This document shows, piece by piece, positions 1 to 64,000 of a stretch of 64,000 nucleotides of DNA (its first letter is position 1; each line of letters opens with the position of its first letter). The stretch comes from Pseudidiomarina homiensis. GTDB lineage: Bacteria > Pseudomonadota > Gammaproteobacteria > Enterobacterales > Alteromonadaceae. The notes beneath the pieces were generated by a model, which was not told where the DNA came from, did no database searches, and saw only the letters and a list, made by a program, of their open reading frames with translations. A program made the translations under genes and the position numbers. Where the stretch lies: the NCBI RefSeq assembly GCF_003987225.1, contig NZ_PIPX01000001.1:1302001-1366000 (forward strand), given 5' to 3'.

Positions 1-784
<784 letters not shown>

Positions 785-795
785 CTACGAATATT

Positions 796-827
796 AAAAA
801 ACCCCGCCACAAAGGACGGGGTTTCTT
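796..827 (-). terminator. Rho-independent terminator/attenuator between rpmA and obgE
   Basis: On the minus strand the stem AAACCCCG/CGGGGTTT (817-824 with 799-806) is followed by a T tract (A run 795-801 on the plus strand). It lies between the rpmA stop and the obgE start and should uncouple ribosomal protein transcription from obgE. Confidence 0.85.
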
Positions 828-852
828 TGTCTTGCGTTAGCGCGACTGAAAC

Positions 853-1110
853 TTATTCAGTAACGATGCTAACGTATTTGCGGTTTTTAGGACCTTTCTC
901 CGCAAAAGAAACTTTGCCGTCCGCTTTAGCGAACAAAGTGTGGTCACGACCGATACCTACGTTATCACCAGCGTGGAAACGAGTACCACGTTGACGAACG
1001 ATGATGCTACCAGCCAATACTGACTCACCACCGAAGCGCTTTACACCCAGACGTTTACTTTCTGAGTCACGACCGTTTTTGGTTGAACCACCAGCTTTTT
1101 TGTGTGCCAT
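853..1110 (-). CDS. rpmA: 50S ribosomal protein L27
   Basis: Structural protein of the large subunit whose N-terminus reaches the peptidyl-transferase centre. It has 85 residues, the usual length, and begins [19 protein letters not shown], the conserved L27 N-terminus with no cleavable extension. It lies 17 bp downstream of rplU and is co-transcribed with it. A terminator hairpin follows at 796-827. Confidence 0.98.
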
Positions 1111-1127
1111 GTGTCGTTACTCCTTAA

Positions 1128-1439
1128 TTAACCGTTAAAACCAGTGATTTTCACTTCAGTGAACCACTGACGATGACCTTGATGTTTCATGTGGTGCTTA
1201 CGACGACGGAACTTGATAATGTTCACCTTGTCAGCACGACCATGGTTGACCACTTCCGCTTTAACGGATCCACCAGAAACAAAAGGCGCGCCGATTTTCA
1301 CGTCGTCACCGTTCGACAGCATTAATACTTGGTCGAACTCAACCACATCACCAGTGGCTGCTTCCAGCTTTTCCAGGCGGACGATTTGGCCTTCAGTAAC
1401 ACGGTGTTGCTTACCGCCACTTTGGAATACTGCGTACAT
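1128..1439 (-). CDS. rplU: 50S ribosomal protein L21
   Basis: Large-subunit protein that binds 23S rRNA. It has 103 residues, full length, with the typical start [14 protein letters not shown] and the basic C-terminal segment [15 protein letters not shown]. It is the first gene of rplU-rpmA(-obgE). In E. coli and many relatives rplU is divergent from ispB; here ispB lies upstream in the same direction with a BIME between them (see findings). A good sigma70 promoter is visible at 1493-1521. Confidence 0.98.
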
Positions 1440-1492
1440 AACTTTCTCCGATTTGCCCGTCTGGGCGAGTTTAGTTTTAAATCAGGGCGCGA

Positions 1493-1521
1493 ATTATAAA
1501 CAAACTCCCTGCGGGAGTAAA
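1493..1521 (-). promoter_or_regulatory. Sigma70 promoter of rplU-rpmA
   Basis: Read on the minus strand: -35 TTTACT (1516-1521), 17-bp spacer, perfect -10 TATAAT (1493-1498). The GC-rich TCGCGCCC follows directly, as in discriminators of stringently controlled ribosomal promoters. A small GCCC/GGGC hairpin lies in the leader at about 1456-1467. Confidence 0.7.
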
Positions 1522-1530
1522 GGCCTAAAA

Positions 1531-1577
1531 GCGCTGTTTGCTATTCGCTGTTCGTGCGCTCACTGCGTTCGCTGTTC
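1531..1577. repeat. Accessory repeat (GCTGTTTGCTATTCGCTGTTCG type) next to a BIME
   Basis: The sequence contains GCTGTTTGCTATTCGCTG and a second CGCTGTTCG copy. Related sequences occur at 16277-16300, 29012-29087 and 36384-36406. It abuts the BIME at 1579 directly. Confidence 0.6.
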
Positions 1578-1578
1578 G

Positions 1579-1669
1579 GTAGCCCGTGGTTCTACCACGG
1601 GTCTAATCTGACGTTTCGGCCATCTTGATTCAATTCGGACGTAACCCGTGGTAGAACCACGGGCTACCA
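1579..1669. repeat. BIME 1: pair of inverted REPs, type A spacer
   Basis: Cores CCCGTGGTTCTACCACGGG at 1583-1601 and its inverse at 1645-1663, each with a GTAG head facing outward or a close variant (GTAA before the second). The spacer carries the type A sequence TGACGTTTC..CCAT..TTCAATTC. It lies between the ispB stop and the rplU promoter. Confidence 0.9.
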
Positions 1670-1684
1670 CGGGAGGCGTGAGGG

Positions 1685-2656
1685 CTACGCGACGCGGTCG
1701 ATGGCGATGTCGGCCAAGGCATGCAACGCGTCGCGGTGCTGTGATAGTGGCAACAGCTTAAGTTGCGCTTGCGCTAGCTGCGCTTCTTTCAATGCCCGAT
1801 CCCGTGTGTAATCCAATGCGCCAGTGCGACGCATCGCTGCCAAAATCGTTTGCAAATGCTCGCGACCGTCGCCTTGTTCAATAGCACCACGAATCAATTG
1901 CGCTTCGTCGTCATTGCCGTGCCACATGGCATACAACAATGGCAACGTCGGTTTACCTTCAGCTAAATCATCACCGGCTTGCTTGCCCATGACTTCGCTG
2001 TCTGCAGTGTAATCCAAAAGATCATCAACCAACTGGAAGGCAGTACCAAGGTGACGACCATACGCCGCCAACGCTTCTTCCACTTCTGTGCTTTCGTTAG
2101 CGAGTACCGCACCAAGTTGCGTTGCCGCTTCAAAAAGTTTACCGGTTTTACCGTAGATCACGTCAAAGTAGCTGGCTTCTGTGGTATCTGGATCGTTGCA
2201 GTTCATCAACTGCAACACCTCACCTTCAGAAATCACGTTGGTCGCATCGGCCAAGATCTTCATGACTTTCATCGATTCGAGCGTGACCATCAGCTGGAAT
2301 GCCCGCGTGTAAAGAAAGTCACCTACCAACACGCTGGCTTCGTTGCCAAACACCGCATTGGCGGTTTCTTGCCCACGGCGCAATTCAGAAGCGTCAACCA
2401 CATCGTCATGCAGCAAGGTGGCGGTATGAATGAATTCGATAATCGTCGCCAAGGTCAGGTGACCTTGTCCCTCATAGCCCACAGCGCGCGCAGCCGTGAC
2501 GGCAAGCAGCGGACGCAAACGCTTACCACCACTGTTGACAATATAAAGACCAAGTTGATTAATAAGTGCAACGTCAGATTTTAACTCGTCACCGATAAGG
2601 GTGTTGACCCCTTTCATATCGGCAGCCATTAATTCAGAGATCTCATTTAACTTCAT
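1685..2656 (-). CDS. ispB: Octaprenyl (all-trans polyprenyl) diphosphate synthase
   Basis: Condenses isopentenyl units onto farnesyl diphosphate to make the ubiquinone side chain. It has 323 residues, matching the IspB family. The first aspartate-rich motif is LLHDDVVDASELRRG and the second FQLVDDLLDYTAD; GGKRLRPLL is the N-terminal substrate-binding stretch. Chain length (C40) is inferred from family membership, not from sequence. It is transcribed toward rplU rather than divergently. The ATG at 2654-2656 is the only plausible start. Confidence 0.95.
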   Translation of the reverse strand: MKLNEISELMAADMKGVNTLIGDELKSDVALINQLGLYIVNSGGKRLRPLLAVTAARAVGYEGQGHLTLATIIEFIHTATLLHDDVVDASELRRGQETANAVFGNEASVLVGDFLYTRAFQLMVTLESMKVMKILADATNVISEGEVLQLMNCNDPDTTEASYFDVIYGKTGKLFEAATQLGAVLANESTEVEEALAAYGRHLGTAFQLVDDLLDYTADSEVMGKQAGDDLAEGKPTLPLLYAMWHGNDDEAQLIRGAIEQGDGREHLQTILAAMRRTGALDYTRDRALKEAQLAQAQLKLLPLSQHRDALHALADIAIDRVA

Positions 2657-2695
2657 ACGGCGTCGCCAACAACGATAAGAAGGTTAAGATCTTAC

Positions 2696-2728
2696 AAAGA
2701 AAAAGGGACGGGGTCGACCCCCATCCCT
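2696..2728 (-). terminator. Terminator of the TonB-dependent receptor gene
   Basis: Minus-strand stem AGGGATGGGG/CCCCGTCCCT (2719-2728 with 2704-2713, one G-U pair) followed by a T-rich stretch (2697-2704). It sits 35 bp after the receptor stop codon. Confidence 0.85.
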
Positions 2729-2762
2729 TCGACTTCGCTTATTTTTACGGCTTGCGCAAAAA

Positions 2763-5393
2763 TTAGAAGCGATATTGTGCTCTTACATAATAGAATCCAC
2801 CGTTCACACCCATTGGCGAGGTTGGCGGATACTCCGAACCCACTAGGCCAGCGTAAGGGTTCTCGTCAGGACGCTCATCAAATAAGTTGCGCGCACCGCC
2901 GGCGACCTTCCACTGCTCAGTGAAACTGTAACCCAGTTCTAAATCTACTGTGGTTTCTGCCCCAGCGAAGATATCCAGGCCACCACCAGCATCTACGTGG
3001 TCTTCATAGTACTCACCAAAATAGTTCAACCGCACTAAAGTGTTGAGTTTGTCACGTTGCCAATCAAAGGTGAGCGTGGCGCGATGCTCCGGCAGGTTAT
3101 CTTCAAGCATCATGACTTTCGCTAAGTTGATGTAGGCTGGATTAAACTCATCGACCGTGGTGTCGGTCCAGTTATAGGCCAAACCATACTTCATTTCGCC
3201 GTCCCACAGGTCATGGGTGTAGTTCGCAACAACATCGATACCCTGAGTGGTAGTTTGGAAGTCATTAGCAAAGTACACTACACTGCTGTAGCTACTGGCG
3301 TCACGAATGCCTTGCTCGAGCAACGCATCAATGTCGGCTTGCGTTAATGGAATTGCAGAAGTACGGGTTAAGCGATCGCTCACTTCAACATTAAAGTAGT
3401 CAACCGTGAGGTAAAAGCCATTCGCAAACTCACCTACCAAGCCTAAGCTATAGGCAGTCGACTCTTCCGGCTCAAGTGGCTTACCGCCTTTCAGTGCCGC
3501 AATCGGATTGGTCGGTGGCAGCAACGCTTGGTCTTGTAACTCGCTACCAACGAAGGCTGTGGTAACGTTCACCACATTACTCTGCCCTACCGTTGGCGCT
3601 TTAAAACCAGTGCTCACCGCACCACGTAAGGCCCAATCGTCGGTCAGTTGTAACCGCGCTGAGATTTTACCGTTCAAGGTTTCACCGAAGTCGGTAAAGT
3701 CCTCGTAGCGAACTGCGACACCCATCATGAAGTCAGCGGTCAAATAGGTTTCGGCATCGGCGTAAATAGCCCAGTTACCGCGGCTCCACTCACCGGCAGC
3801 TTCAGGTTTAATGCCAGGGAAACCGTTTGAGCCAATGCCAAACCCTTGCGACGTTCCAGTAGCAGGATCGAAAGCAAGACTGCCGACCGCGTACGATGCT
3901 GGATCACCGACTTCTTGTTTGAATGTTTCACGGCGATATTCGATACCAGTTGCGACGTTAATCGCATCATAAAACCCATCAACATCAATGGCCTTACTCA
4001 GGTCAAAGTTGAAGTTTTTCTCCAGTTGACTTGCCGCACCCGGCTCAAAGCTCGTCGGTGTATCTGGACCAAGGCTTGGGTTCACAGTACCGCTGATTAA
4101 ATACTCAATACGGGAGTAGCCGACGCCAATACTGACATCGTAGAACCAGTCATCATCGGTATAGCCATTGGTGCCAGCTACAAAAGCAGCATCCGAGACA
4201 ATCCCACCGAAGCGCGGCGTAAAGCCGCCGGGAAACATTTCATTGAAGGCAAAACAGTTCGCCCCGACTGCAGTACTGTTATCCGCAATCGCTTGATAGT
4301 TAGGATTTTCAAGTACATTATCGCCAATTTGTACTTGCGGGCATTCAACTCCTACACCTACGCCATCAAGGTCGCCAACGAGTAATAAGGCATTGCCATC
4401 GCCATCAGTACCGCCGTCATATACTCCACCGCGCGTGTGCGGGTTACGATAGTAGAAGCCACCTTCAATCTCGCGCTCGGCGTAGTTGGCGTACAAGTAA
4501 GCTTCTTTGTTGTCACCTAAATCGAGGCCAAAATTACCCAGTACTTTCATGTCGTACTTAATTTCTGGTGTGCCCCAAATTTGCGCCGGCTCTTCCACGA
4601 ACGTGTTCCCTGCAGCGATGAGTGCCGCCGCATCATCGCGTTGCACACTTCGACTGGTAGGATCGGCAGACTTGTATTCCATACTAAAGTTGGCATAGCC
4701 ACGTTCGGACAATTCAAGTCCGGCATTAGCAGCAACTTGGTACATTGCGCCGTCGCCTTCTGCGGTCTCGCCATAGCGCGCTTCAGCAGAGCCACCGTCA
4801 CTGGCATCTTTTAAGACAAAATTAATTACCCCGGCGATAGCGTCCGAACCATACTGTGCGGCGGCACCGTCACGCAGTACTTCTACCTGCTTTAAGGCAA
4901 TCGCGGGCAAGGTCGAGATATCAGGTCCCTGCGCGCCATCTGACAAACCACCGCCAAGAAAAGTAATGACCGCCGAACGGTGACGGCGCTTACCGTTCCA
5001 TAGAACGAGTGTGTGATCCGAAGCCAAACCACGCAGGTTCGCTGGACGCACTAGAGTCGAAGCATCGTTGATCGGTTGGTCATTTACATTAAACGAAGGC
5101 ACCACCGTCGACATCATCGTCATCATGTCGGTTGAGCCCTGCTCCATAAACTCTTCGGCCGAAATAATATCCAACGGCACGGCTGAATCACCCACCGAAC
5201 GCGGCGCTGAACGTGTACCTACAACAGCGATACGCTCTTCAGCTTTTTCGACTTGCTCTTCTTGTTGGTTATCGTTGGCTTCTTGCGCATAAGCGCTTGA
5301 AGTTGTCAGAAGTGGAATTGATGCAGCGAACAAAACCAAACTGATCGACTGTGCTAAACGTGTTTTAGACCCAGGCACTTTTGATGTGGCCAT
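2763..5393 (-). CDS. TonB-dependent outer-membrane receptor
   Basis: Ligand-gated beta-barrel importer energised by TonB. It has 876 residues. The signal peptide ends near TTSSAYAQ (residue ~37), followed by an acidic/Gln-rich stretch and a TonB-box-like ERIAVVGTRS. The plug domain (about residues 65-190) contains LRDGAAAQYGSDAIAGVINF, the typical plug signature. The remainder is barrel, ending YYVRAQYRF with the terminal Phe favoured by the BAM machinery. The substrate cannot be read from the sequence or from the neighbours. It is monocistronic, with its own terminator and a ~135-bp upstream gap. The start is supported by a GGGGGAAGG ribosome-binding site. Confidence 0.93.
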   Translation of the reverse strand: MATSKVPGSKTRLAQSISLVLFAASIPLLTTSSAYAQEANDNQQEEQVEKAEERIAVVGTRSAPRSVGDSAVPLDIISAEEFMEQGSTDMMTMMSTVVPSFNVNDQPINDASTLVRPANLRGLASDHTLVLWNGKRRHRSAVITFLGGGLSDGAQGPDISTLPAIALKQVEVLRDGAAAQYGSDAIAGVINFVLKDASDGGSAEARYGETAEGDGAMYQVAANAGLELSERGYANFSMEYKSADPTSRSVQRDDAAALIAAGNTFVEEPAQIWGTPEIKYDMKVLGNFGLDLGDNKEAYLYANYAEREIEGGFYYRNPHTRGGVYDGGTDGDGNALLLVGDLDGVGVGVECPQVQIGDNVLENPNYQAIADNSTAVGANCFAFNEMFPGGFTPRFGGIVSDAAFVAGTNGYTDDDWFYDVSIGVGYSRIEYLISGTVNPSLGPDTPTSFEPGAASQLEKNFNFDLSKAIDVDGFYDAINVATGIEYRRETFKQEVGDPASYAVGSLAFDPATGTSQGFGIGSNGFPGIKPEAAGEWSRGNWAIYADAETYLTADFMMGVAVRYEDFTDFGETLNGKISARLQLTDDWALRGAVSTGFKAPTVGQSNVVNVTTAFVGSELQDQALLPPTNPIAALKGGKPLEPEESTAYSLGLVGEFANGFYLTVDYFNVEVSDRLTRTSAIPLTQADIDALLEQGIRDASSYSSVVYFANDFQTTTQGIDVVANYTHDLWDGEMKYGLAYNWTDTTVDEFNPAYINLAKVMMLEDNLPEHRATLTFDWQRDKLNTLVRLNYFGEYYEDHVDAGGGLDIFAGAETTVDLELGYSFTEQWKVAGGARNLFDERPDENPYAGLVGSEYPPTSPMGVNGGFYYVRAQYRF

Positions 5394-5529
5394 GAGACCT
5401 TCCCCCTTGTTGCTATTATTATTTTTGTCCTATGAGTAAGCTCATAAGACTATTACAAATAGCTTAGCCTAGATCAAAAAACAACCTGTTATAGACATTA
5501 GTCGAATATTTAATGCGATTCGTCGACGG

Positions 5530-6084
5530 TTAAAGTGAGCGATTTGGTCTGAGAAATGCAATAGCACTACCGATTAGCGCGCCGCCAATATGAGCATGGA
5601 CAGCTACGCCGCTGGCGTACTGGGGATAGAGGAGATCAAGAATGAGTTTTGCGCTAAGCGCAACAAGCACCAGGCTGCCGATAAGTTTTCGCTGGCGTAG
5701 CTCAGTAACACCACTGTAGGCAAAAAGGCCATAGAGTGTGCCCGAGAAGCCTGAAAATACGCTAAATTCACCATTCAATGCCCATTCTGCTAACGAGCTG
5801 ACCACCATAACTAAGGGTAGCAAAAGCCAATAACGCTTCTGGGGAATACTTTCGGCGAATAGCGCCCACCACAGCAGAATACCGCCCAGATTGAGTGCTA
5901 AATGCGACCAACTGTGATGCAGCAACTGAGCGCTGAAAAGCGTATACCAATGAAAATCGGTACGCGAGAGTAACAAGGTTTGCCGCACATCCGCTGGCAA
6001 CAGCATTGCGCAAGCTAAGATAACCGCTAACGCTAAAGGAGGAATGACATAAGTCGGCGACAGCGGTAGTTGTAATCGAAACAC
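5530..6084 (-). CDS. rrtA: Rhomboid-family intramembrane serine protease, rhombosortase-like
   Basis: Small polytopic inner-membrane protein (184 residues, about six hydrophobic segments). HHSWSHLALNLGG is the rhomboid loop/HxxxN motif, GFSGTLYGL contains the catalytic serine of GxSG, and VAVHAHIGGALIG contains the catalytic histidine. The short length and the Phe-Ser-Gly form of the active site match rhombosortases, which process GlyGly-CTERM proteins in marine gammaproteobacteria. Assignment to that subfamily is inference; rhomboid protease is secure. No GlyGly-CTERM substrate is encoded nearby. It follows the mdh terminator by about 15 bp. Confidence 0.8.
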   Translation of the reverse strand: MFRLQLPLSPTYVIPPLALAVILACAMLLPADVRQTLLLSRTDFHWYTLFSAQLLHHSWSHLALNLGGILLWWALFAESIPQKRYWLLLPLVMVVSSLAEWALNGEFSVFSGFSGTLYGLFAYSGVTELRQRKLIGSLVLVALSAKLILDLLYPQYASGVAVHAHIGGALIGSAIAFLRPNRSL

Positions 6085-6098
6085 CTTTTGTACACTCC

Positions 6099-6137
6099 CA
6101 AAAAAAACGCTGAGAAAGGAAATCCTAACTCAGCGTT
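6099..6137 (-). terminator. Terminator downstream of mdh
   Basis: Minus-strand stem AACGCTGAG/CTCAGCGTT (6129-6137 with 6106-6114) followed by eight Ts (A run 6100-6107 on the plus strand). Confidence 0.92.
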
Positions 6138-6164
6138 ATACAAGATTACATTGGTCGAAACGAC

Positions 6165-7097
6165 TTACTTAACGAAGTCCAAGCCTGTTTGGATGTCGCC
6201 TTTCAGGCCGTCGAGCATTGCTGCTTTGGCTTTTTCTTCAAAAGCGCTCAGCTCGCCATACGGTAGAATCTCTTCGATACCGTTTTTACCTAAACGTACT
6301 GGATGAGCAAAGAACAACGCGTCTTTACCGTCGGTTTCAACGTAAGTGTACTCGACCACGCTGTTGTCGCCTTCAAGTGCTTTCACGAGTGACAAGCAGA
6401 AACGTGCTGCAGCTTGGCCCATAGAAAGGGTTGCCGAGCCGCCGCCAGCTTTGGCTTCAACAACTTCGGTGCCAGCATTCTGGATGCGATGGGTCAATTG
6501 CTCGATTTGCTCGTCTGTGAAGCTCAAACCGGTTTGTGACAGCAATGGCAAGATGGTCGTGCCGCTGTGGCCGCCGATAACTGGAACTTGCACTTCTGCT
6601 GGGTTCTTACCGTGGATTTCAGCAACAAAAGTTTCCGCACGGATCACGTCAAGAGTGGTGACACCGAACAATTTGTTTTTGTTGTAAACGCCCTTCTTCT
6701 CGAGTACGCGCTTGGCGATCGCTACGGTGGTGTTCACTGGGTTAGTGATGATACCAATGCAAGCGTTCGGGCAGTTGTCTGCGATAGCTTCAACCAAGTT
6801 CGCAACGATACCAGCGTTAATGTTGAACAGGTCAGAACGATCCATACCTGGCTTACGCGGCACGCCCGCTGGGATGAGCACGATGTCAGCACCAACCAAC
6901 GCTGGAGCAAGGTCATCTTTACCGTAACCTTTAACGTTAACGGCAGTTGGGATGTGGCTGAGATCAACAGCAACACCTGGTACTACCGGCGCTACGTCGT
7001 ACAGCGCCAACTCAGATCCAGCAGGTAATTGGGTTTTCAAAAGTAATGATAGTGCTTGGCCGATTCCGCCAGCTGCACCTAAAACTGCAACTTTCAT
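6165..7097 (-). CDS. mdh: Malate dehydrogenase (NAD)
   Basis: Oxidises malate to oxaloacetate in the TCA cycle. The start chosen is the ATG at 7095-7097 ([14 protein letters not shown], 310 aa), identical in form to the E. coli enzyme and preceded by GGAG; an in-frame ATG 12 bp upstream would add four residues and place that GGAG inside the gene. The Rossmann GAAGGIGQ is N-terminal. [17 protein letters not shown] carries the substrate arginines, and [12 protein letters not shown] holds the catalytic histidine. It is divergent from argR, as in enterics. Confidence 0.97.
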
Positions 7098-7276
7098 CTC
7101 AGACTCCATCCAGTTGTTGGGTTGGGGAAAATTTTGGTGCCGAAAGACTACTGCAAAACCGCCGAAATTACAACCAAGATGGCGCTGGCTAGGCGTTTTG
7201 GCGCAAGTGCGATAGACTGTCTTTTGATTTACGAAAGGGTTCGATAGATAACAATAACAAGAGGCAGCGACGGAAC

Positions 7277-7744
7277 ATGGCTAGTGCGAAATCTGATGCA
7301 ATGATCGAGACCTTCAAGGGCTTGTTGAAAGAGGAACGCTATGGCTCGCAAAGCGAGATTGTAGATGCGATGAAGGCCCGCGGCCACGACAACATCAGTC
7401 AGTCGAAAGTCTCTCGTTTGCTGTCAAAGTATGGCGCGGTTCGTACCCGTAATGCGCGGCAAGAAATGGTCTATTGCCTGCCTGCCGAACTTGGTATTCC
7501 ATCAACCCGCGCACCATTATCCCAGCTTGTTTTAGATATTCAGCACAATGATGTGATGGTGATCATTCGTACCTCACCCGGTGCCGCGCAGCTGATTGCC
7601 CGATTGCTGGATTCGGTCGGGAAAAAAGAAGGCGTATTGGGAACAATTGCCGGTGACGACACCATTTTTATCGCACCAGTAAAGGTGTCGGATATCGATT
7701 TTACCCTGCAGAAAGTCCGCGAGCTGTTTGAAAGTGTTGGGTAG
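7277..7744 (+). CDS. argR: Arginine repressor ArgR, stop codon supplied by a REP
   Basis: Hexameric arginine-dependent repressor of arginine biosynthesis and partner in XerCD cer-type recombination. It has 155 residues. The N-terminal winged helix contains [19 protein letters not shown]. The C-terminal oligomerisation/arginine-binding domain has [13 protein letters not shown] with the ligand-binding aspartates. The TAG stop (7742-7744) lies within the GTAG head of BIME 2, so the gene end and the repeat are fused. It is convergent with the DyP peroxidase gene across that BIME. Confidence 0.97.
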
Positions 7745-7830
7745 CCCGTGGTTCTACCACGGGTCCAGCCTGACATTTCAACCATGTACGTTCAATTCGA
7801 CAGACCCCGTGGTAGAACCACGGGCTACCA
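7740..7830. repeat. BIME 2 at the argR stop codon, type A spacer
   Basis: Inverted REP cores at 7745-7763 and 7806-7824. The left GTAG head (7741-7744) contains the argR stop codon. It fills most of the gap between the convergent argR and peroxidase genes, where no conventional terminator is visible, so the hairpins may end both transcripts. Confidence 0.92.
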
Positions 7831-7865
7831 CATTCCCGCATTGACCACCGTCAAAATGGTAGGGT

Positions 7866-8786
7866 TTATGCAAACCGGTTCAAAAAGTCGACCGAAGGCA
7901 CAAAGTACGCGGCATTGGTGACCGCCTCGGTGTAATCTAGCAGCGGGTCATAATCGCCACTGTCATCTTCGTAATAGCGTTGCTTAAGCCAGCGCACCAC
8001 ATCCAGCGGCCGCGCAGTGAAATACATTGCCAGCAAGCCCTGCTCACGCATATCGCCCCACGGCATATTCTGCCGCAACATCTGCAATGGCTGCTCTTGC
8101 TCATCTTGCATCTTCGCCTTCTGCGCATGCGTCACCATATGCAAACCCGCTTCGCTAATCTTCTCGCCGGTGAGCTTTTTGCGGCCAATCACAAACTCTT
8201 GCATTTCTTGCGTCATTTGCTCCCAGCGGCGTAAGTCATGACGGAACTTTTGCACGAACAAATAGCTACCATTGGCAAACACCGCATCGTCGTCGGCATG
8301 AATCAACGCCAACTGCCGGCGGCGAATACCGCGTGGATTTTCCGGTGCATCAATGAAGCCGGTTAGATCACGGCCATCCATAAAGCGAAACGTCGGGATC
8401 TGCTCGATCAACTCAACATCATGACCTAACCATTCAAGGATCGTGCGAGCGCTATGGTAGTTAACGTCAAAACGGTCCGACCTTAACGTCAGCAGCAAGT
8501 CCACCGGTTCTCGCGGCGCTTGCCGGTCACCATCACGCAAGTCAGGAAACTGCCCAAGTTGCGGGGGCCGCTCATGCGGATACAGCGTATCCCAGTAATC
8601 GCTACCAACAGCCACGTAGCCACTTAGTAAAGCTTCTGAAAAACGTTCATCAAGCTCGTCAAAAAGTGCTGGAATACGGGCAAGCTTGCGGCGCATGTTA
8701 CTAACGTCTTCATTCATCACGTTAAGTAACAAGGTCAGGCCGTGCAAATTCGGTTCGGCATAAATGCCTTTTTGCGCTTGTGCCAT
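7866..8786 (-). CDS. DyP-type heme peroxidase (YfeX-like)
   Basis: Cytoplasmic dye-decolourising-type peroxidase. The start at 8786 (MAQAQKGIYAEPN, 306 aa) matches family length; upstream codons lack homology. The distal-pocket motif reads GFIDAPENPRG, so the usual GxxDG has Ala at its last position while the catalytic Asp is kept. The proximal heme histidine is in HMVTHAQKA and the distal arginine in RQNMPWG. The C-terminus YFVPSVDFLNRFA is typical and carries no encapsulin-targeting tail. It is a single gene, convergent with argR. The physiological substrate is unknown. Confidence 0.88.
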   Translation of the reverse strand: MAQAQKGIYAEPNLHGLTLLLNVMNEDVSNMRRKLARIPALFDELDERFSEALLSGYVAVGSDYWDTLYPHERPPQLGQFPDLRDGDRQAPREPVDLLLTLRSDRFDVNYHSARTILEWLGHDVELIEQIPTFRFMDGRDLTGFIDAPENPRGIRRRQLALIHADDDAVFANGSYLFVQKFRHDLRRWEQMTQEMQEFVIGRKKLTGEKISEAGLHMVTHAQKAKMQDEQEQPLQMLRQNMPWGDMREQGLLAMYFTARPLDVVRWLKQRYYEDDSGDYDPLLDYTEAVTNAAYFVPSVDFLNRFA

Positions 8787-8922
8787 GCGTATTCCTTTTT
8801 CGCTGTTCGTGGAATGCAGTCGACTGGTCGCAAGGTTGTTGCGCTTGCGCCTCACTGGCATACAATGGTTTTCAGTTTAGCAAATATTTTACGAAAAAAA
8901 TCATAAATTAAGCGGAGTTATT

Positions 8923-10710
8923 ATGGGTGCTTCACAGCGTTTTACAACTACATTAGTGGCTGCCTCACTGGCCATGTTTTTGGGCGGCTGTGCCGCAACT
9001 TCAAGCCCTACCTCTAGTGGCAGCAATACTACAGCCATCGAGGCGGTCAACGAAGATGCGCGCTTTACCGAGGTTGCCACCCGTGTGTGGGAAGGCATGC
9101 AGAATCCGGTAGGTAGTGAGGACTCCGACGCCAGCCTACCGTCAATGACTCCTGAGGCACTCGCCGCTCGTGCGGAACAGCAACGCGGTTGGTTAAATGA
9201 GTTGCAGGCTATTGATACCTCAGCATTATCTCGACAAGAGTACATTAACTGGCGCATGCTCACCTATCGTCTGCAAAACGATGTCGACGCCTACGACTTT
9301 AACGAACATTACATGCCGCTAAACGCTGAAGGTGGCTTCCATAGTTCATTGTCGTTTATGGTGCGCAACACCGCACTGCGTAGCTATGACGATTATCAAA
9401 ATTACGTCGCCAAATTAGGTACGATCCCACGCTACATGGCAGAGCAAACCGCGTGGCTAGAACGCGGCTTAGCTGAGGGCTACACTCAGCCACGCGCCTC
9501 GATGGAAGGCTTCGAAGACAGTATTGCCGCCTTCATCGTGCAAGCGCCAGAAGAAAGCGTGTTCTACGAGCCACTGCAAACGCAACCGAATTTCATTAAC
9601 GACGAACAGTGGGCGGCGTTACAAGCCACTGCGGCACAAGTCATTGATGAGCAAGTGATTCCAGCTTACCAAGACTATTTCGACTTTATGGTGATGGAGT
9701 ACTTGCCAAACTGTCGCGAAACCATCGGTGCTTCGTTTTTGCCGAATGGGGATGCCTACTACCAGAATCGTATCGAGCACTTTACGACGTTGGCGTTAAC
9801 GCCCAAAGAAATCCATGAGCGAGGCTTGACTGAAGTCGCTCGTATTCGGAACGAGATGATGCAGGTCATTGAGGCAACTGGATTTGAAGGTGATTTTGAC
9901 GCTTTCGTTGAGTTCTTGCGGACAGATCCGCAGTTTTATCCAGAGACTGCCGAAGAACTACTCAAAGAAGCTTCTTATATTTCTAAGCGCATGGACGGTG
10001 AGCTACCGAAGTTCTTTAAGTTGTTGCCGCGTCAGCCTTATGGAGTTGCTCCGGTACCTGCTGAAATCGCGCCGAAATATACCACCGGACGCTACGCTGG
10101 TACTTCGCGCGATGACCGTGCTAGCTTCTATTGGGTGAATACCTATGCCCTAGACCGTCGTCCGCTGTATCAATTGGAAGCCTTAACCTTGCATGAAGCA
10201 GTGCCTGGCCACCATTTGCAAAATGCCTTGGCACGTGAAATGGAAGGTGTGCCTTCGTATCGCCAACAAACCTACATTTCTGCGTTCGGTGAAGGCTGGG
10301 GCTTGTACTCGGAGTGGTTGGGGTTAGAAGCGGGCTTTTACCAAGACCCGTACAGCAACTTTGGTCGCTTAAGTTACGAAATGTGGCGCGCCGCGCGCTT
10401 GGTGGTCGACACCGGTATGCACTCGATGGGCTGGAGTCGTGAAAAAGCCATGGATTTTATGGCCTCAAACACCGCATTAAGTCTGCACAACGTGCGCACC
10501 GAAATCGATCGCTACATCACCTGGCCAGGCCAAGCATTATCGTACAAACTCGGAGAAATGTTGATTCGCTCATTACGTCGCGAAGCCGAAGAAACCTTGG
10601 GTGGCAAATTTGACCTGCGCGAATTCCACTATCAAGTACTGAAAAATGGCAGCATCCCGCTCGACGTCCTTGAAACCGAAATCCGCAACTGGATTGATTC
10701 GCAGTTGTAA
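8923..10710 (+). CDS. DUF885 family lipoprotein, putative metallopeptidase
   Basis: It has 595 residues. The N-terminus has a hydrophobic signal with lipobox LGGC (Cys at about residue 23), predicting an envelope lipoprotein. The DUF885 motif HEAVPGHH starts at residue 424 and resembles a zinc-metallopeptidase HExxxGHH site; FGEGWGLYSEWLG follows and is also typical of the family. Activity has not been established for most members. It is monocistronic, with a strong terminator directly after it. Confidence 0.88.
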   Translation: MGASQRFTTTLVAASLAMFLGGCAATSSPTSSGSNTTAIEAVNEDARFTEVATRVWEGMQNPVGSEDSDASLPSMTPEALAARAEQQRGWLNELQAIDTSALSRQEYINWRMLTYRLQNDVDAYDFNEHYMPLNAEGGFHSSLSFMVRNTALRSYDDYQNYVAKLGTIPRYMAEQTAWLERGLAEGYTQPRASMEGFEDSIAAFIVQAPEESVFYEPLQTQPNFINDEQWAALQATAAQVIDEQVIPAYQDYFDFMVMEYLPNCRETIGASFLPNGDAYYQNRIEHFTTLALTPKEIHERGLTEVARIRNEMMQVIEATGFEGDFDAFVEFLRTDPQFYPETAEELLKEASYISKRMDGELPKFFKLLPRQPYGVAPVPAEIAPKYTTGRYAGTSRDDRASFYWVNTYALDRRPLYQLEALTLHEAVPGHHLQNALAREMEGVPSYRQQTYISAFGEGWGLYSEWLGLEAGFYQDPYSNFGRLSYEMWRAARLVVDTGMHSMGWSREKAMDFMASNTALSLHNVRTEIDRYITWPGQALSYKLGEMLIRSLRREAEETLGGKFDLREFHYQVLKNGSIPLDVLETEIRNWIDSQL

Positions 10711-10735
10711 AAGATGGTGCTGTTGGCTACTAACA

Positions 10736-10774
10736 AAAAGCCCAGGCGAGCGAACACTCGTCTGGGCTTTTCTG
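10736..10774 (+). terminator. Bidirectional terminator after the DUF885 gene
   Basis: Stem AAAAGCCCAGGCGAG (10736-10750) pairs with CTCGTCTGGGCTTTT (10757-10771), flanked by A and T runs, so it can serve both this gene and the convergent DUF4870 gene ending at 10804. Confidence 0.9.
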
Positions 10775-10803
10775 ATCTGGGCTTTCTGATAGTAATGACC
10801 GAT

Positions 10804-11181
10804 TTAAACGCGGAAAAACTTAATCGTCAGCGGATAGTTTTGGATGATGCCGTCGTTAGCTCGAATCGCACCCACGATAGCAAAGACGATATGGCAAATA
10901 GCCAAGGCAATAAGTAAAAAGATGCCCACAACCACGAAAGTTAGAATGAACCCGATAATGCCCCAGATAAACGCCGAAATAACCCAGTTAAAAACGACTT
11001 TTCCATGTGCGTCGATATAGGCGCTCTCATCTTTTTTAATGAGCCACATCACGAGCGGAGCAATAAAGCCCGCGAACGGAATGATGTAACCGAGAAACTG
11101 GGAAAGATGCAATAACATTGCAAACGTTCGCTCATCTTTACTTGGGCCAGTAATAACGGTTGTCTCTTGTACGTTTTCCAT
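10804..11181 (-). CDS. DUF4870 (Tic20-like) small membrane protein
   Basis: It has 125 residues from the ATG at 11179-11181 (MENVQETTVITG), preceded by TTAAAAGGAAATTAACG on the minus strand; the upstream in-frame extension is not homologous. Three to four hydrophobic helices carry the DUF4870 pattern: LLHLSQFLGYIIPFAGFI, then HGKVVFNWVIS, then a Gly/Val/Ile-rich segment and NYPLTIKFFRV. The function is unknown. It is convergent with the DUF885 gene and divergent from the ATP-grasp gene. Confidence 0.85.
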   Translation of the reverse strand: MENVQETTVITGPSKDERTFAMLLHLSQFLGYIIPFAGFIAPLVMWLIKKDESAYIDAHGKVVFNWVISAFIWGIIGFILTFVVVGIFLLIALAICHIVFAIVGAIRANDGIIQNYPLTIKFFRV

Positions 11182-11298
11182 CGTTAATTTCCTTTTATTT
11201 ATTTTATTTATATCAATCTTATGTAGAAACGTTCGGTTGCTTGCCGCCGTATAATTGCCTAGCATGTTGCATTATTGTCCACAGAGCAATAGAAAAAC

Positions 11299-12213
11299 AT
11301 GACTGCCCAACCAAAGATTATTGTCAATCGAGCAGGCAATATAGTTGACGCTGCATTTACTAAAATAGCAGGCAAACTTTTATTTTTCTCGTATCTTCGC
11401 CCATTTAGTTATTGGGATAATTATTACGGGGAACATGCCGAAATAACGAATGACTTTTTTCGATTGCTTCATTACCCAACGATTCAAGAGCATGATGACA
11501 AAGGCAATATTGCCCGAAAGGTTACGGCGTTAGGCATCGACGGACTCTTCCCTGCAACGTATTTTTCTACCAGCGACGCGCTTAAATCTGCGGGCGCGCA
11601 TGAAAAGATTTGGTTTATTAAACCAACTTATTCAACCAGTGGAAAAGGCATTCAATGTCTCACCCATGAAGAACTGAAAACCTTTGAGCTGCCCCGCAGT
11701 CATATTATTCAAGAACAAGTTACGAATATCGAATTAATGAACGAACGCAAGTACACCGCACGTGCGTATGTCTTCGTCTTTAATAACAAGGTCTATCTCT
11801 ATGACGATGGCTTCGTGATGATTCATGGGGTGCCCTATGCTCCGAATGCCACCGACTCACTAACCCAAGTCGAGCACAGCGGGTACGCAGATGCCGATGG
11901 CGCAGTAAAAATGATGCGCATGTCTGAACTACCCCACTTTTCTAAAAAGACCGAAAAGTTGAAAAAGGCCATACAAACATTAAAGCCTGTTATCGCCAAT
12001 TTTATCGAGGCAAGTTCAGCTACAGAATATGGTTTACTGGGTATTGATTTACTGTTCGACAAAAACCACAAGCCCACGCTGATTGAGATCAATGCTAAAG
12101 CAAATTTTGTACACACCGACGTGATCAATGATTCCCTTAACGCGCCATTTTTTTCAGCGGTGTTAAACACGCTCTACACCAACCAAACTGATCCTCGCCT
12201 TACCGAAATATAG
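11299..12213 (+). CDS. Tubulin-tyrosine-ligase-like ATP-grasp protein
   Basis: It has 304 residues. The order of motifs follows the TTL branch of the ATP-grasp fold: FIKPTYSTSGKGIQ (ATP-binding Lys and glycine-rich loop, about residue 110), IIQEQV, RKYTARAYVFVFNNKVYLYDDG, and GLLGIDLLFDKNHKPTLIEIN (acidic metal-binding segment, about residue 255). TTL-type enzymes ligate amino acids to a protein or peptide carboxylate; bacterial members are mostly uncharacterised, so no substrate can be given. There is no signal peptide. Its codon use is more AT-rich than its neighbours by eye. The next gene starts 70 bp later and may be co-transcribed. Confidence 0.7.
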   Translation: MTAQPKIIVNRAGNIVDAAFTKIAGKLLFFSYLRPFSYWDNYYGEHAEITNDFFRLLHYPTIQEHDDKGNIARKVTALGIDGLFPATYFSTSDALKSAGAHEKIWFIKPTYSTSGKGIQCLTHEELKTFELPRSHIIQEQVTNIELMNERKYTARAYVFVFNNKVYLYDDGFVMIHGVPYAPNATDSLTQVEHSGYADADGAVKMMRMSELPHFSKKTEKLKKAIQTLKPVIANFIEASSATEYGLLGIDLLFDKNHKPTLIEINAKANFVHTDVINDSLNAPFFSAVLNTLYTNQTDPRLTEI

Positions 12214-12283
12214 AGGTGCTTGCGGCAATACCGTGGCCTTGTTATTCTCGAAACAAATAGTTTACATTCATGGGAGCAGTACT

Positions 12284-13372
12284 ATGCGCGGGTGCTTGGG
12301 TATCATTTTGATGCTTTGTTTCATCGTCTCCTCGGCCCATGCCAACAATGGCAAGGAACAATTTCAACAGAGCTATGCAGCCTTTCAAGAAGCTCTACAA
12401 ACGGATGCGAATGCAGTTGAACTAACACAACTCGCCGAGGATGCTTATCAAAGCGGTGAACGCTATTTTGGTACAGATCACATCAATACTGCGAACTTGA
12501 AACTCAGTTATTTAAATGTCGTCGATGCGCATACATTACGTAGTCGAACGTCACAACTGCTCGCCGAGGAAGTCGTTAAAATCTATCGCAGCTTCTATGA
12601 CGCCAATGACCCAGAACGCACAGTGGCACTGCTTGTAGCACTCAATACATTGAGCTCACAAAGTGACCTAGACACCGCCAACGACTACTACGATGAAATC
12701 ATCGCTATTGCCGAAACGAACACCGCCGAGCAACCGTCGGCAATGTTCGAACTAAGGATTGAAGCCGCAGCACATATGCTACGTATCGGCAGTCGTTCGA
12801 GTCACGATCTGGTCGATCTCGCGGAAACAGCCAGCGCGCAGTTTGGTTCGCAACATCATTTAACGCTGTTGGCGAACTTTCATGCCGGGCGTTACTTCGA
12901 AGCGGCCCAACAACACGACCAAGCACTTGAAGCTTTTACGCTGCTCGCCGCCCACGACGCTGAAAGTCTACCGGCAGCACTGCAGGACGCGAAGTATATG
13001 AGCCATGCGCGGTTGGTTGCGCTACTTGAGCAACAAGGTCGAAGTGATGAAGCAACTCAGCACTGCTTAGCGATTTCGCAAATGGGTTATGGAGTGCAAG
13101 ATGAACGCGACCCGACGCCGCTATACCGCGTGCCGCCTGAATATCCAAGGCCCTTTGCCCACAATGGTGTCGAAGGCGTGACCACTGTACGTTACGACAT
13201 CGATGAAATGGGCTGGGTACGCAATATTGAAATTCTAGACTCTAAACATAAGTTGTTTTCTGAGTCAGCCATTGCTGCGATGCAACAATGGCGCTTTGCC
13301 CCGCGCCTGCATGAAGGTGAAACCGTTGTCACTTCCGATCGCACGACTCGGTTTATTTTCGAGCTCGATTAA
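12284..13372 (+). CDS. Periplasmic helical-repeat protein with TonB C-terminal domain
   Basis: It has 362 residues from the ATG at 12284 (MRGCLGIILMLCF, GGGAG upstream). A signal peptide ends near SSAHA. The central ~230 residues look like alpha-helical TPR-type repeats. The last ~85 residues form a TonB C-terminal domain: PPEYPRPFAHNGVEGVTTVRYDIDEMGW..., a central AIAAMQQWRFAP, and an ending in RFIFELD. It lacks the long Pro-rich spacer and internal membrane anchor of TonB, so it is unlikely to energise receptors by the standard route. Its role is unknown; the family is often annotated as energy transducer TonB. Confidence 0.8.
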   Translation: MRGCLGIILMLCFIVSSAHANNGKEQFQQSYAAFQEALQTDANAVELTQLAEDAYQSGERYFGTDHINTANLKLSYLNVVDAHTLRSRTSQLLAEEVVKIYRSFYDANDPERTVALLVALNTLSSQSDLDTANDYYDEIIAIAETNTAEQPSAMFELRIEAAAHMLRIGSRSSHDLVDLAETASAQFGSQHHLTLLANFHAGRYFEAAQQHDQALEAFTLLAAHDAESLPAALQDAKYMSHARLVALLEQQGRSDEATQHCLAISQMGYGVQDERDPTPLYRVPPEYPRPFAHNGVEGVTTVRYDIDEMGWVRNIEILDSKHKLFSESAIAAMQQWRFAPRLHEGETVVTSDRTTRFIFELD

Positions 13373-13373
13373 A

Positions 13374-13401
13374 AAAAGGAGCTCATTGAGCTCCTTTTTT
13401 G
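13374..13401. terminator. Bidirectional terminator between the TonB-domain gene and acnB
   Basis: AAAAAGGAGCTC/GAGCTCCTTTTTT perfect stem with a short ATT loop, A-rich on one side and T-rich on the other, between two convergent stop codons. Confidence 0.93.
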
Positions 13402-13430
13402 CTTCACATTTTGCTTCCCATTAATGCTGC

Positions 13431-16019
13431 TTAAGCAACTTCAATGGTCGGAATAATGTTCTGCTTCGCAGCATCTTCCGCAGCACGGAAGTCCGCCATT
13501 TGGTCGAAGTTCAAGTATTTATAAACTTCGCCCGCCATCGAGTTGATGTCGGCTGCGTATTCCATGTATTCCGCAGGTGTTGGCAGCTTGCCTAAAATCG
13601 CGCCGACTGCAGCAAGTTCTGCTGAGGTCAGATAAACGTTAGCACCATCACCTAAACGGTTCGGGAAGTTACGCGTCGACGTCGACAATACTGTCGCGCC
13701 AGCTTCAACCCGTGCTTGGTTACCCATACACAATGAACAACCTGGCATTTCAGTACGCACGCCGTTGTTCGCGTAAATGTTGTAGTAACCTTCTTCACGC
13801 AATTGCGCTTCGTCCATCTTCGTCGGTGGCGCAATCCACAAACGGGTATTCAGCTCGTCAGAGTTCTTCTCGAGCAGTTTACCTGCCGCACGGAAGTGAC
13901 CGATGTTGGTCATGCACGAACCGATGAAGACTTCGTCAACTTTATCGCCCGCTACTTCGCTCAAGAACTTCGCGTCGTCTGGGTCGTTCGGACAGCACAC
14001 GATCGGCTCTTTAATGTCAGCCAAATCGATTTCAATCACTTCAGCGTACTCGGCGTCAGCATCGGCACGCATCAGTGACGGCTCAGCCAACCACTCTTCC
14101 ATTTTACGCGCACGGCGCTCAAGGGTACGTGCATCGCCGTAACCTTCATTGATCATCCAACGCAACATGGTGATGTTTGAACGCAGGTATTCTGCTACTG
14201 ATTCTTCTGACAAGTTGATGGTACAACCCGCAGCTGAACGCTCGGCTGAAGCGTCAGAAAGTTCGAACGCTTGCTCAACGGTTAGGTGATCAAGGCCTTC
14301 GATTTCAAGAATACGGCCAGAGAAAGCATTCTTCTTGCCACGCTTTTCAACGGTCAATAGGCCTTCTTTGATAGCGAATGCAGGAATCGCATGGACCAAG
14401 TCACGTAACGTGATACCCGGCTGCATTTCGCCTTTGAAACGCACCAATACCGATTCAGGCATATCCAATGGCATAACGCCTGTAGCCGCTGCGAAAGCAA
14501 CCAAGCCTGAACCTGCTGGGAACGAGATCCCTAACGGGAAACGCGTGTGCGAGTCACCACCAGTACCAACGGTGTCTGGCAACAACATACGGTTCAACCA
14601 GCTGTGGATAATGCCGTCGCCCGGACGCAAAGAAACACCGCCACGGTTCATGATGAAATCTGGCAGAGTGTGCTGAGTGTCGATATCCACTGGCTTCGGA
14701 TACGCTGCGGTGTGACAGAACGACTGCATGGTCAAGTCGGCGGTAAAGCCTAAACACGCCAAGTCTTTCAGTTCATCACGGGTCATTGGCCCGGTGGTAT
14801 CCTGCGAACCTACGGTAGTCATCTTCGGTTCACAGTAAGTGCCTGGACGTACACCTTCCATACCACAGGCTTTACCGACCATCTTCTGCGCCAGGGTGAA
14901 ACCTTTGCCAGAATCAACCGGCTGCTCAGGCTTCAAGAACAAGTCCGAAGGCCCCATACCTAAAGCTTCACGGGCTTTTTCCGTCAAACCACGACCGATG
15001 ATCAGGTTGATACGACCGCCAGCACGCACTTCGTCAAGAATGACGCGTGATGCGTAGTCGTACTCAGCGATCACTTCGCCCGCTTCGTTTTCGATTTTAC
15101 CCGCGTACGGATAAATGGTGATCACGTCACCCATGTTCATTTTTTCAACGTCGGCTTCGAATACCAACGCGCCAGCGTCTTTCATGGTGTTGAAGAAGAT
15201 TGGCGCAACTTTGCCACCAATACAGATACCGCCAGCACGCTTGTTTGGCGTACCTGGCATGTCTTCACCGATGTACCACAACACTGAGTTGGTTGCTGAT
15301 TTACGTGAAGAACCGGTACCGACAACATCACCAACGAAGGCTACTGGATGACCTTTTTCTTTCAATTCTTCGATTTGCTTAGCGGCGTCGGTAACACCTT
15401 CGCGTGGCATTTTGTACATTGCTTTGGCGTGCAACGGAATGTCCGGGCGCGACCAAGCATCAGGCGCAGGTGACAAGTCGTCAGTGTTGGTTTCGCCAGT
15501 GACCTTAAATACGGTGGCTTTGATTTGCTCTGGCATTTCGTTACGACCAGTGAACCACTCACCTGCCGCCCACGATTCCACAACTTCTTTCGCTAGCGCG
15601 TTGCCAGCTTTCATTTTTTCTTCAACGTCGTGGAAAGCGTCGAACATCAGCAAGGTGTGCTTCAGTTCGTAGGCTGCTAGTTCGCCTAACTCGGCGTCGT
15701 CGAGCAAGTCAACCAAGGTCACGATGTTGTAGCCGCCGTGCATATTACCTAGCAACTTCACCGCATCTTGCTTGCTGATTACAGGGCAAGCAACTTCGCC
15801 CTTAACGATGGCTGATAAAAAACCAGCTTTCACATAAGCTGCTTCATCAACGCCAGGAGGCACGCGCTCAGATAACAATTCAACCAAGAATTGCTCTTCG
15901 CCAGCCGGTGGATTTTTCAATAATTCGACGAGATCAGCGACTTGCTCTGGCGTCAACGGCTTCGGTGGGATGCCTTCAGCAGCGCGCTCTTCAACATGCT
16001 TACGATAGTCTTGCAGCAC
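13431..16019 (-). CDS. acnB: Bifunctional aconitate hydratase 2 / 2-methylisocitrate dehydratase
   Basis: TCA-cycle [4Fe-4S] enzyme of 862 residues, full length. It starts with GTG (16017-16019) behind AGAGG, giving [16 protein letters not shown] as in E. coli AcnB. The order is an N-terminal HEAT-like domain, a swivel domain ([20 protein letters not shown] near residue 170), then the catalytic core. The cluster cysteines are in [20 protein letters not shown] and [10 protein letters not shown] -10 TATAAT lies at 16076-16081 on the minus strand; its -35 is weak. AcnB family proteins can also bind mRNA when they lose the cluster. Confidence 0.98.
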
Positions 16020-16157
16020 AGATTACCTCTACTTTGCTATGCGAGTGAAACTTGGGGGTGTCAATTTTGGGCGCAATTATAGGGGTTTTGCCGGGCAATT
16101 AAAATTCATACAGCGACATAAAGCATAATCTTTGGCATAAACAGCGTGAATATTCTG

Positions 16158-16246
16158 TACCCCGTGGTTCTACCACGGGTCACACCTGACGTTTTCACCA
16201 TGTTGGTTCAATTCGGACGTTACCCGTGGTAGAACCACGGGCTACG
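16158..16246. repeat. BIME 3 upstream of acnB, type A spacer
   Basis: Inverted REP cores at 16161-16179 and 16223-16241; the left head is GTAC, the right one GTAG. It sits in the 392-bp gap (16020-16411) between the divergent acnB and the small secreted-protein gene, upstream of the acnB -10 and followed by the accessory repeat at 16277-16300. Confidence 0.9.
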
Positions 16247-16300
16247 AACTGTTTGCTGTTTGATTTAAACAAAGAACGAACAGCGAATAGCAAACATCGC
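16246..16300. repeat. Accessory repeat next to BIME 3
   Basis: CTGTTTGCTGTTTG (from 16249) faces the inverted CGAACAGCGAATAGCAAACA (16277-16296), giving an imperfect hairpin of the same family as 1531, 29012 and 36384. Apart from this, the acnB promoter and BIME 3, I see nothing else in the 16020-16411 gap. Confidence 0.55.
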
Positions 16301-16411
16301 AGTTAGGTTTTACATCTGGTTACACTTGGTGACGAAAAAATATGCAGCTGACATAAACTTTTCACACTTCGCAGCTATCTTAATAGGTAGGTCAAACGGG
16401 GGGACCTAACT

Positions 16412-16807
16412 ATGAAAACACTCACTAACAAAGTAGTAAAAACCTTATGTACCGCTGCTCTAGTGTTCGGCTTTAGCGCCAGCGCAATGGCCAATACCAC
16501 TAGCGAGCAAGATGCGCCACGCCAACCAACAGTGAAAGCGCAACAAGTGTATAAGTACACTTACCAAGCCGATAATTTCGCCGGCAGTATCGCGCAGGAT
16601 ATTCAAATCATGCAAGACGATATGATGGCCGATCTTATTGTCAGCCGTGACGCCGATGTCGCCGCGGCACTGGCTCGCACCGGCGTTGAGTTGCAAGGCT
16701 ATGCGTTGCTCGCCAGCGCCAGCGAAGCGACGAAGAAAGTTAGCTTGTGGGGTGTCGACGCCATCACCACGTTGTTGCCAAGCTTTAAGGCGCGTGCGTA
16801 TTTATAA
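16412..16807 (+). CDS. Small secreted protein of unknown function
   Basis: It has 131 residues. The N-terminus is a clear Sec signal peptide (MKTLTNKVVKTLCTAALVFG..., cleavage after SAMA near residue 28). The mature part is short and without cysteines; TVKAQQVYKYTYQADN is followed by an acidic, Met-rich helix (DIQIMQDDMMADL). I recognise no family. GGGGGGA lies about 10 bases before the ATG. Its last 23 bp overlap the 3' end of the LysR gene on the other strand. Confidence 0.7.
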   Translation: MKTLTNKVVKTLCTAALVFGFSASAMANTTSEQDAPRQPTVKAQQVYKYTYQADNFAGSIAQDIQIMQDDMMADLIVSRDADVAAALARTGVELQGYALLASASEATKKVSLWGVDAITTLLPSFKARAYL

Positions 16808-17693
16808 GCGAGGCGTCACTAAAATGACGCCAAATAAGCTCTTCCGCTGGACCAGCGATACGTTCAGCGGAGCGGACAAGGTGAACTTCTAAGTTCACAT
16901 GGGTCATAAAACCCGGAATATCTATGCGTTCAAGCGCATGACGTTGTAGTGCGTCACCAACCAAGTCGCCGGGAATGATGCCCCAGCCCATGCCTGCCAG
17001 CAATAACTCGCGTTGCGTAATCGAATCATTTACGCGGATCCTTTGCTGGCCCGGCATGCGCATAATTTTATCGAGATCAATACCGATGTCTTGATCCTGC
17101 GGGATCAGCATGGGCATTTCCAACAGGTCATGGCGCTGCAACTCAGCCAACTGCAAGCCCGCCAGCAACGTCGGTGCGCAGACGACCAACAATTCAAACG
17201 GCCTCACCCGCACGGTTTCAAAATCACCATGCTGACGAAAAATCGGCAACCACGGACACAATGCTAACTCTGCCTCGCCTTCGCGAATACGGCGCAAGGC
17301 GCGCAACTGCGAATCGCCGCTGAGCAGCAATTCGGTTGCCGGAAAAGCATCCTGCACCTTTTTCATCGCATCAAACAGCACCGACGGCGCACAGGTATAG
17401 TCGTAGGTGATCCGTAGTTGCGGTTCGGCGCCCGTTTGCAATTGCGCAGCCAAGGAATGCAAGCGTTGCTGTTGCTTCACTACTTCACGCGCTTGGCGCA
17501 GAAACTGCCGCCCGCGTGGCGATAGCGTCAAGCGATAGCCACTGCGGTCAAACAGCGGAAAACCAACGTCATCTTCAAGGGTCTTCAACGCCATGCTCAC
17601 GGCCGCTTGGGTGCGGTGCATGCGTTCGGAAACCCCTTGGACGGACCCGGTCTCGGCGAGTAATACCAGCATTTCTAACTGACTTAGTTTCAT
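16785..17693 (-). CDS. LysR-family transcriptional regulator
   Basis: It has 302 residues from the ATG at 17691-17693 (MKLSQLEMLVLLAETGSVQ). The N-terminal winged helix-turn-helix spans about residues 1-60 (AAVSMALKTLEDDVGFPLFDR). The C-terminal effector domain follows. Upstream in-frame codons only translate BIME 4 and are not part of the gene. It is divergent from the RND adaptor/permease pair, which makes it a candidate regulator of that pump; the ligand is unknown. It overlaps the small secreted-protein gene tail to tail. Confidence 0.9.
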   Translation of the reverse strand: MKLSQLEMLVLLAETGSVQGVSERMHRTQAAVSMALKTLEDDVGFPLFDRSGYRLTLSPRGRQFLRQAREVVKQQQRLHSLAAQLQTGAEPQLRITYDYTCAPSVLFDAMKKVQDAFPATELLLSGDSQLRALRRIREGEAELALCPWLPIFRQHGDFETVRVRPFELLVVCAPTLLAGLQLAELQRHDLLEMPMLIPQDQDIGIDLDKIMRMPGQQRIRVNDSITQRELLLAGMGWGIIPGDLVGDALQRHALERIDIPGFMTHVNLEVHLVRSAERIAGPAEELIWRHFSDASLINTHAP

Positions 17694-17712
17694 CGCGGTG
17701 CTCGACTTGTGC

Positions 17713-17801
17713 GTAGCCCGTGGTTCTACCACGGGGGAGCCCGAATTGAACGGGCATGGTTGAAACGTCAGGTGTGACCCGTGGTAGAACCACGGGCTAC
17801 C
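17713..17801. repeat. BIME 4 in the LysR/RND divergent promoter region, type A spacer inverted
   Basis: Inverted REP cores at 17717-17735 and 17778-17796, GTAG heads outward. The spacer is the reverse complement of type A. It lies 19 bp from the LysR start codon, so it falls in the leader or promoter of that gene. Confidence 0.9.
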
Positions 17802-17929
17802 AAACAGCAAGCATCAATCTTAAATGTTTCTTATGCTCTTTTTAATTTTTATTCAGTATTACTTTACATTTTTACCCGCTAAACTTACAAGCATTGAATT
17901 TCATCGCTCAACCAATGAAGGGGAAGCTC

Positions 17930-19009
17930 ATGGTCCGCAGCTTATTAATGTTGCTCAGCGCACTTACGCTGGCAGCTTGTAGCGAAGCGCCCGCGCAGCA
18001 GGAAGCTGAAACAACGGTGCAGCCCGTCAAATTATTCACCGTAGGTAGCAACAACGGCGAGCGCTTTCGCGAATTCCCCGCAGTCATCGAAGCCGCTCAA
18101 GTAGCACAGGTGGCGTTCCGCGTAGCGGGTGAAATTACCGAATTCCCAGGGCAACCTGGCGTGCAAGTGAAGCAAGGCGATTTAATCGCTAAACTTGATC
18201 CGACCGACTATCAACTGGTGGTCGATCAAGCACAAGCACGCTATGAACTTGCCAACGCGCAATTCCAACGCACCAAGAACCTGGTTGATGAAGGCGTGAT
18301 CTCGCCGCAGCAGTTTGATGAAGTCAAAGCCAATCTCGAGGTTTCACGAGCGAACCTTGAGACCGCCAAAACTAATCTTAGATACACTGAATTACGCGCA
18401 CCTTTCGCCGGTACCATCGCTCATATTTTTGTCGAGAAACATGAAACCGTGCAGCCGCAACGCCCGATTGCCACCTTACAAATGGACGATGCCATCGACA
18501 TCAGTATCAATGTGCCCGAACAGCTGTTTGCACGAGTGCAGCGCCGCACCGACTATCAACCAGAAGTACGCTTTACCGCGCAACCTGAACGGACTTATAA
18601 AGCCCAACTGAAAGAGTGGGACTCTACCGCTGATCCTGCGACCAACACCTACAAAGTCGTCTTCACCATGCCGACGCCGACAGACTTCAATGTCTTACCC
18701 GGCATGTCAGCTGCGGTGCGCGTAGATTCCGCAGCGGTCTCAAACGCACCGGCGCAAGGCGTCTACATACCTACCAGCGCGGTATTTTCAGAACTCACTG
18801 ACGCCCCACAAGCGCAACCCAAGGTGTGGGTTTACGATGCCGAACGTGAGCAGGTGCAACAACGTAACATCACCACCGGTAGCGTCACCGGTAGCTCCAT
18901 TGAAGTCGTTGACGGACTACGTGAAGGTGAACAAATTGTCGTCGCTGGGGTGCATGCCCTGCAGAACGGCCAAAAAGTTCGCCCTTGGGTGAAGGAGCGA
19001 GGTCTGTAA
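17930..19009 (+). CDS. RND efflux periplasmic adaptor (membrane fusion lipoprotein)
   Basis: Links an inner-membrane RND pump to an outer-membrane channel. It has 359 residues from the ATG at 17930, preceded by GAAGGGGAAG; in-frame ATGs upstream lack a ribosome-binding site. The lipobox LAAC (Cys near residue 17) predicts a lipid-anchored adaptor. VAFRVAGEITEFPGQPGVQVKQGDLIAKLDP is split lipoyl/barrel-sandwich sequence, followed by an alpha-hairpin and a beta-barrel. Its stop overlaps the pump start (TAATG). Confidence 0.92.
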   Translation: MVRSLLMLLSALTLAACSEAPAQQEAETTVQPVKLFTVGSNNGERFREFPAVIEAAQVAQVAFRVAGEITEFPGQPGVQVKQGDLIAKLDPTDYQLVVDQAQARYELANAQFQRTKNLVDEGVISPQQFDEVKANLEVSRANLETAKTNLRYTELRAPFAGTIAHIFVEKHETVQPQRPIATLQMDDAIDISINVPEQLFARVQRRTDYQPEVRFTAQPERTYKAQLKEWDSTADPATNTYKVVFTMPTPTDFNVLPGMSAAVRVDSAAVSNAPAQGVYIPTSAVFSELTDAPQAQPKVWVYDAEREQVQQRNITTGSVTGSSIEVVDGLREGEQIVVAGVHALQNGQKVRPWVKERGL

Positions 19010-22000
19010 TGGATATCGCACGTTTTAGTATTCGGCGGAGCACCACCAGTTGGATGCTGTTGATTCTGCTGTTCGTTGGCGGTGTGTTAGCACTCACCAA
19101 CATTGGTCGCCTTGAAGACCCAGAGTTTACCCTGAAAAAAGCGATGGTCATTACCACCTACCCCGGCGCTACTGCACAACAGGTTGAAGAAGAAGTCACC
19201 TATCGTCTTGAAAATGCCATTCAAGAGCTGGGTAACATTGACCATGTGAGTTCTATTTCGAAGCCCGGCTTGAGCCAAATTACCGTGGATATGAAGACCA
19301 CCTTGCGCGCTGATGACATGCCGCAAATTTGGGATGAGCTACGCCGTAAAGTGAATGACGTGACCCGCCGCTTGCCGCCAGGCGCTGGACAACCCATGGT
19401 GCGGGATGATTTCGCCGACGTCTATGGCATCATGCTGGCGATTACTGGCGAGGGCTACAGCTACGATGACATCAAAGACTACACGGATTTTCTGCGCCGC
19501 GAATTGGTGCTGGTCGACGGTGTTGGCAAAGTCACCGTAGCTGGCGAACAACAAGAACAAGTTATTGTTGAGATCTCGCGCAACAAACTGGCGAACTTTG
19601 GCATTGCCCCTCAACAGGTCATTAACTTACTGCAAACCCAAAATGCCGTGAGCGATGCTGGCCGTGTACTCAGCGGGGGCGAGCGTATTCGCCTACATAC
19701 CACTGGCGAGTTTGATAAGGTCGAAGACCTCGCCAACCTGATGATCAGTAATCCCGGCGCCAACGAGCGCATTCTCTTGCAGGACGTTGCGACCGTCACC
19801 CGCGATTACCAGGAGATCCCAGGCCACTTGGTACGTTTTAATGGTGAGCCTTCGCTATGGCTGGGCATTTCATTTGCCCCAGATGTAAATGTGGTTGAGG
19901 TTGGGCAGCGCGTCGAACACCGCCTGCAAGAGCTCAAATACGCGCAACCGATCGGTATGCAGTGGGATTACATCTACAACCAGCCGGCGGAAGTCGATGC
20001 ATCGGTGCAAAACTTTCTGCTGAACTTAGCCGAAGCCGTGGCTATTGTTGTGGTGGCGCTACTGCTGACCATGGGCTTGCGTAGCGGTGTGCTGATTGGC
20101 GGTGTCTTGCTCATTACCGTACTCGGCAGCTTTATCTTCATGTATTTGCTCGACATTCAGCTCCAGCGGGTGTCGCTAGGCGCATTGATCATTGCGCTAG
20201 GTATGCTGGTCGATAACGCCATTGTCATTGCCGAAGGCATGTTAGTGGGTGTGCGACGTGGATTGTCGCGCATCCAAGCTGCCAGCGTCATTGTGCAACA
20301 AAATATCTGGCCGCTGTTGGGCGCCACCGCAGTCGCGGTTATTGCCTTTGCGCCCATCGGTTTATCCAAAGATGCCAGTGGCGAATACGCCAATTCGTTG
20401 TTCTGGGTGCTGTTTATCTCGTTATTGTTGAGCTGGTTCACAGCGATTACGCTCACCCCGTTCTTAGGCAATATTCTCTACCGCCGCGATGCCCGCGCGC
20501 GCAGTGCCAAAGAGCAACCTGAAGATGACGATCACGTTTATCAACACTGGGTTTTCCGTGGTTATCGACGTTTTCTGCATGTTTTTCTTAACTGGCGTAA
20601 GACCACAATGCTGGCCATGCTGTCCTTGCTGGTCTTAGCTGGCGTCGGCTTTACCACCATCAAACAATCGTTCTTTCCGCCGTCGACAACACCAATGCTG
20701 TTTGTTGACGTTTGGTATCCCCAAGGCACGGATATTCGAAGCACGGCGGAGCAAGTCTCCAAGCTGGAAGACTACCTAAAGCAACAACACCCTGAACTCA
20801 GTTATGTCGCCAGTACCATCGGCCAAGGTGCGCCGCGGTTTACCCTCACCTACATGGTCGAAAAGTCGTACGAAAGTTACGCCCAATTGATTTTACGTGC
20901 CGACAACAATGCGCAACTGCGGCAAATCGACGAAGCGCTCACGGACTACATTCAACAGGAGCAGCCGGACGTCGAGTTTAAAATGAAGCCGGTCGAAATG
21001 GGGCCGTCACAAACAGCGAAGATCGAAGCCCGTTTCAGTGGCCCAGATCCGCAAGTGTTGCATCAATTGGCCGCGCAGGCCGAAGCGATCATGGCGCAAG
21101 ACAGCGGCGTGTATAACCTCCGCAACGATTGGCGGCAACGGACCAAAGTCTTACAACCTGAGTTTAATGAGGCAGCGGCACGGCGTCTCGGCATCACTAA
21201 GGCCGACGTTAATGACGTACTGAAACGTAATTTTAGCGGGCAAACCGTCGGTGTGTTCCGCGACGGTACCGAGCTACTACCTATCGTGGTGCAAGCCCCG
21301 CTGGAAGAACGCCGCGAAATTGCCGATTGGCACGAGTTGCAGGTCTATTCGCAAGCCTTACAGCGCTCCATTCCGTTAGCGCAGGTGGTCAATGACATGC
21401 AACTGGTTGCTGAAGACCATTTGATTTTGCGCCGTGATCGTAAGCGCACCCTAACCGTTATGGCCGATCACAACATCTTTGGCGAAGAAACCGCGGCGAT
21501 GGTACTTGCGCGTATTCGTCCAGACATCGAAGCGATTCCCCTACCCACCGGCTACCAACTTGAATGGGGTGGTGAGTTCGAGGCGTCGAAAAAAGCCACC
21601 GGCGCCATTTTCCAAGCGCTGCCTTTCGCCTTCGTAGTGATGTTCATTATCACCGTGCTGTTGTTCAGCTCGATTCGTCAGGCGGGAGTGCTGTGGACGA
21701 CGGTTCCGTTAAGCATCATCGGGGTGACTCTTGGCTTAGCGTTAACCGGGCAACCTTTTGGTTTCATGGCCTTGCTTGGCTTCTTAAGCCTTAGCGGCAT
21801 GTTGATCAAAAACGGTGTGGTGCTTCTGGAGCAAATTCGCGTTGAACTTGCGGCCGGTAAGCCGGCGCTGCAAGCGCTCGAAGACGCAGCCGTTAGTCGC
21901 GTACGCCCCGTCATGATGGCAGCGGTAACCACCATTGTCGGTATGATTCCGCTGCTGTTTGATGACTTCTTTGTCAGCATGGCCGTGGTCATCATGTTCG

Positions 22001-22086
22001 GCCTTGGCTTTGCCACCTTGCTTACGCTAGTGGTGGTGCCGGTGATGTACGCGCTCGTTATGCGCGTACCCCACCACAAAACCTAA
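19009..22086 (+). CDS. RND multidrug-type efflux pump, HAE-1-like
   Basis: Proton-driven trimeric exporter of 1025 residues, starting at the ATG of TAATG (19009), so it is translationally coupled to the adaptor. It shows the twofold RND layout: a first TM segment (SWMLLILLFVGGVLALTNIG), a large periplasmic loop, LGALIIALGMLVDNAIVIAEG in TM4 with the proton-relay Asp, a second loop, and a second helix bundle (GFLSLSGMLIKNGVVLLEQI). Substrates are unknown; the sequence is closer to organic-compound pumps than to CzcA metal pumps. No outer-membrane factor gene is adjacent. It converges on cusA with only 8 bp between stop codons. Confidence 0.93.
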   Translation: MDIARFSIRRSTTSWMLLILLFVGGVLALTNIGRLEDPEFTLKKAMVITTYPGATAQQVEEEVTYRLENAIQELGNIDHVSSISKPGLSQITVDMKTTLRADDMPQIWDELRRKVNDVTRRLPPGAGQPMVRDDFADVYGIMLAITGEGYSYDDIKDYTDFLRRELVLVDGVGKVTVAGEQQEQVIVEISRNKLANFGIAPQQVINLLQTQNAVSDAGRVLSGGERIRLHTTGEFDKVEDLANLMISNPGANERILLQDVATVTRDYQEIPGHLVRFNGEPSLWLGISFAPDVNVVEVGQRVEHRLQELKYAQPIGMQWDYIYNQPAEVDASVQNFLLNLAEAVAIVVVALLLTMGLRSGVLIGGVLLITVLGSFIFMYLLDIQLQRVSLGALIIALGMLVDNAIVIAEGMLVGVRRGLSRIQAASVIVQQNIWPLLGATAVAVIAFAPIGLSKDASGEYANSLFWVLFISLLLSWFTAITLTPFLGNILYRRDARARSAKEQPEDDDHVYQHWVFRGYRRFLHVFLNWRKTTMLAMLSLLVLAGVGFTTIKQSFFPPSTTPMLFVDVWYPQGTDIRSTAEQVSKLEDYLKQQHPELSYVASTIGQGAPRFTLTYMVEKSYESYAQLILRADNNAQLRQIDEALTDYIQQEQPDVEFKMKPVEMGPSQTAKIEARFSGPDPQVLHQLAAQAEAIMAQDSGVYNLRNDWRQRTKVLQPEFNEAAARRLGITKADVNDVLKRNFSGQTVGVFRDGTELLPIVVQAPLEERREIADWHELQVYSQALQRSIPLAQVVNDMQLVAEDHLILRRDRKRTLTVMADHNIFGEETAAMVLARIRPDIEAIPLPTGYQLEWGGEFEASKKATGAIFQALPFAFVVMFIITVLLFSSIRQAGVLWTTVPLSIIGVTLGLALTGQPFGFMALLGFLSLSGMLIKNGVVLLEQIRVELAAGKPALQALEDAAVSRVRPVMMAAVTTIVGMIPLLFDDFFVSMAVVIMFGLGFATLLTLVVVPVMYALVMRVPHHKT

Positions 22087-22094
22087 AGCTTGTC

Positions 22095-25000
22095 TTACAC
22101 TTGGCGGCGGTGCCACAAGTAGTACACCGCCGGCAACACCAACAGTGACAACAACGGTGCCAAAATCATACCGCCAATCATCGGTGCGGCAATACGCTGC
22201 ATCACTTCGCTACCAGTGCCTTGGGTCAACATGATCGGCAACAAACCCGCCACGATGGTAATGACTGTCATCGCTTTCGGCCGCACGCGCAACACTGCGC
22301 CTTCTTCAATTGCCTCATAAAGCGTTGCTTGCGTGCGTTCTTTGCGCGCATGCCAAGCATTATTCAAATACAGCAGCATCACCACGCCAAACTCAGCGGC
22401 AACACCAGCTAAGGCAATCATCCCCACGCCAACAGCAATCGACAGGTTGTAACCCAACCACCAGATAAACCAGAGGCTACCGGTTAACGCCAATGGCAGT
22501 GTGGCCATTATCAACAACGCCTGCTTAAACGAGCGGAAGGTCAAATAGAGCAAGACCAAAATCACCGCTAACGTTGCAGGCACCACTTGTTGCAGCTTCG
22601 CTTTGACCCGCTCCATCGACTCGTATTGCCCAGACCACGACAACGAATAACGCGCCGGTAAGTCATAATCGGCCAGCGCCGGTTCGGCGGCGGCAATCAC
22701 GTCACCCACTGGCGTGCCAGCGTCAACATCAATAAACACCCAGCCGGTAGGCCGCGCATTCTCACTGCGGATCATTGCAGGGCCATCGGTAACTTGCACG
22801 TCGGCCACTTGCTCTAAGGTGACCCACGCACCATTGGCACTTAGCAACGGCAGTTGCTTAATCCGCTCAACATGATCACGTAACTTGCGTGGGTAGCGCA
22901 GCGTGATCGGGTAGCGCTCGGTGCCTTCAATGGTTTCGGCAATTTGTGCGCCGCCGATAGCGAATTGAATCAAGCGCTGAATACTGGCTTGGTCAATACC
23001 ATAACGCGCCGCTTCGGCAAGCCGTGGCCGAATCTCAAGATAACGCCCGGCTGCTGGCCGTTCCGCGAACACCGATGCCACTCCAGGCAAATTCGACAGG
23101 CGCTCTTCAAGGTCACTACCGATGCGCTGAATTTCACTTAATTCAGGCCCCGCAATCTTCAATCCCAACGGCGTTTTCAAGCCCGTTGAGAGCATATCGA
23201 TACGGGTCTTGATCGGCTGCACCCAAGCGTTGGTAATACCCGGCACATTCACCGTGGCATCCAACTCGGCAATAATGTCTTGCAGCGTTACCCCCTCGCG
23301 CCATTCACTCTCAGGCTTCAACTGAATGGTCGTTTCGAGCATGGTCAGCGGTGCTGGGTCGGTAGCGGTATCGGCGCGCCCGGTTTTGCCAAACACCCGT
23401 TCCACTTCCGGCACCTGCTTGATCAGACGGTCGGTACGTTGCAATAGCTCAGCAACCGCGCCAGGACTAATACCAGGCAAGGTGGTCGGCATGTACAGCA
23501 AATCACCCTCTTGCATGGTCGGCATAAACTCGCTGCCCATTTTTGACAACGGATAGTAACCACTCACTGTCACCAACACAGCCAGCAGAATAACCGTTTT
23601 CGGCATTTTCAACACACCGTGTAGCAACGGCCGATACAACCAAATCAGCGCGCGGGTCAGCGGATTACGCTCTTCGCTGATAATCTTGCCGCGCACAAAA
23701 TAGCCCATCAGCACTGGCACTAACGTTACCGCCAGTAATGCCGCCGCAGCCATTGCAAAGGTCTTGGTGTAGGCCAATGGTGAGAACAAACGTCCTTCTT
23801 GGGCTTCCAGCGAAAACACCGGCACGAAACTCAAGGTAATGATTAACAGCGATAAAAACAAAGCTGGACCCACTTCCACCGTGGCGTTACGGATCAACCG
23901 CCAATGCTCAGCCCCTTTGGCTTCTGTGCCGTGCTCTTCGCGATAATGCTGTAGATGCTTATGGGCATTTTCGACCATCACGATGGCCGCATCGACCAGC
24001 GCACCAATGGCAATCGCGATGCCACCAAGGCTCATAATGTTGGCATTAATCCCCAACCAACGCATGACAATAAAGCTCATCAACACCGCCAGTGGTAAGG
24101 TGATAATCACCACCAACGCCGAGCGCACATGCAACAAGAACAGCACGATCACTAGCCCAACGAAGACCATTTCTTCAATCAGTTTGGTGGTCAGGTTATC
24201 CACTGCGCGATGAATCAGGTCGGAACGGTCATAGGTCGGTACAATCTCAACACCGGCTGGTAAACCTTGTTGCAGCGTTTTCAACTTGTCACGGACGCGC
24301 TCGATGGTTGCCAAAGCGTTTTCGCCATGGCGCATCACCACAATACCACCGACCACTTCGCCTTCGCCGTTAAGCTCAGCAATGCCACGGCGACTTTCTG
24401 GGCCGCGGCGCACGGTCGCAACATCAGCGAGGGTTATCGCGTTCCCCGCAGCACTGCGCACCGGCAATGGCAAATCGCGCAAGTCCTCCAACGACTGAAG
24501 GTAACCGGTGCCACGCACCATATATTCAGCTTCGGCCATTTCGACAATACCACCGCCGACTTCTTGGTTGGCACTGGTAATGGTATTGCGAACTTGTTCC
24601 AAGGTCAGTCCATAACTTTGCAGCCGATAAGGGTCAATCACGACTTGGTAGGCTTGCACCATGCCACCGACCGTCGCCACCTCGGCAACGCCGGCAACAC
24701 TTTGCAATTCTTGCTTTAAAAACCAATCTTGCAGGCTCGTCAATTCGCCCAAGTGGCGCTCACCCGAGCGGTCCACTAATGCATACTGAAACACCCAACC
24801 GACGCCACTGGCGTCTGGTCCTAAACGCGGTGTAACACCGGCGGGCAGACGCTCAGCGGCTTGATTTAAATACTCCAAGACGCGGCTACGCGCCCAATAG
24901 ATGTCGGTGCCCTCTTCGAACAAGATGTACAGATAGGAATCGCCGAAAAACGAAAACCCGCGCACTTCGGTCGAACCAGGTACCGCCAACATCAGGTTCG

Positions 25001-25208
25001 CCAACGGCCACGTCACCTGTTCTTCGACTAACTGCGGTGCTTGCCCAGGGTATGGGGTTTTCACAATCACTTGAACGTCGGATAGATCGGGAATCGCATC
25101 CAGTGGTGTGCTACTCATCGCGCGCCAGCCAAACCAAGCCGCAAACAGCGCGGCAATCAGCACCAGCATGCGATTGCCCAAACTCCAATCAATAATTTTA
25201 GTGAGCAT
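22095..25208 (-). CDS. cusA: CusA/CzcA-family heavy-metal RND efflux pump
   Basis: Heavy-metal-efflux RND pump of 1037 residues, starting at 25208 ([17 protein letters not shown]). The signature [20 protein letters not shown] is in TM4 and the [13 protein letters not shown]-like region ([15 protein letters not shown]) is typical of HME pumps. Methionines occur in the periplasmic regions, but I did not map the relay. Silver/copper specificity is inferred from the CusB partner and is not proven. It overlaps cusB by 11 bp. Confidence 0.9.
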
Positions 25209-26484
25209 GCGCGCCTCCGCTAGCTGGCTGTTCGCCACCCATGCGGCTGGCTTTTAGGCTCGCCTCAGAATCCAGCAAGAACTGACCAGAAGTGACGACT
25301 TTCTCGCCCTCCTCAAGGCCATGCATGATTTCCGCTTCATCCCCCACAATGAGTCCCACATGCACGTCACGTTGCTCGAAAGTGTCACCAGCGGTTTGCA
25401 CCACCACGCGATTGCTCGTTCCGGTCAGAATAAGCGCACTCACCGGCACCGCTAAGACATCCCGTTTCGGTCCGCCATAGAGTTCAACTTGCGCTTGCAT
25501 ACCCACTTGAATCTCGGTGGCAGCAATCCCTTGCGGCAGCTTGATGCGGACGCGTTGCGTCTTCGACTGCGGATCAAGCTCAGGATAGATGTAGTCAATT
25601 TCGGTTTCGTAAGCGTCCAGCCCAGCTTGTGGTAGGGTGACATCCGCAGGTGCTTGCGGACGTAGCCAATCGCTGTAGCGTTCAGGAACATCGGCGATCA
25701 GCCATGCACTGTCATCACCAGTAATCGTCAGCAGCTCGGTGCCAGGCTCGACGTACATGCCTTCAGCCACGTTCAGTGCAGTAACCACACCAGCCTGTTG
25801 GGCGTACACCGGTAGCCGGTAAAAGATTTCCTGCGATTTTTCCAGTTGCGCCACTTGTTCGGCACTAAAACCAAGCAGCTCAAGGCGCAGACGGCCATCA
25901 CGGAGTAAGCGTTTCGATTGCTGTGGCGTCAAAGTATCGACGGCATCAAGCGCTTGCAAAAAGTCCTGCTGCGCAACCACCAGCTCCTTACTGTAGATGC
26001 TGTAGAGCGCATCACCTTTGGCAACCTGCTGGCCTTCGCTACGAACAAACAGCTCTTCTAACCAGCCGGACGCACGCGGATGGATGTGCCAACGCGCATT
26101 GTCGTTCCATTGCACCGTTGCGAGCGTCGGTAAATAACGCCAAAGCGTTGTACGTTCAACTGCAGCGGTGGTGATACCAAGGTTTTGTTGCATCTGCCCG
26201 CTGATTTGCACATTGACTTCCATGGTCGGCTGTTGCGCTTCCAAATCCATACCGCAAATTGGGCAGGTGCCTGGCTCGTCGCGGACGATATGACTATGCA
26301 TTGGGCAAACATACTGCACTTCGTCAATGCTTTCTTGGTCACCCTGAAGCTGTTGCTCCGCTGGGGTCAATTGGTGGTCATCAGTACCGTGCTGACTGTG
26401 ATCTTGTGCGTGAGCACTCTGCGCTAGAACATTAACGACCAGTAACAGGGCCAACAGCCCAACCATCCATCGTGGTAAAAACAT
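25198..26484 (-). CDS. cusB: CusB-like RND adaptor with heavy-metal-binding domain
   Basis: Periplasmic adaptor of 428 residues. A signal peptide ends near AHAQ (residue ~27), followed by a His-rich stretch ([10 protein letters not shown]). The metal-binding module [23 protein letters not shown] (two CP.C/H sets, about residues 57-80) is typical of Cus/Cop adaptors. Barrel-sandwich and beta-barrel domains follow, then a His-rich tail (GGAHAH). The start is supported by AGGAG. It lies between the small His/Cys-rich gene and cusA. Confidence 0.92.
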
Positions 26485-26521
26485 ACATTACTCCTGCAAT
26501 AACAAACTGAGAAAAAGACGA

Positions 26522-26896
26522 TCAGCTGTTTGCAGGCATCGGTGGACGTTCGAGACGGTCCTTGCGGGTAATAAGGTTTGCTAAGGTAGGTAGCCACTGC
26601 CGTTGCTCAGGCAACGCACGGGCTGAAGAAAAGTTGGGCAACAGCGCAAGCGCCGTCGCACCACAATAGTGTTGGCAGTCACTACAACTGCCATCACAGG
26701 ACATGTGCTCAGCCATCGCGCTGGCTTGCGCGGTAGCTTGTTCACTGTCATCACAGCAGGCATGGTCTGCCGCCATGTCGTGATGTTGCATCGTCATGGT
26801 AGTCGCCGCCTCGCCCATAGGCGCAGCAGCGTATGCTGGAGCCACTAAAGGCGCCAGCAATAACAACATTATGAGTATGCGAGTCATCACGTTCAT
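26522..26896 (-). CDS. Small periplasmic His/Met/Cys-rich protein of the metal efflux operon
   Basis: It has 124 residues: a signal peptide to about AYAAA, then a metal-ligand-rich region (TMTMQHHDMAADHACCDD and MSCDGSCSDCQHYCG), then a basic C-terminus. I do not recognise a named family. The composition and the position 37 bp upstream of cusB suggest periplasmic copper/silver binding or sensing, which is inference. It starts 21 bp after the M13 peptidase stop, so transcription could begin inside that gene. Confidence 0.75.
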   Translation of the reverse strand: MNVMTRILIMLLLLAPLVAPAYAAAPMGEAATTMTMQHHDMAADHACCDDSEQATAQASAMAEHMSCDGSCSDCQHYCGATALALLPNFSSARALPEQRQWLPTLANLITRKDRLERPPMPANS

Positions 26897-26917
26897 AGCG
26901 ACAGTCTAACCCATTTC

Positions 26918-28990
26918 TTACCAGATAGTCACGCGTTCTTCTGGTGCTATGTACATCTCGTCACCTGGCTTCACGTCAAAGGCTTCGTAGAACGCCGGAG
27001 CGTTAACGACGGTACCATTTACGCGGTAATACGCAGGCGAATGCGGATCGCTCAAGACTTGGTTACGCGTGTATTCGTCACGTTGCTTGGTTTGCCACAC
27101 TTGTGCCCAACCCAAGAATACGCGTTGTTCGCCCGTGTAACCATCGAGTACCGGCGAAGGTTCGCCATTCAACGAGTCTTTATAGGCCTTATAGGCAATC
27201 GTGACACCGGCTAAGTCACCAATGTTTTCGCCAAGGGTCAGTTTACCGTTCACGAACACGCCTTCGATTGGTTCGTAGGTGTCGTACTGAGCAGCTAACA
27301 TTGCGCCACGCTCGTCGAACGCTTCGCGGTCACCGTCAGTCCACCAGCTTTGCAGGTTACCGTCGCCATCGTATTTTGAACCTTGGTCGTCAAAACCATG
27401 GCCGATTTCGTGACCGATGACGGCACCGATGCCGCCATAGTTGACTGCGTCTTCGGCTTTAAGGTCAAAGAACGGTGGTTGCAAGATACCAGCTGGGAAC
27501 ACGATTTCATTACGCACTGGGCTGTAATAAGCGTTCACGGTTTGTGGCGTCATGCCCCAATCTTCTTCTTTGACGGGCTCGCCAATTTTGCTGATGTTCT
27601 CTTGATAATCGAACTCTGATGAACGCTTGTAGTTACCGACCAAGTCGTCTGCGGTCACCACCAGCGCCGAGTAGTCACGCCACTCGCTTGGATAACCAAT
27701 GTATGGAGTGAATTTGCTTAGTTTTTCCAAGGCTTTTTGCTTGGTTTCTTCGCTCATCCAGTCGAGTTCTTTGATCGATTCGCCATAAGCTTTGATCAAG
27801 TTGTCGACCAAGGTTTCCATCCGCTGCTTCGCTTCCGGTGGGAAGTACTCAGCAACATAAAGCTGGCCTAGCACTTCACCGAGAGCACCGTCGGTCGCAT
27901 CAACACCGCGCTTCCAACGTGGTTGCTGTTCTGGCGTACCGTTAAGTACTTTGCCATAGAACGCAAAGCGGCGGTCGCTGATGTCTTCGCTCAAGGCATT
28001 GGCGAAACCATTCACCAAACGCAGGCTCAAATAGTGCTGCCAAGTTTCCAACGGCACGTCTTTGAACATTTCACCGAAGCTCTCGAAGTACGAAGGTTGA
28101 CGCACAACAGCATCTTGCACCGTCGCAATACCCGCAGCTTCTGTGTAAGCACCTAGATTGAAGTCGCCCATAAGTTCTTTGACTTCATCCATGGTTTTCT
28201 TGTTGTAAGTTTTGTCGGCGTTACGGCTCTCAACACGACTCCACTGCACTTCAGCGAGTTTCGTTTCAAGTTCCAGCACGGCGTCAGCCGCAGCTTCTGC
28301 TTGCGCATAGTCAACCAAGCCTAAAACATCTTTGATGTACGACTTGTAAGCTTCACGAATTTCGACAAACTTTTCTTCGTCTTTCAGGTAGTAGTCACGA
28401 TCCGGAAGACCAAGGCCTGACTGGCTCATGTACATGGTGTTGACGTCAGGGTTCTTCGCATCGGCGTAAACGTAAAAACCGAACGGCGAGCTAATGCCGA
28501 AACGTGCCATTTGCGCAAAGTGCGCTGCCACTTGATCATGGTTCTGCAAGCTTGCAATGGCTTCGAGATCTGCAGCGATCGGTTCATAACCGAGGCTGTT
28601 CAGACGCTCAACGTCCATGAAACTGTTATAGAAATCACCGATTTTATCAGCGTTTGAACCTGGCTCTGGTGAGGCTTCAGCGGCAGTTTCAATGATGTTG
28701 CGCAAGCGCTCTTGGTTTTCGTCACGCAGCTCGTTGAATGAACCGATGCGTGAGCGGTCTGCTGGGATCTCGGTTTTCTCGACCCAGCCGCCATTCACAT
28801 AAGTGAACAGGTCGTCTTGCGGACGCACGCTGGTGTTGAAATCTTGCAAATCCAAACCAGAGGTCAGCTGTTGCTGTTGCACGTCAGCTTGTTGTTCGGT
28901 GGCTGTTGATTCTGATGATTGTTGTGGCGAACACGCCGCTACTCCAAGTGCCAGGGCGACACTTAGCGCTAAAGTACTAACTTTACGCAT
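26918..28990 (-). CDS. M13-family (neprilysin/PepO) metallopeptidase lipoprotein
   Basis: Zinc endopeptidase of 690 residues. The lipobox VAAC (Cys near residue 20) predicts an envelope lipoprotein. The zinc site HEIGH is at residues 527-531, the third ligand region is GENIGDLAGV, and the C-terminal VNGTVVNAPAFYEAFDVKPGD followed by a terminal Trp is characteristic of M13. N-terminal residues 50-400 form the large helical cap. It is upstream of the metal efflux genes on the same strand, but no functional tie is evident. Confidence 0.95.
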   Translation of the reverse strand: MRKVSTLALSVALALGVAACSPQQSSESTATEQQADVQQQQLTSGLDLQDFNTSVRPQDDLFTYVNGGWVEKTEIPADRSRIGSFNELRDENQERLRNIIETAAEASPEPGSNADKIGDFYNSFMDVERLNSLGYEPIAADLEAIASLQNHDQVAAHFAQMARFGISSPFGFYVYADAKNPDVNTMYMSQSGLGLPDRDYYLKDEEKFVEIREAYKSYIKDVLGLVDYAQAEAAADAVLELETKLAEVQWSRVESRNADKTYNKKTMDEVKELMGDFNLGAYTEAAGIATVQDAVVRQPSYFESFGEMFKDVPLETWQHYLSLRLVNGFANALSEDISDRRFAFYGKVLNGTPEQQPRWKRGVDATDGALGEVLGQLYVAEYFPPEAKQRMETLVDNLIKAYGESIKELDWMSEETKQKALEKLSKFTPYIGYPSEWRDYSALVVTADDLVGNYKRSSEFDYQENISKIGEPVKEEDWGMTPQTVNAYYSPVRNEIVFPAGILQPPFFDLKAEDAVNYGGIGAVIGHEIGHGFDDQGSKYDGDGNLQSWWTDGDREAFDERGAMLAAQYDTYEPIEGVFVNGKLTLGENIGDLAGVTIAYKAYKDSLNGEPSPVLDGYTGEQRVFLGWAQVWQTKQRDEYTRNQVLSDPHSPAYYRVNGTVVNAPAFYEAFDVKPGDEMYIAPEERVTIW

Positions 28991-29011
28991 AACTTCCTCT
29001 TAAAAATTAAG

Positions 29012-29087
29012 AGCGATGTTTGCTATTTGCTGTTTGCTGTTCGTTTGGTTTTTCATCGAACAGCAAATAGCCAACAGCGAACAGCGC
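29012..29087. repeat. Long imperfect inverted repeat of the accessory family
   Basis: A left arm of about 31 bases beginning GCGATGTTTGCTATTTGC (29012-29042) and a right arm ending AACAGCGAACAGCGC (29057-29087) pair with a few mismatches. It fills the gap between the ferritin-like gene stop and the M13 gene start and could act as a hairpin terminator or a mobile repeat. Confidence 0.7.
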
Positions 29088-29093
29088 TTTTCT

Positions 29094-29378
29094 TTAGTGG
29101 CCTATCACGTCTTCGGTGAATAGGTACTCTTTCAATTCTTCGTCAAACTTTTTATCACGCCGGCGGATCCACTCCAACGTCATCGCCGCATGCTCTTTTT
29201 CTTCATCACGATTGTGAATCAGAATTTTGCGCAGCTCGTCGTCTTTGCAGACGTCAATGCGTTGATTGTACCAATCCACGGCTTCCAATTCTTCCATGAG
29301 GGAAATGATGGCACGATGCATGTCGCGGGTTTCATCCGACAACAGTTCGTAGGGCTCATGATAACCTTCGTTTGCCAT
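29094..29378 (-). CDS. Encapsulated-ferritin-family (EncFtn-like) protein, stand-alone
   Basis: It has 94 residues from the ATG at 29376-29378 (MANEGYHEPYELL), with GGAGCGAG upstream. It matches the EncFtn family remembered from Rhodospirillum rubrum over its length: HRAIISLMEELEAVDWYNQR and HNRDEEKEHAAMTLEW. The ferroxidase residues correspond to E30, E60 and H63. EncFtn assembles as a ring-shaped decamer, oxidises Fe(II), and normally passes iron into an encapsulin shell. Here the protein ends ...LFTEDVIGH, without the C-terminal shell-targeting tail, and no encapsulin gene is in the window. The family call is confident; activity is inferred. Confidence 0.85.
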   Translation of the reverse strand: MANEGYHEPYELLSDETRDMHRAIISLMEELEAVDWYNQRIDVCKDDELRKILIHNRDEEKEHAAMTLEWIRRRDKKFDEELKEYLFTEDVIGH

Positions 29379-29467
29379 AACTCGCTCCTTTCTTTTGTTA
29401 AAAAGTCTTTCGGCGAAGTACCTCTTTACCTTACGGGATGCGCCGGAGTTGTACAACTGGAATGATG

Positions 29468-29558
29468 GGTAGCCCGTGGTTCTACCACGGGGAGTGTCGA
29501 ATTCAATAAATATGGCGGAAACGTCAGATTGGACCCGTAGTAGAACTACGGGCTACTA
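29468..29558. repeat. BIME 5, type A spacer inverted, one arm-compensated REP
   Basis: Core at 29473-29491 is the standard form. The facing core at 29534-29552 reads CCCGTAGTAGAACTACGGG, with both arms changed so that the stem stays paired. It lies between the lpd terminator and the ferritin-like gene. Confidence 0.9.
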
Positions 29559-29564
29559 CGCATA

Positions 29565-29599
29565 CAAAAACACCGCGAGGCCGAGGCGTCGCGGTGTTC
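29565..29599 (-). terminator. Terminator of the pdhR-aceE-aceF-lpd operon
   Basis: Minus-strand stem AACACCGCGA/TCGCGGTGTT (29589-29598 with 29569-29578) followed by a short T run, just after the lpd stop. Confidence 0.88.
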
Positions 29600-29620
29600 G
29601 TTTAACCAACGTGGGATTGG

Positions 29621-31048
29621 TTATTTTTTCTTCGCTTTTTTGTTCGGGAGGTCGGTGATCGAGCCTTCGAACACTTCGGCGGCCAAGCCTACAGATTCGT
29701 GTAGGGTTGGGTGCGCATGAATGGTCAAAGCGATGTCTTCAGCGTCACAACCCATTTCGATGGCCAAGCAGACTTCACCGAGCAATTCGCCAGCGTTTGA
29801 GCCGACCATTGCACCACCGATGATGCGGTTGTTCTTGTCGAACAACAACTTGGTCATGCCGTCGGTTGCGCCTTGCGCGATCGCGCGGCCTGAAGCTGAC
29901 CATGGGAACACAGCTGCTTCGTACTCGATGCCTTGTTCTTTGGCTTCTTTCTCGGTCAAACCTGCCCATGCAACTTCTGGGTCAGTGTAGGCAATCGAAG
30001 GAATCACTTTCGGATCGAAATAGTGCTTCTTACCGGCAATCACTTCAGCAGCAACGTGGCCTTCGTGTACCGCTTTGTGCGCTAGCATTGGTTGGCCAAC
30101 CAAGTCACCGATAGCGAAGATGTTCTTCACGTTGGTGCGCATTTGCTTGTCAACTTCAATGAAGCCACGGTCAGAAACGTTCACGCCAGCTTTGTCTGCG
30201 CCAACCTTGCCACCGTTCGGAGCACGGCCTACGGCAACCAACACTGCGTCATATTTGACTGGCTTGTCAGGCGCGTTGTCACCTTCGAAAGTCACGTAAA
30301 TACCGTCTTTCTTCGCTTCAACTTTCGCGGCTTTAGTGTTCAACATGATGTTGTCGAACTTGCCTTTGATGCTCTTCATGAACGGCTTGATGATGTCTTT
30401 ATCGGCTGGTGGAATCAATTGGTCGGTCATTTCCACAACGTCGATCTTCGAACCTAGCGCGCTGTACACACAACCCATTTCGAGACCGATGATGCCGCCG
30501 CCCAAAATCAACATGCGGTCAGGGACAAAACGCAGTTCAAGTGCTGCAGTCGAGTCCCATACGCGCTCGTCGTCATGCGGTACGAAAGGCAGTTTGATCG
30601 ATTGTGAGCCAGCCGCGATGATGGCGTGCTCAAAGTTGATCACGGTTTCGTTGCCGTCGCTGTCTTTCACTTTCAGCTGCTTGTCGCTGGCGAATTCGCC
30701 GTTACCGGTAACGACTTTCACTTTGCGCATTTTTGACATCTGACCAAGACCACCGGTCAATTGGCCGATAACTTTTTCTTTGTGCTTACGAATTTTATCG
30801 AGGTCGATTTTTGGCTCGCCAAAAGCGACGCCTTCGTCAGCCATGTGCTTCGCATCTTCAATGTGCTTGGCAAGGTGCAACAAGGCTTTTGATGGGATAC
30901 AGCCAACGTTCAAACAAACACCGCCAAGGGTGCTGTAACGTTCAACCAATACGGTTTCCAAACCTAAGTCAGCGGCACGGAAGGCTGCTGAGTAACCACC
31001 AGGGCCTGCACCGAGTACGACCACTTGGGCATTCATTTCTTTGCTCAT
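29621..31048 (-). CDS. lpdA: Dihydrolipoamide dehydrogenase (E3)
   Basis: FAD enzyme that reoxidises lipoyl groups of pyruvate and 2-oxoglutarate dehydrogenases. It has 475 residues. The FAD site GAGPGGYSAAFRAADLG is at the N-terminus, the redox disulfide is in GGVCLNVGCIPSK, the NAD site is GGGIIGLEMG, and the C-terminal catalytic His-Glu is in HAHPTLHES. It is the last gene of the operon, 89 bp after aceF, and is closed by a terminator. Being the only lpd in view, it may serve several complexes. Confidence 0.98.
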   Translation of the reverse strand: MSKEMNAQVVVLGAGPGGYSAAFRAADLGLETVLVERYSTLGGVCLNVGCIPSKALLHLAKHIEDAKHMADEGVAFGEPKIDLDKIRKHKEKVIGQLTGGLGQMSKMRKVKVVTGNGEFASDKQLKVKDSDGNETVINFEHAIIAAGSQSIKLPFVPHDDERVWDSTAALELRFVPDRMLILGGGIIGLEMGCVYSALGSKIDVVEMTDQLIPPADKDIIKPFMKSIKGKFDNIMLNTKAAKVEAKKDGIYVTFEGDNAPDKPVKYDAVLVAVGRAPNGGKVGADKAGVNVSDRGFIEVDKQMRTNVKNIFAIGDLVGQPMLAHKAVHEGHVAAEVIAGKKHYFDPKVIPSIAYTDPEVAWAGLTEKEAKEQGIEYEAAVFPWSASGRAIAQGATDGMTKLLFDKNNRIIGGAMVGSNAGELLGEVCLAIEMGCDAEDIALTIHAHPTLHESVGLAAEVFEGSITDLPNKKAKKK

Positions 31049-31137
31049 GACGACCTCTTACTTTCGTAGAATTTCGTTGAATTCGGTTAACTTTCGCGCG
31101 GGGCGGATTATAACAGCCCCAGCGCGATTTGTTTAAT

Positions 31138-32913
31138 TTATAGAACCAGCTTGCGAATATCTGACAATACGTTGCACAGATACACACTAAAGCGCGCAGC
31201 AACCGCACCGTCAATGACACGATGGTCGTAAGACAGGCTGGTCGGCAGCATTAAGCGTGGCTCAAAATCTTTGCCATTCCATTTCGGTTTCATTTCACTT
31301 TTTGACACACCGAGAATAGCAACGTCAGGGGCGTTAACGATTGGCGTAAATGCCGTACCGCCGATGCCACCAAGACTAGAGATTGAGAAACAACCGCCCT
31401 GCATGTCTTGTGCTTTCAGTTTGCCGTCACGCGCACGGGTGCTGACGTCGACCAACTCTTCTGACAATTCGTAAATGCCTTTTTTATCAACATCACGAAT
31501 GACTGGCACAACCAAGCCCCCAGGGGTGTCCACTGCGATACCGATATGAATGTATTTCTTCATGATCAGGTGCTCGCCGTCTTCGTGCAGTGACGAATTG
31601 AACACAGGGTATTCTTGCAGCGCTTTGGCGACGGCCTTCATGATGAACACCAATGGGGTGATCTTCACGCCGTCTTTTTTCTTCGCTTGTAGCTCGTTCT
31701 CTTGCTTACGGAATTTCTCGAGTTCAGTGATATCCGCTTCATCGAACTGCGTCACGTGTGGGATGGTTACCCAGTTGCGATGCAAGTTCGGGCCAGAAAT
31801 TTTCTGGATGCGGGTCATTGGCACTTCTTCGATCTCGCCAAACTTGCTGAAATCGACCTTCGGCGGTGCGATGACTTGTAAGCCACCGGCGCCTTGTGCA
31901 GTGCCAGCTGAAGCTGTTGCTTTCGGACGTGAAAGTTCGTATTTCACGTACTCTTGCACGTCTTCTTTCAAGATGCGCTCTTTGCGGCCCGAGCCTTTGA
32001 CTTGATTCAGGTCGACGCCGAATTCACGGGCCAGGCGGCGAACCGCTGGTGACGCGTAAGCGAGGCCTTCGGCTTTGCCCTTTTTGTCCAGCGGGTGATC
32101 CGGGACTGGTGGGGCTTTGCGTTCGCCGGAGGCGGTGACGCGGCCTTCGTCGGATTGGGCATCGGCGTTGTCATCAGATTTGCCCGTGGTAGAACCACGG
32201 GGTACATCGGTGTCGGTGGATGATCCCCCCGTGGTAGAACCACGGGGTTCGTCGGCGTCGGTGTCAGCCGATGAGGTGACTTCTAACGTGATGACGAGTG
32301 AGCCTTCGCTGACTTTGTCGCCGACGTTGACTTCCACGGACTTGACGGTGCCGGCTTCTGGCGACGGTACGTCCATGGTGGCTTTGTCGGTTTCGAGGGT
32401 GATCAGGCCGTCTTCTTTTTCGATGCTGTCGCCTTCGTTGACGAGCACTTCGATAACGTCGACTTCGCCGTCTTCACCGATGTCTGGGACTTTGACTTCG
32501 ATGGTTTTGGTTTCACCCGTGGTAGAACCACGGGCTACGTCGTCGGAATCGGCATCATCGTTGGCGTCGGATTCACCCGTGGTAGAACCACGGGGTACGT
32601 CGTCTTCGGCATCATCGTTGGTGTCGGATTCACCCGTGGTAGAACCACGGGGTACGTCGGCGTCAGCCGACGAGTCGGCGGCTTCGAGCATGGCGATGAG
32701 GTCGCCTTCGCTGATTTTGTCGCCAACGCTAACTTTGATTTCGCCCACGGTGCCGCCGAACGGTGCCGGGATGTCCATTGAGGCTTTGTCGCTTTCAACA
32801 GTGATCAAACCATCTTCGGCTTCAACGCTGTCGCCTTTGCTCACCAGAATTTCGATGACTTCGACTTCGTCGCCGCCGACATCGGGGGCGAGTACTTCTT
32901 TTAAATCTGCCAT
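31138..32913 (-). CDS. aceF: Pyruvate dehydrogenase E2 (dihydrolipoamide acetyltransferase) with REP-encoded linkers
   Basis: Core acetyltransferase of the pyruvate dehydrogenase complex, 591 residues. There are two lipoyl domains (about 1-78 and 134-212) with lipoyl lysines K43 in ESDKASMD and K177 in ETDKATMD; E. coli has three. The peripheral-subunit-binding domain is at about 286-324 (YASPAVRRLAREFGVDL). The catalytic domain runs from ~355 to the end, with H564 and D568 in SYDHRVIDG. The two linkers contain five repeats of the form V(P/A)RGSTTG(E) (residues 87-94, 106-113, 126-133, 222-229, 237-244), each encoded by a REP palindrome, separated by Asp/Ser/Asn-rich sequence instead of the usual Ala-Pro linker. 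aceE ends 21 bp upstream. Confidence 0.97.
   Translation of the reverse strand: MADLKEVLAPDVGGDEVEVIEILVSKGDSVEAEDGLITVESDKASMDIPAPFGGTVGEIKVSVGDKISEGDLIAMLEAADSSADADVPRGSTTGESDTNDDAEDDVPRGSTTGESDANDDADSDDVARGSTTGETKTIEVKVPDIGEDGEVDVIEVLVNEGDSIEKEDGLITLETDKATMDVPSPEAGTVKSVEVNVGDKVSEGSLVITLEVTSSADTDADEPRGSTTGGSSTDTDVPRGSTTGKSDDNADAQSDEGRVTASGERKAPPVPDHPLDKKGKAEGLAYASPAVRRLAREFGVDLNQVKGSGRKERILKEDVQEYVKYELSRPKATASAGTAQGAGGLQVIAPPKVDFSKFGEIEEVPMTRIQKISGPNLHRNWVTIPHVTQFDEADITELEKFRKQENELQAKKKDGVKITPLVFIMKAVAKALQEYPVFNSSLHEDGEHLIMKKYIHIGIAVDTPGGLVVPVIRDVDKKGIYELSEELVDVSTRARDGKLKAQDMQGGCFSISSLGGIGGTAFTPIVNAPDVAILGVSKSEMKPKWNGKDFEPRLMLPTSLSYDHRVIDGAVAARFSVYLCNVLSDIRKLVL
32180..32248. repeat. Two in-frame REP cores in the aceF lipoyl-2/PSBD linker
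   Basis: Cores at 32183-32201 and 32228-32246, same orientation, 45 bp (15 codons) apart. Read with aceF they encode VPRGSTTG and EPRGSTTG. The heads have drifted from GTAG to GTAC or GAAC, which avoids nothing in this frame but changes Ala to Pro. Confidence 0.93.
32513..32654. repeat. Three in-frame REP cores in the aceF lipoyl-1/lipoyl-2 linker
   Basis: Cores at 32516-32534, 32576-32594 and 32633-32651, same orientation, spaced 60 and 57 bp (20 and 19 codons). They encode [16 protein letters not shown] and VPRGSTTG. The intervening codons (ESDTNDD, ESDANDD) are themselves near-duplicates, indicating tandem duplication of a REP plus linker unit. Confidence 0.93.
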
Positions 32914-32934
32914 AGTCGTCTGCGCTCCCGTGGT

Positions 32935-35604
32935 TTATGCGTAAAGTGGATTGATTTTGTCAGCATCAATGCCGAAGTCTTTGATGGCTTGCGCCACCAC
33001 TTTCTTGTCGACATCGCCCGCTTTCGCCAACTCCGCAAGCGCCGCGACCACAATGTAGTCTGCACTTACTTCGAAATGACGACGCAAGTTTTCGCGGCTG
33101 TCTGAACGACCGAAGCCGTCCGTACCAAGCACACGATACGGCGTAGGTACCCACGCACGAATCTGATCCGCGTACTGCTTCATGTAATCCGTTGCCGCCA
33201 CCGTCGGGCCTTTGGCCTTTTCTAGTAACTTGGTCACGTAGGCAACTTTCTCTTTCTTGGTTGGATTCAGCATGTTGTAACGGTCAACGTCCAAGCCATC
33301 ACGTGCCAACTCGTTAAACGAGGTTGCACTGTAGACTTTCGAGGTAATCCCGTACTTGTCTGCCAACATCTCAGCCGCAGCACGCACTTGCTGCAAAATC
33401 GTACCTGAACCCAGCAGCTGAACTTCGCCCTTCGCACTCTTCGCTTTATGCGTCTCGAGCTCGTACATGCCTTTGATGATGCCCTCTTCGACACCCTCAG
33501 GCATTTCTGGCTGCTGGTAGTTCTCGTTCATCACCGTCAGGTAATAGAACACGTTTTCTTGCTCACCATACATACGACGCAAGCCGTCTTGCACAACCAC
33601 CGCCACTTCGTAACCGAAGGTTGGGTCATAAGTCACACAGTTCGGTACGGTGTTGAACAGTAAGTGGCTGCTGCCGTCTTGGTGCTGCAAACCTTCACCG
33701 TTCAGGGTCGTGCGGCCAGCGGTACCACCGACTAAGAAACCGCGCGCTTGGCTATCGCCAGCCGCCCACACCAAATCCCCCACACGTTGGAAACCAAACA
33801 TGGAGTAATAGATGTAGAACGGAATCATCGGTTCGTTGTTGGTCGAGTAGCTGGTCGCTGCGGCAACCCATGACGCCATAGCGCCAAGCTCGTTGATACC
33901 TTCTTGCAGTACCTGACCTTTCTTGTCTTCGCGATAGTAGGCCACTTGATCCGCATCTTGCGGCTCATATTTCTGGCCTTGGCTGGAGTAAATGCCCACT
34001 TGGCGGAATAAGCCTTCCATACCAAAGGTACGGGCCTCATCCGGAATAATCGGCACGATGCGCTGGCCGATTTTCTTGTCTTTCAGCAACGCCGTCAGCA
34101 CCCGTACAAAGGCCATGGTGGTCGAGATCTGACGATCTCCTGAGCCTTTCAACACGGCATCGAAGGCTTTCAACGCAGGCATTTCTAGCTCAACGTCGGT
34201 GTTTGCGCGACGCTTCGGCATGTAACCACCAAGGGCTTCACGACGCTCGCGCATGTATTTCATTTCTGGGCTGTCGTCCGGGAACTTGTAGAACGGAATG
34301 TCTTCAAGCTGGTCGTCTTTCACCGGAATATTGAAGCGGTCACGGAAATGTTTGATCGCTTCCATGTCCATCTTCTTCACCTGGTGGGCAATGTTTTTAC
34401 CTTCACCAGCCGCGCCCATGCCGTAACCTTTCACGGTCTTCGCCAAAATCACTTGTGGGCGACCTTTAGTGTTCACTGCTTTATGGTACGCCGCGTAAAC
34501 TTTCACTGGATCGTGACCACCACGGTTCAAACGCCAGATGTCTTCATCTGACAAGTTCGCCACCATCTCTTTGGTTTCTTCAGTCTTACCGAAGAAGTGT
34601 TCACGCGTGTACGCGCCGCCCTTGGCTTTGTAATTCTGGTACTCACCATCCACGCTGTCTTGCATGATTTGCGCCAGCTTGCCTTCGGTGTCGCGATACA
34701 GCAACGGATCCCAGTAGCGGCCCCAAATCACTTTGATCACTTCCCAGCCAGCGCCGCGGAAGGTGCCTTCCAGCTCTTGAATGATTTTGCCGTTACCACG
34801 GACCGGGCCATCCAAACGCTGCAAGTTACAGTTGACGATAAAGGTCAGGTTATCCAAGCCTTCACGGGTCGCAAGGCTAATCGCGCCCAATGTTTCTGGC
34901 TCATCCACCTCGCCGTCACCCAAGAATGCGTAAACGCGTTGGTTCGAGCAATCTTTAATGCCACGGTCAGTCAAATACTTCAGGTACCGCGCTTGGTAAA
35001 TCGCTTGGATCGGACCTAAGCCCATCGATACCGTTGGGAACTGCCAAAAATCAGGCATTAATTTCGGGTGCGGGTACGAGCTGATGCCCTTGCCGTCAAC
35101 TTCTTGACGGAAATTATCGAGCTGCTCTTCGCTAATGCGGCCTTCTAAATAAGCGCGCGCGTAGATACCCGGTGAGGCGTGACCTTGAATAAACAAGAAG
35201 TCACCGCCGTCTTGATCGGTCGGTGCGCGGAAGAAGTGGTTAAAGCCAATGTCGTACAGCATCGCTGACGACGCAAAGCTGGAAATATGACCGCCTAACT
35301 CGAGCTCTTTCTTCGAGGCGCGCAAGACCATCGCCAATGCGTTCCAACGAATCGCCGCACGTACCCGTGCTTCCATGCTCTGGTCGCCTGGCATGGTCGG
35401 CTCTTGGCTGGCTGGAATGGTGTTCAAGTACGCCGTGGTAGCGGCATAGGGCAGGTAAGCGCCGCTGCGGCGGGCTTTCTCAATCAGTGACTCCAACAGG
35501 TAATGGCCACGCTCAGGGCCATCTTCTTCCAACACGACTTCGAGGGCGTCGAGCCACTCGCGTGTTTCCTGTGGATCAAGATCGTCTTTCAAATGGTCAG
35601 TCAT
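32935..35604 (-). CDS. aceE: Pyruvate dehydrogenase E1, homodimeric type
   Basis: Thiamine-diphosphate enzyme that decarboxylates pyruvate and acetylates E2. It has 889 residues, as in E. coli AceE. The ThDP motif begins GDGEVDEPETLGAISLATRE and ends NCNLQ. The region TTMAFVRVLTALLKDK precedes the transketolase-like middle domain, and YRVLGTDGFGRSDSRENLRRHFEV is the conserved C-terminal domain. It is the second gene of the operon, 9 bp after pdhR. Confidence 0.98.
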   Translation of the reverse strand: MTDHLKDDLDPQETREWLDALEVVLEEDGPERGHYLLESLIEKARRSGAYLPYAATTAYLNTIPASQEPTMPGDQSMEARVRAAIRWNALAMVLRASKKELELGGHISSFASSAMLYDIGFNHFFRAPTDQDGGDFLFIQGHASPGIYARAYLEGRISEEQLDNFRQEVDGKGISSYPHPKLMPDFWQFPTVSMGLGPIQAIYQARYLKYLTDRGIKDCSNQRVYAFLGDGEVDEPETLGAISLATREGLDNLTFIVNCNLQRLDGPVRGNGKIIQELEGTFRGAGWEVIKVIWGRYWDPLLYRDTEGKLAQIMQDSVDGEYQNYKAKGGAYTREHFFGKTEETKEMVANLSDEDIWRLNRGGHDPVKVYAAYHKAVNTKGRPQVILAKTVKGYGMGAAGEGKNIAHQVKKMDMEAIKHFRDRFNIPVKDDQLEDIPFYKFPDDSPEMKYMRERREALGGYMPKRRANTDVELEMPALKAFDAVLKGSGDRQISTTMAFVRVLTALLKDKKIGQRIVPIIPDEARTFGMEGLFRQVGIYSSQGQKYEPQDADQVAYYREDKKGQVLQEGINELGAMASWVAAATSYSTNNEPMIPFYIYYSMFGFQRVGDLVWAAGDSQARGFLVGGTAGRTTLNGEGLQHQDGSSHLLFNTVPNCVTYDPTFGYEVAVVVQDGLRRMYGEQENVFYYLTVMNENYQQPEMPEGVEEGIIKGMYELETHKAKSAKGEVQLLGSGTILQQVRAAAEMLADKYGITSKVYSATSFNELARDGLDVDRYNMLNPTKKEKVAYVTKLLEKAKGPTVAATDYMKQYADQIRAWVPTPYRVLGTDGFGRSDSRENLRRHFEVSADYIVVAALAELAKAGDVDKKVVAQAIKDFGIDADKINPLYA

Positions 35605-35613
35605 ACTTTATCC

Positions 35614-36369
35614 TTACCCAGTTTGCGTTCGACGTAATGACCGCTGAATCCGCGACTGTTCACGGTTCGAGGCCAATAACGCGTGTTCAATATAGGCTAG
35701 CAGCTGATGGCAAGTTTCGCGTGCCTGCTCAGGGTCGCCAGCTTTAATGGCAGTCACAATGTGCTGCCGATGTTCATGAAGTTCCTGCATGACGCCCGGC
35801 TTATGTGCGAGGTCCTGCAAGTTTTGTTGAATATTTTTCTGTAACAGTGGCTGCATACTGCGCACTAAGTGTAAGAGGATCACATTATGCGATGCTTCGC
35901 AGATACGCAGGTTAAACTCGGTGAGCGCTTGCGCTTGTGCGGCGAGCTCCGTGCCGGGCTCTTGTTTGATGTCGGCAAAGGCCTGCTCGATGCGCGCTAA
36001 ATCATTTGGCGTGCCGCGCATGGCCGCATAATACGACGAGATACCTTCGAGCGCGTGACGAAACTCAAGCAGGTCGAACTGCGATTCAGGGTGCTGTGTG
36101 AGCAGTTCGAGCAGCGGTTCCGCCACGCGCTGCTGCATGTTATCGCAGACGTAAGTGCCACCGCCTTGACGTCGCTCAAGTAAACCGCGTGCTTCAAGTT
36201 TTTGAATGGCTTCGCGCAAGCTTGGCCGCGACACTGAAAATTGATGCGCAAGATCCCGCTCCGACGGCAATCGCGCGCCAGCTTCGAGAGTACCGTCGAC
36301 GATCATTGCTTCAATGCGTTGCATGATCACGTCAGACAGTTTTGTCGGTTGTATGCGGTCAAAAGCCAT
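35614..36369 (-). CDS. pdhR: Pyruvate dehydrogenase complex repressor PdhR
   Basis: GntR/FadR-family repressor released by pyruvate. It has 251 residues from the ATG at 36367-36369 (MAFDRIQPTKLSDVIMQRIE). An upstream in-frame extension exists but only translates a REP and is rejected. The winged HTH (about 10-75) contains LPSERDLAHQFSVSRPSLREAIQKLEARGLLERRQGGGTYV in two adjoining stretches, followed by the FCD effector domain (~90-235). It is the first gene of pdhR-aceEF-lpd. Its own operator is visible upstream at 36634-36648, with four REPs in between. Confidence 0.95.
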   Translation of the reverse strand: MAFDRIQPTKLSDVIMQRIEAMIVDGTLEAGARLPSERDLAHQFSVSRPSLREAIQKLEARGLLERRQGGGTYVCDNMQQRVAEPLLELLTQHPESQFDLLEFRHALEGISSYYAAMRGTPNDLARIEQAFADIKQEPGTELAAQAQALTEFNLRICEASHNVILLHLVRSMQPLLQKNIQQNLQDLAHKPGVMQELHEHRQHIVTAIKAGDPEQARETCHQLLAYIEHALLASNREQSRIQRSLRRTQTG

Positions 36370-36383
36370 CAAAAACCTTAAAT

Positions 36384-36406
36384 GCGATGTTCGCTGTTTG
36401 CGCTTC
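36384..36406. repeat. Accessory repeat beside the pdhR REP array
   Basis: GCGATGTTCGCTGTTTGCGC, a member of the family seen at 1531, 16277 and 29012, 15 bp upstream of the pdhR start codon. Confidence 0.55.
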
Positions 36407-36408
36407 GT

Positions 36409-36628
36409 GGTACCCCGTGGTTCTACCAAGGGTCCAACCACACGTTTCGACCATGCCCGTTCAATTCAACGCTAGTAGCCCGTGGTTCTACCACGGGTCA
36501 CACCACACGTTTCGACCATGCCCGTTCAATTCAACGCTTGTAGCCCGTGGTTCTACCACGGGTCACACCTCACGTTTCGGCCATGCCCGTTCAATTCAAC
36601 ACCCCCCGTGGTAGAACCACGGGCTACT
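36409..36628. repeat. Tandem REP array in the pdhR operon leader (3 direct + 1 inverted)
   Basis: Cores at 36414-36432 (one arm mismatch), 36479-36497, 36544-36562 and, inverted, 36605-36623. The first three are 65-bp direct repeats with nearly identical type A spacers (ACGTTTCGACCATGCCCGTT). The array occupies most of the 341-bp gap 36370-36710; the promoter and operator lie at its upstream edge, so the array should be in the 5' leader of the mRNA. Confidence 0.92.
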
Positions 36629-36633
36629 GGGTC

Positions 36634-36648
36634 ATTGGTCTTACCAAA
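36634..36648 (-). promoter_or_regulatory. PdhR operator
   Basis: ATTGGTCTTACCAAA contains the perfect palindrome TTGGT-CTT-ACCAA, matching the PdhR consensus TTGGT-N3-ACCAA known from E. coli. It is centred about 13 bp downstream of the predicted start site, the arrangement expected for autorepression. Confidence 0.85.
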
Positions 36649-36660
36649 AGCAATGCGGGC

Positions 36661-36689
36661 ATTTTAGACCAAATGACGGCACAACCCAA
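36661..36689 (-). promoter_or_regulatory. Predicted promoter of pdhR-aceE-aceF-lpd
   Basis: Minus strand -35 TTGGGT (36684-36689), 17-bp spacer, -10 TAAAAT (36661-36666); start expected near 36654. This gives an untranslated leader of roughly 285 nt containing the REP array. Confidence 0.6.
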
Positions 36690-36710
36690 ACTTTTCTTGG
36701 CTTTTCTTAA

Positions 36711-37547
36711 CTAAAGCCAGCCTGCGATCGTCAAAATCGCTAACAAAACAATAAAGAACAACAAGTTACGCTTCAGCAGCGCGACAGTGGTCAGAGCAGT
36801 TGAAGTCACATCATCCTCATGTTTCGGTGCCAAATCTTCCGCCGCGTCAGCCACCTTCGCCAGCGCCACAAAGTTATTCTGCGGCGTATTGCCCACCGAA
36901 CTCAGCCACACCGGCAGCGCCTTGCCAAAATTGCCCACCATCAAAAAGCCAAAGCTCATCAGTCGCGTCGGCAACCAATGCAAAATCAACTGCAACTGCG
37001 TCCACGCCTTATTCCGCGGATGCTTCATGTCCCGTAACGTGGCGTACACCAGCGCCCCAAACACGCCAAACAGCACATAATAAAGCAGCGTGGCAAAATA
37101 AAAGCGCAAGTGAATCCACAGCAACAACTCATGCACGGGTGCTGCCTCATGTCGCCCAGCCGCACGCCGCAATTGCCGCAGCTGTTCCGCACACGCACCC
37201 GTATCGCCCTCATGGGCCGCCGCCAGATAAGCTTTATAAGCCTGTCGCGCCGCGCCACATTGCATGGTCGCCAACAATGCCAGCACACCCACCACAAACG
37301 ACAGCAAAAACGAATCCAGCAATGCCACCACAAAACTAATGATCAAGGCCGGCAATACCGCCCATACCACTTCACCGAGCAAGTGCTGTCGCCACTGGCT
37401 AATCTTCTCTTGGCTGTCGCCACCCATTTGCGTTTGTTTGGTTTGCCATTGTTGCCAACGCAACACAATGCGTCGCCAATGCAAGTTGCGACTCAAAGTC
37501 ACCGAACGTTCTAACGAGTAGGCCAACAAAATCGCCAATAATTGCAT
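36711..37547 (-). CDS. ampE: AmpE, inner-membrane regulatory protein
   Basis: Polytopic membrane protein encoded with AmpD; its role in the beta-lactamase/peptidoglycan recycling pathway is not well defined. It has 278 residues. The start MQLLAILLAYSLERSV and the paired hydrophobic segments (ALIISFVVALLDSFLLSFVVG, FYFATLLYYVLFGVFGALVYA, and a C-terminal FFIVLLAILTIAGWL) follow the family. It lies 10 bp after ampD. A short, variable hydrophilic stretch around residues 140-150 (GRHEAAPVHELLLW) keeps the conserved region. Confidence 0.88.
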   Translation of the reverse strand: MQLLAILLAYSLERSVTLSRNLHWRRIVLRWQQWQTKQTQMGGDSQEKISQWRQHLLGEVVWAVLPALIISFVVALLDSFLLSFVVGVLALLATMQCGAARQAYKAYLAAAHEGDTGACAEQLRQLRRAAGRHEAAPVHELLLWIHLRFYFATLLYYVLFGVFGALVYATLRDMKHPRNKAWTQLQLILHWLPTRLMSFGFLMVGNFGKALPVWLSSVGNTPQNNFVALAKVADAAEDLAPKHEDDVTSTALTTVALLKRNLLFFIVLLAILTIAGWL

Positions 37548-37557
37548 GAATGTGTCC

Positions 37558-38109
37558 TCAAAGTTCCTGTGCTAACAGCGAACGAAAATGGTCCCAGTCA
37601 AAGGCTGGACCCGGATCAGTTTTGCGCACCGGCGCAATATGTTGATGCCCAACAATACGCTGTGGCGTCAACGCGGGGTACTCACGCACCGCCGCTGCAG
37701 CAAGCCGCGCAAGTTGTTGATACTGTTCTTTAGTGTAGGGGTCGGTATCCGTTCCCTCAAGTTCAATGCCGATGGCAAAGTCATTACAGCGCCGCCGTCC
37801 GCAATAGTGCGAGACACCTGCATGCCAGGCCCGTTTATCAAACGGCACGTACTGCACAATTCGGCCATTGCGATGAATTACGCAATGGGCCGACACCCGC
37901 AGCCCCGCCAGCACATCAAAGGTCGGATGCGCCTTCGTATCAAGCGTCCCCATAAATAGTTGATCAATATACGGCTGACCAAACTCCCCTGCGGGTAAGC
38001 TAATGCCATGCACAACCAGTACACTAATGTCCTGCGGATCAGGCCGCTCATCATGATGCGGCGACAACTTTTGCGTAGCTTCGTTAAGCTTGCCTGCGGT
38101 GATATCCAC
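37558..38109 (-). CDS. ampD: 1,6-anhydro-N-acetylmuramyl-L-alanine amidase AmpD
   Basis: Cytoplasmic zinc amidase of muropeptide recycling, 183 residues, no signal peptide. The zinc ligands are in VVHGISLPAGEF, VGHQHIAPVRKTDPG and the final Asp of KTDPGPAFDW. WHAGVSHYCGRRRCNDFAIG is the typical AmpD substrate loop. It is divergent from nadC and followed by ampE. Confidence 0.96.
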   Translation of the reverse strand: MDITAGKLNEATQKLSPHHDERPDPQDISVLVVHGISLPAGEFGQPYIDQLFMGTLDTKAHPTFDVLAGLRVSAHCVIHRNGRIVQYVPFDKRAWHAGVSHYCGRRRCNDFAIGIELEGTDTDPYTKEQYQQLARLAAAAVREYPALTPQRIVGHQHIAPVRKTDPGPAFDWDHFRSLLAQEL

Positions 38110-38213
38110 GCGCCATTCCTCTTTATACTATGGTTAACCGATGCAGAAATGCCTTCGCAACATTGTCACCCCCAACGCCAGCCATTACAATACACAGAAC
38201 ATTGGACCACTAA

Positions 38214-39095
<882 letters not shown>

Positions 39096-39098
39096 GTA

Positions 39099-39126
39099 TT
39101 GACGAAACCCTTACATCTGCTATGTT
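39099..39126 (+). promoter_or_regulatory. Candidate sigma70 promoter of pilA
   Basis: -35 TTGACG (39099-39104), 16-bp spacer, -10 TATGTT (39121-39126), placing the start near 39133 and leaving a ~350-nt leader that holds the riboswitch. Confidence 0.5.
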
Positions 39127-39184
39127 TAATTTGCAGTGCGCAAACCGCAGGCGTGGTCTATGCTGCGTTTGGGGAGTGCCAGGC

Positions 39185-39315
39185 AGTGCTTTAAAAGGCA
39201 AAGCCACCGAGAGGTGGTGACGCAAAACCTCCGGTCCAACCCAGAGTCTTTTACAGCTATACAACTTTATCACTGTAAAGATGCTGGCGGATAGCGGGGA
39301 TGCAGGCTAAAGTCT
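39185..39315 (+). ncRNA. c-di-GMP-I (GEMM) riboswitch upstream of pilA
   Basis: The order of conserved GEMM-I elements is present: GGCAAAG (39197-39203), a P2 hairpin CCACC-GAGA-GGTGG (39204-39217) with a GNRA loop, then TGACGCAAAACCTCCGG (39218-39234), a variable P3 stem TCTTTTACAG/CTGTAAAGA, and ATAGCGGGG (39291-39299). Flanking CTTTA/TAAAG can close P1. The base equivalent to G20 of Vc2 (39198) is G, favouring c-di-GMP over cGAMP. It is in the leader of the type IV pilin gene. The rest of the gap (39316-39479) holds the presumed expression platform; I could not identify a clear terminator or sequestering helix there. Confidence 0.88.
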
Positions 39316-39479
39316 GGTGGATGGCGTGGCTTTTCGGCTTTACACACGGTCGCAAGCGCAACCACAGTCTTTCGGCTAGTGCAGAGTAATTGTTGTGTTG
39401 GTGTGACAACCAACAAAGGATTGCCACACCCTACAACAATAATAATGGAACTACTTACGTTACTTTCGGGAGATTTGAC

Positions 39480-40004
39480 ATGAAAGCGCAAATTCAAAAA
39501 GGTTTTACCTTAATCGAATTGATGATCGTTGTTGCGATCATCGGCATCTTGGCGGCCGTCGCCATTCCACTTTACTCGGATTATACGCAGCGTGCTAAGG
39601 CTAGTACTGGTATTTCTGCTTTGGCTTCGTACAAGAGCGCGATCTCTATCTGTTATCAGCGTGAAGGTGACATGACTGAATGTGACCAGAATACCAATGG
39701 AATTCCAGACACCATCGCTGGAACAGTTGCTGCTCCAGCAGCCGACGCTCCAAACGGTATTATTAGCGTAACCGTAGCTGATGGTGTTATTTCAGCAACT
39801 CTGGATGCGACACCAAACCCTGATTCTCCAGCAACCGGTGACCGTATAAGTATTAAACTTGTACCGACAGCCGGCGGAGGAAGTAATATTGCATGGAAAA
39901 TCGCGTGCGACGACTTTGGGGATGATAGCCGCGTAGATGGTTGTGAAGGTGCTCTCACTGCTTTTGATGCGGACGCGATCGGTTACACAGCTCCTTCAGC
40001 GTAA
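39480..40004 (+). CDS. pilA: Type IV major pilin (PilA)
   Basis: Pilus subunit of 174 residues as prepilin. The start at 39480 ([20 protein letters not shown]) follows CGGGAG. The prepilin peptidase site is G|FTLIE with the conserved Glu5, followed by the N-terminal hydrophobic helix. The globular part has four cysteines, including a C-terminal pair (IACDD ... VDGCEG) that probably forms the D-loop disulfide. It is preceded by a c-di-GMP riboswitch and followed by a hairpin terminator, consistent with high, separately controlled expression relative to pilBCD. Confidence 0.96.
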
Positions 40005-40051
40005 CGCCTATATATACTTGATAAACAAATTTTATGTTTAGTACTTTTTAA

Positions 40052-40090
40052 TGAAAGGGAAGGTAGCTACCTACCTTCTCTTTCATTTTA
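40052..40090 (+). terminator. Hairpin terminator between pilA and pilB
   Basis: GAAAGGGAAGGTAG (40053-40066) pairs with CTACCTTCTCTTTC (40071-40084), followed by ATTTTATCT. Probably a partial terminator that raises pilin over assembly proteins. Confidence 0.8.
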
Positions 40091-40110
40091 TCTATTAGTG
40101 AATATAGCCA

Positions 40111-41808
40111 ATGCTACACCACTCCCTTGCGGCGCTGTTGCTGCGTGACAGACGGATTCCTGAAGCGCAACTGAAAAGTTGTAGCGAGTACGCATGGGAA
40201 ACGAAACTGCCCTTTACTACTGTTCTACTGGAACGCAAACTCATTCCCCCGAGCGACTTGGCCGCGTTTTGTTATAACGAGTCCAACTCACCTTGGTTGG
40301 ATCTTGATAGCTTTAATGCCGACCAGATTCCTCCACAATTTATTAATGAGCGTTTGATTCGCAAAAACCACGCGGTGCCCTTGTACCAGCGCGGTAATGT
40401 GCTTTATATCGCGGTGTCGGACCCGACCCGTATTGAAACCCTCGACGAATTCCAGTTCCGCACGCGCTTACAAGCCGAAGCGGTGTTGGTTGAAGAAGAC
40501 AAGCTGCAAAAGCTCATTGACAAACTGCTGGAAAACGAAAGCTCCATGCTCGGTGTCACCGAACAGGATGAGCAAGAACTGCGCGAGATCGATGCCGACG
40601 GCGAGATCCGCGAAGAGCACGGCGCCGTCAACGTTGATGGCAAGAACGATGCACCAATTGTTATCTACATCAACAAAATGCTGCTCGACGCGATTAAGCG
40701 AGGCGCGTCGGATTTGCACTTTGAACCTTACGAGGGCGAATACCGCATTCGTTTTCGTATTGACGGCGTGTTGCACGAAATTGCCCGCCCGCCGTTTGCG
40801 CTCTCGGCACGTATTGCCGCGCGTTTAAAAGTGATGTCGCAGCTCGATATTGCCGAGCGTCGCTTGCCGCAAGATGGCCGGATTAAGCTGCGCTTGTCGA
40901 AAAACAAAGCCATTGATTTTCGTGTGAGTACCTTGCCGACCATGTATGGCGAGAAAATTGTACTGCGGATTCTCGACTCTGCCGCAGCAATGATGGGCAT
41001 TGAATCCTTGGGTTATGAACCCGAACAACAAAAGCTTTATGAAGACGCGCTAAAACGCCCGCAAGGCATGATTCTGGTGACGGGGCCCACAGGGTCGGGT
41101 AAAACCGTCTCCTTGTATACTGGCTTGAATATTCTGAATACCAATGAGGTGAATATCTCCACCGCCGAAGACCCGGTCGAGATTAACCTGCATGGTATTA
41201 ACCAAGTGCAAATTAACGTTAAAGCTGGGCTGACTTTCGCTGATGCGCTGCGCTCGTTTTTGCGGCAAGACCCCGACATTGTCATGGTCGGTGAGATCCG
41301 TGACCTCGAAACCGCAGAAATTGCCATTAAAGCGGCACAAACCGGTCACTTGGTGCTCTCGACCCTGCACACCAATTCAGCGGCCGAGACCTTAACCCGT
41401 TTGATGAACATGGGCGTGCCGTCGTACAACATTGCCAGCTCAATTACCTTGATTATCGCGCAGCGCTTGGCACGACGTTTGTGCAACGAGTGCAAAGAAC
41501 CGGAAGACATTCCCAAAGAAGAGCTACTACGCCAAGGTTTCACAGAAGAACAACTCCCCCATTTGAACCTGCAAAAGGCGGTCGGTTGTGACCAATGCAC
41601 GGGCGGCTTTAAAGGTCGTACAGGGGTATACGAAGTTATGCCCGTGACAGAAGCCATTCAAGAACTTATTATGTCTGATGCAGGTTCGTTGCAAATTGGC
41701 CGCCAAGCGCGTAAAGAAGGCTATAATTCATTGCGACAGTCGGCGCTACGTAAAGTCGCCGATGGCACCATTAGCTTGGCGGAGGCGAACCGCGTCACTA
41801 ACAACTAA
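40111..41808 (+). CDS. pilB: Type IV pilus extension ATPase PilB
   Basis: Hexameric motor for pilus assembly, 565 residues. An N-terminal MshEN-like/GSPII_E_N region (about 1-150) precedes the ATPase core: Walker A GPTGSGKT, Asp box, Walker B VMVGEIRD and His box [13 protein letters not shown] tetracysteine zinc motif (CNEC ... CDQC) lies near residues 465-500. It is followed 11 bp later by pilC. Confidence 0.97.
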
Positions 41809-41819
41809 GGCTTGGCTCT

Positions 41820-43055
41820 ATGGCTACTGCAGCAAAAAAATCAAAAAAAATTGAAGACTTCAGTGAGTTTCAATGGCAAGGCCTGAACCGGCGTGGCCAG
41901 AAAGTGAAAGGCATTATGCGCGGCGACAATGAAAAAGAGGTCCGCGCCAAACTTCGCGACCAAGGCATTAATCCACGCTCCGTCAAAAAGAAAGCCAAGC
42001 CGCTGTTTGGCAATAAGAAAATTAAAGGCGCCGATATCGCGCTGTTTACCCGCCAAATTGCCACCATGCTTGAAGCCGGTGTGCCTTTGTTGCAGGGCCT
42101 CGAAATGGTCGCCAAAGGTACCGACCATGTACGGGTTCGTAATCTCATGTTAACCATTGCCGATGACGTCGGCGGTGGTTCACCCTTAGCCGCATCGTTA
42201 CGCAAGCACCCTGAAGTTTTTGACCCCCTGTATTGCGATTTAGTGGATTCCGGCGAACAATCCGGCTCCCTTGAAGCGATTTACGATCGTATCGCTACCT
42301 ATCGCGAAAAGTCCGAAGCGCTAAAAGCAAAGATCAAAAAAGCCTTGGTCTACCCTGCTGCGGTTATCGTGGTAGCGATTATCGTGACCATGATCTTATT
42401 GGTGTACGTGGTGCCGCAGTTTGAAAGCGTGTTTAATGACTTCGGCGCCGAACTACCAGCCATGACCCAGTTTGTGGTCAACCTCTCAGAAGTCGTGCAA
42501 GCCTATGCACTCTATATTGTCGTTGGTTTTATTATTGGTGCGTTCTTGTTCGGCCGCGCCATGGTGAAAAGCGAGAAATTCCGCGACAAGGTACAAGCCT
42601 ACTCGTTGAAAATCCCCGTCGTCGGCATGATTTTGCACAAAGCCGCGGTGGCACGTTTTGCGCGGACCTTGTCGACCACTTTCGCTGCCGGTGTACCGCT
42701 GATTAATGCTTTAGAATCCGCCGCAGGCGCCTCAGGTAACTCGGTCTACCGCGATGCGATTTTCCGCATTCAAAGTGACGTCACCTCGGGGATGCAAATG
42801 CACACCGCAATGGTCAACGCTGATGTGTTCCCCACCATGGCCAACCAAATGGTCTACATTGGTGAAGAATCAGGTTCACTGGATGACATGCTCGCCAAAG
42901 TAGCCGACGTTTACGAACGTGAAGTCGACGACCTCGTCGACAACCTGACCGCGCTCTTGGAGCCCATGATCATGGTGGTCATTGGTGTGCTGGTTGGTGG
43001 CTTGATTGTCGCCATGTACCTACCGATCTTCAACCTCGGCGCAGTGGTGGGTTAA
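41820..43055 (+). CDS. pilC: Type IV pilus inner-membrane platform PilC
   Basis: Platform protein of 411 residues with two GspF-type domains (about 75-200 and 280-405), each ending in hydrophobic segments. FTRQIATMLEAGVPLLQGLE and FARTLSTTFAAGVPLINALE are the paired signatures. An N-terminal basic region precedes it. Its stop overlaps the pilD start (TAATG), indicating translational coupling. Confidence 0.97.
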   Translation: MATAAKKSKKIEDFSEFQWQGLNRRGQKVKGIMRGDNEKEVRAKLRDQGINPRSVKKKAKPLFGNKKIKGADIALFTRQIATMLEAGVPLLQGLEMVAKGTDHVRVRNLMLTIADDVGGGSPLAASLRKHPEVFDPLYCDLVDSGEQSGSLEAIYDRIATYREKSEALKAKIKKALVYPAAVIVVAIIVTMILLVYVVPQFESVFNDFGAELPAMTQFVVNLSEVVQAYALYIVVGFIIGAFLFGRAMVKSEKFRDKVQAYSLKIPVVGMILHKAAVARFARTLSTTFAAGVPLINALESAAGASGNSVYRDAIFRIQSDVTSGMQMHTAMVNADVFPTMANQMVYIGEESGSLDDMLAKVADVYEREVDDLVDNLTALLEPMIMVVIGVLVGGLIVAMYLPIFNLGAVVG

Positions 43056-43936
43056 TGCCAGAACAATTTGCAGAACTGTACTCGTTTTACCCGGCATACA
43101 GCGGGATTACTTTGACCTTTGGTTTGGTTCTTGGCTTGGTGGTTGGCAGCTTCTTAAACGTGGTAATTGGCCGCTTGCCGGTGATGATGCAGCGCCAATG
43201 GCAACGTGAATGCGCCGCAGTGAATGAGCAACCTGAGCCGCAGCATGAAACCTTCAACATCTCGACACCGGGCTCGCACTGCCCCAAGTGCAAGCATCCA
43301 ATCAAATGGTATGACAATATTCCGGTTATTAGCTGGTTAGTGCTACGGGCCAAATGCCGGCACTGTAAAGCGCCGATTTCGCTGCGCTATCCGGCCATTG
43401 AAATCCTCACTGGCGTTACCTTCGCGAGTCTCGCTTGGTTCTTCGGTGCCGGTTGGCCGACACTGTCTTACATGATTTTTGCCGCCTTGCTGATCGTCAT
43501 GTTCTTTATTGACTATGACCATATGCTGCTGCCTGATCAGCTCACGTACTTTACCTTATGGCTGGGACTCTTTGTCGCTTGGCTCGGTGGTCCGGTGTTG
43601 CTGCAAGATGCCGTGATTGGCGCCATTGCTGGGTATTTGTCGCTATGGTCAATTTATTGGGTGTTCAAGTTGCTCACCGGCAAAGAAGGCATGGGCTACG
43701 GTGACTTTAAACTGCTCGCCGCCTTTGGCGCTTGGGCGGGCTACCATATGCTGCCGGTGATTGTGCTCGCGGCCGCCTTTAGCGGCGCGGTGATTGGTAT
43801 TACCCTGCAGGTGGTGAAGCGTAAAGAGCAAGGGCAACCGATTCCGTTTGGTCCGTTTTTGATCTGTGGCGGGGTGATTGCCATGATCTGGGGCGAACAG
43901 CTGCTGAGTTGGTACTGGGGCTTGGTGCGTATCTAA
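43055..43936 (+). CDS. pilD: Prepilin peptidase/N-methyltransferase PilD
   Basis: Cleaves and methylates prepilins and pseudopilins, 293 residues. The cytoplasmic zinc motif has CPKCKHPI and CRHCKAPIS. The catalytic aspartates are in FFIDYDHMLLPDQ and GMGYGDFKLL. Eight hydrophobic segments are apparent. It overlaps pilC upstream and coaE downstream by one base each. Confidence 0.97.
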   Translation: MPEQFAELYSFYPAYSGITLTFGLVLGLVVGSFLNVVIGRLPVMMQRQWQRECAAVNEQPEPQHETFNISTPGSHCPKCKHPIKWYDNIPVISWLVLRAKCRHCKAPISLRYPAIEILTGVTFASLAWFFGAGWPTLSYMIFAALLIVMFFIDYDHMLLPDQLTYFTLWLGLFVAWLGGPVLLQDAVIGAIAGYLSLWSIYWVFKLLTGKEGMGYGDFKLLAAFGAWAGYHMLPVIVLAAAFSGAVIGITLQVVKRKEQGQPIPFGPFLICGGVIAMIWGEQLLSWYWGLVRI

Positions 43937-44583
43937 TGTGGGTGCTCGGTGTTACCGGTGGTATCGGCTCGGGTAAAACAACGGTAACCAATCTCTTTGC
44001 CGCTCATGGCATTGACGTCGTTGACGCTGACGTGATTGCCCGTCACATTCTTGATCAAGGCACACCTGCCCTTGCGGCTGTAACTGAGCGCTACGGTACA
44101 GAGGCTTTGCAGGCCGACGGTTCGCTGAACCGCGCTTGGTTGCGGGAAAAAATTTTCCAACAGCCAGACGAAAAAGACTGGCTCAATGCCCTTACCCATC
44201 CACTGATTCGTGAGCAACTGCTTGCCGCTTTGCAGAACGCCAGCTCGCCTTATGTGATTCTATCGGCGCCGTTGCTGGTCGAGAATAACCTTACGCGCTA
44301 TTGTGATCGGGTGCTGGTGGTGGACGTGACGGAAGCCACCCAACGCCAACGCACGGCGCAGCGCGACAACGTCAGTGCCAGCCAGGTTGAGCAAATTATG
44401 CAAGCGCAGGCAAGCCGCACGCAACGACTTGCAGCCGCCGACGATATCATTAACAATGATGGCGATAAGATCTTACTCGCCCCGCAAGTGGCGAAGCTGC
44501 ACACGCAGTATTTGCGTTTAGCCCAGAGCGCCGATAAGACTACAACCAAGGGCGACGAAGCCGACCAACCGTCGAAGAGTTAG
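43936..44583 (+). CDS. coaE: Dephospho-CoA kinase
   Basis: Last step of CoA synthesis. It has 215 residues from the ATG in TAATG at 43936 (MWVLGVTGGIGSGKTTV); an upstream in-frame start would lie inside pilD and add non-homologous residues. The P-loop is GGIGSGKT, and DADVIARHIL and LSAPLLVEN are conserved substrate-site stretches. The C-terminal ~15 residues are charged and variable. Confidence 0.96.
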   Translation: MWVLGVTGGIGSGKTTVTNLFAAHGIDVVDADVIARHILDQGTPALAAVTERYGTEALQADGSLNRAWLREKIFQQPDEKDWLNALTHPLIREQLLAALQNASSPYVILSAPLLVENNLTRYCDRVLVVDVTEATQRQRTAQRDNVSASQVEQIMQAQASRTQRLAAADDIINNDGDKILLAPQVAKLHTQYLRLAQSADKTTTKGDEADQPSKS

Positions 44584-44584
44584 G

Positions 44585-45433
44585 ATGAGCTACCAGTCAG
44601 ACTTGTTTCAGGGCGTTGCAACGCAGTCAGAAGCGGCTATGATAGAGCCAATGACTGATACAACTACCCTACCCAACGCCGAAAGTGCGTACACGATTGA
44701 CTATGAGTACCCGCTCCATGAGCGGGTGCGTACGTACTTGCGTCTGGAGCATTTGAAGCAATTGCTGAAGCCATCGGCGGCGGTGGATGCCAGTAACTAT
44801 GGCCGCTATTTTGATGCGCTGTTCGCGATTTTAGAGCTGTGTGAACGCAGTGATGTGCGTACCGATGTGCAGAAAGACCTCGATCGGCGTCGCGCGCAGT
44901 TGCAAGTGTGGGCGCAGCATCCCGACGTTAACCAAGCGCAAGTGCAAGCATTAGCCGAGCGGGTGCAAGGGGCGATTCAAGCGATTCAGCCGATGACTCG
45001 CATTGGTAGCCATTTGAAACAAGACCGCTTACTGAGTGTTACGCGGCAGCGTTTTGGGATGCCGGGTGGTACTTGTAATTTTGATGTGCCGCAATTGCAC
45101 TACTGGCTGCATCAGTCACAGGAACATCGTGACGCTGATTGTGAGCGTTGGTGGGGTGAGTTTAAGGTGCTGTTTGAAGGCATGGAGCTGGAGCTCGAAC
45201 TACTTCGCGGGCAATCGCAGTTTGAATGGGTGGTCGCGGAAGGTGGTTTGTTGCAAGAAAGCACTGAGCCGTTAAGCTTGCTGCGGATCCGCGTGCCGGC
45301 TGACGTCCCTGCCTACCCTGTCATCAGCGGCCATAAACAACGCTTCAGCATCCGCTTCTTGAGCACCTGCCCACAACAAGGCAAAGCCTCGTTCGCCAAC
45401 GACGTCGAATTCGAAATCGCCCTGTGCCCGTAG
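44585..45433 (+). CDS. zapD: Cell division protein ZapD, stop codon supplied by a REP
   Basis: FtsZ-bundling protein that binds the FtsZ C-terminal peptide. It has 282 codons from the ATG two bases after coaE; homology to ZapD begins only at YEYPLHERVRTYLRLEHL, so an internal ATG at 44651 (MTDTTTLPN) is also possible and would be nearer the usual ~250 residues. Conserved stretches KQDRLLSVTRQRFGMPGGTCNFDVPQ and FSIRFL are present. The TAG stop at 45431-45433 is in the GTAG head of a BIME. Confidence 0.93.
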   Translation: MSYQSDLFQGVATQSEAAMIEPMTDTTTLPNAESAYTIDYEYPLHERVRTYLRLEHLKQLLKPSAAVDASNYGRYFDALFAILELCERSDVRTDVQKDLDRRRAQLQVWAQHPDVNQAQVQALAERVQGAIQAIQPMTRIGSHLKQDRLLSVTRQRFGMPGGTCNFDVPQLHYWLHQSQEHRDADCERWWGEFKVLFEGMELELELLRGQSQFEWVVAEGGLLQESTEPLSLLRIRVPADVPAYPVISGHKQRFSIRFLSTCPQQGKASFANDVEFEIALCP

Positions 45434-45509
45434 CCCGTAGTTCTACTACGGGGAAGCTACAACCACCGCGCAATGTTCGGATTTGACCCGTGGTAGAACC
45501 ACGGGCTAC
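45430..45509. repeat. BIME 6 joining the zapD and antitoxin stop codons, type B spacer
   Basis: Cores at 45434-45452 (arm-compensated CCCGTAGTTCTACTACGGG) and, inverted, 45487-45505. The left GTAG head contains the zapD stop and the right head contains the antitoxin stop (45506-45508). The spacer is type B: AGCTACAACCACCGCGCAATG. Confidence 0.92.
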
Positions 45510-45838
45510 GCTGCATTTCCCAAAAATTGGTCGGCTGAATGAATTCCTTCACGGTTTTGACAGGCCTTAAACAAGCCAAATAATTTCTTTGCAGTTGCAT
45601 TTCCATTTGGCCCTACCATGCGCCGCAACCCAGACTCTTTCATTTGCAGTTCAGCAGCCACTTCTCCAAAAGCTTGCGTGCCGTTCAAGTAGTCACGTAA
45701 TAGTGAATTACCAACCGCAATGTCATCTTCTAAGTAGGATTCCAGCGCCTCTAGTAACAACGCTTTGCGATATTCAGGATCCTTACACAGTTCCATAACC
45801 GTATCTTTGAATTCTTTAGTTAGTGGCATGTTGGTCAC
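45506..45838 (-). CDS. HigA-like antitoxin (addiction-module antidote family)
   Basis: It has 110 residues. Its C-terminal half resembles the HigA/TIGR02684-type DNA-binding antidote: LRDYLNGTQAFGEVAAELQMKESGLRRMVGPNGNATAKKLFGLFKA. It follows the toxin gene with a 23-bp overlap, the toxin-first order of HigBA systems. The start may instead be the ATG at 45829 (MPLTKEFKD). The stop codon TAG comes from the REP head, so the last residues GNAA abut the repeat. Confidence 0.82.
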   Translation of the reverse strand: MTNMPLTKEFKDTVMELCKDPEYRKALLLEALESYLEDDIAVGNSLLRDYLNGTQAFGEVAAELQMKESGLRRMVGPNGNATAKKLFGLFKACQNREGIHSADQFLGNAA

Positions 45839-46190
45839 CTTGGTTCTTGCGAACTTTGTAATCAGTTAAGTATACTTTCGCTCGCTGAATTACTTTCTGT
45901 TGATCAGATTTTGTGCTTCCCGCAAACAAAATAATTAGGTTGTCGCCGTCAATCATGTAATAGACACGATACCCTGGTCCAAAGTTGATTCTGCGCTCAT
46001 ACAATCCGCCACTTTGTTTGATGGACTTATGATCGCCAAAGTTTCCAGTCTCCATTTGAGTGATCGCTTTGGTGATCTTTGCTTGACCTCGCACGTCTTT
46101 TAACTTTGCTAGCCAATCACTAAATGGCGCGTCGCCGTTTCGAGTCAGATACTCCTTTGCCTTGCGATTTATGACTTGGCTTGATTTCAT
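45816..46190 (-). CDS. RelE/HigB-like toxin (addiction-module killer family)
   Basis: It has 124 residues. The motif block FSDWLAKLKDVRGQAKITKAI, GNFGDHKSI, GLYERRINFGPGYRVYYMIDGDNLIILFAGSTKSDQ (in adjoining stretches) and a final IQRAK is typical of the TIGR02683-type RelE/ParE superfamily toxins, predicted mRNA interferases. AAGGA precedes the ATG. It is intact, with its own promoter and operator. The basic C-terminal tail (DYKVRKNQGDQHATN) is longer than usual. Confidence 0.85.
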   Translation of the reverse strand: MKSSQVINRKAKEYLTRNGDAPFSDWLAKLKDVRGQAKITKAITQMETGNFGDHKSIKQSGGLYERRINFGPGYRVYYMIDGDNLIILFAGSTKSDQQKVIQRAKVYLTDYKVRKNQGDQHATN

Positions 46191-46205
46191 GCAGAATCCT
46201 TTTGC

Positions 46206-46234
46206 ATTATAAAATAACGTTTATGTTATTACAA
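46206..46234 (-). promoter_or_regulatory. Promoter and operator of the toxin-antitoxin operon
   Basis: Minus strand: -35 TTGTAA (46229-46234), 17 bp, perfect -10 TATAAT (46206-46211). The palindrome AATAAC-GTTTAT-GTTATT (plus-strand 46213-46230) fills the spacer, an ideal site for autorepression by the antitoxin complex. Confidence 0.7.
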
Positions 46235-46426
46235 TATTCGGGTGGCATATAAACTATTCGAAGTATAGCGCCCTTTGCTGTAGTAGTTCTGAGGCTGATT
46301 TGAGGCACAGAAAGGGTAATGCGTTAATCCTGATGCAAAAGAGCCTTGAAGGCGCAGTTTTGCTTTACGTTTGGAGTAATGCGTCGTAAATGTCGCATCG
46401 ATAGTGACGATTTTATTTTGGGGCAC
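46235..46426. other. Intergenic stretch with no recognisable gene
   Basis: Part of the 406-bp gap between the toxin and mutT. I see no homologous protein in six frames, no tRNA and no repeat. It may be a remnant; yacG, which often follows zapD, is absent here, but nothing in this segment resembles its CxxC motif. Confidence 0.5.
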
Positions 46427-46574
46427 GTAGCCCGTAGTTCTACTACGGGGTAGCTACAACCACCGCGCAATGTTCGGGTTTGACCCGTGGTAGCCCGTAG
46501 TTCTACTACGGGGGAGCTACAACCATTCCGCAATGTTCAGATTGGACCCGTGGTAGAACCACGGGGTACAACCG
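46427..46574. repeat. REP cluster 7: three full REPs and one truncated, type B spacers
   Basis: Cores at 46431-46449 and 46494-46512 (both CCCGTAGTTCTACTACGGG) and, inverted, 46547-46565 (standard). Between them ACCCGTGGTAG (46483-46493) is half of an inverted core running straight into the next GTAG head, so one element is truncated by the next. Both spacers are type B. Confidence 0.9.
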
Positions 46575-46596
46575 CGCCGCGGCAACGGCGCAACGG

Positions 46597-46992
46597 TCAT
46601 TCGACCAGCAGGTCGATGATGGCTTCGTTGGCTTCGGGGAATTGGTAGGCTTGCAGGGCGTAGGCGGGCACCCAGCGCCATTCTTGGCCTTCACGCTGGG
46701 CGATGTCGCCGGTAAACGCGATAACGCGCCAGACGTCCAATACGACGCGTTTATCGCCGTAATTATGATGAATCACCGTCAGTGGCGAGGCCGATTGCAC
46801 GACAATGCTGCATTCTTCACGCAACTCCCGCACTAACGCATCATAGACGGTTTCGTCGGCTTCGACTTTACCACCGGGGAATTCCCACTTGTCGCCTTGA
46901 TGCAGGTCTTTGTGACGTTTACTAATGAAGATGTCACCGTCGGCGTTTTCAATGACGCCGACGGCTACATGGACGGGATCAGAGCTTGCCAT
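46597..46992 (-). CDS. mutT: Nudix hydrolase MutT (8-oxo-dGTP diphosphatase)
   Basis: Sanitises 8-oxo-dGTP. It has 131 residues from the ATG at 46990-46992 ([14 protein letters not shown]); the start lies inside the secA end (14-bp overlap), so a longer frame upstream is just secA in another phase. The Nudix box reads [20 protein letters not shown] followed by ECSI: catalytic Glu residues are intact, but the usual Gly near the end is Ser. Position after secA matches many gammaproteobacteria. Confidence 0.92.
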
Positions 46993-49705
46993 GGCAATGC
47001 TTGTATTTTTTCCCTGAACCACAAGGGCATGGTTCGTTACGGCCAACCCGTGCACCAGCCGCTGCGGCAGCGCCCGCCGCTGGACCACTGGCTGCAGCCT
47101 CACCGGCACCGCTGGTGCTGGAACTTTCGTGCTGGAACTGCTGACGTTGCGCCAAGCGTTCTGCTTGCTCACGACGTTTCTGCTCAACCGCTTCAACGTC
47201 TTCTTCGGCGCGCACTCGAACTTTACTCAGCACCGTCACCACGTCGAGTTTCAAGGCTTCAAGCATATCGGCAAACAACTCGAAGGCTTCGCGCTTGTAC
47301 TCTTGTTTCGGGTTTTTCTGCGCATAACTACGCAAGTTAATACCCTGACGCAAATGATCCATCGCCGCCAAGTGCTCTTTCCAGTGACGATCCAAACTTT
47401 GCAGCATGATCGCTTTTTCAAACTGGCGTAACACCTCAACACCCACTTGCTGTTCTTTCGCTTCGTAAGCTTTCTCAAGCTCTTCGATAATCTTCTCGCG
47501 TAGAATTTCTTCGTGCAGCTTGTCGTCTTCATCCAACCATTGCTGAATCGGCAACGGCAGGTCAAAGTCTAAACGCAAGCGCTCTTCAAGCCCTTCGACG
47601 TTCCACATTTCTTCCAGTGATTGCGGCGGAATGTACTCGCTAATCACCTGCTCCATCACGTCACTGCGAATAACTTTGATGGTCTCCGAAATATCGCCTT
47701 CATCGAGCAACTCATTACGTTGCTCATACACCACTTTACGTTGGTCGTTGGCAACATCATCGTACTCAAGCAAGGCTTTACGTACGTCGAAGTTACGTCC
47801 TTCAACTTTACGCTGGGCATTTTCGATCGCACGGGTCACCCAAGGATGCTCAATCGCTTCACCACGCTGCATGCCAAGGCGCTTCATCAGGCCAGCCATG
47901 CGCTCAGAGGCGAAAATACGCATCAAGCTATCTTCCAGTGACAAGTAAAAACGTGACGAACCTGGATCACCTTGACGCCCTGAACGACCGCGCAGCTGGT
48001 TATCAATACGGCGTGATTCATGACGCTCGGTACCAATAATGTGCAAACCGCCCGCTTCGACCACCGCATCGTGGCGCTTCTGCCACTCTTGCTTCACTTT
48101 TTCGATTTGTTCTGGGGTTGGGTCTTGCATGCCCGCGATCTCGGACTGCAAGTTACCGCCCAAGACGATATCGGTACCACGACCGGCCATGTTGGTCGCG
48201 ATGGTCACCGCACCAGGTAAGCCGGCTTGCGCGACAATGTCAGCCTCTTTGGCGTGGAACTTCGCGTTCAAAACATTGTGCGGGATTTTTTTCTTCTTCA
48301 AGAAATTCGACAGCAACTCTGAGCTTTCGATAGAAATCGTACCGACCAGCACGGGTTGTTTCTTGGCACGACATTCTTCGATGTCCGCCACAATCGCTTC
48401 GTATTTTTCTTCGGCAGTGATGTAAATCAAGTCCGGACGGTCGTCACGGATCATCGGCCGGTTGGTTGGGATCACCACGGTTTCCAAGCCATAAATCGAC
48501 TGGAACTCAAACGCCTCGGTGTCCGCAGTACCGGTCATGCCCGCCAGTTTGTTGTACAAACGGAAGTAATTCTGGAAGGTAATCGACGCTAAGGTTTGGT
48601 TTTCGTTCTGAATATTGACGCCTTCTTTGGCTTCCATCGCTTGGTGCAAGCCTTCTGACCAACGACGGCCTTCCATGGTACGGCCCGTGTGCTCGTCAAC
48701 GATAACGATTTGGTCGTCTTTAACAATGTAATCGACGTCTTTGGTGAACAAGTGATGCGCACGCAAAGCGGCGTTCACGTGGTGCAGCAAGGCGATGTTC
48801 GATGCTGAGTACAATGATTCCTCTTCACCGAGCATGCCACGTTCTTTCAAAATCGCTTCAACGTGCTCTTGACCGTTTTCGGTCAAATGCAGCTGTTTCG
48901 CTTTTTCATCAATGGTGAAGTCGCCTTCGCCACGCTTTTCTTCGGTGTCTTCTTCATCGGCGCGGGTTAATAGCGGCACGATTTCATTCATTTTCATGTA
49001 CAGCTCAGAGCTGTCTTCAGCGGCACCCGAGATAATCAACGGCGTACGCGCTTCGTCGATCAAAATCGAGTCGACCTCATCCACAATCGCGTAGTTAAGC
49101 TTCTTCTGCACGCGTTCTTTGGGCGAGAACGCCATGTTGTCGCGCAGGTAGTCAAAACCAAATTCGTTGTTAGTACCGTAAGTGATGTCGGCAGCATAAG
49201 CAGCCTGCTTGTCTTGGTGCGACATACCCGGAATATTAAACGCCACAGTCATATCTAGGAATTCAAACAGTGGGCGGTTGGTTTCGGCATCACGACGCGC
49301 AAGGTAGTCGTTCACGGTCACGATGTGCACGCCGTTACCGGTCAGCGCATTCAAATAAGCGGACAAAGTCGCAGTGAGGGTTTTACCTTCACCGGTACGC
49401 ATCTCGGCGATGCGGTTGTCGTTCAGGATCATACCGCCAACCAACTGCACGTCGAAGTGGCGCATGTTAAACACCCGCTTACTCGCTTCACGTACGGTGG
49501 CGAAGGCTTCAACTAAGATGTCATCAAGGCTTTGACCGTCGGCGAGGCGTTTTTTGAATTCAGCGGTTTTTTGTTTGAGTTCGCTATCGATGAGGGCTTC
49601 AAATTCTGGCTCGAGGGCGTTGATGGCCGCGACCTTCTTTTGTAGTCCCTTGAGAATACGGTCGTTGCGACTACCAAACACTTTGCGGAATAGACTACCT
49701 AACAT
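46979..49705 (-). CDS. secA: Preprotein translocase ATPase SecA
   Basis: Motor of the Sec pathway, 908 residues, full length. Walker A is MRTGEGKT (about residue 103), the DEAD motif region is [16 protein letters not shown], and the helicase motif region [11 protein letters not shown] and [12 protein letters not shown] are intact. The C-terminal zinc finger is [17 protein letters not shown] after an Ala/Gly-rich linker. mutT overlaps its 3' end. Confidence 0.98.
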
Positions 49706-49744
49706 GTGATTCTATGATCCTGTGGTTAAAATGACTGTGGGCGC

Positions 49745-50680
49745 TTAACGCGCCTCACGATAAACATAATTACTCGGGTCAATGTGGCGCTCATTGCGCA
49801 ACACTTCATAATGCACGTGTGGGCCAGTTGAACGCCCAGTACTACCTAATTTGGCGATTTCTTGCCCGCGGGTGACCACGTCACCTTCTTTGACGAGGAG
49901 CTCGGCGCAATGGCCATAACGGGTTTTCAAGCCGCCACCATGGTCAATTTCGACCAGTTTGCCGTAACCGTAACGCTCGCCAGACCAGGTCACTACGCCT
50001 GCACCGGTGGCGTAAACGCCAGCATCTTCAGCTAAATTCGCGAAATCGATGCCATTGTGCATGGTGGGTGTGCCGTTAAACGGGTCTTTGCGCACGCCGT
50101 AATGCGAGCTCAGCCAGCCACCTTCAACCGGACGTCCAGCGACAAAACTCTCTGCAGAGATATGATGCCGCATCAGCACAGATTCAAGGGTGGTTAACTG
50201 ATTTTGTTTGTCTTCGAGCTCGCCTATAAGGCGCTCGAGATCGGTCATAACGTCGGCAGCGGGAATACTTGGGGCATCTAAAATCGATGCTTCAGGACCA
50301 CCCATGGCAAGCCGTTGTTGGCTGTCGTCGTTAAGATCGGTCATGTCGATTTCGGCGGTCGCCGCAAGACGTTCGCCGATCACATCAAGACGTCGTAACT
50401 TGGCACGCATTTCGCCCATTTGCATGGTCATTGCTGCCAGTTTCTTTTCGGTGTCGGCTTTTATTTGCTGGACCACTTCAGACTGCGCGGCTAATGCTAG
50501 TTGCTCAGCACTGATGCGGCTGCGCACGTCTTCGCTGCTCAAGCCACTCCAGTTTTGCCAAGGTTGGAACAGCGCCAACAGCGCTAAGCTCGCAACGCCT
50601 GCTAGCGAGAGCAGACGACGGCGGCTTAGACGCACACCAAATTTCACTTTGGTGCCTCTGTAGAAGACTGTTAAACTCAT
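49745..50680 (-). CDS. M23-family (LytM-like) peptidoglycan peptidase, membrane-anchored
   Basis: It has 311 residues from the ATG at 50678-50680 (MSLTVFYRGTKVKFGV). One TM segment near residues 25-42 (LLSLAGVASLALLALF) is followed by a coiled-coil region (about 55-180) and a C-terminal M23 domain with HNGIDFA, GHCAELLVKEGD and HVHYEVL, so the zinc ligands are intact and the enzyme is probably active or an amidase regulator. It is located between lpxC and secA, as is common in gammaproteobacteria. The start codons of this gene and the DUF721 gene are only ~35 bp apart and divergent. Confidence 0.9.
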   Translation of the reverse strand: MSLTVFYRGTKVKFGVRLSRRRLLSLAGVASLALLALFQPWQNWSGLSSEDVRSRISAEQLALAAQSEVVQQIKADTEKKLAAMTMQMGEMRAKLRRLDVIGERLAATAEIDMTDLNDDSQQRLAMGGPEASILDAPSIPAADVMTDLERLIGELEDKQNQLTTLESVLMRHHISAESFVAGRPVEGGWLSSHYGVRKDPFNGTPTMHNGIDFANLAEDAGVYATGAGVVTWSGERYGYGKLVEIDHGGGLKTRYGHCAELLVKEGDVVTRGQEIAKLGSTGRSTGPHVHYEVLRNERHIDPSNYVYREAR

Positions 50681-50715
50681 GCAACCTCTCGTTGCTTGCA
50701 AATAAAGATAAGACG

Positions 50716-51180
50716 ATGCCGCGTAAGCGCCCAAAACAACTTGATCAGCTGCTAGGCAGCCAACGCTTGCAGCAATTTGCTGACTTTACCGAGCAACACC
50801 AGCGCTGGCAACAGCTAATGCGCGACTGTTTCGCGGAACAGTCGTTGAGCGAGCTTGTGCCCCACTGTGAGGTGATTGCGGTTAGCGCACCGTCGTTAAT
50901 TATTAAGGTTTCATCGGCTGCGATCGGGCAGCGGATAAAAACCGCACAAGGGCGCATTATAACGTATTTTCAATGTCATGCTACGCCTGCGGTCACGCAG
51001 TTGGAAATTAGGGTGCGTCCGACGCGTCAAGTCAGCACTACGCCTGCGCCGCAGCCTGCGGAAAAACCTACAAAAAATGAGTCTGAGACGGTCAAGAAAT
51101 TACGCGAACAGGCGGCGATGTGTGAAGAACCGTTGCGCTCGCAGCTTTTAGCATTGGCGGATAAGTACGATCTGTCGTGA
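50716..51180 (+). CDS. dciA: DUF721 protein, DciA-like
   Basis: It has 154 residues from the ATG at 50716 (MPRKRPKQLDQLL); an upstream TTG would add eight residues. The DUF721 N-terminal domain (about 1-100) includes LSELVPHCEVIAVSAPSLIIKV, followed by a Pro-rich linker and a short helical C-terminus (KKLREQAAMCEEPLRSQLLALADKY). DciA is the widespread bacterial factor thought to help load the DnaB helicase where DnaC is absent; this placement near secA/lpxC is typical of gammaproteobacterial members. The DciA role is inferred. Confidence 0.8.
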   Translation: MPRKRPKQLDQLLGSQRLQQFADFTEQHQRWQQLMRDCFAEQSLSELVPHCEVIAVSAPSLIIKVSSAAIGQRIKTAQGRIITYFQCHATPAVTQLEIRVRPTRQVSTTPAPQPAEKPTKNESETVKKLREQAAMCEEPLRSQLLALADKYDLS

Positions 51181-51183
51181 ATG

Positions 51184-51266
51184 GGTAGCCCGTGGTTCTA
51201 CCACGGGTCCAACCCGAACATTTCAAAATGGTTGTAGCTTCCCCCGTGGTAGAACCACGGGCTACT
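51184..51266. repeat. BIME 8 between dciA and lpxC, type B spacer inverted
   Basis: Inverted REP cores at 51189-51207 and 51243-51261 with GTAG heads, starting three bases after the dciA stop and ending 8 bp before the lpxC stop. No other terminator is visible between these convergent genes. Confidence 0.92.
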
Positions 51267-51273
51267 CCATTTT

Positions 51274-52188
51274 TCACGCCACGACTGGGCTGGCGAAGGC
51301 GATGGGGGATTCGGCGGCAGCGTCTTCGAAGGTGACGAATTCCCACGCTTCTTGATTCTGCAGCACGGCGCGCAACAGCTGATTGTTCAGCGAGTGACCC
51401 GATTTAAACGCGCGCAAGTGGCCTAGAATGGCATGTCCACCCATGTAGAGGTCACCTACGGCATCCAAAATCTTGTGTTTCACGAACTCATCGTCGTAAC
51501 GCAAGCCGTCACTATTCAAGATACGGAACTCGTCCAACACCACCGCGTTATCGAAGCTACCACCTAACGCCAAGTTGTTGGCACGTAGGAATTCGATATC
51601 CTTCATGAAACCAAAGGTACGCGCACGGCTAATGTCTTTCAAAAAGCTCTGCGTACTAAAGTCCATGCTGACCACTTGGTTGGTGTCAGCAATCGCCGGA
51701 TGGTCGAAGTCGATGGCAAAATCAATGCGGAAGCCATCGTGGGGTAGTAGTTCCGCCCATTTGTCATCTTCTTCGACACGTATCGCTTGTTTAATGCGGA
51801 TAAACTTTTTCGCTGCGCCTTGTTCCTCGATGCCCGCATTCTGTAGCAGGTAAATAAAAGGATGCGAGCTACCGTCCATGATTGGAATCTCATGGCTGTT
51901 TACTTCAATAATGAGGTTGTCGATGCCCATGGCTGCAACTGCAGCAAGCAAATGCTCTACAGTCGACACACGAACATTGTCATCGTTGATCAAACACGTA
52001 CACATGCGGGTATCGCGCACCAACTCAGCGTCGGCACGAATATCAACCGCAGGTTTCAGATCGACACGGCGAAACACCAGACCGGTATTTACCGGTGCCG
52101 GGCGCAGCGTCAATTGAACCTTATTGCCTTTATGCAGACCCACACCTGTGGTCGCAATCGGCTGTTTAATTGTGCGTTGTTTCATCAT
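51274..52188 (-). CDS. lpxC: UDP-3-O-acyl-N-acetylglucosamine deacetylase
   Basis: Committed, zinc-dependent step of lipid A synthesis. It has 304 residues starting [21 protein letters not shown]. Zinc ligands are in STVEHLLAA and [14 protein letters not shown], and the tunnel region DGSSHPF is conserved. It lies after ftsZ with a 144-bp gap that must hold its promoter, the standard end of the division cluster. Confidence 0.98.
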
Positions 52189-52332
52189 TCGATTTCGTTC
52201 TCACTATCTCGTCTGACCAGTTAAAGGCGCAATAGTTTACCGAAAATCCGTAAATTTCGCAATTCTAGCTGCGTATTTACGAATAATTTACCGGCGATTG
52301 TTCCAATCGATCACTTCTATTAAAACAACCTA

Positions 52333-53547
52333 TTAGTCCACTTGGCGGCGTAAAAACGCTGGAATATCCAAGTAGTCCATGTCTTTATTGCCTTGCGCTT
52401 GTGGCTTGGCTGCAGGCTTTTCAGCTTGCGCTTCGTACTCTTCTTGCTCCACTTCATCGATCTCAGTGTCGAGTACACGGGCGGTTGCTGCACTTGCGCC
52501 ATAACCTGCGCTACGACCACTGTAGGCCTGTTCACGCGGCTTCTCGCGACCGTTATTAACCAATGAGATGTCCGGCTTACGTTCTGCGCCAATACCTGTG
52601 GCAACCACGGTAACACGCATTTCTTCAGACATTTCAGGATCGATAACCGTACCAACAATCACCGTTGCGTTTTCAGCAGCGAAGGCCTTCACTGTGCTGC
52701 CCACAGTTTCGAACTCATCAATGCTCATATCAAGACCAGCGGTAATATTGACCAATACGCCACGTGCACCAGAAAGATCGATATCTTCCAGCAGTGGACT
52801 GTTGATCGCCATTTCAGCTGCTTCTTGCGCACGCTCTTCACCACGCGCGACACCGGTACCCATCATTGCCGTACCCATCTCACGCATAACTGCACGTACG
52901 TCAGCAAAGTCGACGTTGATTAAACCAGTACGCGTAATCAAGTCCGCAATACCTTGGACCGCACCTAACAAGACATTGTTCGCTGCGCTGAAGGCATCCA
53001 GCAAGCTGGTACCCTTACCAAGCACTTTAAGCAACTTCTCGTTTGGAATCGTGATCAACGAGTCTACGTAACGCGCTAGCTGCGCGATACCTTCGTCTGC
53101 CACCGCCATACGCTTACGACCTTCGAATGGGAACGGCTTGGTCACGACTGCCACGGTCAAAATGCCGAGCTCACGTGCCACTTCGGCAACCACCGGCGCG
53201 GCACCAGTACCGGTACCACCGCCCATACCTGCGGCGATAAAGATCATGTCAGCACCTTCCAAGTGCTTCTTGATCTCTTCACGAGACTCTTCGGCTGCTT
53301 GGCGCCCTACTTCTGGGTTCGCGCCAGCACCAAGACCTTTGGTGATATCGTCGCCCAGTTGAATGGTCACGTGCGCACCATGATTACGCAACGACTGCGC
53401 ATCGGTGTTCGCGGCCAAGAACTGCACGCCTTCAATGGATTCACTGATCATGTGTTTCACGGCGTTACCGCCGCCACCACCAACACCGATCACTTTAATG
53501 ACTGCATCGCTGTCAAAATTGTCGAGTACTTCGAATACTTCAGACAT
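52333..53547 (-). CDS. ftsZ: Cell division GTPase FtsZ
   Basis: Forms the Z-ring. It has 404 residues. The tubulin signature GGGTGTGA is at about residue 107, with the T7 synergy loop in VDFADVRAVM. A variable Ala/Gln/Glu-rich linker (320-388) ends in the conserved C-terminal peptide YLDIPAFLRRQ, the docking site for FtsA, ZipA and ZapD (zapD is in this window). It is separated from ftsA by 64 bp. Confidence 0.98.
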   Translation of the reverse strand: MSEVFEVLDNFDSDAVIKVIGVGGGGGNAVKHMISESIEGVQFLAANTDAQSLRNHGAHVTIQLGDDITKGLGAGANPEVGRQAAEESREEIKKHLEGADMIFIAAGMGGGTGTGAAPVVAEVARELGILTVAVVTKPFPFEGRKRMAVADEGIAQLARYVDSLITIPNEKLLKVLGKGTSLLDAFSAANNVLLGAVQGIADLITRTGLINVDFADVRAVMREMGTAMMGTGVARGEERAQEAAEMAINSPLLEDIDLSGARGVLVNITAGLDMSIDEFETVGSTVKAFAAENATVIVGTVIDPEMSEEMRVTVVATGIGAERKPDISLVNNGREKPREQAYSGRSAGYGASAATARVLDTEIDEVEQEEYEAQAEKPAAKPQAQGNKDMDYLDIPAFLRRQVD

Positions 53548-53611
53548 GTTGTTTCTCCTTTTACCTGCTTAGTGTACTACCCCAAAATAAATTTCCAAAG
53601 TGTTGTTTTTA

Positions 53612-54844
53612 TTAAAATTCACCTTTAAACCAGCCTTGCACGCGTTTCCACATTCCGATGACGTTATTATCCCGTCCATCGTCCTGGCGCGCTTGCAAGT
53701 CTTGTTGGCCGTAACGGAGCAAACCGACGGCCGTGGCGTACGTTGGATCTTGCACATAGTCACTGAGACCTTGCATGCCCAACGGTTCGCCTAAGCGCAC
53801 GGGCATCTGAAATATTTCTTCGGCAAATTCAATCGCGCCTTCCATGCGACCACAGCCACCGGTTAACACGATGCCTGCAGCAATTTGCTCATCCAACCCG
53901 CTTTGTTTAATCTCGTCACGAATGAGCTCGAACAGCTCGCCGTAACGCGGTTCTACCACTTCTGCCAAAATATGCCGTTGCATCACCCGCGACGGACGCC
54001 CGCCCACCGACGGTACTTCGATGTTGTCGTCTTTGCTCACGAGCTGGCAAAGCGCACACGCATATTTTGTTTTAATTTCTTCAGCATGATTCAGCGGTGT
54101 GCGGAAAATCTTCGCAATATCGCTGGTCACTTGGTTACCCGCTGCCGGAATCACCGCGGTGTGACGCAACACGCCACCGGTGTAGATGCAAATGTCGATG
54201 GTGCCAGCGCCCATGTCGACCAAAGCCACACCAAGATCTTTTTCGTCGTCAGTAAGCACTGAATAACTCGACGCTAACGCCGAGAAAATCAATCGATCGA
54301 CACTTAAACCACAGCGCTCAACTGCCTTCTCAATGTTCTTCGCCATGTCATTGGCGCAGGTCACGATGTGTACTTTTGATTCCATGCGCACGCCGGACAT
54401 GCCAATCGGGCTCTTAATACTCTCTTGCGAGTCGATCACAAACTCTTGCGGTAACACGTGCAAAATGCGGCGTTCTTGCGCAATCGGTACTGATTTCGCC
54501 GCATGGATCACGCTATCAACATCGTCTTGCGTCACCTCGGCTTCATTAATCGGCACCATGCCACTCTCGTTTTGGCAGGCAATGTGGCGACCTGAAATGT
54601 TCAAGTACACCGACGCAATGCGACAGTCTGCCATCAACTCGGCTTCTTCTACCGCCCGTTGAATCGACTGCACGACCAGGTTCAGGTCATTCACCCCGCC
54701 TTTGTCCATGCCACGGGCTGCCGCAGCGCCCACGCCAATCACGCTAATTTCACCGTCAGGCATGACTTCGCCAATAAGCGCTACGATCTTACTCGTGCCT
54801 ATATCTAAACCAACGACCATGTTCCGTTCTGTTGCTTTTGACAT
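53612..54844 (-). CDS. ftsA: Cell division protein FtsA
   Basis: Actin-like membrane tether of FtsZ, 410 residues. N-terminal phosphate loop GLDIGTSKIVALIGE, adenosine motif region TGGCGRMEGAIEFAEEIF, and an amphipathic C-terminal helix (MWKRVQGWFKGEF) for membrane attachment. It is 5 bp downstream of ftsQ. Confidence 0.97.
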   Translation of the reverse strand: MSKATERNMVVGLDIGTSKIVALIGEVMPDGEISVIGVGAAAARGMDKGGVNDLNLVVQSIQRAVEEAELMADCRIASVYLNISGRHIACQNESGMVPINEAEVTQDDVDSVIHAAKSVPIAQERRILHVLPQEFVIDSQESIKSPIGMSGVRMESKVHIVTCANDMAKNIEKAVERCGLSVDRLIFSALASSYSVLTDDEKDLGVALVDMGAGTIDICIYTGGVLRHTAVIPAAGNQVTSDIAKIFRTPLNHAEEIKTKYACALCQLVSKDDNIEVPSVGGRPSRVMQRHILAEVVEPRYGELFELIRDEIKQSGLDEQIAAGIVLTGGCGRMEGAIEFAEEIFQMPVRLGEPLGMQGLSDYVQDPTYATAVGLLRYGQQDLQARQDDGRDNNVIGMWKRVQGWFKGEF

Positions 54845-54849
54845 GCCTT

Positions 54850-55620
54850 TTAACTCTCTTGTTTTTCGTTCTTATTTGGTTCTTTCCAACGCACTGCTAC
54901 ACCTGTGTCGTAGCGCAAGTCGATGGCATCAATTGGCGCGTCCTTGTGCGCTTCGAGCTCTGGATACACATCAATAAAGCGTTGTATCCGTTCCAACAAT
55001 GCTTCGCGGCCTAGCCGTAGCATCGTTCCTTGCGCTAATGCCAACTCCACCGAAAAGCGTTCGCTTAACTCCAGTTGCGCAATGCTAAACCCGTTCAACT
55101 GCAATAACTCGTTTAGCTGGCGGTAGTGCTTTACTGCCTCTGCCACCGCATGGTCAGGTCCCGCAAGGTAGGGCAACCCGCCCTCAAGTCCTGACTTATC
55201 GGCGTAAAACACTTCGCCGGCTTGGTTGAGCAAGGCGTCGTCACGCTGGTTAGCATTCCAATGCGCCAGTGGCACTTGCTCGACCACAAATACTTTTAAA
55301 ATATCGGGCCACTCCTTGCGCACCGAGGCCTTCTCGACCCAGGGCATGGCCTCAACCTCTGCCCGCAATTCGTTCACATCCGCCGAAAAGAAGCTGCCTA
55401 ACGGCACGCCATTTTCGGCAATCAATGCGTCACGCACATCGGCGGCGGTCACATAGCGCAAATCACCCTGCACGACCAACCGCTTGAGCGGTACTTCTTG
55501 GGCATCCATGGCGGTGTAATACAACCAACCGATCCCAACAAACGTGCCCGCCACAACAATCAAAAAGAACGTTAGGCCCGACCAAAATTGCCAACTTAAA
55601 GCACGTGCCTGGTCCGCCAT
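54850..55620 (-). CDS. ftsQ: Cell division protein FtsQ
   Basis: Bitopic divisome scaffold, 256 residues from the ATG at 55618-55620 (MADQARALSWQFW), one base after the ddl stop; a longer frame would extend into ddl. One TM helix (about 14-36) precedes a POTRA domain (VPLKRLVVQGDLRYVTAADV) and the beta domain with WVEKASVRKEWPDILKVFV. Order ddl-ftsQ-ftsA-ftsZ is standard. Confidence 0.95.
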   Translation of the reverse strand: MADQARALSWQFWSGLTFFLIVVAGTFVGIGWLYYTAMDAQEVPLKRLVVQGDLRYVTAADVRDALIAENGVPLGSFFSADVNELRAEVEAMPWVEKASVRKEWPDILKVFVVEQVPLAHWNANQRDDALLNQAGEVFYADKSGLEGGLPYLAGPDHAVAEAVKHYRQLNELLQLNGFSIAQLELSERFSVELALAQGTMLRLGREALLERIQRFIDVYPELEAHKDAPIDAIDLRYDTGVAVRWKEPNKNEKQES

Positions 55621-55621
55621 A

Positions 55622-56554
55622 CTACTTCTCACTATGGTGCAGTATCTCAACCACCAACTGCTCGAAGCTCATACCTGCTGCTTTGGCTGCCATTGGCACC
55701 AAACTTTTTTCAGTCATGCCCGGCACCATGTTGGCTTCAAGCAAGCGATAGTTGCCTTGCTTGTCGCACATCACGTCAATGCGTCCCCAGCCCTTACCAC
55801 TGAGACAACGAAACGCTGACTCAGCGAGTTGGCGTAAGGCCTGTTCTTCGACTTCTGACAACCCAGCTGGGCAGTGATACTGCGTGTCACTCGCTTGATA
55901 CTTGGCGTCATAGTCATAAAACTCATGGGTGGTTTCCAACCGTATGGTTGGTAACGCACGCTCGCCTAAAATCGCGATAGTGTACTCAGGGCCGCTCAAC
56001 CAGCTTTCGAGCAATGCTTCTTCATCAAACTTGTGTGCCAACGCTACTGATTTTTCGAGCGCTGCGGCGGAATCCGCTGAACTCATACCAATACTCGAGC
56101 CCTCTTGCGCCGGCTTGACCATGACTTTGCCACCTAACTCGGCCAGCAACTTGTCGTAAGCCAACTGTTCGCCTCGATGGACCACTACACTGCGTGCAAC
56201 CGGTAAACCAGCCGCTTGCCAAATTTGCTTGGTTTTTACCTTATCCATCGCTAACGCGCACGCTAACACGCCACTTCCGGTGTACGGAACACCCAAGTAA
56301 TGCAAAGCACCTTGAATCGTGCCATCTTCACCGCCGCGACCATGCAAGACATTGAACGCCCGCTGAAAACCTTGTTCTTTTAATTCCGCCAACGGGTTAT
56401 GCGCTGGGTCAAACGGATGTGCATCGACACCCGCATTCCGCAATGCCTTGGTTACCGCTTGGCCCGAGCGCAGCGATACTTCACGCTCAGCAGAGTCACC
56501 ACCGAGGAGCACCGCTACTTTGCCAAAGGCTTTAACGTTCACTGCATCACTCAT
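55622..56554 (-). CDS. ddlB: D-alanine-D-alanine ligase
   Basis: ATP-grasp ligase that makes D-Ala-D-Ala for MurF. It has 310 residues. [19 protein letters not shown] and [15 protein letters not shown] are the family signatures, [15 protein letters not shown] holds the ATP site, and [17 protein letters not shown] is the C-terminal metal/substrate loop. It overlaps the murC stop by four bases (ATGA). Confidence 0.97.
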
Positions 56555-58050
56555 TGCTGCGACTCCTTAAAGGCTTGGCCAGCACGGCGTAACGCCTCAG
56601 GCTGAAGTTCAGTGGCGGCGAGCTCGCGCGCAATCGCGCCAATATTACCGGCGCCTTGGGCCAGCAACATGTCTTGCGGTTGAATGATATCCGCCAATAC
56701 GTGCATCAACTGACCGCGGTCACCCACATAAATCGGTTCAACTTTGCCGCGCATCCGTAATGATTTGGCTAAGGCACGGCTATCGGCGCCTTGCACCGGG
56801 TCTTCACCCGCGCTGTAGACGTCGAGCAATAACAGCACATCGACTTCGGCTAACACCGCCACGAAGTCATCGTACAAATCGCGCGTACGCGAAAAACGAT
56901 GGGGCTGAAAGGCCATGACAATGCGGTGTTCAGGCCAGCCAGCTCGTGCCGCCGCAATGGTCGCTGCCACTTCGGTCGGATGATGGCCGTAATCATCAAT
57001 CAGCATGACCTCGCCCTGCACACCGTCGCGCTCGCTGGTGAAGTTACCCAGCACTTGGAAGCGCCGGCCAATGCCACCAAACTGCGCTAAGGCCGACTGA
57101 ATGGCCTCATCGTCAATACCTTCATCGGTGGCCACCGCAATCGCGGCAAGCGCATTCAAGACATTGTGTCGACCTGGTAAATTCACGGTCACCGCCAACG
57201 GCTCGTGACCTTTGCGATGCACGGTAAAGTGGCTCTGCCCACTGGCCTGCCGATAATCACTGGCGCGCACGTCGGCATCATCACTAAAGCCGTAGGTCAA
57301 TAATTGGCGGCCGACGCGCGGTAATAATTCGCGCACCACGGGGTCGTCAATACACATCACTGCCAAGCCATAAAACGGCAGGTTATGCAGAAAATCTAAA
57401 TAGGTGTCCAACAGACGGTTAAAGTCGCCGCCATAGGTATCCATGTGATCGGCTTCGATATTCGTCACCACCGCGACCATCGGTTGCAGATGCAAGAATG
57501 ACGCATCGGACTCGTCAGCTTCGGCAATCAAATACTTGCTCGAGCCTAACCGCGCATTACTGCCAGCACTGTTAAGCAAGCCGCCGATAACAAAGGTTGG
57601 GTCGCGTTGCGCTTCACCGAACACGCTGGCCAATAGCGACGTCGTTGTGGTTTTTCCGTGCGTGCCCGCAACCGCGATACCATGACGGAAACGCATAAGT
57701 TCAGCGAGCATTTCGGCGCGCCGTACTTGTGGAATAAAGGCTGCTTTCGCCGCCACCAACTCGGCGTTATCAGGGCGAATCGCCGAGCTCACCACAATGA
57801 CGTCAGCACCTTCGACGTTTTCCGCAGCGTGTCCGATAAACACCGTTGCGCCGAGTTCTTGCAAGCGCTGCGTGTTGGCATTCTCGGCTAAGTCCGAACC
57901 ACTGATCTCGTAGCCTTGGTTCAATAACACCTCGGCAATACCGCCCATACCGGCGCCGCCGATACCGACAAAATGGATCCGCCGGACGCGGCGCATTTCC
58001 GGTACGCTGACCACAGTAAAAGGCGTTGTTGTCATTGTCGGTGTCGTCAT
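56551..58050 (-). CDS. murC: UDP-N-acetylmuramate-L-alanine ligase
   Basis: Adds the first amino acid of the peptidoglycan stem. It has 499 residues from the ATG at 58048-58050, which overlaps the murG stop as ATGA; a GTG two codons upstream is possible. The Rossmann motif is [17 protein letters not shown] and the ATP loop [14 protein letters not shown]. The N-terminal ~15 residues are Thr/Pro-rich and not conserved. Confidence 0.97.
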
Positions 58051-59123
58051 AACCACTGCTCACATCGTTCCACCACCGCTTGGGTGGCATTGGGCCGCGC
58101 AGCTTTCGCTGCCTGCGCCCGCATTTGTTCGAGTTGGCGGGGCTCCGCCAACCACTGCTGTAAAATCTCGACTAATGGCGTGATTTGCTGCAATTGCGCT
58201 TGTGGCAAGAGCACTGCAGCACCAACATTGGCCAATTCACGCGCATTCGCGGTCTGGTGGTCATCCACCGCATGGGGTAACGGCACAAATATCGCTGGCG
58301 TCCCCACTACGGCTAATTCGCTGACGGTGAGCGCACCGGCGCGACAAATCACCACATCCGCTTGCACATAGGCGTCATGCATGGCGTCAATAAACTCGAC
58401 GACCTTAAGTTGCGACAAAAGTTTTTTCACACCACTATCGGCATAAGCTTGCTCAACTTCGGCCACACGACCTTGTCCACACTGGTGTAATACTTCCAGT
58501 TCACCGACTTGCGTTAATTGTTGGATGGCCTTTGGCACCGCTTGATTCAGTGCCTGTGCGCCTAAACTGCCGCCCACCACCAGCACGCGAATCCGCTCAT
58601 GGGCGCTACGTTCAACCGCTTTGGTCCAATCGGCGCGTAACGGATTGCCAACCACTTCAGCATTCGGCAACTGTTGCTGCGCGCCAGCAAAACCAACCAT
58701 CACGTGCCGCGCAAAGCGTGCTAACAATTTGTTGGTCATGCCTGCGACAGCGTTTTGTTCATGCACTAACAACGGAATACCCGCTGCCTTAGCGGCTAGC
58801 CCCGCAGGGCCACACACATAGCCACCAAAACTCACTACTAATGCGGTATTGTGGCGGCGGTAAACTTTGCGGCACTGGCCAATGGCTTTGAGCATGCGCA
58901 GCGGCATCGCCAACTTGCGTACCAGTCCATGACCGCGCAAACCGTGCATACTAATTTGTTCCAGTTCGAAACCTGCCGCAGGTACCACCCGCGCCTCTAA
59001 GCGCTGTTCGGTGGTGCCGAGCCAAGTAATCGCATGGCCGCGCGCGCGTAACTCCTCGGCCACTGCCAAGGCTGGAAAAACATGACCGCCGGTACCGGCT
59101 GCAGCGATGACGATATGGCTCAT
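58047..59123 (-). CDS. murG: UDP-GlcNAc transferase MurG (lipid II synthase)
   Basis: Transfers GlcNAc to lipid I on the inner face of the membrane. It has 358 residues. [16 protein letters not shown] is the N-terminal glycine loop, [12 protein letters not shown] the second, and [31 protein letters not shown] the C-terminal nucleotide-sugar site. It overlaps the ftsW stop (ATGA). Confidence 0.97.
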
Positions 59124-60388
59124 GCGCGCACCCTCCGACGTCGTGAACTCGCGGTCTTGCTTACCCCACGCGCCACTTTAATGGTCGCCACGCGGACTTC
59201 GTAATCAATGCGCAACAACAGTCCCAGTGCCACACAACTCACGAGTAAGCTGGTACCACCGTACGAAATAAGCGGTAAGGTTAAGCCTTTGGTTGGCAAC
59301 ATGCCGGCCGCAGCGCCAATATTCACCAGCGCTTGGAAGGCAAACCAAATACCGATGCCATAGGCAATAAAGGCCGCGAAGCTGCTATTTTCACGCAATG
59401 CGCGACGCCCAATCCACAGCGCGCGAAGCACAATCGCGAAGACCGCGAGCAACACGCCAATAATCCCGATGAAACCGAGTTCTTCGCCGACCACGGCCAT
59501 AATAAAGTCAGTATGCGCCTCGGGCAGATACTGTAATTTTTGAATACTGTTGCCGAGCCCCTGCCCAAACCAGTCACCACGACCAAATGCCATTAACGAC
59601 TGCGTCAGCTGATAACCGCTGCCGAACGGATCTTGCCACGGATCTAGGAATGAGGTTACCCGCTTCATCCGGTACGGCTCTTGAATGATCAGCAACGTCA
59701 GTACCGCCGCGAGCGCGATCAACATGGCAAAGAATTGCCATAAGCGAGCGCCAGCAAGGAACAACATGCCAATCGCCATGCTGACCATTACCGCTACCGA
59801 ACCAAAGTCTGGCTGCATCAGCAGTAACACTGCAAAAATCGACATCACTGCGAGCGGCTTAATAAATTCGCGCAGGTTTTCCTGCACTGAGTTCATGTAC
59901 CGCTTCAGGTAGCTGCTCAGGTAGATCAAGAAACAAAGCTTGGCCACTTCCGCGACCTGTAAGGTCATCGGCCCCAGCTTGATCCAACGTCGCGCGCCAT
60001 TGACTTCATGGCCGATGATCAGCACTAGCAATAGCGCTCCTAAGGCACCAAACAACAGGGCATAACTGCCCTTCATCCACCAATCCACCGGAATTTGGAC
60101 GACGGTCGCCAGCAACCCAATGCCGAGCGCCAAGTACAGGCTATGACGGATGACAAAATGAAACGGGTTATCGGTGAGCCGCTCGGCAATTGGAAACGAT
60201 GCCGAGCTCACCATGATGAAGCCAAAAGCGAGTAGGCCAAATGCCAACCACACCAACGTGCGATCATAAAGTACGTGTTCGACCGGCAGCCACCAATCAC
60301 GTAGGCGTTCCCAGCTGCTACGTTCGTTGCTTTCGGACTGAATGCCCAGCTCAAGTTGCTGTTCGCGGCGTTTCGCTAATTCAGCCAT
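59120..60388 (-). CDS. ftsW: Septal peptidoglycan polymerase FtsW
   Basis: SEDS glycosyltransferase, 422 residues from the ATG at 60386-60388 (MAELAKRREQQ), overlapping murD by 8 bp. About ten TM helices, with the catalytic-loop region TDFIMAVVGEELGFIG and the C-terminal YGGTSLLVSCVALGLLLRI typical of FtsW. A longer N-terminal cytoplasmic segment (about 45 residues) than in E. coli is not unusual. Confidence 0.96.
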   Translation of the reverse strand: MAELAKRREQQLELGIQSESNERSSWERLRDWWLPVEHVLYDRTLVWLAFGLLAFGFIMVSSASFPIAERLTDNPFHFVIRHSLYLALGIGLLATVVQIPVDWWMKGSYALLFGALGALLLVLIIGHEVNGARRWIKLGPMTLQVAEVAKLCFLIYLSSYLKRYMNSVQENLREFIKPLAVMSIFAVLLLMQPDFGSVAVMVSMAIGMLFLAGARLWQFFAMLIALAAVLTLLIIQEPYRMKRVTSFLDPWQDPFGSGYQLTQSLMAFGRGDWFGQGLGNSIQKLQYLPEAHTDFIMAVVGEELGFIGIIGVLLAVFAIVLRALWIGRRALRENSSFAAFIAYGIGIWFAFQALVNIGAAAGMLPTKGLTLPLISYGGTSLLVSCVALGLLLRIDYEVRVATIKVARGVSKTASSRRRRVRA

Positions 60389-61766
60389 GCGCCACCTCCG
60401 CAACGTGTTGCTTTACCGCCGCTTTAAAGACGTCGCCACGCTCTTGGTAATTGCTAAACATGTCCAAACTAGCGCACGCTGGAGCCAGTAGCACGGTACT
60501 GCCTGGGATAGTTTTGCTGGTCGCCACTTGCACCGCTTCCGCCAAGTCTTTCACTTGGGTGGAGATGCTATGGTGCTGCGCAATACGCGCACCGTCACGG
60601 CCAAGAACGATGAGTTCGTCGACCAATTTCAAGCTTTCTCTGAAGGTACTAAAGTCAGCGCCTTTACCGTCGCCTCCGGCAATTAAAATGAGCTTACCTT
60701 TCACCAATGGCCGTAAGCCCTGAATCGCAGCTTCGGCGGCACCAATGTTGGTTGCTTTGGAATCATTGACCCAACGCACACCGTCGTGCTCAGCAACAAG
60801 TTCACAGCGATGCGGTAAACCGCGGAATTGCCGCAAACAGTCAAGCACGGCTGGCGAAAACGCCACGTCTAAGCTATGTTCCAAACTATACAACAGCGCT
60901 AATGCTGCTTGCGCATTTAATAGATTGTGGACACCGGCTAACTGCAGTTCATCGGCGCGAATTAAGGTTTGCCCTGCAAATTGAATACACAGCGTGCCGT
61001 CGACTTCAGCTAACCCCAACAGTCCTGGGCGTTCTTGTTCCGCTTCATCGGTGCCAAAGCTAAGTTGTTGCGCAAAGGGTAAGCGTTGTGGTGCGGTACT
61101 GCGCTGTTCGCGGTTCCATACGCCCTGCTCGGCGTTCAGGTAAATACGCTGTTTACTCGCAGCATAGGCCTCGCGATTGTAATAGCGGTCCAGATGGTCG
61201 TCGCTAATGTTGAGCAACGCGCCAGCATGTAATTGCAGATCGTGCATGCTGTCGAGCTGGAAGCTGGACAACTCGAGCACGTACACATCGACGTTGTCCG
61301 CCAAGGTATCCAACATCGGCACACCAATGTTGCCACCCACGGCGACTTTTTTACCGGCTGCTGCGAGCAGATCGCCAGTCAGTTGTGTCACCGTTGATTT
61401 GCCATTCGACCCAGTAATACCTATCACTGGCGCTCGCGCATACTGCGCGAAAATGTCAGCGTCACCCACCAACTGGATGCCTGCATCACGCGCCATCTGT
61501 AAAGCTGGCATCCGCAAGTCGAGGCCGGGACTGACAATGAGCACGTCACAGGCCAGCAACGTGCCAACGTCGAGCGGTCCACAATGAAGTTCTAGCGAAC
61601 TATCGAGTTCACGTAACTGTGCTGCTTGCGGTGGTTCGTCACGGGTGTCGAACACCAATGGACGAATACCTTGCTGCACTAAAAAGCGCACACACGACAT
61701 CCCCGACTGGCCGAGACCGACCACGCCGACTAAATCGTATGTAGGCAAAGCAGCAAGATAACTCAA
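60381..61766 (-). CDS. murD: UDP-N-acetylmuramoylalanine-D-glutamate ligase
   Basis: Adds D-Glu to the stem peptide. It has 461 residues. VVGLGQSGMSCVRFL is the UDP-binding start, IGITGSNGKSTVTQL the ATP loop, and DDHLDRYYNREAYAASKQRIY and HRCELVAEHDGVRWVNDSKATN are conserved Mur-ligase stretches. It starts 18 bp after mraY. Confidence 0.97.
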   Translation of the reverse strand: MSYLAALPTYDLVGVVGLGQSGMSCVRFLVQQGIRPLVFDTRDEPPQAAQLRELDSSLELHCGPLDVGTLLACDVLIVSPGLDLRMPALQMARDAGIQLVGDADIFAQYARAPVIGITGSNGKSTVTQLTGDLLAAAGKKVAVGGNIGVPMLDTLADNVDVYVLELSSFQLDSMHDLQLHAGALLNISDDHLDRYYNREAYAASKQRIYLNAEQGVWNREQRSTAPQRLPFAQQLSFGTDEAEQERPGLLGLAEVDGTLCIQFAGQTLIRADELQLAGVHNLLNAQAALALLYSLEHSLDVAFSPAVLDCLRQFRGLPHRCELVAEHDGVRWVNDSKATNIGAAEAAIQGLRPLVKGKLILIAGGDGKGADFSTFRESLKLVDELIVLGRDGARIAQHHSISTQVKDLAEAVQVATSKTIPGSTVLLAPACASLDMFSNYQERGDVFKAAVKQHVAEVAHG

Positions 61767-61784
61767 AGTAGCTCCTAAGCGTTC

Positions 61785-62867
61785 CTAGCGCAGCTTCAAG
61801 GTCGCTAGACCTATCAGCACGAAAACCAATGACAAGATCCAAAAGCGCACAATGACGCGAGGCTCCGGCCAACCTTTCAATTCATAATGGTGATGAATAG
61901 GGGCCATACGGAATACGCGCTTACCGCGTAACTTGAACGACCCCACTTGTAGCATCACCGAAACGGTTTCCATCACGAACACGCCGCCCATGATGAACAG
62001 AATAAGTTCTTGGCGCACCATCACCGCAATAATGCCAAGTGCAGCGCCGAGGGTGAGCGAACCAACGTCGCCCATAAACACCTGCGCCGGATAGGTGTTG
62101 AACCATAAAAAGCCCAAGCCAGCGCCGCAAATCGCCGTACACACCACCAGCAATTCGCCAGACAGAGGCAAGTGCGGAATGTTTAAGTAGGCAGCAAAGT
62201 TCACGTTACCTGAGGCGTAAGCAAAGATGCCCAGCGCACCAGCCACCATAATGGTCGGTACAATTGCCAGGCCATCCAGGCCGTCGGTAAGGTTTACCGC
62301 GTTACTGGTTCCCACCACGACAAAGTAAGCCAACAAAATGTACAGCATGCCTAGTTGCGGCATAACGTCTTTAAAGAACGGCACCAGCAGTTGCGTTTCG
62401 GCGCCAACGGTTGCGTTGGCATACAGGTAAACGGCCGCTACTGTGGCAATCACCGATTGCCAGAAGTACTTCCACTTGGCTGGCAAGCCGCGTGAGTTCT
62501 TCTGCACCACCTTGCGATAGTCATCGACAAAGCCCACCAGACCAAAGCCAACCACAACGCCTAATACCACTTGCACATAGCGATTCGATAAGTCGGCCCA
62601 CAGCAGCGTTGACAGCAAGATGGCAGCAATAATCAACACGCCCCCCATGGTCGGCGTGCCCGACTTACTCAAATGACTTTGCGGACCGTCATCGCGAACC
62701 GCTTGGCCAATTTGCAGCCGCTGCAAATAACGAATCATGCGCGGCCCCATCCACAAGGCCACTAACAAAGCAGTCAACACGCTCAGAATTGCGCGCATCG
62801 TCAGGTACGACACGACATTGAAGCCGGTCGCAAACTGCGTTAAATATTCAGCAAGCCAAACTAGCAT
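61785..62867 (-). CDS. mraY: Phospho-MurNAc-pentapeptide translocase MraY
   Basis: Integral membrane enzyme that makes lipid I. It has 360 residues and about ten TM helices. Catalytic aspartates occur in FVDDYRKV and [11 protein letters not shown], and the signature [20 protein letters not shown] is near the C-terminus. Its start overlaps the murF stop by 7 bp. Confidence 0.97.
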
Positions 62868-64000
62868 GCTTGGGTTCCTTCTGCGTTTAGGCTTGGATGT
62901 AATTCGTCAGCACGCGCTTGCAGTGCTTCAATCACGCGCTCCATGTGCGCACTGCGTGAGCCTTTCACCAAAATGGTGATGGGCGTTGCTGACTGCCGAG
63001 TGGTCGCGAGAATTTCGTTCACTAAGCCATCAAGGCTGGAGAAATGTTTTCCACCGCGACCATTAAAGACTTCACTGGCGCTTTGACTAAGCACACCCAA
63101 GGTAAATAAGTTGTCGATTCCCGCTTGGATGGCATAGGCGCCAATCTCTTCATGATATTGCCGCGCTTGCTCGCCAAGCTCTCCCATGTCGCCCAGTACC
63201 ATGATGCGTAAACCTTGGTACACGCCCAACATATCCAGCGCCGCTTTCACCGAACCCACGTTCGCGTTGTAGCTGTCATCAATAAGTTTGATGTCGGCGC
63301 TCAGTGGCAAGATATGCATGCGTCCGGGGACTGGGGTTAGTGCCGCCAAAGCTTGTTGGGCATCGGCGAGCGGACAACCTACCGCAAGCGCAGCAGCAAT
63401 GGCTACCAGTGCATTGTCAACGTTGTGTAAACCCGGCAAGTTGAGTTTAATTTCAGCTGTTTGCGCAGTGCCCGTCAGTGCTTCACTAATGTGCACGGTA
63501 AAGGCTGCACAACCTTGTTCGTCCACTTGCACATCAGTGGCGTAGATCGCTGCATCTGGGTCTTGCCCGAACGTCAGGTGCTGGCAATGGGTGATTTGCT
63601 TTTGCCAGCAGGGAGCGAACTCTGAGCGAATCGGCGTTAACGCCAAGCCGTCAGCATTCAAGCCCTTAAAAATTTCAGTCTTGGCACGAAACACACCATG
63701 TACGCTGCCGAAGCCTTCAACATGGGCCGGGGCAACATTATTGATAATCGCCACATCGGGTTGGGTTAAGCGCGTGGTGTAGCCAATCTCGCCTTGATGA
63801 TTGGCACCCAACTCAATAATCGCCAAGTCATGCTCTGGCTCGAGCCGCAACAGCGTTAGCGGCACACCAATGTCGTTATTGAAGTTTCCGGCGGTGGCCA
63901 GCACGTTGCCTTGCGTGCGTAAAATCGCCGCCAGCATTTCTTTTACCGTGGTTTTGCCACTACTGCCGGTAATTGCGATGGTTTTCGGTTGTACGCTAGC
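62861..64000 (-). CDS. murF: UDP-MurNAc-tripeptide-D-Ala-D-Ala ligase, N-terminus cut by window edge
   Basis: Attaches D-Ala-D-Ala, completing the pentapeptide. About 379 residues are visible; the frame is open at the window end and the N-terminal ~90 residues are missing. The ATP loop [16 protein letters not shown] lies at the very edge (63950-63990), followed by [27 protein letters not shown] and [16 protein letters not shown], all typical of MurF. Confidence 0.97.

Follow-up and report, generated by a model that had tools for sequence, protein, structure and literature searches.

REPs of the GTAG and CGTC classes inside open reading frames (ORFs) have been catalogued previously (BMC Genomics 2013, 14:522; PMC3733652). 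According to the main text of that catalogue, single or paired REPs lie entirely within ORFs and were proposed to form flexible linkers or loops; one shared-site case was described, recB of two Xanthomonas species, in which the REP position is about the same. In-frame intragenic REPs are therefore of a kind already known, and in-frame insertion is known classically from the Rickettsia palindromic elements. The TnpA-REP enzymes have been studied as acting on single-stranded REPs. With a GTAC head, cleavage by the Stenotrophomonas enzyme was lost, as it was with head substitutions for the E. coli enzyme, whereas the Marinomonas enzyme tolerated a GTAC head, with another cleavage site (PMC8266576).

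Here we analyzed a 64-kb stretch of DNA, hereafter the window, of one Pseudidiomarina genome (G000), and the REP sites of its relatives. The window contains aceF with five REPs and nine further REP sites (Table 1).

Table 1. aceF, its REPs and the other REP sites of the window
Feature	Position in the window	Strand	Details
aceF (pyruvate dehydrogenase E2)	31138..32913	-	Host gene of five REPs; 591 aa; NCBIfam TIGR01348, 3e-216
REP 1	32633..32655	-	GTAC head; VPRGSTTG, residues 87-94; linker 1
REP 2	32576..32598	-	GTAC head; VPRGSTTG, residues 106-113; linker 1
REP 3	32516..32538	-	Intact GTAG head; VARGSTTG, residues 126-133; linker 1
REP 4	32228..32250	-	GAAC head; EPRGSTTG, residues 222-229; linker 2
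REP 5	32183..32205	-	GTAC head; VPRGSTTG, residues 237-244; linker 2
Inverted REP pair	1583..1663		No long ORF across
Inverted REP pair	7745..7824		No long ORF across
Inverted REP pair	16161..16241		No long ORF across
Inverted REP pair	17717..17796		Upstream of likely start of LysR-like gene
Inverted REP pair	29473..29552		Between E3 gene and peptidase-like ORF that ends upstream
Three REPs	36479..36623		Upstream of pdhR-like gene; degenerate fourth at 36414-36432
Inverted REP pair	45434..45505		First core of TAG arm type
Three REPs	46431..46565		Two of TAG arm type
Inverted REP pair	51189..51261		

The linkers of 2-oxoacid dehydrogenase E2 proteins such as AceF are long and mobile. A preliminary description of this DNA had placed five exact 19-bp cores in aceF, in one orientation and one frame, and this was confirmed: the core, CCCGTGGTAGAACCACGGG on the + strand, starts at 32183, 32228, 32516, 32576 and 32633, with the claimed start-to-start spacings of 45, 60 and 57 bp. 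Its statement that the cores are confined to the two linkers around lipoyl domain 2 (residues 139–210) is borne out by the Pfam layout of AceF, which consists of two Biotin_lipoyl stretches (the better one at 139–210), the E3_binding domain (286–320) and the catalytic domain (360–590). Three REPs thus separate the two lipoyl domains, and the other two lie between lipoyl domain 2 and the E3_binding domain. The GTAG head is kept by one of the five REPs, the copy at 32516; three of the others have GTAC and one has GAAC. Judging by the different behaviors of the Stenotrophomonas and Marinomonas enzymes on GTAC heads, the four copies lacking GTAG may or may not be stranded.

Linker 1 shows repeats of 57 and 60 bp whose tails are acidic; local duplication therefore probably added REP copies, in line with the earlier claim that the REPs were amplified together with their acidic neighbors. 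The closest AceF, that of P. sp. CB1, is 97% identical. The aceF linkers of several loci (L011–L016, L021, L022 and L026) also contain perfect palindromes with arms of 9–12 bp (TGCATCKTCTG..GATGCA; CCTCTTCGCCT..AGGCGAAGAGG). We considered such palindromes as further mobile families and rejected them, as they appear to be internal to aceF and not dispersed: TGCATC..GATGCA is found at aceF loci only, in 6 of the 26 genus genomes, and CCTCTTCGCCT..AGGCGAAGAGG and GGGTCAGACCC..GGATCTGACCC are found in aceF only within the fetched stretches of G004, which cover part of that genome.

In G000, the exact 19-bp core occurs in 77 copies and the wider hairpin pattern CCCGNNNTTCYANNNCGGG in 156, and the reversed control patterns gave 0 matches; these counts are beyond chance. 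The claim that the aceF cores are a genome-wide REP in coding frame is supported. GTAG precedes the core in 119/146 cases in G000 (the cores of the first fetched stretches), 46/47 in G004, 50/52 in G002 and 21/21 in G007. Many G000 cores form inverted pairs, which are 61–62 bp apart, mostly 61 bp, and the arms are of four main variants (TGG, CAG, TAG and TAC). A RAYT gene lies among the REPs at about 1.2446–1.2453 Mb of C1 (NCBIfam 3.4e-44; 150 bits, cut-off 80). Short GTAG-headed hairpins, many copies and inverted pairs identify the element as a GTAG-class REP with its RAYT. As in REPINs and REPtrons, inverted pairs occur together with a REP-flanked RAYT gene, the REPs standing on both sides of it in G000, G015 and G004. 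Thirteen of 162 G000 cores lie inside identified gene bodies and 149 elsewhere, so the family is mostly intergenic (150 of the 156 strict matches fell within the examined stretches and 6 outside).

RAYT and REP numbers track each other poorly. G002, with 53 matches, has only a longer relative; G012 has 13 matches and no RAYT, and G014 one RAYT and no core. G015, which is outside clades A and B described below, holds 35 exact TGG-type cores of the G000 kind and a RAYT of its own; a REP and its RAYT may therefore have been transferred as a unit. Among the matches listed, most REP sites of G000 cluster at about 1.07–1.38 Mb of C1, the largest contig. At 36414–36441 of the window, a GTG opens the pdhR-like ORF, together with a REP in degenerate form (MVGPLVEPRGTT); the true start of the gene is probably a downstream ATG.

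The REPs inside genes are not specific to aceF. We scanned the REP-bearing stretches of six genomes in a frame-neutral way and assigned gene families by Pfam and NCBIfam. In G000, further in-frame cores are present in the genes of a branched-chain-type E2 (three cores), RodZ (two) and SucB, Der and HscA (one each), which gives 13 in-gene cores in six genes with aceF included; the name branched-chain-type is our reading from sequence, no NCBIfam equivalog scoring above its cut-off. Nine of the 13 sit in the three E2 genes, as the long mobile linkers of E2 proteins would explain. The SucB-type E2 (L172:12364-13953) has two lipoyl stretches by Pfam; SucB-type E2 proteins usually have one.

Among the relatives, RodZ carries in-frame REPs also in G002 and G015, YjbH at a like place (by eye) in G002 and G007 and at another place in G004, and a CBS/DUF294 protein in G004. 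In G015 (L307 and L306), gspC, gspE, gspJ and gspL, and also rodZ, hold in-frame REPs or inverted pairs; the element is carried here by several genes for type II secretion within one region. An inverted pair has its two halves in frame in YjbH (G002 and G007), in RodZ, GspE and GspL (G015) and in HscA (G004). Among inverted pairs shorter than 130 bp, the spacing is divisible by three in all four in-gene pairs (75, 81, 48 and 48) versus 15 of 96 other pairs. Like the Rickettsia palindromic elements, the same element is thus both dispersed outside genes and present in frame in several unrelated genes. REP-free orthologues of Der, HscA and E2 also exist in the genus; the exact ends of the inserts are undefined.

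In identified gene bodies, the sense cores read GTA GCC CGN NNT TCN ANN NCG GGN, and the predicted peptide is V-A-R-x-S-T-x-G or a close variant. This register splits the 19 bases as 2+15+2 and is identical from either strand. For all 64 arm triplets with two loops, it is free of stops in both orientations, whereas the other four registers contain stops in 6, 38, 67 and 128 of 128 cases. As no stop arises whatever the arms, an open reading phase is built into the REP. About 15 distinct gene positions, each counted once, use this register: aceF linkers 1 and 2, three sites in the branched-chain-type E2, two in SucB, two in YjbH, and one each in HscA, Der, RodZ, DUF294, gspE and gspL. If two sense registers are open, the chance that all 15 positions fall in this one is about 3e-5 by simple arithmetic, the positions being not all independent events. 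Lone antisense cores of GspC and GspJ in G015 are also in the symmetric register; they are consistent with the rule and have no sense partner.

The preliminary description was right that two of the six frames contain a stop, for the aceF arm type with the GTAG head counted. Its contrast of a polar peptide with the hydrophobic or aromatic ones of other frames is a weak argument for the frame: the hydropathy of the peptide used is -0.19, no more hydrophilic than that of SPWFYHG (-0.77), one of the peptides not used. The register is better explained by freedom from stops.

ORFs with a REP in another register were considered as exceptions and set aside, partly by eye, as cases upstream of the likely start or as short ORFs, spurious in appearance or covered by longer ones. 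Judged by eye, the off-register REPs of RuvB-like, LysR-like, methyltransferase-like, RAYT and prepilin-like genes are upstream of the likely start; so are those of a 664-aa phosphatase/kinase-like ORF (L179), which fall in several registers. ORFs of 170 aa (L256) and 145 aa (L292) with off-register REPs were judged spurious, also by eye. Should one of these ORFs be a genuine gene body, it would be an exception to the single register. Two prepilin-like genes (..TGFTLVEV and ..HAGFTLVEV) are located on the minus strand at L182:1305-2171 and 2162-2839, about 1.2353–1.2368 Mb of C1. In both, a REP array extends up to the prepilin start, and the last REP reads GTG GTA GAA CCA CGG in frame; translation could therefore start at a GTG within the REP.

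To compare the REP peptides at the DNA level, we searched five families for them by peptide instead of by DNA, in 25 genomes for aceF, 24 for the branched-chain-type E2, 18 for SucB, 25 for Der and 24 for HscA, some records being partial. All 49 REP-type peptides are written in REP codons. The arms at these 49 sites form eight of eight pairs in 46 cases and seven pairs in three, and each of the six arm variants found there changes both arms to match. Where compared, the in-gene arm types follow the dispersed ones of the same genome: GCG in G004, TAC in G003, and TGG, TAG and CAG in G000 and G002. Where residues are identical, the codons differ in 53/389 pairwise comparisons (14%) within REPs and in 9479/23597 (40%) elsewhere, the genome pairs being not independent; the preliminary description had proposed such a comparison for aceF. 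Both amino acids and synonymous sites of the REP peptides are conserved, so selection on the peptide is inseparable from conservation at the DNA level.

In the nine core-free genomes, the available genes encode no such peptide. We also retrieved aceF loci by protein, fetching the best 80 of 484, of which 76 were readable. Eight of the 76 encode the peptide, and all eight belong to genomes of the genus that hold the REP; RGSTTG linkers written with other codons in a REP-free species, which the preliminary description had named as the sign of convergence, were not found among them. Convergence of proteins on an RGSTTG-like linker with no mobile element, for which no supporting point was found, has next to no chance of being right, as the peptide is in REP codons in 49/49 cases and is encoded by no REP-free genome examined. 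Against the insertion reading it counts that G008, G009, G015, G023 and G024 have cores and none in the five families, although G015 has in-frame REPs in RodZ and in the type II secretion genes. The poor tracking of RAYT and REP numbers counts against it as well.

The history of the sites was followed on a tree of 23 genomes built from five concatenated proteins, in which several deep splits have support of 58–85. Clade A contains G000, G021, G002, G010, G003, G007, G024, G013 and G016, and clade B contains G004, G019, G025, G012, G022, G006 and G005; REP-poor branches lie between them. The HscA REP follows the same conserved helix in both clades and is absent in several genomes between; its arms differ between the clades, the peptide being VARSSTTG or VARSSTAG in clade A and VARRSTPG in clade B. 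The Der REP is at a like place in clade A and in G025 of clade B. HscA of G003 has VALSSTTE, written GTA GCC CTT AGT TCT ACT ACG GAG, which by its codons makes a convincing decayed REP copy; the third E2 site is also decayed in G003 (VAGGSTK) and in G007. Whether HscA of G024 and Der of G024 and G013 are decayed copies is uncertain. Exact empty sites were not found among the linkers, which are too divergent, no target duplication could be defined and no insertion was seen directly. We read the pattern as repeated entry at permissive sites; loss together with replacement could also have produced it.

The same pattern bears on a second reading, in which the in-gene palindromes are old and shared by descent, their symmetry being maintained through template switching between the arms or through dispersed copies that replace them, and not through repeated new insertion. 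The like places of the HscA and Der REPs in clades A and B would agree with it, as would the relic in HscA of G003, at the same place as the REPs of G000, G021, G002 and G010, and the TAG/CAG arm switches at orthologous sites. However, empty orthologues separate the two clades on the tree, the site positions are off by a few residues, and RodZ has a full inverted pair in G015, outside clade A, and single or double REPs within it. We regard old palindromes shared by descent as a possibility worth keeping in mind, and as the less probable account.

The preliminary description had called the linkers domesticated or co-opted, which is not supported: the lengths of REP-free linkers overlap with those of REP-bearing ones, the number of copies varies and some orthologous copies within genes decay. 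Domestication would mean that the RGSTTG-type peptide now functions as a linker under selection, in E2 and other proteins, with its copy number tuned. The peptide is conserved, its recurrence extends to three E2 genes and to similar places in two clades, and the REP-bearing AceF proteins are somewhat longer, a point that a functional reading may use as well: the residues before the E3-binding domain number 279–306 in 10 REP-bearing AceF proteins (mean 293) and 247–316 in 13 REP-free ones (mean 274), one record broken by unknown residues being excluded. As the two ranges overlap, REPs accompany somewhat longer linkers yet are not required for them. Besides, copy number falls from five in G000 to three in G021 and one in G002, its nearest relatives, copies have decayed in HscA of G003 and, in both G003 and G007, at the third E2 site, and unrelated proteins hold the same peptide. 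Selection for the peptide as a linker thus appears unlikely, and the REP peptide is most likely a tolerated filler.

A function of the nucleic acid would instead keep the hairpins at the level of mRNA or DNA, where they would regulate, pause translation or bind proteins, with the peptide as a by-product. The predicted fold of the aceF linker RNA is more stable than 100/100 shuffles (z -5.5), and the palindromes are intact with conserved synonymous sites; a young REP without function would show identical signs, though, and the fold by itself does not imply function. In the prediction, only three cores form hairpins of their own, the last two pairing with each other, and hairpin-free orthologues exist. 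We consider a role of the hairpins themselves very unlikely.

Taken together, these observations make it very probable that the aceF cores are copies of the GTAG-class REP that entered coding DNA in frame and are tolerated in flexible linkers. In-frame insertion of REPs is well supported; domestication of the REP peptide is not shown. Observed directly are the identity of the repeats as REPs, their copies across the genome, the RAYT gene among them, the single register in the identified gene bodies and the REP-bearing and REP-free orthologues. By analogy with the TnpA-REP enzymes, the RAYT, acting on single-stranded REPs, would carry single REPs or inverted pairs into genes. Purifying selection would then purge nearly all of them except inserts in linkers or loops that are free of stops and have a length divisible by three, and the symmetric register would persist as the one that is stop-free with any arms and gives mostly small polar residues. 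In aceF, local tandem duplication, with the acidic flanks included, probably multiplied the copies. The palindromes within genes may owe their intact arms to a young age, to replacement by further REP copies or to correction of one arm by the other.

A wider proposal goes with in-frame insertion, which we hold tentatively and find nearly as easy to accept as to doubt: the REP would be a coding-compatible selfish element whose one symmetric register stays open under any change of the arms, which would let it enter genes in either orientation. The linkers of core machines (three E2 proteins, HscA, Der, RodZ and type II secretion) would then evolve in concert with the extragenic repeats, with insertions, switches of subfamily, local amplifications and decay in place of ordinary point change. 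The genus offers a multi-species natural experiment on the passage from mobile palindrome to protein, as the linkers of AceF, two other E2 proteins, HscA, Der and RodZ are found with the REP, without it or in other versions. It makes testable both the shaping of proteins by REP turnover and the neutrality of REP peptides in essential enzymes. The symmetric stop-free register, together with a pair spacing divisible by three, provides a rule for finding REP-coded peptides in other genomes.

In the literature accessible to our search, no paper on REPs inside genes of Idiomarina or Pseudidiomarina was found; the matches included a paper on rep-PCR typing of Pseudidiomarina and one on milk microbiota. 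Nor was a genus-wide REP family in one register found in that literature, which includes few subscription journals, or in the main text of PMC3733652. Like the REPIN/RAYT systems (PMC8266576, PMC3116915), as far as those texts describe them, the present family has a GTAG head, a hairpin, inverted pairs and a nearby HuH transposase gene; different from the systems described in the available part of PMC8266576, part of the Pseudidiomarina family is protein-coding. The small mobile repeats of enterobacteria are likewise found within ORFs, but these intragenic units, as given in the part of PMC2759123 available, are of another type and are 103–168 bp in length, longer than the REP here. The Rickettsia palindromic elements share with the present REPs the in-frame palindromic repeats, the many unrelated genes and the conserved peptide (available text of PMC10969869 and PMC3733652), but they are about 150 bp in length (PMC10969869), whereas the element here is a 23-bp GTAG REP with a RAYT. 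Closest are the intragenic REPs of PMC3733652, which are also of the GTAG class, single or paired, and inside ORFs; the emphasis there is on DNA repair genes, and the main text names neither Idiomarina nor pyruvate dehydrogenase. Different from the cases in that text, the REPs described here form a genus-wide series at orthologous linkers, in one symmetric register and with local amplification in aceF. What appears to be new is the recurrence across a genus, the fixed, symmetric and stop-free register in about a dozen protein families and the species-matched variants at orthologous linkers.
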